From NCBI GenBank assembly GCA_021296255.1, contig JAGWAU010000029.1, positions 1 to 37,605 of the forward strand: a DNA stretch of 37,605 nucleotides, read 5' to 3'. The stretch comes from Alphaproteobacteria bacterium. Its GTDB lineage: Bacteria; Pseudomonadota; Alphaproteobacteria; UBA2966. Positions 1 through 37,605 of this stretch are shown piece after piece. Position 1 is the stretch's first letter, and every line of letters starts with the position of its first letter. The notes under the pieces were generated by a model. It was not told the DNA's origin. It ran no database searches and was given only the letters and a program-made list of their open reading frames with translations. The position numbers and the translations under genes are program-made.

Positions 1-117
1 ACGCCGAGCAAGGCCGAGTACGGCGAGTGGCGCAAGCTCGGCGAAGAGGTGTGGGAGACCGACATCGGCAAGAGCGTCGACAAGTCCATGGTCGAAAAGG
101 TCATGGCGCAGCGGTAG
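1..117 (+). CDS. TRAP transporter solute-binding protein (DctP family), C-terminal end only
   Basis: The window opens inside a reading frame that closes with TAG at 115-117 and gives the last 38 residues of a protein. The tail is charged and helical (it contains EVWETDIGKS and ends MVEKVMAQR), as is usual for the C-terminal helix of DctP-type periplasmic binding proteins. The identification rests mainly on position: the next two genes are the small and large membrane subunits of a TRAP transporter, and the binding protein usually comes first in such operons. Its role would be to bind the substrate, probably an organic acid, in the periplasm and deliver it to the DctQM permease. The start and most of the gene lie outside the window, so no ligand-binding residues can be checked. 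Confidence 0.6.
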   Translation, partial: TPSKAEYGEWRKLGEEVWETDIGKSVDKSMVEKVMAQR

Positions 118-209
118 AGGCCCGCGTCGCGTATCGGCGCGCCGAAGGGGCGGCGGCGGCACCACCGGCCGCCGCCCCGCGCCTCGTGCGCCAGCTCGAC
201 AGCTCCGGC

Positions 210-734
210 ATGCAGGCCCTCCGACGCCTCGCCGACACCCTGAACCTGCTGGCGCAGGCGGTCGCCGGCGGCGCCCTGGCCGTCATCGCCGTCATCACCC
301 TGATGCAGATCTACTTCCGCTTCGTCGTCAACGAGTCGCTCGTGTGGTCGGTGGAGCTGGGGACGTTCCTCAACGTCTGGGTGGGCTTCATCGGCGCCAT
401 CGTGGTCATGCGGTCGTGGCAGCACACCAACATCCCGACGTTCGTGAGCATGGTGCCGACTCCCGCCCGCTACTACGTCATGACGGCCGTCAAGGTAATT
501 CCCTTCGGCTTCGTGCTCTTCGTGGCCGCCTACCGGATCGTCTTCATCCTGGGCCCGTTCCACCTGACCTCGCCGGCCATGGGGTTCAACACGCGCTGGG
601 TCAAGCTCGCCATCCCGATATCCGCGGCGGTCATGGCCTTCTTCTGCATCCTCATCATCCTCGAGGACGTCATCGCCCTTCGACGGGGCGACGGGGACCA
701 CTTCGACAAACAGGGCAGCGCGGGGGTCGAATAG
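210..734 (+). CDS. dctQ: TRAP transporter small permease subunit (DctQ)
   Basis: A 174-residue membrane protein with about four hydrophobic segments. The stretch LVWSVELGTFLNVWVGFIGA (about residues 44-63) is typical of DctQ, with the conserved E of the 'W.EE/EL' motif between helices 1 and 2. DctQ pairs with DctM in the inner membrane and helps couple binding-protein docking to sodium-driven uptake. I chose the ATG at 210 because it gives the usual family length and places the first membrane helix about 12 residues in. An in-frame GTG at 186 is possible, and neither has a good ribosome binding site. The frame is open further upstream, but that part overlaps the DctP tail and is low-complexity. 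It lies 92 bp after the binding-protein gene and 33 bp before dctM. Confidence 0.9.
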   Translation: MQALRRLADTLNLLAQAVAGGALAVIAVITLMQIYFRFVVNESLVWSVELGTFLNVWVGFIGAIVVMRSWQHTNIPTFVSMVPTPARYYVMTAVKVIPFGFVLFVAAYRIVFILGPFHLTSPAMGFNTRWVKLAIPISAAVMAFFCILIILEDVIALRRGDGDHFDKQGSAGVE

Positions 735-767
735 GGCGCGCCGAACGCCGCCCGACTCGAGCACGTC

Positions 768-2066
768 ATGGAATTCGTCGGACCCTGGCTGATCCTGCCC
801 TTCTTCGTCCTGCTGGTGCTGGGCGTGCCGGTCGCCTTCTGCCTCGGCTTCTCGGTGCTGATCTTCTTCTTCTTCTCCGGAACGACCATCCCGACCGTCA
901 TCGTGTTCACCGAGATGTACGACGGGGTGGCCATCGGCGCCCTCCTCGCCTTTCCGCTGTTCATCCTCACGGGGGAGCTGCTCACGCGCGCGGAGATCAC
1001 CGAAAAACTGGTGGAGCTGTCCAATTCCCTCGTGGGCTGGATGAAGGGCGGCCTCGGCCACGTCAACATCGTCACCAGCATGTTCTTCGCCGGCATCTCG
1101 GGATCCGCCATCGCGGACACGGCCTCGATCGGCCCCATCCTGATCCCGGCCATGGTGCGCGAGAAGTTTCCCAAGGCGTTCTCGGCGGCCGTGACGGCGG
1201 CGAGCTCCATCGTCGGACCCGTCATCCCGCCGAGCATTCCCATCATCATCGTCGGCGCGCAGCTCGACATCTCGATCGGCGGACTGTTCGCCGCAGGCAT
1301 CGTGCCGGGAATCCTTCTCGGACTCGCGCTCATGGCCGTCAACTACGTCATCTGCGCGCGCAACGGCTACGGCGAGATCCACCCCTTCGCCGGCGTGCCG
1401 GCGGCGGCAAGGGCAACCGGCGCGGCCGTCCCGGCGCTCCTGATCCCGGTCATACTGCTGGGCGGCATCCTGTCCGGCGTGTTCACGCCGGGAGAAGCCG
1501 GCGCCGTCGCCGCCGCCTATACGGTGCTGGTCGGCGTCTTCTACTACCGGACGCTGAACCTGACGCGCCTCGGAATGGCGCTGGCCTCGGCCGCCCGGGT
1601 CGTGGGATCGGTGATGATCATCCTGGCCTGCGCCGTGATCTTCAGCCGCATCCTCGCCTTCTACCAGATCCCGAAGGAGCTGCTGGATTTCCTGGTGTCG
1701 ATCACCGAGAACCGGATCGTCCTCATACTGCTGATCGTCGTGCTGTTCCTGTTCGTCGGCATGTTCATGGACGCCGTCGTCAACATGATCATCCTGGGGC
1801 CCCTGCTGATGCCCCTGTTCGTCCAGGGCCTCGGCTTCCACCCGATCCAGTTCGGCATGTTCCTGATGGTCGGGCTCCTGCTCGGCCTGGTCACGCCGCC
1901 GCTGGGCCTGTGCCTGTTCATCGCAGCGCCCATCGCGCGGGAAACGCTCGACCGCACCGCGCTGGCCGTCCTCCCCTTCCTGCTCGCGGAAATCGTCATC
2001 CTGCTGCTCATCGCGTTCGTGCCGGACGTCACCATGCACGTGCCGCGCCTGCTCGAGTTTTCGTAG
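768..2066 (+). CDS. dctM: TRAP transporter large permease subunit (DctM)
   Basis: A 432-residue, highly hydrophobic protein of normal DctM length with 11-13 membrane segments. The family signature is clear: a GISGSAIADTASIGPILIPAM stretch followed by AASSIVGPVIPPSIPIIIVG, the hairpin regions that form the sodium and substrate sites in TRAP permeases, and a second repeat with TPGEAGAVAA and the late VTPPLGL motif. It is the transport channel of the DctPQM system in the inner membrane and uses the sodium gradient. The gene follows dctQ directly and is followed at 2136 by an amidase and an acetoacetate-decarboxylase-like gene. The imported solute is therefore plausibly an amide or carboxylic acid processed by those enzymes, though this is only context. 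Confidence 0.93.
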   Translation: MEFVGPWLILPFFVLLVLGVPVAFCLGFSVLIFFFFSGTTIPTVIVFTEMYDGVAIGALLAFPLFILTGELLTRAEITEKLVELSNSLVGWMKGGLGHVNIVTSMFFAGISGSAIADTASIGPILIPAMVREKFPKAFSAAVTAASSIVGPVIPPSIPIIIVGAQLDISIGGLFAAGIVPGILLGLALMAVNYVICARNGYGEIHPFAGVPAAARATGAAVPALLIPVILLGGILSGVFTPGEAGAVAAAYTVLVGVFYYRTLNLTRLGMALASAARVVGSVMIILACAVIFSRILAFYQIPKELLDFLVSITENRIVLILLIVVLFLFVGMFMDAVVNMIILGPLLMPLFVQGLGFHPIQFGMFLMVGLLLGLVTPPLGLCLFIAAPIARETLDRTALAVLPFLLAEIVILLLIAFVPDVTMHVPRLLEFS

Positions 2067-2135
2067 CGAAGGAAGGACGAGACAGACAAAAGCGGAGTGC
2101 GTCATGGGAACCATGTACGGCCGGTGGAATTCAAG

Positions 2136-3824
2136 ATGACCGATGCCGTCCCGACGATCGCCGAAGCGGCCCGGGCGATCGAAGCGAAAGACCTGTCGGC
2201 GACCGAACTCACCGAGGCGTCGCTGCGCCGCATCGAGGCCTGGCAGCCGCACCTCGACGCCTTCATCACGTTGACCGCCGACCACGCGCTGGAACAGGCC
2301 CGTACCGCCGACCGGGAATTGTCGGCCGGCAACCATCGCGGGCCTCTGCACGGCATTCCGTTCGGCCTCAAAGACATCTACGAGACGGCCGGCATCCTCA
2401 CGACGGCGCACTCGAAGATCCTGGCGAATCATCTTCCCGCCGACGACTGCGCGCCCGTCGAGCGGCTCTACGCCTGCGGCGCCATCCTGCTCGGAAAGCT
2501 GGCGACGCACGAGTTCGCGCACGGCGGACCGGCCTTCGACCTGCCCTGGCCGCCCGCGCGCAATCCGTGGAACCCCGCCCATTTCACGGGCGGTTCGAGC
2601 AGCGGCTCCGGCGCCGCGGTGGCAGCCGGACTCGTGCCCGGCGCCATGGGGTCCGACACCGGCGGCTCGGTGCGCAATCCCGCGAGCCTGTGCGGCACGG
2701 TCGGCCTCAAGCCAACCTACGGCCTGATCAGCCGGTACGGGGTTCTTCCCAACTCCTACACGTTCGACGTGTGTGGACCGCTGACGTGGACGGTCGAGGA
2801 CTGCGCGATCATGCTGCAGGCGCTGGCCGGGTTCGATCCGCGGGACTCGGGGAGCGCCGACTGGAAGCCCCCCGACTATCGCGCCGCACTGACCGGCGAC
2901 ATACGGAATCTGCGGGTCGGCGTCGTGCGACATTTCTGGGAAGAAGACCTTCCCGCCAATTCCGAGGTAAAGGCGGGTATGGAAGCGGCTCTCGCCGTGC
3001 TCGCCGATCTGGGCGCGGTCCTGAAGGACGTCCGCCTGCGGCCGATGCAGGACTACTGCGACGTCAAGATCGTCATCGGCGAGTCGGAGCTCTTCGCCCT
3101 CCATCACCGGGACTTCATGACCCGTCCCGGCGACTTCTGCCGGGACTTTCTCGGCCGAAGCCTGCCCGCCGTGCTGTTCAGCGGCGCCGACTACGTGCAT
3201 GCCCAGCGCGAACGGCGCATCATGTTGCGTGAGATGGAGGACGTCTACGAACGATTCGACGTCCTGGTATCGCCAAGCCAGTACGGCCCGGCACCGTTGC
3301 TGAACGGGTTCGACACGGTTTCCTACTTCTGGCGGAACCCCACCATCGCCACGCCGTTCAGCGTCACGGGCGGCCCCGCCATATCCGTGTGCATGGGTTT
3401 CAGCGAGTCCGGCCTGCCGCTCGGCCTGCAGATCGCGGGCCGCCCCTTCGACGATGCGCGGGTCCTGCGAACCGCCCACGCCTACGAATCGGCGACGCCC
3501 TGGCGCGGGAAGCGCCCGTCGCTGGAAGCGGCCAGGAACGTCGAAGTCAAGAGCGAAGGCGCGCCGCCGACGGAACACGGGACGTCCGGCGGCGGCGCCC
3601 TGCGTGACGAAGTCGGGCGGGCCGTCCGTGCGCACGGTCTGACCTTCGGCGACGAGCTGCTGGCAATCATCGAGGAAGCCGCGCCGCACGCGAAGGCCCG
3701 GGCCGAACGATTGCGCACCAGGCGCCCCTACGACGTCGAATTGTCGAATACCTTCAGCCTCGAAACGGGCGCCTCATCGCCGACCGATCACGAGTCAGCC
3801 TCACGAAGGAGGAAGAACAGATGA
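2136..3824 (+). CDS. amidase-signature hydrolase with extra C-terminal domain
   Basis: A 562-residue protein of the amidase signature family, which hydrolyses amide bonds with a Ser-cisSer-Lys triad. The triad is visible: K79 in GIPFGLKD, cis-Ser S154 in GGSSSGSG and nucleophile S178 in GSDTGGSVR, with S154 and S178 24 residues apart as in the family. The amidase fold ends near residue 465 (RPFDDARVL...). About 90 further residues follow a low-complexity linker and contain ALRDEVGRAVRAHGLTF...LLAIIEEAAPHAKARAERLR...RPYDVELSNTF, which resembles small helical partner subunits (GatC/AtzG-like) and is not in ordinary amidases. The start ATG at 2136 begins the conserved region; a GTG at 2097 is in frame upstream. 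The stop overlaps the next start (ATGA, 3821-3824), which implies translational coupling. Confidence 0.9.
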   Translation: MTDAVPTIAEAARAIEAKDLSATELTEASLRRIEAWQPHLDAFITLTADHALEQARTADRELSAGNHRGPLHGIPFGLKDIYETAGILTTAHSKILANHLPADDCAPVERLYACGAILLGKLATHEFAHGGPAFDLPWPPARNPWNPAHFTGGSSSGSGAAVAAGLVPGAMGSDTGGSVRNPASLCGTVGLKPTYGLISRYGVLPNSYTFDVCGPLTWTVEDCAIMLQALAGFDPRDSGSADWKPPDYRAALTGDIRNLRVGVVRHFWEEDLPANSEVKAGMEAALAVLADLGAVLKDVRLRPMQDYCDVKIVIGESELFALHHRDFMTRPGDFCRDFLGRSLPAVLFSGADYVHAQRERRIMLREMEDVYERFDVLVSPSQYGPAPLLNGFDTVSYFWRNPTIATPFSVTGGPAISVCMGFSESGLPLGLQIAGRPFDDARVLRTAHAYESATPWRGKRPSLEAARNVEVKSEGAPPTEHGTSGGGALRDEVGRAVRAHGLTFGDELLAIIEEAAPHAKARAERLRTRRPYDVELSNTFSLETGASSPTDHESASRRRKNR

Positions 3825-4690
3825 ACACCGAAGCTGGAAGAAAGCCGTGGCGGGGCTTTTCCGCGCCGCTCCATCCCGAAGGCAGGTACGCGCTCTACGG
3901 GCCGCCGCCCTGGCATTTCGAGGGGTACATGGCGGCCGTACGACTGCGGTGCGACCGCGATGCCATCGACCACATGGTCCCCGAACCGATGAAAACGGCG
4001 GCGGACCCCCTCGTCGAGATCGCCGTGTTCGACTGCCGCTGCGACTATGGCCTCGGCGAGGAATACGTGCAGCGGAACCCGGACCAAGTCCACTTTCAGG
4101 AATCGTTCACCCGCCACTTCATCGAGTACGAGGGAGCGGTGGGCTACTGGATGCCGTACATCTGGTGCAACACCGACAGCGAATTCGCCATCGGCCGCGA
4201 GATGTACGGGTGGCCCCACAAATGGGGCAACGTGGCCCTGACCGAACGGCCCTTCCGGGGATGGCGGTCCGGCGACATCGTGACGGGGCTCGTCGGTCGC
4301 GGCTGCCGCGCCGTGCTGGAGTTTGAAATCGAGCTCGAACGACCGGGCGACCTCGGCGGTATCGGCATGGCCCAAGGCGCGGACGACGACAGCTCCGCAG
4401 GTACCGCGCCGGGGCGGACCGGCACCGACGTGCGCTGGGGTTCCAGCTTCACCCAGGTCGCGCTGCCCCACCCCGCCGAGCAGGGCATGGTCCTGCAGCG
4501 CCTGGTGCGCAACCAGATGCTGGACGTCGAGTTCACCGATATCTGGACGGGAAAGGGTTCCTACGAGGTCTACGCCCCCGAACTCCAATATCTCAAGGGT
4601 GCGGAAGTCGTCAGCGCCCGCTGGCATACGATCGTCTGGACGAAGCCTTATCCGGCCGAGGTCGTGCTGGAGGAACTGGCCGCGGCGTAA
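3821..4690 (+). CDS. acetoacetate decarboxylase-family protein
   Basis: A 289-residue protein with the acetoacetate decarboxylase fold signature. The key segment is IGREMYGWPHKWG (residues 124-136): K134 matches the Schiff-base lysine of ADC and E127 lies in the conserved GRE. ADC itself decarboxylates acetoacetate to acetone, but relatives in catabolic operons act as aldolases, dehydratases or decarboxylases on other keto acids, so the substrate is open. The start is well supported by AAGGAGG about eight bases upstream, and the ATG overlaps the amidase stop by 4 bp. A weakly conserved insert (roughly residues 187-206, rich in D, S, G and T) is probably a surface loop. It is the last gene of the TRAP-amidase operon and is followed by a gene-free stretch with transposase debris. 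Confidence 0.85.
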   Translation: MNTEAGRKPWRGFSAPLHPEGRYALYGPPPWHFEGYMAAVRLRCDRDAIDHMVPEPMKTAADPLVEIAVFDCRCDYGLGEEYVQRNPDQVHFQESFTRHFIEYEGAVGYWMPYIWCNTDSEFAIGREMYGWPHKWGNVALTERPFRGWRSGDIVTGLVGRGCRAVLEFEIELERPGDLGGIGMAQGADDDSSAGTAPGRTGTDVRWGSSFTQVALPHPAEQGMVLQRLVRNQMLDVEFTDIWTGKGSYEVYAPELQYLKGAEVVSARWHTIVWTKPYPAEVVLEELAAA

Positions 4691-4720
4691 CCGCCGTCAC
4701 GGGAGCGACCTTCGATTCAG

Positions 4721-4879
4721 GTTCGGCCCGACCAGATCGACGACATCCTCTGCCCGCATGCAGAACGCGCGGTCGCGCGCGACAACACCGTGCGCTACGG
4801 CAAACGGATCCTGCAGTTCTCCGCCGTGCTCAACCGCCCCCGCTACGTCAAGGCACATGTCCGGGTGCACGAGGACCCG
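4721..4879 (+). pseudogene. remnant of an ISNCY/IS481-like transposase C-terminus
   Basis: Reading from 4721 gives VRPDQIDDILCPHAERAVA, then RDNTVRYGKRILQF and RPRYVKAHVRVHEDP. This is recognisable as the C-terminal beta-barrel-like part of DDE integrases of the ISNCY family, whose members read '...DILC..H.R.V..DNTVRY.G..LQ...YV...VRVHE.PDG...'. No upstream catalytic DDE region is present and the frame drifts into unrelated sequence after 4879, so this is a fragment of a lost insertion sequence. The rest of the 4691-5077 gap holds nothing else I recognise. Confidence 0.7.
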
Positions 4880-5077
4880 GTGTTTACGAAACGGTGTCGG
4901 GCCAAGGCGGACCTGGTTGCCCATGTGAGCCACAACCGCCTCGACGTCATTCGGGCGAGCGGAGTGCTACCGCGGATCAAGATTTCCAAAGCCGATTCGG
5001 ACGCTATCCGGGATTGCATCAGAGCAGTGATCGATCGCTGGGGGCCAGTTTCTCGTCGAAACCGGAATGTTTCCGGC

Positions 5078-5656
5078 CTAGCCCCGCACCTCCAGGATCA
5101 CGCCGAAGCGTTTCTGCAGGTCAAGCTTCTCGAGATCGCCACCGCGGGCCTCGCCGTCCCCGACATTCTTCAAGTCGCGCTTGGTTTCCTCGCTCATGAC
5201 CACGACGACGTTCGTCGCGGCTTCCAGCGGAAACGGGAATTCGTGCCAAGTGCCGATGTTGAGGCACAGGCCCGCCGATCCGTCGAAAGCGAACGCCTCG
5301 ACCTCTTCGATCTCCGGCGCCCGCGGCGCGGCGCCGTCCCACGAACCGTCGGGCCGCCGGCAGGTGGGACGGCCGAGCACCATCACGAACGGCTTGCCGC
5401 CCAGGGGGATGAAGGTCTGGGTATGCTTGTTGTGGTACTCCATCCACCGCACCTCCATGGGCCGCGGATTGAGCGTCGCAAGCGCCAGGCACATGTCGTC
5501 CCGGGAAGTGAACGCCGCCGGCTCGCTCATGCGCACGGCCTCGGCATAGAACCCCGATTCCCGGACCAGGTCGGCAGGGGGCGGTGCCAGCAAGCTGCCG
5601 TAGCCGGCCAATGCATCCGGTGTCGCCCGTTTCGGTGTCAGGACCTTGCGCTTCAA
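5078..5656 (-). CDS. ureidoglycolate lyase-family protein (AllA-like)
   Basis: A 192-residue protein of the AllA family (PF04115 type). The shared core is visible: HNKHTQTFIPLGGKPFVMVLG in the middle, then LNIGTWHEFPFPL, which correspond to the H..TQ.F.P..G..F.V.V and G.WH.P.. motifs of AllA. The E. coli enzyme splits ureidoglycolate to glyoxylate and urea in purine breakdown. This copy is longer at both ends, no allantoin genes are nearby, and many family members have other substrates, so the reaction is not secure. The start is a TTG at 5656-5654 that overlaps the DUF488 stop (TTGA), giving MKRKVLTPKRATPD as the N-terminus. No ATG fits the conserved region. It is the last gene of a three-gene minus-strand operon. 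Confidence 0.75.
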   Translation of the reverse strand: MKRKVLTPKRATPDALAGYGSLLAPPPADLVRESGFYAEAVRMSEPAAFTSRDDMCLALATLNPRPMEVRWMEYHNKHTQTFIPLGGKPFVMVLGRPTCRRPDGSWDGAAPRAPEIEEVEAFAFDGSAGLCLNIGTWHEFPFPLEAATNVVVVMSEETKRDLKNVGDGEARGGDLEKLDLQKRFGVILEVRG

Positions 5657-6198
5657 AACAGGTTCGCCTGGGCCGTCGGGTAGTGCACGGTGCGGTCGGG
5701 CTGGATCACGGCATCCTCGCCCAGTTCCGCCGGCTCGACGTGGCCCGGTGCCACGATATGCCGCACGTCGGTACCTGCGGCCAGAAGGTGATCGGTAATG
5801 ATACGCCGGTGACACTGCCGCCACGCCTGCTCCGCACACATCAGCGCGCAAGCATCGATATCCGATCGGGCGACGAGGGCGACGAGCGCCTCGCGAAACG
5901 GTGGCGTCAGCGCGTAGTCCGCGTAGTTCTTGAAGGCCGCCACCCGCCACGCGGTGTTGGGCGAGGTCTCCGACCCCGTCTGCTTCGGCCGCCGCCCGCC
6001 GAGCGCCCTGGCGTGGCGGTAGCGGATTCCCGCCGTTCCCAGGTCGTCGGGCAACGCGTCGACGTCGAATTGCGGATTGCGGCGCGACCGCGGAAAGCTT
6101 CGCACGTCGATCAGCAGTTCCACACCCGCTTCCTTGAGCAGCACGATGAGTTCGCCGACGCTGCGCGTCGAATGACCGACGGTATGGACGACGCCCAC
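5653..6198 (-). CDS. DUF488 family protein
   Basis: A 181-residue member of DUF488. It begins with the family hallmark VHTVGHSTRSVGELIVLL and then LLIDVRSFPRSRRNPQFD. Later it has ALMCAEQAWRQCHRRIITDHLLAAG, corresponding to the conserved CAE....CHR....L motif. Biochemical function is unknown; the paired Cys and His residues have led to suggestions of metal or nucleotide chemistry, but nothing is established. It sits between the cupin gene (31 bp upstream in the direction of transcription) and the AllA-like gene, which it overlaps by 4 bp, so the three are likely co-transcribed. Confidence 0.88.
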   Translation of the reverse strand: MGVVHTVGHSTRSVGELIVLLKEAGVELLIDVRSFPRSRRNPQFDVDALPDDLGTAGIRYRHARALGGRRPKQTGSETSPNTAWRVAAFKNYADYALTPPFREALVALVARSDIDACALMCAEQAWRQCHRRIITDHLLAAGTDVRHIVAPGHVEPAELGEDAVIQPDRTVHYPTAQANLF

Positions 6199-6228
6199 GC
6201 CGTCCTCCAGGTTCCGGGCAGTCGCCGC

Positions 6229-6759
6229 CTAACGGCAGAGGCGGTCGACGTAGTCGGCGCCGAGACCGTTCCCGGCATAGTGCTTTTTATACGCCGCAAT
6301 CCGGGTAAAGACGTCCTCGTAGCCGATCTGACCGCCGTTTTCGTCGACGTAGAGAATCGGGCCCATGTTGTGAAACAACGTCTTCATGTGGCCCGCTTCC
6401 GGATGCACGACGAGCGTATGGGTCTCGCCCGCGGGCTCGTAGATGAAGTCGCCCGGCCGGGCGATCCAGTCGCCCTCGAGATAGCCCCAGGCGCCCTTGA
6501 GAGTGTATCCCAGGACGGGCGCCGGGTGTCGGTGACGTCCCACGACGCCCTCGCCCTCGGCCTTGACGACATTGCACCAGGCGCCCTGAACGACGTTGAA
6601 CAGGAGTGGACGGATCCAGACGTTGTCGGCGAGCGGCATCCACACGCGCTCGTCTTCGTCGTCGCATTCATGGAAAATTTCCTGCGACGCCTCCCCCGGC
6701 AGCGGGATGCTGAGATGCTGGACGTGTTCGAATCCCGCGAGCTTGGCCATCTCGTTCAT
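6229..6759 (-). CDS. cupin dioxygenase, 2,4'-dihydroxyacetophenone dioxygenase-like
   Basis: A 176-residue single-domain cupin. The metal-binding motif GRHRHPAPVLGYTLKG carries H76 and H78, followed by E95 in GYLEGDW and H114 in PAGETHTLVV. This spacing matches the 2,4'-dihydroxyacetophenone dioxygenase family, whose type enzyme uses a non-haem iron held by three His to cleave the C-C bond next to an aryl ketone. I infer a C-C cleaving or other ring-derived oxygenase role. The ATG at 6759 has AGGAG seven bases upstream; the frame is open upstream to 6798, but that part lies before the ribosome binding site. It is the first gene of the minus-strand trio with DUF488 and the AllA-like gene. Confidence 0.8.
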   Translation of the reverse strand: MNEMAKLAGFEHVQHLSIPLPGEASQEIFHECDDEDERVWMPLADNVWIRPLLFNVVQGAWCNVVKAEGEGVVGRHRHPAPVLGYTLKGAWGYLEGDWIARPGDFIYEPAGETHTLVVHPEAGHMKTLFHNMGPILYVDENGGQIGYEDVFTRIAAYKKHYAGNGLGADYVDRLCR

Positions 6760-6836
6760 GTCGGACTCCTGAGCTGATTTCGGCGCCTGACGCCGCACGG
6801 CGACACTTTAACGGCCGCCCTCCCCCGGTTACAACC

Positions 6837-6884
6837 GCGTGTCGAACCCGCGTGTCGAACCCGGGGCCGGATCCCGGGTCCGAC
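6837..6884. repeat. palindromic intergenic repeat (REP-like)
   Basis: Within the 216-bp gap between the divergent cupin and MetF-like genes, CGCGTGTCGAACCC occurs twice in overlapping tandem (6837-6850 and 6849-6862). An inverted repeat follows: GTCGAACCCGGG (6854-6865) and CCCGGGTCCGAC (6873-6884), matching at 11 of 12 positions around a 7-base loop. The same arm sequence recurs at 36018-36080. Both divergent promoters must lie in this gap, but I cannot point to clear -35/-10 boxes. Confidence 0.6.
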
Positions 6885-6975
6885 CCCAAATTGCCCCTGG
6901 TGCGGCACGATCGAAACGGTTAGGAGTCCCACCGGGATCGCCTTCGATCCCGGGGCCATCGAACAGCGAGAGTCC

Positions 6976-7893
6976 GTGACGACACCGACGAAATCCGACG
7001 GCCAGCTCGAGCGGTCCCTGCTTACCGGCCGGTTCGCCGTGACGGCGGAGATCACGCCCCCTCTCTCGGCCGATCCAGGTTCGATGATCGAGCGGGCCGT
7101 GCCGCTCAAGGGGCTGGTAGACGCCGTCAACGTCACCGAGGGCGCGGGTGCCCGAGCGCACCTGTCCAGTCTCGCCGCGGCGGGCCAATTGGTCCGGGCC
7201 GGGCTCGAGCCGGTGCTGCAGATCAACGGGCGCGACCGCAACAGACTTCTTCTCCAGCGGGACGTCCTGGGCGCCGCGGCCCTCGGCATCCCCAATCTGC
7301 TGGCGCTGCGGGGTGATCCGCTTTTCAACGGCGACGAACCGGGAGCCACGGAGGTTCCGGATCTCGGCGCGGCGGACATCGTTCGGATCGCCACGCGCAT
7401 GCGCGATACGGGCACGCTGCCGTCCGGCCGCGAGATCGAGGCGGCTCCGCGCGTCCTCGTGGGCGCGACCGACATGCCCGTGGAGCCGGTCGTCGGCTGG
7501 ACCCCGGAGAGCCTGCGGCGGAAACTCGATGCCGGAGCCGACTTCATCCAGACCCAGTTCTGCTTCGACGCCGGGCTCCTCGAACGGTACATGGCCGCCC
7601 TCGCCGACGCGGGACTTGACGGGACGACCGGGTACCTGGTGGGACTCGGCCCCCTGACCTCCGAGCGTCAGGCGCGCTGGCTCGTCGACAATCTGTTCGG
7701 CACGGTGATTCCCGAACCCGTCATCTCCCACCTCGGCAAGGCGACGGATCCGCGCGGCGAAGGCCGCCGCATCGTCGCGGACCTGGCGCGCGAAATGGTG
7801 GAGATACCGGGCGTCGACGGCGTCCACCTGATGGGGCACCGGGCCGAGGCCGAGTCGGCGGAGATCATCGCCGTTTCGGGACTCCGGGGTTGA
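6976..7893 (+). CDS. methylenetetrahydrofolate reductase (MetF)-like protein
   Basis: A 305-residue TIM-barrel protein of the MetF family. Visible features are the N-terminal AEITPP (the E/P motif near the flavin and folate sites), DAVNVTEGAGARAHLSS, QINGRDRNRLLLQRDVLGAAALGI, LALRGDP, and the substrate-loop-like ADFIQTQFCFD. MetF enzymes reduce 5,10-methylene-THF to 5-methyl-THF with FAD. This short stand-alone type is common in actinobacteria, archaea and accessory operons and may have a different partner. The start is GTG at 6976, the only one near the conserved N-terminus. It leads a tight five-gene operon with an aminotransferase and a TPP decarboxylase, which is not a usual methionine-synthesis setting. 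The opposite strand is open across this gene but encodes no recognisable protein. Confidence 0.85.
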   Translation: MTTPTKSDGQLERSLLTGRFAVTAEITPPLSADPGSMIERAVPLKGLVDAVNVTEGAGARAHLSSLAAAGQLVRAGLEPVLQINGRDRNRLLLQRDVLGAAALGIPNLLALRGDPLFNGDEPGATEVPDLGAADIVRIATRMRDTGTLPSGREIEAAPRVLVGATDMPVEPVVGWTPESLRRKLDAGADFIQTQFCFDAGLLERYMAALADAGLDGTTGYLVGLGPLTSERQARWLVDNLFGTVIPEPVISHLGKATDPRGEGRRIVADLAREMVEIPGVDGVHLMGHRAEAESAEIIAVSGLRG

Positions 7894-7926
7894 CGGCGGG
7901 CCGGATCGGACAGGGGAAACACGACG

Positions 7927-9045
7927 GTGCAGACGGACCACGACACGGATGCGCAGGCCTGGCTTCGTCCGAGCGTTCGGGGCATCCCGGCCTACGAAGG
8001 GCCGAAGACGGCGGCCGACGTGGACGTCGACAAGGTGCGACTGCTCCACCTGAACGAGAGCCCGCACCCGCCGTCGCCCAAAGCCATCGAGGCCATCCGG
8101 GATTTCGGCGATCACCTCAACCGCTACCCGGACATCCACGCGCGGGCCCTGGCGAACGCCCTCTCGGCGCGAACGGGAGTCCCCGCCGATCAGATCATCT
8201 TCGGCGCCGGCACCGACGAACTGGTGCATTTCGTCTGCCAGATCACGACCGGCCGCGGGGACGCCGCGGTCATGCCCTGGCCGACGTTCCCCCGGTATGC
8301 GCTGACGACCCGAATCGGAGGCGGCGAGGCGATCAAGGTGCCCCTCGACGACGGCGGGGCCAACGACGCGAGCGCCTTGCTCGCCGCGATCAACAACCGG
8401 ACGCGCACGGTGTGGTGCTGCACTCCGAACCCGCCGTCCGGCGGCATGATGGACGAGACGGCCCTGCGCCGACTCGCCGAGGGCGTGCCGGAAAACGTGC
8501 TGCTCGCGGTCGACGAGGCCTATCACGAATACGGTCGGCACGCAGGCGGACCGGACGTCCTGGCGGCACTGAAGGGCCGCCGCGGCCCGTGGCTGGTCTT
8601 GCGGACATTTTCCAAGGCCTACGGCCTCGGCGCCGTGCGGGTGGGGTATGCGCTCTGCGGTTCGGCCGAAGTCTCCGAGGCGCTGCGCAAGACCAGGCTG
8701 CAATACGGCACCAACTCGCTGGGCCAGGCGGCCGCCCTCGCCGCCCTCGAAGACGATGCCTACCTGCAAAAGACCCTGGAACTGACGGCCCGCGAGCGAA
8801 CGCGGCTCGCCGAAGGCCTCGCGGCCCTGGGTCTGACACCCCTGCCGACCGCGGCGAATTTCGTTTCCGCGGAACTGCCTGGCGATGCGGCGGAGGTCTC
8901 GCGGGCGCTCGCCGAACGCGACATCCTGACGCGGGGCTGGCGCGATCCCGGGCATCCCCGTCACATTCGTATCACCGTGGGCCTGCCCGAGGACACCGAC
9001 GCGGTGCTGACGGCCATGAAGGACGTCCTGGAGGATCTGCTTTGA
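7927..9045 (+). CDS. class I/II aminotransferase, HisC-like
   Basis: A 372-residue fold-type I PLP enzyme most like histidinol-phosphate aminotransferases. Visible features are the HLNESPHPPSP start of the domain, NPPSG (168-172), D196 in VDEAY that contacts the pyridine nitrogen, the Schiff-base lysine K230 in RTFSKAYG, and R238 in GAVRVGY. HisC-like enzymes outside his operons act on many amino acids. Next to a sulfopyruvate/phosphonopyruvate-type decarboxylase, an attractive inference is that this one interconverts cysteate and sulfopyruvate, or phosphonoalanine and phosphonopyruvate. The start is GTG at 7927 with a purine-rich GGGGAAA just upstream. Its TGA overlaps the TTG start of the next gene (TTGA, 9042-9045). 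Confidence 0.88.
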   Translation: MQTDHDTDAQAWLRPSVRGIPAYEGPKTAADVDVDKVRLLHLNESPHPPSPKAIEAIRDFGDHLNRYPDIHARALANALSARTGVPADQIIFGAGTDELVHFVCQITTGRGDAAVMPWPTFPRYALTTRIGGGEAIKVPLDDGGANDASALLAAINNRTRTVWCCTPNPPSGGMMDETALRRLAEGVPENVLLAVDEAYHEYGRHAGGPDVLAALKGRRGPWLVLRTFSKAYGLGAVRVGYALCGSAEVSEALRKTRLQYGTNSLGQAAALAALEDDAYLQKTLELTARERTRLAEGLAALGLTPLPTAANFVSAELPGDAAEVSRALAERDILTRGWRDPGHPRHIRITVGLPEDTDAVLTAMKDVLEDLL

Positions 9046-9566
9046 CGGCTGCGGATCACAACGGTTCGCTGTCGGGTCGCGCCATCATCCACGCGATCAA
9101 GGCCGCCGGCGTCGAGTACGTTGTCTCGGTTCCGGACATCGTGACCAGCGACGGCCTGCTGTGGCCGATCTCCCGCGATGCGGACCTCACGCACATCCGG
9201 GTGTGCAAGGAGGACGAAGGCGTATCCATCTGCACGGCGCTCGCCTATTGCGGCAAGCGTGCTCTCCTGCTGATCCAGAACACGGGATTCCTCGATTCCA
9301 TCAACGCCATCCGCGCCATCGCCGTGGAATACGACAATCCGCTCTGCATGATGATCGGCCTTCAGGGAAAGGAGCCGGACGTTCTGCCGATCCAGTCGGA
9401 CAAGGTGAGCGTGCGCATCGTCGAGCCCATGCTCGACGTCATGGGGATCGCGTACCACCTCCTGCAGACGACGGCGAACACCGATGCCATCGCGCCGGCG
9501 ATCGAAGCCGCCTACCGGGACGACCATCCCGTGTGCTTCGTCATCGGCCGGAGCCCGAGCGAGTGA
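9042..9566 (+). CDS. sulfopyruvate/phosphonopyruvate decarboxylase, alpha subunit (ComD-like)
   Basis: A 174-residue protein forming the Pyr-binding half of a split TPP decarboxylase. It has SGRAIIHAIKAAGVEYVVSVP, the catalytic-type glutamate E59 in RVCKEDEGVS that activates the TPP ring, and LLIQNTGFLDSINAI, all typical of ComD. ComD/ComE decarboxylate sulfopyruvate to sulfoacetaldehyde in coenzyme M synthesis and in sulfonate breakdown; the related Ppd acts on phosphonopyruvate. The start is TTG at 9042, overlapping the aminotransferase stop, with GGAGG about nine bases upstream. The beta subunit follows 10 bp later. Confidence 0.87.
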   Translation: MTAADHNGSLSGRAIIHAIKAAGVEYVVSVPDIVTSDGLLWPISRDADLTHIRVCKEDEGVSICTALAYCGKRALLLIQNTGFLDSINAIRAIAVEYDNPLCMMIGLQGKEPDVLPIQSDKVSVRIVEPMLDVMGIAYHLLQTTANTDAIAPAIEAAYRDDHPVCFVIGRSPSE

Positions 9567-9576
9567 AGGCATCCCC

Positions 9577-10221
9577 ATGAAACGGATGAAGCGCGACGCG
9601 GCACTGAAGGTCATTGCCCGGCATGCGGGCGACAGCCTCGTGGTCGCGGCGTATCAGGCCGCCTTCGAGTGGATCGTCATCCGCCCGAGCGATTGCAACC
9701 TCATCGCCACGGGTGCCATGGGCCAAGCCTCCTCGCACGGTCTGGGGCTCGCCATCGGCCGGCCCGACCGCAAGGTCCTCGTTCTGGACGGCGACGGCAG
9801 CCTGCTGATGAACCTCGGCTCCCTCGTGACCATCGCCGAGGCGGCACCAGCGAACTTCTTTCATTTCGTGTGCAACAACGGCGTCTACGAGGCCAACGGC
9901 AGTCACCCGACGCCGGGCTCCGACACCGTCGATTTTCCCGGACTGGCCCTCGCGGCCGGCTATGGATCGGCGGACGCCTTCGACAACCTCCCCGACCTGG
10001 AGTCGCGTATCGGCGACGTGCTCGGCGGACAGGGTCCTTCGCTCATCGACCTCAGGGTCGAGCAGGGCGAGGCCTATCCCCAGGACTACGCCTACATGCA
10101 CGGCGCCGAGCACCGCGCCGCCTTCAAGGCCGCACTTCGCGCCTCCGGGACCGGCACGGCCGCCTCCGACGGTGCGCACGGTTCGCGTCAGCCGCCGCGC
10201 GGGCGGGCCACGACCCGGTGA
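9577..10221 (+). CDS. sulfopyruvate/phosphonopyruvate decarboxylase, beta subunit (ComE-like)
   Basis: A 214-residue PP-binding half of the TPP enzyme. It contains the TPP/Mg motif as GDGSLLMNLG beginning at residue 72 and ending at the N-N pair at 100-101 (FVCNNGVYEANG), preceded by NLIATGAMGQASSHGLGLAIG. This matches ComE and the C-terminal half of phosphonopyruvate decarboxylase. It should form a heteromer with the upstream alpha subunit. The last 25 residues are Gly/Ser/Arg-rich and look like a disordered tail that the family does not need. The start ATG at 9577 lies 10 bp after the alpha subunit stop. Confidence 0.87.
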   Translation: MKRMKRDAALKVIARHAGDSLVVAAYQAAFEWIVIRPSDCNLIATGAMGQASSHGLGLAIGRPDRKVLVLDGDGSLLMNLGSLVTIAEAAPANFFHFVCNNGVYEANGSHPTPGSDTVDFPGLALAAGYGSADAFDNLPDLESRIGDVLGGQGPSLIDLRVEQGEAYPQDYAYMHGAEHRAAFKAALRASGTGTAASDGAHGSRQPPRGRATTR

Positions 10222-10242
10222 CGACAGACAGAAAAGATTGAG

Positions 10243-10665
10243 ATGAGCGACGACGTCCCCAGCATCGTGTCGCACGTATCCATCGGCACGAACGACTTCG
10301 AGCGGGCGATTGCCTTCTACGACGCCGTCATGCCCGCGGTCGGCGCCCGGCGCGTCATGGAGCATCCCGGCGCGGTCGCCTACGGCAAGCAGTTCCCCGA
10401 ATTCTGGGTGCAGACCCCGATCGATGAAACCCCGGCCACCACGGGCAACGGCAGCCATTTCGGCTTCATCGCTTCATCGAAGGAAATGGTGCGGGCCTTC
10501 CACGACGCGGCCATCGCGGCCGGCGCCACCGACGACGGCGCACCGGGTCCGCGCCCCCTCTACGGCGAGCCCTACTACGGCTGCTTCGTTCGCGACCCCG
10601 ACGGCCACAAGATCGAAGCGGCATATTGGGACATGGAACTTGCGCGAAAGCTCGGCATGAGCTGA
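10243..10665 (+). CDS. VOC (glyoxalase/bleomycin-resistance) family protein
   Basis: A 140-residue vicinal-oxygen-chelate protein. It has two beta-alpha-beta-beta-beta modules: HVSIGTNDFERAIAFYDAVM at the start, with the metal-ligand-type His in HVSIG, and GCFVRDPDGHKIEAAYWD near the end with the usual DPDGH and E. Members isomerise, cleave or modify small molecules on a divalent metal, or bind drugs; the sequence does not say which. It is 21 bp after the ComE-like gene and ends the operon. Directly after its stop begin fragments of unrelated genes on the other strand. Confidence 0.85.
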   Translation: MSDDVPSIVSHVSIGTNDFERAIAFYDAVMPAVGARRVMEHPGAVAYGKQFPEFWVQTPIDETPATTGNGSHFGFIASSKEMVRAFHDAAIAAGATDDGAPGPRPLYGEPYYGCFVRDPDGHKIEAAYWDMELARKLGMS

Positions 10666-10666
10666 C

Positions 10667-10738
10667 TCAGGCCCTCCCCCGCCCGGCATGGTCGAGAAGA
10701 CGACACAGGTCGATGAAGTGCTCCTGCGCGGCGGCAAC
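10667..10738 (-). pseudogene. scrap of an MmeI-type restriction-methylase N-terminus
   Basis: On the minus strand 10738-10667 reads VAAAQEHFIDLCRLLDHAGRGRA and stop. The part AAQEHFIDLCRLLDH matches a highly conserved N-terminal block that I recall in large class I DNA methyltransferases of the type IIG/MmeI group, where it follows 'FIAKWR...LKERS'. After DHA the match ends. Only about 15 codons survive, fused to the tail of a broken antitoxin gene, so this is a recombination scar and not a working gene. Confidence 0.5.
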
Positions 10739-10938
10739 TCCAACTCGACGCCGCCGAAGGGCCTGAACAGTTCGTGGATCGCCGTCCCCAGACCCTTCTC
10801 CGGCACGGCTTGCCGTCCGACCGCCTCGCGCAGGATCAGCCGCACTCCCTCTTCCATGGAACGGCCATTTCCGGCCGCGCGTTTGCGAAGCCGGATCTTC
10901 ACGTCGTCGTCGAGATTGCGGATCGTGATGCTCGCCAT
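10726..10938 (-). pseudogene. FitA/VapB-type ribbon-helix-helix antitoxin, 3' end replaced
   Basis: The ATG at 10938 starts MASITIRNLDDDVKIRLRKR and continues to LFRPFGGVELELPPR, a textbook FitA-like antitoxin: an RHH DNA-binding N-terminus and a toxin-neutralising tail. The normal family protein stops within a few residues and is followed by a PIN-domain toxin. Here the frame runs on past PPR through unrelated DNA and antisense to the VOC gene until 10474, and no PIN toxin is present. The break coincides with the start of the MmeI-like scrap, joined over a GC-rich stretch both can read. I treat the antitoxin as an orphan with a foreign end. It could still bind DNA through its RHH part. Confidence 0.72.
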
Positions 10939-11015
10939 GTCCCGGCGGTCCGTCAGCACATCAAACGGAAGCCTACGCAGTGCTGGCGATGCGATCAAAC
11001 CGTAGTTTTTCCGCT

Positions 11016-11858
11016 TCACTTCCGACCTGTCCGGCGCGTTCCGGCCCGGCTCTCGTAACGGGTAGCGAGCGTATTGGCGCCGACGATCAAGACGGCGCCG
11101 AGCCAGGTCCAGACGTCCGGCACCTGCGAAAAGACCAAAAAGCCGATGATGGTGACGAATATCAGGCGCATGAAGTCGAAAGGCACGATGACCGAGACGT
11201 CGGCTGCGCCATAGGCCCTTACCAGGCAGAGCTGGGCGATGGTGCCCAGCACACCCGACGCGGCGGCGACCCCGAGGATCTCGGTGGACGGAGTTCGCCA
11301 GAACGGCAGGGACATGCCAAGCGTGACCACCGACATGAACAGGGAGACGTAGAAGACCACGGTGAACGGAGCTTCGGTGGCGCTGAGCCGGCGGGTGATG
11401 AGCGCCGAGGCGGCGAAGCCGCACGCCGCCGCGAGCGCCGCCAGCGCTCCGGGCTGCACGATGGCGACGCCGGGCCGGATGATCGCCAGTACTCCGATGA
11501 AACCCACCAAGACCGCCAACCAACGGGCGCGGGTAACATCCTCGCGCAGAATCAACGCTCCGCCCAAAACCGCGAAGATCGGCATGGAAAAGCTGAGGGC
11601 CGTCGCCTCGGCCAACGGGACCAGGCTGAGAGCCACGACCCAGAGGGTGAACCCGAACACGCTCGAACAGCCCCGCGCCAGATGCAAACCGGGGCGGCGG
11701 GTCTTCAGGGCACCGAACCCGGTCCTCAGTATCCACGGACCGAGGAACAGCAGACCGAAGACGCTTCGCAGGAAGACGGTCTGGAAGGGATGCAGCTCCA
11801 GGGTGATGTGACGGAGCATCCCGTCCATCGAGGCGAAGCAGAACATCGCCACGGACAT
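11016..11858 (-). CDS. EamA/DMT-family exporter
   Basis: A 280-residue inner-membrane protein with about ten hydrophobic helices in two EamA repeats (roughly residues 1-125 and 135-270). Typical signatures are FRSVFGLLF-like residues after helix 2, the AEATALSFSMPIF segment at the end of the first repeat, and IGVLAIIRPG. Such proteins export amino acids or other small metabolites; the substrate is unknown. The ATG at 11858 is used, but it begins inside the first predicted helix, so the true start may be slightly upstream at a non-ATG codon (the frame is open and reads GLW before it). It lies 81 bp downstream of the arylformamidase-like gene and is probably co-transcribed with it. Confidence 0.85.
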   Translation of the reverse strand: MSVAMFCFASMDGMLRHITLELHPFQTVFLRSVFGLLFLGPWILRTGFGALKTRRPGLHLARGCSSVFGFTLWVVALSLVPLAEATALSFSMPIFAVLGGALILREDVTRARWLAVLVGFIGVLAIIRPGVAIVQPGALAALAAACGFAASALITRRLSATEAPFTVVFYVSLFMSVVTLGMSLPFWRTPSTEILGVAAASGVLGTIAQLCLVRAYGAADVSVIVPFDFMRLIFVTIIGFLVFSQVPDVWTWLGAVLIVGANTLATRYESRAGTRRTGRK

Positions 11859-11939
11859 CCACAGCCCGCCCCGCGCGGCGGCGGGCAGTCCGGTGCCGCT
11901 TACGGTCCGTATCGTCTCCGGCCCCGGGGCGCGGCCTCC

Positions 11940-12806
11940 CTATCCCAGACCCATCTGCGCCAGGATGGCCCGGGTCAGGGGATGGCCGGGGTCGGCCAGC
12001 CGGTCCGTAACGTCGAAATGGTTGTCGCCGTCCAGCTCCACGTATTCGCTCTCATGGCCGAGATCCCCGCACTTCTCGGCGAAATCCTTCGACTGCCGCC
12101 TGAAGGTTTCCGACTCCGCACCGCCGACCGCGCAAAGGACCGGTCCATTGAAATGCAACGGCAGGTATTGCGGGCTGCAGGCCGCCGCACCCTCGGCGGT
12201 CAGACGGATGTCCTTCTGCAGATCGCTGTGGCGATGGGGCTCGATGTCGAACAGGCCGCTGAGCGGTATGGCCCCACGGATCAGATCCGCCGGCAGGCCG
12301 TGGTCGGCCGACCAGTCGGTCGCCATCATCATGCCGGTCAGGTGCCCGCCGGCGGAATGGCCGGCCACGTGAATGCGCCCCGGATCGCCGTTGAAATCCG
12401 CGATGTTGTCGAAGGTCCAGATCAGCGCCCTGCGGACCTGCTCCACGATGTCCGGAACCGTGACGTCGGGGCAGAGCTCGTACTCCGGGGTCACCGCGGC
12501 GGCGCCGGCGGCGACCACGGGCTCCACCACCTCGCTGTAGACGCTCTTCTCGAGCGCGCGCCAGTAGCCGCCGTGGATGAAGAAGAAGACGGGTGCGCCC
12601 GGCGCGGCCGCCGGATAGACGTCAAGGATCTGTCGCGGCGTGTCTCCATAGGGGACATCAAGGTGACAGGCCAGACGTTCGCGGGCCGCGGCGCTGCGCT
12701 CGGCCCCCTTCGCCAGATGTCCGTCGACATCGGGCACGGTGAGGCGCGGCAACAGCTCGAGGTTGAGCTCGTGGCGCTCGGCCTCGGTCATGTTCTCGTA
12801 GTCCAT
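11940..12806 (-). CDS. alpha/beta hydrolase, arylformamidase/esterase-like
   Basis: A 288-residue alpha/beta hydrolase. It has the oxyanion motif HGGYW (78-82), typical of kynurenine formamidase-like enzymes, the nucleophile elbow GHSAGG with S151, and a late DGDNHFD with H263 as the likely catalytic His; E231 in GGAESETF is the likely acid. The family hydrolyses N-formylkynurenine or small esters. No other tryptophan-degradation gene is present, so a general ester or amide role is as likely. The start ATG at 12806 follows a good AGGGGAGAGGG ribosome binding site. Confidence 0.85.
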   Translation of the reverse strand: MDYENMTEAERHELNLELLPRLTVPDVDGHLAKGAERSAAARERLACHLDVPYGDTPRQILDVYPAAAPGAPVFFFIHGGYWRALEKSVYSEVVEPVVAAGAAAVTPEYELCPDVTVPDIVEQVRRALIWTFDNIADFNGDPGRIHVAGHSAGGHLTGMMMATDWSADHGLPADLIRGAIPLSGLFDIEPHRHSDLQKDIRLTAEGAAACSPQYLPLHFNGPVLCAVGGAESETFRRQSKDFAEKCGDLGHESEYVELDGDNHFDVTDRLADPGHPLTRAILAQMGLG

Positions 12807-12849
12807 ATCGCCCTCTCCCCTTAATCACTTCGGCCCGATGCGAGGGCAC

Positions 12850-12981
12850 CGGCAACCCTCACCCCGTCCCTCTCCCGGAATTCGCGACGGAAGGGGACCC
12901 TCGTGCCACCCATGTTCTCCCTCTCCGCCCGCAAGCGGGAAGAGAGGGTTGCATAGGGCCGGCGTGTCCACAAGACACGCC
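12850..12981. repeat. intergenic palindromic repeats between divergent genes
   Basis: The 237-bp gap between the divergent hydrolase and dehydrogenase genes contains a CCCTCACCCCGTCCCTCTCCCGG-type pyrimidine run and two hairpins. The first is 12919-12932 with 12935-12948 (12 of 14 matches, 2-base loop, CCCTCTCC.../...AGAGAGGG arms). The second is 12961-12968 with 12974-12981 (GGCGTGTC/GACACGCC, perfect 8 bp). The arrangement resembles dispersed REP-type elements common in GC-rich proteobacteria. Neither hairpin has a T-tract, so they are not convincing terminators. Confidence 0.55.
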
Positions 12982-13043
12982 CTTCTCGGAACAACTGGGT
13001 GAAAGGGGCTCCGTGGTTCATAATCCGCCGGGGAGGAACGAAC

Positions 13044-14108
13044 ATGACCTACACTTTCGGCGTCATGCCGGGTGACGACATCGGACCCGAGGTGGTCCCG
13101 GAGGCGCTGCGGGTCGCCCGCGCGGCGCTCGACAAGGCCGGCGTCGACGCGACATGGGAGGATCTGCCGGTCGGCTGGGCCGCCTACCAGGAGCTCGGCA
13201 CCACCATGCCCGAGGACACCATCCCGCGGCTCCGGGAAATGGACGGCTGCGTGCTCGGCCCCATCGGCCACCGCGCCTACCCGCGGGACGATCCCAAGGC
13301 CATCCGCCCGGTGCCGGTGATGCGAAAGCAGATGGACCTCTACATGAGCGTGCGGCCGGCCAAGTCCTACCCTTCCCTGACCTCTCTCCACCAGGACGTC
13401 GATCTCGCTATCGTACGGGAGAACTCCGAGGGCTTTCCGCCCGACCGGAACATGGTCATGGGCTCCGGCGAGTTTCGGCCGACCGAGGACGTGACGCTCT
13501 CGGTCCGGGTGATCACGCGCCGGGCGAGCGAGCGTATCGCCCGCGCCGCCTTCGAAGTGGCCCGCGCCCGGCCCGCCAAGCACGTCACCGCCGTGCACAA
13601 GGACACGGTGTTCATGCTGAGCTGCGGCATGTTCGCCGAGGAGTGCCGCAAGGTCGCCGCCGAGCATCCGGACATCGCCTTCGACGAGGTCATGGTCGAC
13701 AGCTTCGCCGCTCACCTCGTCATGAAGCCCCAGCAGTTCGACACGGTCTGCATCACCAATACCTTCGGCGACATCATGGTGGACCTCGCCTCGGGCCTCG
13801 TCGGCGGCATGGGCATGGCGCCCGCCATTTCCGCGAGCGACGCCTTCGTCATGGCCCAGGCCAGCCACGGCTCGGCACCGGACATCGCCGGCCGGGGCAT
13901 CGCCAATCCCTACGCCGAGATCATGTCGATGGCGATGATGTTCGAGCACCTCGGCCGCACGCGCTCCGACGCGGGTATGAGCAAGGCCGCCCGGCTCGTC
14001 GAAGGCGCCGTGGAAAGCGTCATCGCGGACGGCGCGCCGCTGACGCCGGATCTCGGCGGCACGGCTTCGACGTCGGAAATGGGCGCCGCCATCGCCGCCT
14101 CGGTATAG
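13044..14108 (+). CDS. isopropylmalate/tartrate dehydrogenase-family enzyme
   Basis: A 354-residue beta-decarboxylating dehydrogenase of the isocitrate/isopropylmalate family. The N-terminus YTFGVMPGDDIGPEVVPEAL is diagnostic. Later come VRPAKSYP, VRENSEGFP (substrate loop), HKDTVFMLS with the catalytic Lys, DSFAAHLVMKPQQFDTV and the nucleotide-binding segment ASHGSAPDIAGRGIANP. These enzymes oxidise a 2-hydroxy acid with NAD(P) and usually decarboxylate it. Compared with LeuB the specificity loop differs and no leu genes are near, so a tartrate- or homoisocitrate-like substrate is plausible but unproven. ATG 13044 has GGGGAGG upstream. The aldehyde dehydrogenase gene follows after 60 bp. Confidence 0.87.
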   Translation: MTYTFGVMPGDDIGPEVVPEALRVARAALDKAGVDATWEDLPVGWAAYQELGTTMPEDTIPRLREMDGCVLGPIGHRAYPRDDPKAIRPVPVMRKQMDLYMSVRPAKSYPSLTSLHQDVDLAIVRENSEGFPPDRNMVMGSGEFRPTEDVTLSVRVITRRASERIARAAFEVARARPAKHVTAVHKDTVFMLSCGMFAEECRKVAAEHPDIAFDEVMVDSFAAHLVMKPQQFDTVCITNTFGDIMVDLASGLVGGMGMAPAISASDAFVMAQASHGSAPDIAGRGIANPYAEIMSMAMMFEHLGRTRSDAGMSKAARLVEGAVESVIADGAPLTPDLGGTASTSEMGAAIAASV

Positions 14109-14168
14109 TCGAACCACGGCGAGCAGGCGAATTCATCGGAAACATCCACGACGGGGAGACGCACCTTC

Positions 14169-15617
14169 ATGGAACACTTCGGCATGTACATCGACGGCGA
14201 GCGCTGCGAGGCCGCCGCGGGCGCCTGGTTCGACACGGACAACCCCTATACCGCCGCGCCCTGGGCAAAGGTCGCCAAGGCCGACGCCGGGGACGCCGAT
14301 CGGGCCGTACGGGCCGCCCACCGCGCCTTCACCGCCGGCGACTGGCCGAAGATGAAAGCATCGGACCGCGGCAGGCTCCTGGGCCGCCTCGGCGATCTGG
14401 TCCTGGAGAACGCCGAGGAACTCGCCCAAGCCGAAACGCGCGACAACGGCAAAGTCATCAGCGAGACCCGCAACCAGATGCGCACCATGGCCGGCTGGTA
14501 TCACTACTATGCGGGCCTCGCCGACAAGATCCAGGGCGACACCATCCCCGTCGACGAGGACACGTTCCTCAACTACACGCGCTTCGAGCCGGTCGGCGTC
14601 TGCGTCGCCATCACGCCATGGAATTCCCCGCTCAGGTTGCTGTCATGGAAGCTCGCCCCGGCGCTCGCCGCGGGCAACACCGTGGTCGTCAAGCCCTCCA
14701 GCAACACGTCCACCTCGACCCTCGTCCTCATGCGTCTCGTAGAGGAGGCGGGGTTTCCAGCCGGTGTCGTCAACGTCGTCACCGGGGGCGGCGGCGAGGT
14801 CGGCATGGCGCTGGTCGAGCACCCGCTGACCGCCAAGATCGCCTTCACCGGGAGCACCGAGGCCGGCACGCGGGTCTACGAGGCCGGCGCCCGGCACCTC
14901 AAGCGCGTGACGCTGGAGCTCGGCGGCAAATCCCCCAACATCCTGTTCGCCGATGCGGACCTCGAAAAAGCCGTCCCCGGCGTCGTCGCCGGCATCTTCG
15001 CCTCGACGGGCCAGACCTGCATCGCCGGCTCGCGCCTCCTGGTCCAGGAGAGCGTCCACGAGGAGGTTCTGAACGAGATCGTCGCCGTCGCCACTTCCCG
15101 GAAGATGGGTGATCCAACCCACGAGGGCACGCAACTCGGCCCCGTGGCCACCGCTTCGCAGTTCGACAAGATCATGGAATACGTCGACGTGGCCAAGGCC
15201 GACGGCGCGGAACTCATGTGCGGCGGCAACCGGGGCACCGGGCCGGAATGCGGCGACGGGCGCTTCATCGAGGCCACCGTGTTCGACGGCGTCGACAACA
15301 AGATGCGGGTAGCGCAGGAGGAGATCTTCGGTCCCATCCTTTCGGTCATCCGCTTCAAGGACGACGACGAGGCCGTGAGCATCGCCAACGACATCGATTT
15401 CGGTCTCGCCGCCGGCATCTGGACCGAAAATCTGAGCCGCGCACACAGGGTCGCCCGCGGCGTGCAGGCCGGAACGGTGTGGGTCAACACGTACCGCCAG
15501 CAATCCCCGATGATGCCCTTCGGCGGCTACAAGAAATCGGGGCTCGGGCGCGAATCGGGCGCCGCCATGATCCGCGAGTACCTTCAGCAGAAAAGCGTCT
15601 GGGTGGGACTGCGATAG
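14169..15617 (+). CDS. NAD(P)-dependent aldehyde dehydrogenase
   Basis: A 482-residue enzyme with the complete ALDH set: N152 in TPWNSP, K175 in VVVKPS, the coenzyme turn FTGSTEAG, general base E250 in LELGGKSP, and nucleophile C284 in GQTCIAGSR, then EEIFGPIL near the end. It oxidises an aldehyde to the acid in the cytoplasm; the closest named groups are betaine/aminobutyraldehyde-type ALDHs, but the substrate cannot be assigned. The start ATG at 14169 is preceded by ACGGGGAGACG. It lies between the isopropylmalate-dehydrogenase-like gene and two exporters, so the four genes may be one operon. Confidence 0.92.
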   Translation: MEHFGMYIDGERCEAAAGAWFDTDNPYTAAPWAKVAKADAGDADRAVRAAHRAFTAGDWPKMKASDRGRLLGRLGDLVLENAEELAQAETRDNGKVISETRNQMRTMAGWYHYYAGLADKIQGDTIPVDEDTFLNYTRFEPVGVCVAITPWNSPLRLLSWKLAPALAAGNTVVVKPSSNTSTSTLVLMRLVEEAGFPAGVVNVVTGGGGEVGMALVEHPLTAKIAFTGSTEAGTRVYEAGARHLKRVTLELGGKSPNILFADADLEKAVPGVVAGIFASTGQTCIAGSRLLVQESVHEEVLNEIVAVATSRKMGDPTHEGTQLGPVATASQFDKIMEYVDVAKADGAELMCGGNRGTGPECGDGRFIEATVFDGVDNKMRVAQEEIFGPILSVIRFKDDDEAVSIANDIDFGLAAGIWTENLSRAHRVARGVQAGTVWVNTYRQQSPMMPFGGYKKSGLGRESGAAMIREYLQQKSVWVGLR

Positions 15618-15652
15618 CGCGCCGGCCCGCCGTTCGTTCGAAGCGTGTTCCG

Positions 15653-16831
15653 TTGAAACGGGCCGAAGGCGCCGCCTTCGTCGCCACCCTGGGCGCCCTG
15701 CTGGCGATGACGGCGGCCTCGAACGACATCATGGTACCGGCCCAGCCGCCGATCGCCCGCGCGTTCGGCATGCCGGAGGCGGCCGGCGCCGCCATGGTCG
15801 GCATGTTCTCCGTGGGCTTCGGATTCGGGCTGGCGGTCTGGGGACCGTTGTCCGACCGCTTCGGCCGCCTGCCGCCGCTGTATGCGGCGGCGGCGGGCTA
15901 CATCCTGGCCGGCGCGGTTTGCGCCCTGACCGACTCGTTCGGCGTCCTGCTGGCCGGTCGGTTCGTGCAGGGCTTCATGGGAGGCGTCGGACCGACCCTC
16001 GCCCGCGCCATCTCGCGCGACCTCGGCGGCGGCGCCCGGACCGCGCAGGCCCTGTCGGCGGCGACGGTCGTGCAGGGGGCGGCACCCGTGTTCGCTCCCC
16101 TGCTGGCATCGGGCCTGCTCGTCGCCGCCGATTGGCGCGGGATCTTCTGGGCCCTCGTCGTCTTCGGACTCGCGGTGATTCTTTCCGTCATGCTCTTCGT
16201 GCCCGAGACGCTTCCGCCGGAGAAGCGGGAAGCCCCGTCGATCAGGCAGATGGGCCGGGAAACCCGCGTGCTGATGGTGACGCCGGGCTTCCTCTACGGC
16301 ACGGCCATGGTCATGACCGTGTTCTTCGGCTACATGGCGCTGCTCGGCATGGGCGCCGCCGTGACGGAGAGCGCCTACGGCCTGCCCCCCGAGTGGTTCG
16401 GCCCCCTGTTCGCCGTCAATTCCGTCGCCTACGTCCTGGGCGCCCTCGCCGCCAATCGCCTGGCCGGCCGGTTCGGGGTCTCCACGATCATCAGGGCGGG
16501 AGCCCTCACGGCGGGAGCTTCGGGCGTCTTCCTGCTGGCGCTGTCGGCGGTCGCGCCGCCGCTCATCGTGCTGTGGACCGGCGTCGTCATCTACGTCTTC
16601 GCCTTCGGCACCCTGCTGGCGCTGTGCGCCGCGCGAGGGCTGGAGCCCGCCGGCGCGGTCGCCGGTACGGCCGCGTCGATCATGGGCCTCGCCCAGACGT
16701 TGTTCAGCGCCGCGGGCGCCTTCGCCGCGGCGGGCCTGTTCGACGGCTCCCACCGCTCGCTCTGCTGGGTCATGGGGGTGTCCGGCGTCATGCTGCTCGT
16801 GCTGTGGGCCAAGGGGAGGAGATATCTGTGA
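15653..16831 (+). CDS. Bcr/CflA-type MFS transporter, copy 1
   Basis: A 392-residue 12-helix major facilitator. Visible features are a substrate-path DIMVPAQPPIARAFG in helix 1, the loop 2-3 signature WGPLSDRFGRLPPL, and RFVQGFMGGVGPTLARAISRDL typical of the Bcr/CflA drug-efflux group, then IFWALVVFGL. It would export a small molecule by proton antiport. The conserved N-terminus is MKRAEGAAFVATLG with a TTG start at 15653; no ATG or GTG fits in this frame, and the Shine-Dalgarno is poor. The next gene encodes a close paralogue of the same length. The stop at 16829-16831 overlaps the likely start of that gene. Confidence 0.85.
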   Translation: MKRAEGAAFVATLGALLAMTAASNDIMVPAQPPIARAFGMPEAAGAAMVGMFSVGFGFGLAVWGPLSDRFGRLPPLYAAAAGYILAGAVCALTDSFGVLLAGRFVQGFMGGVGPTLARAISRDLGGGARTAQALSAATVVQGAAPVFAPLLASGLLVAADWRGIFWALVVFGLAVILSVMLFVPETLPPEKREAPSIRQMGRETRVLMVTPGFLYGTAMVMTVFFGYMALLGMGAAVTESAYGLPPEWFGPLFAVNSVAYVLGALAANRLAGRFGVSTIIRAGALTAGASGVFLLALSAVAPPLIVLWTGVVIYVFAFGTLLALCAARGLEPAGAVAGTAASIMGLAQTLFSAAGAFAAAGLFDGSHRSLCWVMGVSGVMLLVLWAKGRRYL

Positions 16832-18039
16832 GGAGGGATCGGGGAGGCGCCGGACCCCCGGTGAAGCGGGCCGAAGGCGCGGCCTTCGTCGCCACCCTCG
16901 GCGCCCTGCTGGCGGTGACGGCCACCTCGGTCGACATCATGATCCCCGCCCAGCCGAGCATCGCGCGCGACTTCGCGCTGCCGAAAAGCGCGGGGGCGGC
17001 CATGGTCGGCGCCTTCTCCATCGGCTACGGCATCGGTCAGGCGATGTGGGGCCCCTTGTCCGATCGGTACGGCCGACTGCCGGTTCTCTACGCGGCGCTC
17101 GCCGGCTTCATTCTCGCCGGAACGGTGTGCGCGGTGACGGAGGCATTCGCGACCCTGCTCGCCGCGCGCTTTTTCCACGGCTTCATGGGCGGCGCCGGGC
17201 CGACGCTGGCCCGCGCCATCTCGCGCGACCTGGGCGGAGGCGCGCGGACGGCCCGTGTGCTGTCCGCGGCGACGGTTTTCCTCGGGGGCGCGCCGTTGCT
17301 CGCGCCTCTCGGGGCGTCGGGAATCCTCGTCGTCGGCGACTGGCGCTGGATCTTCTGGACGCTCGTGATCTTCGGCGGATTGGTCGTCCTGTCGACGCTG
17401 CTATTCGTGCCGGAGACCCATCCGCCGGAGCGGCGGCGCGCGCCGTCGATCCGGCAGATGGGCCGGGAGGTGCGGCAGCTTCTCGCGACACCGGGATTTC
17501 TCTACGGCACGGGCATCGTGATGACGGTGTTCTTCGGCTACATGGCGCTGCTGGGCATGGGATCCGCGGTGACGGAAGAGGCCTACGGCCTGCCGCCGAC
17601 CCTGTTCGGCCCCCTGTTCTCGGTCAACGCGCTCGCCTTCATCGCCGGCGCGGTGGCGGCCGCGCGGTTAGCGGGCCGCTACGGCGCCTCCGCCGTACTC
17701 CGGGCCGGTGCCGCCATCGCGCTGGCCTCGGGCATCTTCCTGCTCGCCCTGTCGGCAACGACCCCGGGACTGACGCTCCTGTGGGCCGGCGTGGTCGTCT
17801 TCCAGCTGTCTTTCGGCACCTTGCTCGCGTTGGCCACGGCGCGGGCGCTGGAGCCCGCGGGCAAGATGGCCGGCACGGCCTCGTCGGCGCTGGGGCTGGT
17901 CCAGACCTTGCTCAGCGCTTCCGGCGCCTTCGCGGCCGCCGCGCTGTTCGACGGCTCCCACCGCTCGCTGTGCTGGACGATGGGCGCCGCAGCCGTGGCG
18001 ACGTTCCTGCTGTGGTGGAAGGGCCGGAGGTATCTTTAG
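16828..18039 (+). CDS. Bcr/CflA-type MFS transporter, copy 2
   Basis: A 403-residue paralogue of the preceding transporter that aligns with it almost without gaps from KRAEGAAFVATLGALLA to KGRRYL. It shares WGPLSDRYGRLP, GFMGGAGPTLARAISRDLGGGARTA and FGYMALLGMG. I prefer the GTG at 16828, which overlaps the previous stop (GTGA) and has GGGGAGGAG about seven bases upstream. A second GTG at 16861 starts exactly where the two paralogues become similar and would give 392 residues. The pair looks like an in-place gene duplication and could act as separate exporters of related substrates or as a heterodimer. The 3' flank holds a decayed toxin-antitoxin on the other strand. Confidence 0.85.
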   Translation: MRRDRGGAGPPVKRAEGAAFVATLGALLAVTATSVDIMIPAQPSIARDFALPKSAGAAMVGAFSIGYGIGQAMWGPLSDRYGRLPVLYAALAGFILAGTVCAVTEAFATLLAARFFHGFMGGAGPTLARAISRDLGGGARTARVLSAATVFLGGAPLLAPLGASGILVVGDWRWIFWTLVIFGGLVVLSTLLFVPETHPPERRRAPSIRQMGREVRQLLATPGFLYGTGIVMTVFFGYMALLGMGSAVTEEAYGLPPTLFGPLFSVNALAFIAGAVAAARLAGRYGASAVLRAGAAIALASGIFLLALSATTPGLTLLWAGVVVFQLSFGTLLALATARALEPAGKMAGTASSALGLVQTLLSASGAFAAAALFDGSHRSLCWTMGAAAVATFLLWWKGRRYL

Positions 18040-18056
18040 GGCCTGTCCGCTCCTCA

Positions 18057-18322
18057 TCACCCCGCGTCAACTTTCTCCGCGAGCTATATCTTGATGAGAG
18101 ACTGATACGGGACATCACGCTTGTTGGCGGCGACCTTGATTTGCTTGAGTAATCCGATCGGCAGGCGCAGAGAGATCGACTTGGTCGACGGTTTGAGGTT
18201 CAGAAAGCGCACGCGTTCCGCATGCTCCCAATTCACGTGATCGCTCGAGTCGTGAGTCTCCCAGTAACTTCGTTCCTGGACTTCGTCACGGAACCTGGGG
18301 GGCTCTTACGTTTCTCCGACAT
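18057..18322 (-). pseudogene. BrnA-like CopG antitoxin, inactivated
   Basis: From ATG 18322 the gene starts MSEKRKSPP and then loses frame. In the next frame it continues FRDEVQERSYWETHDSSDHV, then VRFLNLKPSTKSISLRLPIG and KQIKVAANKRDVPYQSLIKI, which is clearly the BrnA/CopG family (WETHDSSD...SISLRLP...ANKRDVPYQSLIK). The frame break lies in a run of six C (18299-18304 region); a seventh C would restore it. A second lesion, TAG at 18084-18086, replaces the Trp that normally follows 'SLIKV/I', after which LAEKVDAG and a TGA at 18057-18059 are still readable. Two independent lesions make this a pseudogene. Confidence 0.8.
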
Positions 18323-18436
18323 AGTGCAGTCTTTACCTTCCGGTGCATATCACGAGCCGAAATGACACGGACCAACGTGCCGCCGCCACGGAATGTGAAC
18401 GTGACGTGAAGGATGAGGTGGCCCCGGTTCGTCGGA
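18286..18436 (-). pseudogene. BrnT-like toxin, only the C-terminal third left
   Basis: Upstream of the BrnA remnant the minus strand reads HLILHVTFTFRGGGTLVRVI and then SARDMHRKVKTAL, ending at TGA 18286-18288 and overlapping the antitoxin start as is usual for brnTA. The 'RVISARDMHRKE' block is the conserved C-terminal part of the BrnT RNase toxin. The N-terminal part, with its catalytic-site residues, is missing: upstream sequence does not match the family. The interval 18437-18548 holds nothing else I recognise. Confidence 0.75.
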
Positions 18437-18548
18437 CAGCCTGGCGGCGGGATTAAGGTGTATTCAGGTCGATGTTCAGGCCGCCAGAATCCCCCGAATC
18501 GATCTTCCTGCTGCGCCTGTGGGGATGTGGGCGAGGCGGTCCGCCGCG

Positions 18549-19634
18549 CTACTCCGCTTCGAGGGGCGCGGTGAGGACCTGGCCGGGGACCCGGAGGCCA
18601 CCGCGCAGCGGACTGCCGACCTCGAGCTCGCGGTAGCGGGGCCGCAGGGATTCCGGCAACGGCAGGCCATCCGCGCAGTTGAGCCACAGCCGCAGCAAGT
18701 GGCGCTTGCGCTCGGGCTCCGGCCAGTCCTCGAATTCGGTGCGGTCGTGCAGAGTCTGGTGGTTGTGGATGAACTGAACGTCCCCTGCCCTGAATTCCAT
18801 CTTCAGATGGATGTCGGGATCGTCCGCCACCGAATCGAAGAAATCGAGCGCTTCGGTCTCCCGCTCCGTCAGCGGCGGCACGTCGTCGAAACGCTGGGCT
18901 GAATCGATGTAGCGCCGGGCGTACCGGCAGTAGAGCCGCCCCGCGTGCCAACTGAAGACCGGTACGGAGTAGTGACCTTCGCCCCCCTCGGGCGCCTCGT
19001 TGCGCCAGTCCGTGGCATAGGGCTGGAAGAGCAGCGGAAGCAGGTCCGGGCGGCGGCGGCGCACCTCGTTGTAGAGAGTGTCGGAGGAGACGACAGCCGA
19101 TTCCCCACCCTTCCTGGCCGGATGCAGGCACATGAGGCCGACGATGTCCGCGGTATCCGAATGAAAGGTCTGACGCGCGGTCGTCTGGTAGATGCGCGAC
19201 TTGGTATCGAACTCGTGGCGGCCGAGGTCCTTGACGTGCCCGAGCACATGCCCCTTGGCGTTCTGCGGCAGCGGGATGCCGAAATGCGAGCCGATGCCGA
19301 AATAGATGATCGCCGCCTCCTCGATAGAATAGCGCTCGACCGGAATTCCACGCAGCAGGACGAAACCGCGGCCGCGCAGCACTTCGTGACGAATCCCGTC
19401 GAAGACCGGGGAGAGCCCGGGCAACGGGAAAGCGTCGCTGTCGATGTCCAGAATGCCGAGGCCTCGGGATTTCACCCCCTGCATGGCGGCCTCGAGCTCG
19501 GCGAGCTCTTCCTCGCTGAAGGGACGAATCCACTCGTCCTCCCGCGCGGCCATATCGGGGCCATACCAGACCGACGGTCCGGCAATCTCACGGGGCGGCA
19601 TGGCGTAGTCGGTCAATTCCTGGGCTGCAGACAT
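18549..19634 (-). CDS. TauD/TfdA-family Fe(II)/2-oxoglutarate dioxygenase
   Basis: A 361-residue non-haem iron dioxygenase. The iron ligands are H158 and D160 in RQTFHSDTADIV and H296 in HNHQTLHDRTEF, and a conserved Arg follows in RHLLRLWL for 2-oxoglutarate. These enzymes hydroxylate a substrate while decarboxylating 2-oxoglutarate; this longer form with LRGRGFVLLRGIPVERY belongs to a poorly characterised TfdA subgroup. The start ATG at 19634 begins MSAAQELTDYAMPPREI; the frame is open further upstream but lacks similarity. It lies 86 bp downstream of the CaiB-type gene on the same strand and probably shares its transcript. Confidence 0.87.
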   Translation of the reverse strand: MSAAQELTDYAMPPREIAGPSVWYGPDMAAREDEWIRPFSEEELAELEAAMQGVKSRGLGILDIDSDAFPLPGLSPVFDGIRHEVLRGRGFVLLRGIPVERYSIEEAAIIYFGIGSHFGIPLPQNAKGHVLGHVKDLGRHEFDTKSRIYQTTARQTFHSDTADIVGLMCLHPARKGGESAVVSSDTLYNEVRRRRPDLLPLLFQPYATDWRNEAPEGGEGHYSVPVFSWHAGRLYCRYARRYIDSAQRFDDVPPLTERETEALDFFDSVADDPDIHLKMEFRAGDVQFIHNHQTLHDRTEFEDWPEPERKRHLLRLWLNCADGLPLPESLRPRYRELEVGSPLRGGLRVPGQVLTAPLEAE

Positions 19635-19720
19635 GCGCGTTCTCTCTAGGGTCGCCTTCTCTCTCAAACGGGCTCGCCGGTATGTATCATGCCCCGCCGC
19701 GCCCTGTCGAACCGGCAGGT

Positions 19721-20926
19721 TCACGCGCGTTCGACACGGGCGGCACCCTCGTCGATCAAGGCGTCGATCTCGTCGTCTGCGTAGCCGATCTCGCCCAGCA
19801 CCTGGCGCGTCGACGAACCGTAGAGAGGGGGTGTGGCCCGGGCGGCACCGGGCGTTCGGCTGAACTTGATGGGCAGGCCGGTGCCCCTGTAGTCGTCGAT
19901 CTCCACCACCATCTCCCGGTGCGCCGTATGGGGGTGCGCCACCATTTCGGGAATGGTCAGCACGGCACCCGCCGGCACCCCCTTGGCCAGCAGGCGGCGC
20001 GAGACCTCCTCGGCGTCGCGGTCAGCCAGGGCCGCGGCGATCAGGGCGTTGAGCACGGCACGGTTCTCGACGCGATCGCCGTTCCGGCGGAATCTCGGAT
20101 CGTCGGCAACCTCGGGCCGGCCCAGTTCTTCCCAGAGGTAGCGGAACTGCCGCTCGTTGCCGACGGCGAGGAAGAGGTTGCCCTTGCCCGTGGGGTATTG
20201 GTCGTAGGGGGAGATGTTGGGATGCGAATCCCCCGTCGGGAGCGGTGTCTTGCCGCTCATGAAATAGTTGGCCGCCTGAGGATGAAGCAGCGCCACGCCG
20301 GTATCGAACAGCGACGCGTCGACGCGCTGGCCGCAACCGGAGCGCCGCCGCTCCTCGGCCGCCATGAGCACGCCGATCGCGGCGAACAGGCCGGTCGCCA
20401 GGTCGACGATGGGAATGCCGAGGCGTATCGGACCCGTCTCCGGCGTCCCGTTGACGGAGATCTGACCGGACAGCGCCTGGGCAACCGCGTCATAGCCGGG
20501 AAAGCCGCCGAACGGACCGTCGGCGCCGAATCCCGTGATCGCGCAATAAATCAGGCGGGGGAAGCGTTCCTGCAGGACGTCCTCGTAACCGATCCCCCAA
20601 CGCTCGAGGCTTCCCGGCTTGAAGTTGTCGATCATCACGTCGGCATCCTCGAGCAGGCGGAACAGCACCTCCTGCCCTTCCGATGTGCGGAGATCGAGCC
20701 CCACGGCACGCTTGTTGCGGTTCACGCCCGCAAAATAGGCAGAGAGCCCGCCCTTGAACGGCGGCCCCCAGTCCCGCACCTCGTCCCCCTGGGGCGGTTC
20801 GACCTTGATCACTTCGGCGCCGTTGTCGGCAAGGATCTGAGTGCAATAAGGCCCGCCCAGCACGCGAGTCAGATCGATCACCCTGAAGCCGGCCAGCGCT
20901 CCGCCGGCGTCCACACCTTCGGTCAT
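19721..20926 (-). CDS. CaiB/BaiF-type (class III) CoA-transferase
   Basis: A 401-residue class III CoA-transferase. Signatures are the N-terminal FRVIDLTRVLGGPYCTQILA, VIKVEPPQGDEVRDWGPP, NRNKRAVGLDL, and GYDAVAQALSG with D146, the residue corresponding to the active-site Asp of the family. It moves CoA between carboxylic acids, or racemises an acyl-CoA in AMACR-like members. Its ATG overlaps the stop of the GctB-like gene (ATGA, 20923-20926). A class III and a class I-type CoA-transferase made from one message suggests activation of a carboxylic acid followed by processing of its CoA ester. Confidence 0.93.
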   Translation of the reverse strand: MTEGVDAGGALAGFRVIDLTRVLGGPYCTQILADNGAEVIKVEPPQGDEVRDWGPPFKGGLSAYFAGVNRNKRAVGLDLRTSEGQEVLFRLLEDADVMIDNFKPGSLERWGIGYEDVLQERFPRLIYCAITGFGADGPFGGFPGYDAVAQALSGQISVNGTPETGPIRLGIPIVDLATGLFAAIGVLMAAEERRRSGCGQRVDASLFDTGVALLHPQAANYFMSGKTPLPTGDSHPNISPYDQYPTGKGNLFLAVGNERQFRYLWEELGRPEVADDPRFRRNGDRVENRAVLNALIAAALADRDAEEVSRRLLAKGVPAGAVLTIPEMVAHPHTAHREMVVEIDDYRGTGLPIKFSRTPGAARATPPLYGSSTRQVLGEIGYADDEIDALIDEGAARVERA

Positions 20927-21705
20927 GTCGAGTTTCCTTCCAGTCCAAGCATTTCGGCGGCGAATTTCGGGTAAGGATCGGCGATGGCCGCCGCGATCTC
21001 GCCACGTATGAGGGCGAGGCGCGACTCGTCGGGCACCGGCGTCTCCGGGATGGCAGTCGAAGCTTCCGGCACGTCGAAATCGAATCCCGTGTTGTCCCGC
21101 ACCTCTTCCACCGTATGCCCCGGATGTACCGAGTCCAGCCGGAAACGCCGCCGCTCCCGGTCAAAGGCGAAGAGGCAGATGTTGGTGATCAACGCGTACG
21201 GGCCGCCCGGACGATAGACGTTGTCCACGCTCGTTCCCGGGGCCGAGATGAAGTCGACCCGCTCGACCATAGTTCGCCGCGTGTGCTCCAGGCGAAACAG
21301 GATCACTCGCGGCACGAGATAGTAGAGGTAGGCGGAACCGAATGAGCCGGACCAGCGCACCTTCTGCCGCGGGTAGTCGCCCACGCCGACCAGGTTGATG
21401 TTGCCGGCGCCGTCGATCTGGCCGCCGCTCAGGAAAAACGCATCGATCCGGCCCTGCGCCGCGAGGTCGAAGATCTCGACCCCGCCGTCGGTGAAGTCCT
21501 GAAGGCTGCGGGAACCCAGCACCGAGACGCGCATGTCGCCGCCGGACAAGTGCCGGGCCAGCAGGGCTCCGGAACCGGGGATGGGCGAGGAGGCGCCGAC
21601 GGCGACGTGGCGGGACCCTTCCAGCAGATCCGCGATACGGCCGATCAGCAACTCTTCGAGGCGGTACCGAGGAGTCACCGCCGCGTCCCGGAGGGTGCCG
21701 CTCAC
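20923..21705 (-). CDS. Gct/IpdB-like CoA-transferase family, beta subunit
   Basis: A 260-residue protein of the glutaconate CoA-transferase subunit B type, with VAVGASSPIPGSGALLA, LSGGQIDGAGNINLVGVG and the late LDSVHPGHTVEEVRDNTGFDF. I cannot find the canonical catalytic Glu in the expected early position (the segment reads ASSPIPGSGA). That is also the case in IpdB, where the IpdAB pair is not a transferase but a hydrolase that opens a ring on a CoA ester. Which activity applies here is unresolved. It overlaps the alpha subunit gene upstream and the CaiB-type gene downstream by 4 bp each. Confidence 0.85.
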   Translation of the reverse strand: MSGTLRDAAVTPRYRLEELLIGRIADLLEGSRHVAVGASSPIPGSGALLARHLSGGDMRVSVLGSRSLQDFTDGGVEIFDLAAQGRIDAFFLSGGQIDGAGNINLVGVGDYPRQKVRWSGSFGSAYLYYLVPRVILFRLEHTRRTMVERVDFISAPGTSVDNVYRPGGPYALITNICLFAFDRERRRFRLDSVHPGHTVEEVRDNTGFDFDVPEASTAIPETPVPDESRLALIRGEIAAAIADPYPKFAAEMLGLEGNST

Positions 21706-22529
21706 TCCGCCGCGGCTTTACGATCGAAGACGAACCTGTCGAGATACTCGGCGAAGCCGGCCTCGTCGCGCGCCATGTCGGCATATTGCGCGAGGTGTTC
21801 GTCGTCTGTGTCATAGGCACCGGGGAGGCCGAGGGGGCGAGCCCCGTCCCGCGCCTCGGCGACGGCCGATACGTAGATACCGGGAATGACGCCCGGGCGC
21901 AGCGCCGCGTCGTCGACCAGACTCCCATCGAAGATCGACTCCGCGGTGGCCAAGGTCTCGCGGGCAGCGTGGGCCATCAACATCATCTCACGCGCATCCC
22001 CGACGTAAAGGTTGCCCTGCCGGTCGGTGCGCCGCACGTGGATCAGGGCCAGGTCCGGAACGATGGCCGGCAGGCAGACGATGGGATCGTCCTCGCCAAA
22101 GGGGTTGTCGATAAGCTTCCAGTCCGTCCGATGTCTGGCGAGGTCGGACCCTACCAGGCCGCGCAAGGGCATGAAGGGAAGCCCCTTTTCCCCCGCCTGC
22201 AGCCCGGCATATACGGCGGGGCACGTCGCATCGAGCAGTCGCAAGCTGCCGGCACGTACGGCGCGTCCGAAGGCCGGCGCCTGACCGAATTCGTCCAACG
22301 TGACCGCGGAGGTCTCAAGGGCATCGACGCAACCGGCGCCGATGAGGAGATCGACGGCGAGGCCACCGGTCGGCACGCAAACCAGATGGAGGCCGCGCGC
22401 GCCACGGCGTATCAACGCCCGCACCAATGCCATCGGCGGGCCGCTCGCGCTCTTGACCAGCGCGATCCTGGCGCCGTCAGGGACGCGCGCCGCCAGCGCC
22501 TCGATATCGGTGATGACTTGGACGGGCAT
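21702..22529 (-). CDS. Gct/IpdA-like CoA-transferase family, alpha subunit
   Basis: A 275-residue partner of the preceding subunit. It shows GARIALVKSASGPPMALVRAL near the N-terminus, HLVCVPTGGLAVDLLIGAG, and LALIHVRRTDRQGNLYVGDA, typical of GctA/IpdA. Together the two would form an (alpha-beta)2 enzyme acting on acyl-CoA esters. I use ATG 22529 (MPVQVITDIEALAARV), where similarity begins; a GTG at 22574 is in frame upstream. It is the first gene of the minus-strand group GctA-GctB-CaiB-TauD, all overlapping or closely spaced, which reads as one catabolic operon. Confidence 0.85.
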   Translation of the reverse strand: MPVQVITDIEALAARVPDGARIALVKSASGPPMALVRALIRRGARGLHLVCVPTGGLAVDLLIGAGCVDALETSAVTLDEFGQAPAFGRAVRAGSLRLLDATCPAVYAGLQAGEKGLPFMPLRGLVGSDLARHRTDWKLIDNPFGEDDPIVCLPAIVPDLALIHVRRTDRQGNLYVGDAREMMLMAHAARETLATAESIFDGSLVDDAALRPGVIPGIYVSAVAEARDGARPLGLPGAYDTDDEHLAQYADMARDEAGFAEYLDRFVFDRKAAAE

Positions 22530-22644
22530 GTTGCGGAGTCTAGCCGAGATCGTTCCCAGCGTTAACGATGGCACCTTCGATGCCCGCGCGCCAATATGTT
22601 CACGATGAAATTCGGGCCAAGCACCCTTGCGGAGAGAGTGGGGA

Positions 22645-23253
22645 ATGAAGCTCTACTACTACGACACGCAGAATCCCTGGCGAGCCTGCGCCGTCGCCAA
22701 GTACCTGGACTTCAAAGCGGATTACATCCACGTGGACGTGGGCAAGGGTGAGCACCGCAGCCCCGAATTCCTCGCCGTCAACCCGAACGGCAAGGTGCCG
22801 GCGCTCGTGGACGGCGACGTGAAGATGTGGGAGTCGGTGGCGATCATGGCCTACCTGTCGGACAAGGCGGGCTCCGACCTCTGGCCCAAGGACGAACGCC
22901 AGATCGAGATCATGCGCTGGCTGGTCTGGGACGCGGCCCAGTTCACGCGCTGGGGCAGTATTCTTCATTTCGAGAACCGCATTCGGAAGCGGTTCGACCT
23001 GGGCGACCCCGATCCCGCCACGGTCGAAGAGGCGTTGGGCAACTGGAAGCGATTCGCCGCGGTGCTGGATGCGCACCTCAAGGGCCGGACCTACATCGTC
23101 GCGGACACCCTCAGCATCGCCGACTTCGCCGTCGCCTGCCTGCTCCCTCTGGCAGAGGTCTCGAAGTTACCGCTGGATGACTATCCCGAGCTCCGGCGTT
23201 TTCACGACAACCTGATGGAGATTCCCGCCTGGCGGCGACCGTTCCCGGAGTAG
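22645..23253 (+). CDS. glutathione S-transferase
   Basis: A 202-residue GST. The thioredoxin-like N-terminal domain is MKLYYYDTQNPWRACAVAKY, with NPNGKVPALVD including the cis-Pro and then the WES gamma-glutamyl contact. The helical C-terminal domain has IADFAVACLLP, the N-capping/hydrophobic staple motif. It conjugates or reduces compounds with glutathione, or opens or isomerises a ring; no family-specific assignment is possible. ATG 22645 follows GGAGAGAGTGGGGA. It is transcribed divergently from the CoA-transferase operon and converges on the dehydrogenase gene 18 bp further on. Confidence 0.9.
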   Translation: MKLYYYDTQNPWRACAVAKYLDFKADYIHVDVGKGEHRSPEFLAVNPNGKVPALVDGDVKMWESVAIMAYLSDKAGSDLWPKDERQIEIMRWLVWDAAQFTRWGSILHFENRIRKRFDLGDPDPATVEEALGNWKRFAAVLDAHLKGRTYIVADTLSIADFAVACLLPLAEVSKLPLDDYPELRRFHDNLMEIPAWRRPFPE

Positions 23254-23271
23254 CGGGGCGCCCGGCCGCCT

Positions 23272-24171
23272 TCATGCCTTCATCAAGCCCGGGTCCTCCG
23301 TGAGCACGATGCCGGCGCGGTCGAGATCGCCGTGGCCCGCCGCCATGCCCCTCTCGTACCAACTCAGAGCGGCGCGTCCCATGTCGGAGGGCGAACCCAA
23401 CTCGCCAGCCATCTCCACGGCCAGCGCCACGTCCTTGCGGGCGAGCGATATCTTGAAGCGCGGCGAGAAATCGCCGGCCAGGGCCTTGCCGATGAGGCCG
23501 TTGCGCAACTGCCAGGAGTCCGCGGCCGAACTCGGCAGCAGTCGCGTCATGAGCTCGATATCGGCGCCGGCGCGCCTGGCCAACGCATAGCCCTCCGCCA
23601 CGACCGCCATAGTGGTCGAAGAGACCATGTTATTGACGAGCTTGATGGCCTGCCCCGCGCCGAGAGGCCCGCAATAGTGGACGTCGCTCCCCAGCAGCGA
23701 CAGCAATCCGCGCACCGCGTCGCAGTCCTCGGGCTCACCGCCCATCAGGACGAACAGGTCGCCGGTCTCCGCCTCCGCCGGGCCGCGTCCCACCGGCGCG
23801 TCGATGATGCGGATGCCCTTCTCCGCCAGCGGTTCCGACAGCCGCTTCACCACCGACATGCCGTCCGTTGCCATGTCGACGAGGAGACTGCCTTCGGCCA
23901 TCCCTTCGATCAGCCCGTCTTCTCCGAGCGTAACCGTCTCGAGAATTTGGGGGCTCGGCAACATCGCGATGACCACGTCGCCGGCGGCACCCAGTTCCTT
24001 CGGGCTCGCCGCGACCTTGGCGCCGGCGTCGGCCGCCGCCTGCACCGCCGTTGCGTCGACGTCATGGACGGTGAGGTCGACGCCGCCCCCGAGCAGGCGG
24101 CGAATCATGCGGCTGCCCATGAGGCCAAGCCCGATAAAGCCGACGCGCGGCGACGCTACGTCCTGTGCCAT
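23272..24171 (-). CDS. beta-hydroxyacid dehydrogenase (3-hydroxyisobutyrate dehydrogenase family)
   Basis: A 299-residue NAD(P) enzyme of the HIBADH/tartronate-semialdehyde-reductase family. It has the dinucleotide motif FIGLGLMGSRM (GLGLMG at 14-19), the substrate motif DAPVGRGPAEAETGDL, and the catalytic lysine K177 in GAGQAIKLVNNM. The second motif usually reads DAPVSGG; here Ser is replaced (VGRG), which may shift substrate preference. It oxidises a beta-hydroxy acid to the semialdehyde or the reverse. The gene for a DUF2306 membrane protein begins upstream on the same strand and ends 22 bp before it. Confidence 0.9.
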   Translation of the reverse strand: MAQDVASPRVGFIGLGLMGSRMIRRLLGGGVDLTVHDVDATAVQAAADAGAKVAASPKELGAAGDVVIAMLPSPQILETVTLGEDGLIEGMAEGSLLVDMATDGMSVVKRLSEPLAEKGIRIIDAPVGRGPAEAETGDLFVLMGGEPEDCDAVRGLLSLLGSDVHYCGPLGAGQAIKLVNNMVSSTTMAVVAEGYALARRAGADIELMTRLLPSSAADSWQLRNGLIGKALAGDFSPRFKISLARKDVALAVEMAGELGSPSDMGRAALSWYERGMAAGHGDLDRAGIVLTEDPGLMKA

Positions 24172-24193
24172 GTGTTTATCTCTCCTGGTCGAT

Positions 24194-24562
24194 TCATCCG
24201 AACAACAGCTCCGACAGCAACCGGTCGGGTGAAAGGGCGATTGCTCCGGCTATGACGAGACCGCTGAAGGTTCCGATCATCCAGCCGGCGTGATTGCGAA
24301 CCTTGCCGCGCCTGATGGCCAGGACTCCCATGGTCACGGCGAACAAAGTCCATACGGAAAGCAGATGAATGATGCTGAAGCCCGCCCCTTCGCGGATCTG
24401 GAAAATCCAAAAGGACACGATAGACGTGATCACGATCAACCCCACCCAGGTCCGGCCGAACGCCTTGTGCATGGGCGTACCCTTGGGTCTCAGAAGCACG
24501 AAGGAACCGAATCCCAAGGCCGCCAAAGCGGTGATGAGGTGGATCGCGATGGGGATGGTCAT
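24194..24562 (-). CDS. DUF2306 family membrane protein
   Basis: A 122-residue protein with four hydrophobic segments (about residues 5-23, 38-55, 62-82 and 97-113). Conserved-looking His residues lie in MHKAFGRTW, SIIHLLS and RNHAGWM, a pattern seen in small DUF2306 membrane proteins that may bind haem or metal, although no function is established. It is located upstream of, and probably co-transcribed with, the beta-hydroxyacid dehydrogenase, and is divergent from the quinone oxidoreductase gene across a 113-bp gap. Confidence 0.75.
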   Translation of the reverse strand: MTIPIAIHLITALAALGFGSFVLLRPKGTPMHKAFGRTWVGLIVITSIVSFWIFQIREGAGFSIIHLLSVWTLFAVTMGVLAIRRGKVRNHAGWMIGTFSGLVIAGAIALSPDRLLSELLFG

Positions 24563-24675
24563 GACCGCGGGGCACTATACACGCTGAACGGGATGAAACC
24601 TTTTCTCGCCGGGCCCGGTAGTGGACACTGGCCTTCCAGCCATCCTTCGCAATTGACGGGAAGAGGTTTCGAGAC

Positions 24676-25671
24676 ATGAAAGCGGTGGAAATCGACGCCT
24701 TCGGCGGAATCGACGTGCTCCAGATCCGGGACGTGCCCGAGCCCGAGCCGGCGGAGAACGAGGTCGTCGTGAAGCTGTCCTATGCCGGGGTCAACTACAC
24801 GGACATCTATCGCCGGAACGGCGATTACGCCCGATCCCCGACCTATCCGACACCGCTCCCGGCGCGCATCGGAGTCGATGGTGCGGGCACCGTGAGCGCG
24901 GTCGGAAATGCGGTGTCTGACATGGCCGTCGGCGACCGCGTGGCTTTCACCCGCATCCAGGGAAGCTACGCCGAATACGCCGCCGTGCCCGACGCCGTGG
25001 TCATGCCGGTGCCCGGTGAATTGGCACTGGACGTGGCGGCGGCCCTGATCACGCAAGGCACGACAGCTCACTATCTCGCCACGTCTGCCTGGCCACTGGA
25101 GGCCGGAAACACCTGCCTCGTTCATGCCGGTGCCGGCGGTGTAGGACAGCTCCTGATCCAGATCGCCAAGATCAGGGGCGCGCGGGTGCTGGCCACGGTG
25201 GGATCGGCGGAAAAAGCCGAGATCGCAGCGTCAAGAGGCGCCGACACGACCATCCTCTACCGCGAGGTGGATTTTCGGGAAGCCGTGATGGATGCGACCA
25301 ACGGCAGGGGTGTGGATGTGGTCTACGACTCCGTCGGCAAAGCAACGTTCCATGATTCCATTCGCTGCCTGCGCCCGCGCGGACTCTGCGTCCTGTTCGG
25401 CCACGCCTCAGGCAAGGTCGACAGCCTCGACCCCTTGGATCTGTCCGAAGCCGGGTCGGTCTTCTTTACCCGCCCGCACATGGCGCACTACATCCAGACG
25501 CGGGACGAACTCGCCGATCGCTGGCGGGATCTCGCCGGCTGGGCGCTCGATGGCCGTCTCGCCGTGGCCGTCGACCGCGTCTTGCCGCTCGACCGGGCGG
25601 GCGAGGCCCACCAAGTCATGGAAGCCCGCGAGTCCCGCGGCAAGCTCCTGTTGGAAGTCGGTGGGGGCTAG
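24676..25671 (+). CDS. zinc-free MDR oxidoreductase, NADPH:quinone reductase-like
   Basis: A 331-residue medium-chain dehydrogenase/reductase of the quinone oxidoreductase (QOR) type. Signatures are AGVNYTDIYRRNGDY, GVDGAGTV, and the NADPH motif VHAGAGGVGQLLIQIAK (AGAGGVG at 151-157); the zinc-binding Cys residues of alcohol dehydrogenases are absent. QOR enzymes reduce quinones or the C=C bond of enones. A good GGGAAGAGG lies upstream of ATG 24676. It is a single gene flanked by a divergent and a convergent neighbour. Confidence 0.92.
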   Translation: MKAVEIDAFGGIDVLQIRDVPEPEPAENEVVVKLSYAGVNYTDIYRRNGDYARSPTYPTPLPARIGVDGAGTVSAVGNAVSDMAVGDRVAFTRIQGSYAEYAAVPDAVVMPVPGELALDVAAALITQGTTAHYLATSAWPLEAGNTCLVHAGAGGVGQLLIQIAKIRGARVLATVGSAEKAEIAASRGADTTILYREVDFREAVMDATNGRGVDVVYDSVGKATFHDSIRCLRPRGLCVLFGHASGKVDSLDPLDLSEAGSVFFTRPHMAHYIQTRDELADRWRDLAGWALDGRLAVAVDRVLPLDRAGEAHQVMEARESRGKLLLEVGGG

Positions 25672-25706
25672 ATAGAGCCGTTCAAGCCGGCCCTGAACCG
25701 CCAAGA

Positions 25707-26555
25707 TCAATCGTCCGCCACCAGCTCCTGACGCTGAGTACCCAGACCTTCCACGCCGAGCTCCATCACGTCGCCGGGCTTGAGGAACTTGGGTGGCTTG
25801 AAGCCCGCACCGACACCCGGCGGCGTGCCCGTCGACACGATATCGCCGGTCTGCAACGACATCATGGTGCTGAGATAGCTCAACAGATGTTTCATGCCAT
25901 AGACCATCTTGTCGGTGTTGCCGTCCTGCCGGGTCTCACCGTTGACTTTCGTCCAGAGACCGAGCTTCTGGGGATCGGCGATCTCATCGCGCGACACGAG
26001 CCAGGGACCGATGGGTGCGAAGGTGTCGCAGGACTTTCCCTTGGTCCACTGGCCGGCACGGTGGAGCTGGAACTCGCGCTCGCTGACGTCGTTGCAGATG
26101 CAGTAGCCGGCGACGTGGTCGAGGGCATTGGCCTCGTCCACATACTTGCCCGGCGTGCCGACGACGGCGGCGAGTTCGACCTCGTAGTCGGTTTTCTCGG
26201 AACCGCGGGGGATGACGACCGGATCGTTGGGACCGCTGATCGCGCTCGTGGCCTTCATGAACAGCACGGGCTCGGGCGGCACGTCGAGCCCCGACTCCGC
26301 CGCATGGTCGGAATAGTTGAGGCCGATGGCCATGATCTTGCCGACGCCAGCCACGGGTGGACCCAACCGCAGGCTTCCGTCGACCCGGGGCAGAGAGACG
26401 GGATCGAGCGCCTCAAGCCTTGCCATGCCTTCCGGGAGCAGGACATCGCCCGCGATGTCGTCGACTTCCCCGGAAAGATCGCGGATGCCGCCATCCGCAT
26501 CGACCAAGCCGGGTTTTTCCTGTCCCGCGGGACCATAGCGAACCAGTTTGACCAT
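25707..26555 (-). CDS. fumarylacetoacetate hydrolase (FAH)-family enzyme
   Basis: A 282-residue FAH-domain protein. The metal site is visible as E125 and E127 in DYEVELAAVVG and D156 in ICNDVSER, with IMAIGLNYSDHAAE leading in and GKSCDTFAPIGPWL and TGTPPGVG after. Members cleave C-C bonds of 1,3-diketo compounds, hydrate 2-oxopentenoates, or decarboxylate oxaloacetate using Mg or Mn. This is the standard length for stand-alone catabolic FAH enzymes. ATG 26555 follows AGGAGG. It is the last gene of the long minus-strand run that starts with the Sec protein, and would fit a late ring-fission or side-chain-cleavage step. Confidence 0.92.
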   Translation of the reverse strand: MVKLVRYGPAGQEKPGLVDADGGIRDLSGEVDDIAGDVLLPEGMARLEALDPVSLPRVDGSLRLGPPVAGVGKIMAIGLNYSDHAAESGLDVPPEPVLFMKATSAISGPNDPVVIPRGSEKTDYEVELAAVVGTPGKYVDEANALDHVAGYCICNDVSEREFQLHRAGQWTKGKSCDTFAPIGPWLVSRDEIADPQKLGLWTKVNGETRQDGNTDKMVYGMKHLLSYLSTMMSLQTGDIVSTGTPPGVGAGFKPPKFLKPGDVMELGVEGLGTQRQELVADD

Positions 26556-26582
26556 AGTTCCTCCTGTGCGTTTGCGGGCGTG

Positions 26583-27461
26583 CTAGCCGCCGCCCTCTCC
26601 CACGGTCGCCCGCTCCACCGCGAGCCACCGCTCGATACCGATCGTCTCGTGAATCTGGTCGAGTTCCGATGCTTGGCTGTCCGAACCCAGGATCGGATCC
26701 GGCTCCCCGCGGGCGATCGCCTCGTACGATAACCGCAACGCCTTGTGCATGGCGAGCAGCGACGTCATCGGGTCGACCAGAAATCGGTATCCGAGTCCAT
26801 GGAGATCCTCCCGGCTCATCCCCAAGTTCGCGAGTCCATCCCGCAAGGGCATCATCATCAAGGGCGGCGGCAGGCGCTCCCCGACGAATCGCAGGTCGTC
26901 CGGCGTCGGTGCCAACACGAACAGCATGTCCGAGCCGGCTTCCTTGTAGGCCTCGGCCCTCCGCACGGCGTCATCCCGTTGATTCTTCCGGATCTGGTTG
27001 GTGCGCCCAATGATGACGAAGTCGGAATCCCGCCGCGCAGCAACGGCTTCGCGGATCTTGGAGACCATCAGGTCCCGTGGGATGGGATGCTCGATGCCGA
27101 TGTGGTGATGCACCCGTTTGGGCATCAACTGGTCCTCGATCTCGATCCCGGCCAGCCCCGCGGCCTCGCACATGGCGATCGTACGATGGAGGTGTACCGG
27201 ATCGCCCCAGCCGCACGTCCCGTCGAGGACCAACGGCAGAGGACAGGCGCTGCGGATATCGAGTGCGAGCTGGACGAACTCGGTGAGGGTCAATGCGGCC
27301 TCGGTGAATCCGTTGACGTAGCCCGCCGCTCCGCCGCCGAGATAGATGGCCTTGAAACCCGCCCGCTCCGCGAGCTTCGCCGCGAGCGGATTCATCACCT
27401 GCGGCGCGAGCAGAGGCTCGGGACCCCCCAACAAATCGCGGAATGCGCGTGCGGGCGTCAT
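26583..27461 (-). CDS. isocitrate lyase/PEP mutase superfamily protein, atypical active site
   Basis: A 292-residue TIM-barrel protein of the ICL/PEPM superfamily with LLAPQVMNPLAAKLAERAGF, GIEIEDQLMPKR and FVIIGRTNQ. Two active-site motifs deviate. The metal motif usually ending D.D.GYG reads LDGTCGWGDP (79-88), and the KKCGH/PKRCGH motif of lyases reads PKRVHHH (114-120), so the catalytic Cys is missing. It is therefore unlikely to be an isocitrate or methylisocitrate lyase; a decarboxylase, hydrolase or mutase-type reaction on a 2-oxo acid is more likely. The start ATG at 27461 overlaps the stop of the upstream 124-residue gene (ATGA). Confidence 0.85.
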   Translation of the reverse strand: MTPARAFRDLLGGPEPLLAPQVMNPLAAKLAERAGFKAIYLGGGAAGYVNGFTEAALTLTEFVQLALDIRSACPLPLVLDGTCGWGDPVHLHRTIAMCEAAGLAGIEIEDQLMPKRVHHHIGIEHPIPRDLMVSKIREAVAARRDSDFVIIGRTNQIRKNQRDDAVRRAEAYKEAGSDMLFVLAPTPDDLRFVGERLPPPLMMMPLRDGLANLGMSREDLHGLGYRFLVDPMTSLLAMHKALRLSYEAIARGEPDPILGSDSQASELDQIHETIGIERWLAVERATVGEGGG

Positions 27462-27832
27462 GGATCCGTCCGGTCGCGGGCCGCGGGCAAGATCGCCGGC
27501 CGCCGGCTGACCTCGCCGAACCCGAAACGCTCCGCGGGGAAGGCGTCCTCGATATCCGTAGTCGCCCAGTTCAAATCGATGGGATGGGCCGTCTCCACGA
27601 ACGTGATAAGCATATGGAACAGTGTCCGCGCGTCGTCCGGAAGATCGCCGAGATCCAGGGCGTTGAGGTAGTCGGCGATCTCCCCCGCCCGCGGCACCAC
27701 GGCGTCGTAGAACTCGCGCAGCGTCTCGATGGACGTGGCCGTCAGTTTCACGAAACGGTCGCGCTCGTTTTCGAGCGCCCACTCCTCCACGAACGGCTCG
27801 AGCTCGGCGAATTCGGACGGCAGTCTGCTCAC
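27458..27832 (-). CDS. small protein of unknown function coupled to the Rieske oxygenase
   Basis: A 124-residue soluble, acidic protein that I do not recognise. The central part has LREFYDAVVPRAGEIADYLNAL and MLITFVETAHPIDLNWATTD, which suggests an all-helical fold. No motif or membrane segment is evident. It overlaps the Rieske gene (GTGA at 27832-27829) and the PEPM-like gene (ATGA), so the three are translated together. This placement, and a size similar to small oxygenase partner subunits, suggests a stoichiometric partner of the oxygenase, but that is inference only. Confidence 0.75.
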   Translation of the reverse strand: MSRLPSEFAELEPFVEEWALENERDRFVKLTATSIETLREFYDAVVPRAGEIADYLNALDLGDLPDDARTLFHMLITFVETAHPIDLNWATTDIEDAFPAERFGFGEVSRRPAILPAARDRTDP

Positions 27833-29034
27833 GGGCGTGCGATCAGCTCATCGACCGCGGCGTAGTGCTTCCTGAGCAGCATCTCCTGCTTCGACAGGTA
27901 GATGTTTTCCATGACGCCGGATTTGAGCTGCCGTGTAATCGCTTCGATCACCGCGACGTCCTCACGGAACACCTCGCGAAGACGGGTGCGGAAATAGGTC
28001 TGGCACATGTGATCATCCACGGTTTCCGGCTCGTAGACGAACATCTCCGCTCGCACGAACGTCTTGTCCACGTCGATCGGCCAGAACCACACGAGCGAAT
28101 GCCAGTGCGCGCTGCACACCAGCATGATGTTGGGAAACACCTCGCCGACGTCGTGCAGCCAATTCTCGATCCGCAGGGCGTTGACGCCCGATGGCAGATC
28201 GAGCTCCACGGCGGCGTTGGGCGGGAACGTGGGATACATCTTGCGTCCGCGCTGGTAGGCGATGCCTTCGACCTTGGTGGGTTTGTGGTTGGGATTGCCT
28301 TCGACCGAGTAGCGGCCGTGGTAGTTGGTAACTTCCATGTACGGCCGGTGACGGTCCGGGTTGCCGGAGCCGCCCTGGTAGTCGGGCACCGTCGCCTTGT
28401 GGACGAACAGCGCGTGGTATCCCTCCGTGAAGGAGTTGATGGCGACGTTCCAGTTGGCGTCGACCGTGATCTCGTGAGTCGCGATCTTCCGCCGGCCGTT
28501 GAAGAAACCGCGATACTGGCCGTACATGGAGCCGAGCCACTCCTCCAGGGTCTCGCGTGGCTCTTTGTCGAAATTGACGAAGATGAAGTCCTCCCAGACT
28601 TCACAATGGACGGACAGAAGGCCGAGCGTCGCCTCGTCGATGTCCGTGAATTGACCGCGGTCGGTGATGCCGGCAAGCCGACCGTCGTTGTGGTAGCTCC
28701 AGCCGTGGAAACCACACACGAACGCCCGTGCCTGCCCACGACCTTCCGGGACCAACTTGTTGGCGCGATGACGGCACATGTTGTGGAAGGCGCGGACCTT
28801 TCCGTCCCCGCCTCTGGCGATGATCAAAGAGGTTTTGAGGGGCGGGATCTCCCGGCAGAGGTAATCGTTCTTCTCCGGGATATCGGAATCGCAGGCCACC
28901 AGGAGCCAGCCGCGCCGGAAAATCCTGTCCACTTCCCGCTGGAAAAACTCGGGCTGCATACGCTGGAGCATGTTGACGCAGCCGCCGAGGCCGCTGGTGT
29001 CGCCAACGAATCTGGTGGTGGTGACCTCCGTCAT
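27829..29034 (-). CDS. Rieske non-haem iron ring-hydroxylating oxygenase, large subunit
   Basis: A 401-residue oxygenase alpha subunit. The Rieske [2Fe-2S] ligands are C87 and H89 (NMCRHRANKL) and C107 and H110 (FVCGFHGWSY). The mononuclear iron site lies in AINSFTEGYHALFVH with H207 and H212, and the bridging acid in the conserved E204 region; the third iron ligand would be in the C-terminal part (DVAVIEAI). Such enzymes oxygenate or demethylate aromatic or alicyclic substrates and need a reductase and often a ferredoxin, neither of which is encoded in this window. ATG 29034 has GAGGAGGG upstream. It follows the D-amidohydrolase gene by 84 bp on the same strand. Confidence 0.93.
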   Translation of the reverse strand: MTEVTTTRFVGDTSGLGGCVNMLQRMQPEFFQREVDRIFRRGWLLVACDSDIPEKNDYLCREIPPLKTSLIIARGGDGKVRAFHNMCRHRANKLVPEGRGQARAFVCGFHGWSYHNDGRLAGITDRGQFTDIDEATLGLLSVHCEVWEDFIFVNFDKEPRETLEEWLGSMYGQYRGFFNGRRKIATHEITVDANWNVAINSFTEGYHALFVHKATVPDYQGGSGNPDRHRPYMEVTNYHGRYSVEGNPNHKPTKVEGIAYQRGRKMYPTFPPNAAVELDLPSGVNALRIENWLHDVGEVFPNIMLVCSAHWHSLVWFWPIDVDKTFVRAEMFVYEPETVDDHMCQTYFRTRLREVFREDVAVIEAITRQLKSGVMENIYLSKQEMLLRKHYAAVDELIARP

Positions 29035-29118
29035 TCCACGGCCCTCCTCAACTCGCCCCACGATAACGGGCCGGCCAGAGCTTGTCGCGACGCCCCCGGC
29101 CCTGCAGACCTTCCCGCA

Positions 29119-30804
29119 TCACGCGGCCGCGAACTCCCGCAGAACATGCCCCGGGCGAGCGCCGTCCGTGCAATAAGCGGTCCCATCCCAGACACGGGTG
29201 CCGTTCACCCAAACGCCGTGAACACCGATTGGATCACGCACCAGGCGGCTGGCGCCACCCGGAAGATCGAACGCGCGACGGGGTTTCGAGATGCCGACGG
29301 TGGCGGGATCGAACAGGAAAAGATCGGCGAAATCTCCCTCCCGCACGCGTCCTCGGCCGACGATGCCGTAATGGTCTGCCTGATCGCTCGTAAGCTGCCG
29401 GATCGCGTCTTCGAGAGTCAGGCTCTCCTTCTCGCGCACCCAACGCGACAGCAGGTAAAGCCCGTATCCGGCGTCGCACAGGAACGAGAGATGTGCCCCG
29501 GCATCCGAGAGCGCGAGGACGCTCGCCGGGTGCTTGATCATCTCCTCGACAGCCTCTTCGTCGAAGTTCTGCACCTGGGCGACGAAAACCGTCTTGAGGC
29601 CTTCCTCCAGCGCCAGGTCAAAGAAGAAATCGATTGCATCCACCCCTTTCCGGCCGGCGACGGATCCGATCGTTTCGCCTTCGAGGCCACGATTGCCGCA
29701 GGAAGACGCTTCGGCAACTTGCACACGCGACCAGTCGCCATAGAAGATCTTCTGCGGTTTGGGAGCGACAAGCCCGGCCCGGAAGTCCTCGCGGAATGAT
29801 GGATCGGCAATGGCCTTGGCGATCTTCTCGCTGCCTGCGCCCACCAGCGGATGCCAGGCATCGTGGCTGCCCATCAGATAAGCGTTCTCGAGGGTGAACT
29901 CCATGCTGACAGGCTGACCCGTCACCTGAGCGAACACCCGGTGGCCGCGTTCCCGTGCTTCCGAGGCTTGGTCAAGCATGTTTCGCGCACGGTCGGGAAT
30001 GGCGGGAATGTGCAGGAGCGCCGACCAGAACACGGGGCGTTTGGTCATGTCCGCCCATCTCTCCATATCGGGTACCTGGATGTCGGGGCCGCTGGCGATC
30101 TGGAAGACTCCGTGATCCGCTTCCGCGAGGGTGCCGACGAGGATGTCCCATTCCTCGCGGGTGGCGAGCCGCGACGGCATGGGCAGCCCATCGTCTCCGA
30201 AATGGTTGTGGGAATCGGACGACGCAAAACCGATGGCGCCTGCATCCAGCGCTTCTGCCACCAGGGACCGCATGGTCTCGATCTCGTCATCCCGTGCTTC
30301 GCGCAGCGACGCCTCTTCGCCCATGACGTAGGTCCGCGTCACCGAGTGGCCGGCGAGGACGGCCATGTTTGGCACGATGCCGACGCGCTCCAGCATGTCG
30401 AGGTATTCCGGGAAGGATTCGTACTCCCAACGGATGCCTGCGCGCAGCGCCTCGATCGGCATGCCTTCCACCTGCGAGAGGTTGCGGGCGACGAGATCGC
30501 GGTGCTCGGGCCTGCACGGTGCGATGCCGAAGCCGCAGTTGCCGGAAACGACCGTCGTCACGCCGAGAGACGTCGACGGCGAAGCGATCGGATCCCAGGT
30601 GATCTGGGCATCGTAATGGGTGTGAATGTCGACGAAGCCAGGCGCCAGCACGAGACCATCGGCATCGACCGTCCGCGCCGCCGCCTCGCCTTTGAGGTCA
30701 CCCATCGCCACGACCTGACCGTCGGCGACCGCCACGTCCGTATGCCGCAGCGGCGCACCCGTGCCGTCTGCCACTTCCGCGCCCGTGATGAGAAGATCGT
30801 GCAT
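29119..30804 (-). CDS. N-acyl-D-amino-acid deacylase-type amidohydrolase
   Basis: A 561-residue amidohydrolase-superfamily protein. The metal site starts with GFVDIHTHYDAQ (H61, H63), followed by SGNCGFGIAP, the DAGAIGFASSDSHNHFG region and LALSDAGAHLSF, all typical of the D-aminoacylase subgroup. The family hydrolyses N-acyl-D-amino acids or other amides with one or two zinc ions. Near the C-terminus EGDFADLFLFDPATVG returns to the small beta domain. Substrate is unknown; in this run of catabolic genes it may cleave an amide or lactam intermediate. The SDR gene ends 10 bp before its ATG. Confidence 0.9.
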   Translation of the reverse strand: MHDLLITGAEVADGTGAPLRHTDVAVADGQVVAMGDLKGEAAARTVDADGLVLAPGFVDIHTHYDAQITWDPIASPSTSLGVTTVVSGNCGFGIAPCRPEHRDLVARNLSQVEGMPIEALRAGIRWEYESFPEYLDMLERVGIVPNMAVLAGHSVTRTYVMGEEASLREARDDEIETMRSLVAEALDAGAIGFASSDSHNHFGDDGLPMPSRLATREEWDILVGTLAEADHGVFQIASGPDIQVPDMERWADMTKRPVFWSALLHIPAIPDRARNMLDQASEARERGHRVFAQVTGQPVSMEFTLENAYLMGSHDAWHPLVGAGSEKIAKAIADPSFREDFRAGLVAPKPQKIFYGDWSRVQVAEASSCGNRGLEGETIGSVAGRKGVDAIDFFFDLALEEGLKTVFVAQVQNFDEEAVEEMIKHPASVLALSDAGAHLSFLCDAGYGLYLLSRWVREKESLTLEDAIRQLTSDQADHYGIVGRGRVREGDFADLFLFDPATVGISKPRRAFDLPGGASRLVRDPIGVHGVWVNGTRVWDGTAYCTDGARPGHVLREFAAA

Positions 30805-30814
30805 CGTCAGTCCC

Positions 30815-31561
30815 CTAGGCGGCGCAGCGCCCTCCGTCGACGGGCAGGAGCACGCCCGTCAGAAATGACGCGTCATCCGAGGCAAGAAAGACGGCGGCGC
30901 GTGCGACGTCCATGGGCTCACCGAGGCGCCTCATGGGAACCGTTGCCTCGAAGGCAGCGATCTTGTCCCGGTCGCCGCCGAGGAAGGTATCGAGCATGGG
31001 CGTGTCCGTGGCGACAGGGCACAGCGCGTTGACGCGAATGTCCGGGGCCAGTTCCTGCGCCATGGTCAGCGTCAGGTTGGCGACCGCTCCCTTGCTCGCG
31101 TTATACCAGGTGAGTCCCGGCCGCGGCCGGGCCGCCGCCGTCGACGCCGTATGGATGATCGCACTGCCGGACGTCATCCGGGGAATCCCGTGGATGGAGG
31201 TGAAGTAGATGCTCTTCACGTTCACGTCGAAGATGCGATCGAAGGTTTCCTCGTCCGTCTCCGTGAGCGGCTGATTCCACTGGGGCACGCCGGCGTTGTT
31301 GATGAGCACGTCGAAGCCGCCGTAGGCGTCCATGACGGCGTCGAACATGCCTTTCACGTCGTCGCCGTCCGCGACGTCCGCCCTGTGGAACATCGCCTCG
31401 CCGCCGGCCTTTCCGATGTCGTCAACCACCGACTGGCCGGTATTGTCGTTGAGGTCGTTGACCACGACGCGGGCGCCTTCCCTGGCAAATTCGGTCGCCA
31501 TCGCCGCCCCGAACCCGGAGCCGGCCCCGGTGATGATCGCGGTCTTCCCCTCGAGGCGCAT
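30815..31561 (-). CDS. short-chain dehydrogenase/reductase (SDR)
   Basis: A 248-residue classical SDR. It has TGAGSGFG (11-18) for NAD(P), NNAG at 88-91, and the catalytic S140, Y153 and K157 (YNASK), ending with VLLPVDGG. D35 after the second strand favours NAD. It oxidises an alcohol to a ketone or the reverse. The ATG at 31561 is 20 bp after the thioesterase stop, and the D-amidohydrolase gene follows at once. If the first gene of the run forms or moves a hydroxyl group, this enzyme is an obvious candidate for its oxidation. Confidence 0.92.
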   Translation of the reverse strand: MRLEGKTAIITGAGSGFGAAMATEFAREGARVVVNDLNDNTGQSVVDDIGKAGGEAMFHRADVADGDDVKGMFDAVMDAYGGFDVLINNAGVPQWNQPLTETDEETFDRIFDVNVKSIYFTSIHGIPRMTSGSAIIHTASTAAARPRPGLTWYNASKGAVANLTLTMAQELAPDIRVNALCPVATDTPMLDTFLGGDRDKIAAFEATVPMRRLGEPMDVARAAVFLASDDASFLTGVLLPVDGGRCAA

Positions 31562-31580
31562 CGCCGATCCTCCTCGTTCG

Positions 31581-32033
31581 CTAACCCGCCTGGTCGGCGC
31601 GGTCGATCAGGCCCTCACCGAAGCTGACCTTCTGCCACAATCCCTGGGCCGTGAGAACCGTCTTGTCCCCCGACGTCAGAACGCCGCGGGCCCAGACCAC
31701 CCTGCCGCCCTCGCGCGTGATCTCCGACAGTCCTTCGACCCATTCGCCCAGCTTGACCGAGCTCATGAAACTGATGTTGAGGTTCACGGTCACCGCCTCG
31801 ATGCCCGCCCGGATGAGGGACGTAGTGATCAACTGATCGGTAAACGTGCACAACATGCCGCCCTGAACCAGCCCGACCTGATTGATGTGCTTTTCCAGAG
31901 CCCGAAAGGCCCGGATGAAACCGCCATCCGACAGGTCCTTGTGATAGTACGGCCCGACCAGCTCGCCGAACGGACCGGGATGGTAGTAGGCCTCGAAACC
32001 GGGCGGGATGTCGTCCTCGGCAACTTTGGTCAC
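31581..32033 (-). CDS. hotdog-fold thioesterase (PaaI-like)
   Basis: A 150-residue single hotdog-domain protein. The helix motif is NQVGLVQGGMLCTFTDQLI, which matches the PaaI pattern 'G.V.GG....L.D', and is followed by VTVNLNISFMSSVKLGEWVE and ARGVLTSGDKTVLTAQGLWQ. It would hydrolyse an acyl-CoA thioester in the cytoplasm. It sits 12 bp downstream of the metallophosphoesterase gene and is co-directional with the whole run, which suggests that an intermediate of the pathway is a CoA ester. Confidence 0.85.
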   Translation of the reverse strand: MTKVAEDDIPPGFEAYYHPGPFGELVGPYYHKDLSDGGFIRAFRALEKHINQVGLVQGGMLCTFTDQLITTSLIRAGIEAVTVNLNISFMSSVKLGEWVEGLSEITREGGRVVWARGVLTSGDKTVLTAQGLWQKVSFGEGLIDRADQAG

Positions 32034-32045
32034 GCCGGCTTCCTC

Positions 32046-34139
32046 TTAGCGATGCGCGATCAGGAGGGAGGGAACGGCGCAAGTCACGGCGGGCTCCAGC
32101 GCCGCACGGTCACCGTCCTTCCGCCAGACGCACGAGGTAATCTCGCCGGTCTCCAGGTTCACCCAATTGCCGGCGCCGCTGTCCGCGTAACAGGCGTGCC
32201 GACCGACCACGGCGCCCACGTCCATATCGCCTTCCGGCAACAACAGGAACAGCCGGAGCTGGTCCTCCGCCCCGTGCAGCATGGCCACCCGGCCACCCGC
32301 GGTCTCGGCGATGTCCAACGCCGTCATCTCGCCACCGACCGCCTTCAGGACGCCATGGATGTGGCGGACCATCCGGGCGGCGAGGCGCGGGTTGAACAGG
32401 CGGTCGATCAGGCCGTTGCGCATGAAGTAGCCGCGGTCCTGGTCGACGAGGGTATCCAGGAACACGGCCAAGCGGTCCGCCGCGAGCGCCGCGGCCGTCG
32501 CCTCGGCGGCGCGACAGGCCGTGGCCAGGTCGTCCATCTGGCCGCCCCGCATGTCGTCGGCCGCGAAGCGGACGTTGACCATGGCCCGATTGCCCTGGGC
32601 CGCCGCAAACTCCTGCGCCTCGCGAATGCCGGACCAAGCGGACACGCTGCGGTCGACCCGGAACACGACGCCGTCGATGAGTTCACCGGCGCCGATCGAG
32701 GCCACGAATCGGGCGACGTGTCCGCGTTCCTCGATGGGGAAGCCGCTCGAGATCATGTGCTTGAAGGTACCGCCCTCGTGGGCCGATTGCGCCAGCGAGT
32801 GGAGCGCAGACAGATAGATCGGCGCGTCCGCCTTGGCCTTGATGTCGCGGAGGGTCGCGACGGCCGCCTCCGCCTCGTCCTCCGGCACGATGAACTCGAG
32901 GGCGTCGTAAGCATCCCGGCAATCGGCGAGCGCGGCGACGGTCTTCGGTCCCGGCACACCGTAAGTGAATACGGTGAACTCGTGACCGACGGACTTGAGG
33001 TCGCGCATCCGCCGCAGCGACGCCGGGTCGATCAGGTCTCCCACCGGCGTCCGAAGCTTCTTCACGCCCATCTCCCACAAGGCCAGCAGCGGATAATCGT
33101 TGCGGACCTGCTTGCGCATGAATTCATCGAGCGCGTAGTTGTGCGGAATGGTCGTCACCTCGCTCCAGGGGTGGCGTAGCTGGACGCCCACCGACGCCGG
33201 CGCATCGTCTCGACTGTCGACGGCCGGCAACGTGGGAGGCACCTCCGGAAGTTCCTCTCCTTCCGCCAGCATGCGGCCGTAGCTGCGGATGTTGTGCGCG
33301 ATGTGACCGTGCTCGTAGACCTCGACCACGAAATAGCCGAGCTTGGGCCCGTCGTTGCGGCCGCCATCCAGCGAGGGCTCGGGCCGCGAGCGCGCGAACT
33401 CCGCGTAATCCTGGCGGACGAACGAGACCGAAGGCAGGACGTAATGTTCCGTCGCGCCCTGGCGGTTGTAGAAGAAGTTGTGCACGTGGCCCGCGAAGAC
33501 CGCCTCGATTTCGTGCTTCTCGATCAGACCCAGAAGCCAGCTCCGTGCCGGTTCGTCGATGTTGTCGTAGTGGGTCTCTTCTTCCGGGTCGGTGACGTAC
33601 GGCGGATAGTGCGTGAAGAGGAAAATCCGTTCGCAATCGGTCTCGGCCAGGTCCTTCTCCAGCCAGGCCCGCTGCTCGGCCTCGAGATCGAGGCCGGAAT
33701 TCATGACCGGCGAATTGATCAGCACGAAGTGAACGCCCTTGTGGTCGAAGGAGCCGTAATGCGGGCCGAACAGCTCCTCGTAGGTCTTCAGGAAAGCGTC
33801 GTTCACCTGTACGGCCGGCATCCAGGAGATCTTCTTGTCGCCGCAGTCGTGGTTGCCCGGCGTGATGTGCAGGGGTGGCTTGACGCGCTCGTAGAGCCTG
33901 TTGAAATCCTCCGCGACCTGCCCGAACGTCGGGTGACCCGGCACCGGATGCACGAGGTCGCCCATGTGGATGACGAAGTCGGGCTCGAGCCGGTTGACTT
34001 CTTCGATCACGTAGCGGGAGCGCGCGTTCGCCATCGCGTTGGTCTCGAACGGCGAGGAATTCTCGTCACCCGGATTCATATGGGAGTCCGCGATCAGCGC
34101 GAACGTGAACAAAGGCGATTCGCCGTAAGCGATGGTCAT
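32046..34139 (-). CDS. two-domain protein: calcineurin-like metallophosphoesterase plus C-terminal barrel-like domain
   Basis: A 697-residue protein. The first 300 residues are a calcineurin-like phosphoesterase with the full set of metal motifs: D18 and H20 (ALIADSH), GD at 60-61, GNHD at 95-98, H177 (FTHYPP) and GHVH at 217-220. The remaining 400 residues are different. They start near YALDEFMRKQVRNDYPL and show repeated beta-alpha units (VKKLRTPVGDL, HEFTVFTYGVPG, YDALEFIVPED, DAPIYLSALHSL, DGVVFRVD) resembling a TIM barrel, then a short beta-rich end. I do not recognise this part. No signal peptide is present. ATG 34139 has AGGGAGG five bases upstream. The gene directly follows the Sec protein (96 bp). 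Confidence 0.85.
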   Translation of the reverse strand: MTIAYGESPLFTFALIADSHMNPGDENSSPFETNAMANARSRYVIEEVNRLEPDFVIHMGDLVHPVPGHPTFGQVAEDFNRLYERVKPPLHITPGNHDCGDKKISWMPAVQVNDAFLKTYEELFGPHYGSFDHKGVHFVLINSPVMNSGLDLEAEQRAWLEKDLAETDCERIFLFTHYPPYVTDPEEETHYDNIDEPARSWLLGLIEKHEIEAVFAGHVHNFFYNRQGATEHYVLPSVSFVRQDYAEFARSRPEPSLDGGRNDGPKLGYFVVEVYEHGHIAHNIRSYGRMLAEGEELPEVPPTLPAVDSRDDAPASVGVQLRHPWSEVTTIPHNYALDEFMRKQVRNDYPLLALWEMGVKKLRTPVGDLIDPASLRRMRDLKSVGHEFTVFTYGVPGPKTVAALADCRDAYDALEFIVPEDEAEAAVATLRDIKAKADAPIYLSALHSLAQSAHEGGTFKHMISSGFPIEERGHVARFVASIGAGELIDGVVFRVDRSVSAWSGIREAQEFAAAQGNRAMVNVRFAADDMRGGQMDDLATACRAAEATAAALAADRLAVFLDTLVDQDRGYFMRNGLIDRLFNPRLAARMVRHIHGVLKAVGGEMTALDIAETAGGRVAMLHGAEDQLRLFLLLPEGDMDVGAVVGRHACYADSGAGNWVNLETGEITSCVWRKDGDRAALEPAVTCAVPSLLIAHR

Positions 34140-34235
34140 TAGAGCCTCCCTGATCAATCCCGCCCGCGAACGGAGCGGAGCATTGGCGACCTCGCCGCCA
34201 GAGCGGTTGCAGTCAACCTGGAACCGCTCTCTGAA

Positions 34236-35753
34236 TCAATGCATCCGCACCACGAAGGTGTGCTCGCCTACCGTGGTCGAGACCTCGATATCACCGTGGA
34301 CGGCGCGCCAGTCGTCCGACACGACTCCGTCGGCGACGACGGTGCAGTTGTCCGGGTGAACGTTGGTGATACGGAACGAGGTGGGTTCGCCCGCGGCACC
34401 CGGCGCGCCCTTGTCCGTGGCGACGATCAGACACCTTCGGTCGACGTCGTAAACGGCCTGAGACAGGCATACCTTGGGGAAGTCCACGCCGGTTACCGTG
34501 GGCTCCACGAACTTGCGCAGGTTGGGCTCCCCTAACAGACGTCCCCAGGCCCCTTCCGTCACGGTCTCGGCCAGGGCGGCAATGGCGTTGAACTGCCCCC
34601 TCGGATGAGGCTCGTTCAATCCAAAACCCCACCAGAATTCGCCGGAGGCGTCATCCCAAGTCGGCTCGAAATGCTCTTCCGCATAGGCCTTCAGTTTGCC
34701 GTAGAGCCCCTCGTCACCGTATTCGCGGGCGTAGATCATTCCGTAGATCACCTCACGCGGGTTGCCGCCGGGGGTCTCTATCGGCGCCCCCTCGCGCCAG
34801 CCGAGCTGGTCGAACGCGGCCTCCGCGAGAACGCGCGCGTCGTCGGGCCTCGAAGCCTGGATGAGCTGCGCAATCCCGAACTTCTGGAAGGCTTCGTGAT
34901 CGCCCGGCATGTGGATGCCGAGAATCGGGTCGTAGTACATCGATATCGAGCCCACGACCTCGCCGCCGTGAATGGGGATGTAGTGCTCCTTCGCGTACTC
35001 CCACCAGTTCTGGAAGACGCGGTTGTAGTCGCTGCCGTAGAGGGTGTCGTGGAGCCTCAGACCGAGGCCCGCGGCGGACATTCACAATGGCCAGATCTTG
35101 GTGTTTTCGCAGTGGCACCCTTCCGGACGGCCGGCCCATTGGTTGGCCAGGAATTCCGCGATCCGAGAATGCGTCCAGGTAAACGTGTTATCCCCGTCGC
35201 GCACCATGTCGAACGGCTCGTTCCACTTCTCATCGCCGGTGACGTAGAGATGCAGACCCAGATTGACGAGAAAGAAGCCCCGGAAGAAGAGATTGCCGTC
35301 GGATTCGATGGGGTCCATCTGCAGACCCCACGGCTCGACGCCGTTGGCGGTCCAACCGGGCACGTCGTACTTGCCCCGGAGTGTCGGCGGGATCAGCGTT
35401 TCGTACCATTCCTCCGGATACTGCTCGCGCCGGGGGTCGTCGCCGATCTGATCGAGCCAGTCCTTCGCGGCCCAATAGCCGGTGAACCGCGCGACGAGCT
35501 CATCGAGGATCGTGCCGTAGACTTCGCGCCACGCCGGCGTGATGTCCGCCATGATGGCGACGGGCTGCGCCGAGTCCTGGAGGTCGAAGCGGTGCCAGGA
35601 GCGCCGGGGCTCGCCCGAGACGCCGTCCCAATGGGGGTGCGGTTGGCTGTCCTTGTCCCAACTGTCCGGGGTGGTCGCCTTGCGATACATGTAGCGCAAC
35701 CAGCCGCGCGAGCGGTCGGTCGTCGCCTCATAGCCGCGAACAGTGCTCGGCAT
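34236..35753 (-). CDS. probable selenoprotein: linalool dehydratase/isomerase (LinD)-like, in-frame TGA = Sec224
   Basis: Read through TGA 35084-35082, the frame gives 505 residues: 223, then Sec, then 281. The middle aligns with LinD: DPIESDGNLFFRGF with DPIEKENIMYKGH, VTGDEKW with VTGSRRY, CENTKIWPL-U with CEPDNYFVQ-C, and LHDTLYGSDY with VYDRLHGTDY. C215 and the TGA are nine residues apart, as are the two active-site cysteines of LinD (C171, C180 by memory). The LinD His corresponding to F160 is missing, so the substrate probably differs. There is no signal peptide, unlike LinD, and a C-terminal beta-rich domain (from about residue 420) is added. ATG 35753 has AAGGAGG eight bases upstream. 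Conventional callers would split this into 35753-35082 and 35081-34236. A split gene with reinitiation at the ATG after the TGA is the alternative. Confidence 0.82.
35052..35070 (-). promoter_or_regulatory. SECIS-like hairpin downstream of the in-frame TGA
   Basis: Counting the T of TGA as base 1 (35084), bases 15-21 (GGGCCTC) pair with bases 27-33 (GAGGCTC), including one G-U pair, around the loop GGUCU at bases 22-26. This fits bacterial SECIS rules as I know them: a stable stem, a short apical loop with an early G, and 16-37 bases between TGA and loop. The loop GGUCU at bases 22-26 is the same loop in the same register as in E. coli fdhF, where SelB reads its GU. The second copy of the gene has an equivalent hairpin. 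Confidence 0.78.
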
Positions 35754-35852
35754 CCGTCTTCCTCCTTGCTGCGCGGAATTTTATCGGGGCGGGAACGGGC
35801 ACTGCAACCGGCCGCGGTCTGGGGCGACATATGGGATTTTGTGTCAACAGGG

Positions 35853-35919
35853 GAAGAGGAGAACCAGCGTCTGAAGCAGTTGGTGGCCGACCTGAGTCTA
35901 GACAAGGAAAGGCTGTCGC
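35853..35919 (+). pseudogene. remnant of an IS3-family OrfA transposase
   Basis: The plus strand reads EEENQRLKQLVADLSLDKERLS, the well-known C-terminal leucine-zipper block of IS3-family OrfA ('EN.RLKRLVADLSLDKEML'). Neither the helix-turn-helix part before it nor OrfB after it is present. It lies in the gap between the two LinD-like genes and marks a lost insertion. Confidence 0.75.
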
Positions 35920-35928
35920 CCTCGAGCA

Positions 35929-35971
35929 ACCGGGAACATGGGTAACCGTTCTGACCGGGAACATAGGTAAC
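35929..35971. repeat. direct repeat, likely insertion-sequence end
   Basis: ACCGGGAACATGGGTAAC (35929-35946) is repeated as ACCGGGAACATAGGTAAC (35954-35971) with one mismatch and a 25-base period. I recall GGGAACATGGGTAAC motifs at the ends of IS481-type elements. It lies directly after the OrfA scrap, so more than one element has inserted and decayed here. Confidence 0.55.
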
Positions 35972-36017
35972 AGATTTCTGCTTTCGTTTACGGCGAGCTT
36001 CAATCGTGTTGTGGTTG

Positions 36018-36080
36018 TTGGGCCGGTGTCGAACCCGGACGAATGATAGTTAATTGAGTGTGGGTCCGACACCGGCCCAA
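36018..36080. repeat. 19-bp inverted repeat with 25-base AT-rich centre
   Basis: TTGGGCCGGTGTCGAACCC (36018-36036) and GGGTCCGACACCGGCCCAA (36062-36080) are complementary at 18 of 19 positions around an AT-rich 25-base centre. The GTCGAACCC arm recurs at 6839-6865. It lies in the 447-bp gap between the divergent LinD-like genes, where both promoters must also be; I see no certain promoter boxes. It could be a REP-type repeat or the footprint of an excised element. Confidence 0.6.
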
Positions 36081-36200
36081 TAGGATTGGGTGGGATGCGA
36101 TTTAGTTTGCTCGGTGGACCGGAGCGGTGTGCACCGGCTTGGTCGTGTCGAGCACGTGACGTACAGCCCGCATACAGTAATGGATGCGAGAGGGAAGACG

Positions 36201-37605
36201 ATGGCAGCGATGGTACGCGGCTACCCGGCAACATCGGATCGCTCGAGAGGCTGGCTCCGCTACCTCTATCGCAAGGCGACGACGCCGGAGCCCATTGGGA
36301 CAACGTCACCAACGAGCCCTTGGCGTCGTGGCACCGCATGGATCTGGTGAGAAGCAGCTTTGCGATTCCGCTGTTGGCTGACCGCACCCCGGCGTGGCGC
36401 GAAGTCTACGGCCGTATCCTGGACGAGTTGATCATCCGCTTTACCGGCTACTGGATGGCCAAGGACTGGCTCGATCAGATCGGCGACGACCCGAAGCGTG
36501 ATCAGTACCCGGAGGAATGGTACCGGGTGCTGATCCCGCCGTTCCTGCGCGGGAAATACGACGTGCCGGGTTGGACCGCCAACGGTGTCGAGCCGTGGGG
36601 CCTGTCATCAAAGGAGACTTCCTGATGGTGCTGGGTTTCCACCTCTATGTGACCGGAGACGAGAAGTGGAACAGGCCCTTTGACATGATTCGTAACGGCG
36701 CCGACACGTTCTCCTGGACCCACACGGGGATCGCCGAGTGCCTGTTCTCGCAGTTGGCCAAACGGCCGGAGGGGGTCCACTGCGAGAACACCAAGATCTG
36801 GCCCATGTGAATGGTCCGTGCGGGGCTCGGTCTGGGCCTCCACGATGCGCTCTACGGCAGCGATTTCCGTCCTGCCTTCGATGCTTTCTGGGACTATGCG
36901 AAACAGCACTACAACCGGATCCAGGACGGCAAGGTCGCCGGCTCGGTGACGATGTATTACGACCCGCTCGTGCCCTGTCACCATCCCATCGGCGACGCCC
37001 ACAACTTTTCGTTTGGCACTGCCCACGGTGTGATGCCGTTGTACCCTGATGACGCGCGTGTGCTTTACGACGACGCCGTCAATAAATTGAAGTGGCGCGA
37101 AAGTGCCTTCAGCGGATCTGATGACGAAAGCTCGGAAGATGGCGGGGACCCGATGGCGTCATTTGTCCTGCTCATGGGTCAGTTCCTGGCGCGCGAACTC
37201 GGTGACGAGGCCCTCCACGGCAAGCTCAAAATCCGTTCAGACGCCAACGATGAGCCAAACTGGGACCCCGAGACCGGCGAATTCACATGGCGGTTCGGGC
37301 TCGACGAACCACACCCAAGAGGTCAGATGAATGCAACCGCAGCATTGGCCGATGCGGCGGCGGCGGGTGCCTGGACCAATCTGATCCAGCGGCCCAATCA
37401 GCATAGATTTGTGGAGCCGACGGTCTATGGCGTCGATTTTCCCAAGGTCTGTCTATCGCAGGCCATCTATGACGTCGAGCGCCGTCTGCTGGCGGTCACG
37501 ACGGACGCCGGCGCGCCCAAAGCGGCGGGAGAACAGACGACATTCCGCATCACCAATGTCGATCCGGATCGCTGTACCATCGAGGCCGACGGCGTGATGT
37601 CGGAC
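36201..37605 (+). pseudogene. second LinD-like selenoprotein gene, frameshifted in its first half, runs off the window
   Basis: ATG 36201 (after GAGGGAAGACG) starts MAAMVRGYPATSDRSRGWLR, matching the first copy (MPSTVRGYEATTDRSRGWLR). Compared with that copy, 28 bases are missing near 36290 and 34 near 36604, each shifting the frame. The second loss removes DPIE and its surroundings. After 36604 the frame is continuous: HCENTKIWPM, TGA at 36808-36810 in the Sec position, then MVRAGLGLGLHDALYGSDF and onwards to 37605 without a stop, closely following the first copy (NEPHPRGQ/DEPHPRGQ, VDFPKVCLSQA). The late part also has an insert (FSGSDDESSEDGG). The damage makes a working product unlikely unless translation starts internally. 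Confidence 0.82.
36822..36840 (+). promoter_or_regulatory. SECIS-like hairpin in the second copy
   Basis: With T of TGA 36808 as base 1, bases 15-21 (GGGGCTC) pair with bases 27-33 (GGGCCTC) around the loop GGUCU at 22-26. Relative to the first copy, pair 18-30 has changed from C-G to G-C, and pair 20-28 from U-A to U-G, so the 7-bp stem is retained despite sequence change. The loop and its distance from TGA are unchanged. Confidence 0.72.

Follow-up and report, generated by a model that had tools for sequence, protein, structure and literature searches.

The stretch of DNA analysed here, the window, comprises 37,605 nt from an Alphaproteobacteria bacterium (UBA2966; GCA_021296255.1, contig JAGWAU010000029.1, forward strand, positions 1–37,605). 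On its minus strand, positions 34236–35753 carry a predicted selenoprotein gene of the Ldi family (PF18566), recognized from its reading frame, Pfam match, homologues, and AF2 model, which encodes 505 residues followed by a terminal TGA (34236–34238) and contains a single internal TGA (35082–35084) and no other stop, so that the frame is open on both sides of one TGA, as an earlier note on this DNA had described. The motif AAGGAGG (35761–35767, minus strand), seen 7 nt upstream of the ATG, is the likely ribosome-binding site. The Pfam Ldi model matches the joined protein with 52.6 bits (gathering cut-off 26.1) over residues 145–369 and, since this match spans the TGA, both sides can be assigned to one LinD-like protein, which had also been claimed. 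No model of NCBIfam 20.0 matched the joined 505-residue protein, and Rfam at gathering scores found nothing within the window. In the phmmer comparison with LinD (7ad2), C215 (codon 35109–35111, minus strand) and residue 224, the predicted Sec224 at the internal TGA (minus strand), align with the catalytic LinD C171 and C180, respectively, gap-free between both sites, in agreement with the note, which had placed the TGA at C180 and considered C215 to be kept. The numbering, given in the note and counted here from the phmmer alignment, fits the PDB chains.

A second, divergent Ldi copy lies on the plus strand (36204–37605), with homology in three frames (36204–36323, 36242–36610, and 36595–37605), apparent frameshifts, and an end cut by that of the window; it is a pseudogene or an assembly error, and its TGA (36808–36810) and the same hairpin that follows the TGA of the first gene are both intact. 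Between 20923 and 34157, Pfam recognizes a phosphoesterase, an SDR, an amidohydrolase, a Rieske oxygenase, a PEP-mutase, an FAA hydrolase, a zinc alcohol dehydrogenase, a 3-hydroxyisobutyrate-dehydrogenase, and two CoA-transferase proteins, a gene content that suggests a cluster for the breakdown of an organic compound. Four nearby ORFs, namely a glutathione-transferase-like one (assigned by eye), an alcohol dehydrogenase, an FAA hydrolase, and a phosphoesterase, recur at 80–84% identity next to the gene in a genome of the same genus. Across 60 loci, the most widespread neighbour clusters occurred in just 8, and no substrate is indicated by the neighbours in the window either.

Recurrence of the in-frame TGA and its cysteine counterparts

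The genome of the window (4.25 Mb, 136 contigs) contains four Ldi copies, all of which carry a single in-frame TGA at this codon; one of them begins directly at the edge of a contig, and another is frameshifted upstream of the TGA. Two short Ldi-like fragments on contigs C116 (L006 1501–1611, E 6e-12) and C94 (L007 1501–1632, E 1e-11), the latter with an internal TAG, probably represent what is left of additional copies. The GTDB genome collection was scanned with the pattern CENTK[IV/MAT]WPx followed by TGA, in which the TGA was required, and yielded 57 stretches in 52 assemblies, among them three in OY282368.1 and four in UBA2966. All but one were parsed as in-frame relatives, with 37–89% identity, and the remaining one (L048), whose motif contains an N, shows both motif and hairpin and was included in the tree; L035 stops 7 codons past the TGA and L056 starts 16 codons upstream of it. 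According to their titles, the hosts comprise Alphaproteobacteria including Defluviicoccus, Gammaproteobacteria, Acidimicrobiales/Acidimicrobiia, Ca. Microthrix, Chloroflexi, Ca. Entotheonella, Myxococcales, and UBP10, and all named relatives carrying the TGA form are MAGs. Two genomes of the same genus hold 3 and 4 copies, all with TGA; judged by their identical proteins, these are the copies of OY282368.1 and UBA2966 already among the 57 stretches and add no evidence.

With the own or centre genome counted throughout, the Ldi family is rare in the genome samples, being found in 5 of 191 genomes among the relatives sampled and, with P0002 as query, in 5 of 385 genomes of the class of the window, in 1 of 398 genomes of the phylum sample, which is the own genome, and, for the class to which an Acidimicrobiales assembly belongs, in 6 of 296 genomes (Sec in 3, Cys in 1, Ser/His in 1, and a weak match in 1). 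The Ser/His homologue (L116 1501–2841, 40% identity) has Ser and His where the two catalytic cysteines would stand, and its assembly, from the class of G003, has selA. A virus or plasmid origin was rejected, as viral_contigs contained no relative, either by protein or by motif with TGA, TGC, or TGT, and relatives in plasmid records were restricted to three from Streptomyces and Rhodococcus (25–39% identity).

The note had proposed looking for homologues with TGA or Cys at this codon and a continuing frame, and both were found, the former in the 57 stretches and the latter in all 109 full-length homologues among the matches listed, which have Cys at the position of residue 224. The Cys-form PF18566 homologues of about 500 residues (P0002–P0005, P0007, P0013, and others) share length and architecture with the window protein at 44–62% identity and have both cysteines in the corresponding positions. 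In a quick tree built from 142 rows, out of 173 collected (31 Cys rows were thinned and 6 short loci had been dropped earlier), three Sec/Cys changes are needed, and three are forced by starred branches. Since P0002–P0005 and P0007 nest within a Sec clade of Alphaproteobacteria and Entotheonella, a loss of Sec in favour of Cys is likely in these forms, as judged from the tree. Moreover, selA is present in four of five genomes with a non-Sec Ldi form and absent in G1065; thus, Cys is not simply a sign of missing machinery.

The predicted SECIS-type hairpin and the selenocysteine machinery

A predicted SECIS-type hairpin of 6 bp with the loop GGUCU (35053–35069, minus strand; columns 16–32 from the T of the TGA) begins 12 nt past the TGA. 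It was derived from an alignment of 59 sequences by 51 nt from the TGA, four of them being the copies in the window's genome and 55 coming from the 57 stretches (L035 was too short and L048 unparsed); in this alignment, RNAalifold, unaided, paired columns 16–21 with 27–32 around this loop. Across 58 distinct rows, each of the 348 cells of the stem is paired, in comparison with 93.4% in shuffles and at most 60.3% for a slid stem, and compensatory changes occur at pair 18–30 (CG 38, UA 11, GC 8, and UG 1) and pair 19–29 (CG 56 and UA 2), although two of the five shuffle measures are unremarkable (double-sided pair changes, 48/500; additional pair types, 345/500). When 62 Sec genes (the four copies of the window's genome, the 57 stretches, and L115) were aligned by codon, only codons +6, +7, and +8 (CTC, GGT, and CTG), which are consecutive and belong to the core of the hairpin, lacked synonymous change among 73 conserved degenerate codons, the next-lowest codon column having an entropy of 1.09 bits and the median being 1.72. 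The GGT codon of the hairpin (+7) occurs in 62 of 62 Sec genes, whereas GGT makes up 20% of the Gly codons elsewhere in these genes. Furthermore, of the 104 Cys forms not belonging to the nested clade, 72 have Gln at codon +9, as opposed to none of 61 Sec forms, consistent with the pairing of that codon in the stem.

By contrast with the Sec genes, the five Cys-form genes read as DNA (L085, L097, L098, L112, and L123; L086, equal to L085 here, and L116, with no Cys, were omitted) retain 2–4 of the 6 pairs and have the loop GGUCU in no case, although L123 can fold a different hairpin (−5.0 kcal/mol). The hairpin of the window lies within the limits for bacterial SECIS elements given in the legend of Fig 2 of PMC13188914, which include an energy limit of −7.5, with a 5-nt loop, G first, 6 bp, a spacing of 18 nt, and −11.7 kcal/mol (28 nt). 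The 20-nt hairpin pieces of 61 genes range from −12.3 to −7.1 (median −10.5), the weakest missing the −7.5 limit. Taken alone, the 51-nt stretch of the window is no more stable than its shuffles (z 0.48), and the hairpin is not its minimum-energy structure; hence, the case for the hairpin rests on comparison. The hairpin model R1, run over the window's genome, recovered the four copies, then L108 (E 0.02) and three more matches at E 3.4–4.6. As a further Sec gene, L108 was rejected, since its TGA is out of frame with the local gene-like frame, and the match was taken as chance.

The genes for selenocysteine incorporation, for which a check had been suggested, are all present in the window's genome. 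On contig C64, selA (19262–20614, 574 bits), selB (20668–22554, 436 bits), and a tRNA-Sec with anticodon UCA (selC; 22622–22712, 71.7 bits) are adjacent, and selD is located on contig C65 (309 bits). Another tRNA gene of this genome, with a long variable arm and the anticodon CUA (L013 1497–1587, minus strand; C109:52869–52955), is called tRNA-Pyl by ARAGORN and tRNA by Rfam (51.4 bits), and is possibly an amber suppressor tRNA. A survey of 49 other Sec-form assemblies, which left out those of L040, L083, and L084, placed selB over the curated cut-off in 42, tRNA-Sec in 40, and at least one of them in 45. Of the control genomes, 2 of 14 and 5 of 14 were over the cut-off. Among the 40 tRNA-Sec, 38 scored at least 64 bits, and those of G047 (51.4) and G002 (49.8) were weak. 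Neither gene exceeded the cut-off in G015, G038, G044, and G049, and these four of 49 assemblies, together with the Ser/His form L116, are among the points that speak against reading the codon as Sec, as are the MAG origin of the named relatives, the two unremarkable shuffle measures, and the folding of the 51-nt stretch alone.

Interpretation and alternative explanations

The TGA at 35082–35084 is, in our judgement, very likely decoded as selenocysteine, and the best explanation as a whole, Sec in a predicted enzyme of the Ldi family whose insertion is directed by the predicted hairpin, has a probability of roughly 0.93. SelB loaded with Sec-tRNA would bind the hairpin and Sec would be inserted at residue 224, where its selenol, together with C215, may replace the two reduced catalytic thiols of LinD. 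Being more acidic and nucleophilic than Cys, Sec could donate or accept protons, or serve transiently as a nucleophile, while an alcohol or alkene is reversibly hydrated, dehydrated, or isomerised, and a reaction of this (de)hydration/isomerisation type is somewhat favoured.

LinD from Castellaniella defragrans (PDB 5g1u, 5hlr, and 5i3t) is 21% identical to the window protein, which is predicted to have the LinD fold, and uses Cys as the second catalytic residue, whereas Sec is predicted in the window protein. The latter also contains an extra beta-rich stretch (residues 419–505, AF2 model) beyond the LinD match. LinD H129, which we take to have an active-site role, aligns with F160 of the window protein. 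Moreover, LinD has an active-site-capping disulfide, Cys48–Cys101 (PMC6600392), with no counterpart in the window protein, which has no Cys before residue 213. On account of the extra stretch, the H129/F160 difference, and the missing disulfide, we assign the protein to PF18566 without calling it a linalool dehydratase.

The mechanism of LinD itself is disputed, PMC6600392 giving acid/base, covalent thioterpene, or Asp-started variants. An alternative that we regard as unlikely, albeit the most resilient one, is that Sec224 and C215 form a redox couple (selenenylsulfide) or protect against oxidation instead of taking part in acid/base or nucleophilic chemistry. It would fit with selenoproteins being mostly placed among redox proteins in PMC13188914, and with the oxygen sensitivity of LinD and its need for reduced thiols described in PMC6600392. 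However, the protein shares its fold and family with LinD, in which both thiols take part in (de)hydration and isomerisation (PMC6600392), and the C-x8-U arrangement is outside the usual UxxC/CxxU motifs of the inventory (PMC13188914).

Much less probable is that the TGA is a real stop between two proteins, the second one re-initiated at the ATG at 35081, which directly follows the TGA in the window; gene callers do list the halves, and 281-aa pieces make up 11 of the 120 homologues listed. Nevertheless, the codon directly after the TGA begins with C in 44 of the 59 aligned Sec genes, which makes an independent downstream gene, the case named in the note as refuting, unlikely. In addition, no SD-like sequence precedes the ATG at 35081, the split would separate the two catalytic residues within the fold (AF2 model), and re-initiation accounts for neither the hairpin nor the Cys in the listed full-length homologues. 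A pseudogene, or a sequencing error with TGC or TGG misread as TGA, might be suspected from the frameshifted neighbouring copy, but the same codon recurs in all four copies of the genome and, across 52 assemblies, in 57 stretches, which makes an error untenable and, with the hairpin constraint on synonymous sites, leaves this explanation practically negligible. A changed genetic code, with TGA read as Trp or another residue, would likewise yield an in-frame TGA and can be dismissed, as the note had done, because the gene in the window itself terminates at TGA, the listed full-length homologues have Cys and not Trp, and the genome has a normal tRNA-Trp(CCA) alongside tRNA-Sec(UCA).

Selenocysteine may also not be confined to residue 224 within the family. 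The 223-residue N-terminal half has 316 protein matches within its length limits. Of the 120 that were listed, 89 stop at the 224 site (80 under the strict motif) and 22 directly in front of the first catalytic Cys, whereas 8 continue with Cys and 1 remains unclassified. The C215-type endings (P0124, P0160, P0162, P0164–P0168, P0170–P0173, P0175, P0176, P0178–P0180, P0182, P0194, P0204, P0221, and P0222), including one 89% identical to the window's protein (P0124), need 6 changes in a tree of 112 rows, at least 4 of them on starred branches. For two of them, C-terminal pieces on equally long contigs start at residues 237 (P0162/P0305) and 232 (P0204/P0307); a third pair, P0164/P0330, was dropped, its contig of 1230 bases being too small for both complete halves. 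A TGA at the C215 codon was found neither in the DNA of 127 loci nor in viral_contigs. The fragments ending at C215 thus suggest a second Sec site, with a TGA that we infer at that codon, and a family with Sec at either catalytic cysteine, switched in position several times and serving hydration/isomerisation rather than redox chemistry, has odds that we put slightly above even.

Novelty and significance of the predicted Ldi selenoprotein

The claim that no selenoprotein had been described in the Ldi family agrees with a 2026 inventory (PMC13188914), whose Table 1 covers 119 prokaryotic selenoprotein families/subfamilies and contains no Ldi or PF18566 entry. The literature search found neither linalool dehydratase nor PF18566 as a selenoprotein, and combining Acidimicrobi- with selenium terms gave the same result; the matches listed for selenoprotein together with linalool dealt with food, plant, nutrition, and health topics. 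The Sec form of Ldi is therefore likely a new selenoprotein family, a comparison that leaves out the 'hypothetical protein GOS_A' of 2008, whose entry lists 2 TGA sequences and 155 Cys homologues and names no domain. It shares with the bacterial selenoproteins covered by PMC13188914 the Sec/Cys exchange at an active-site Cys, the SECIS-type hairpin within the gene, and selABCD, whereas it differs from thioredoxin-like oxidoreductases in fold and presumed chemistry.

The halves of these Sec genes are stored as separate proteins. If our reading is true, the prokaryotic selenoproteome gains a family that spans several phyla, and Sec occurs in a fold, and likely a chemistry, outside the thiol-redox world of most selenoproteins. 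With a natural Sec form, the part played by this thiol in the disputed mechanism of LinD could be tested directly. Moreover, the Sec Ldi gene may partly explain why the Sec machinery is kept in uncultured lineages.
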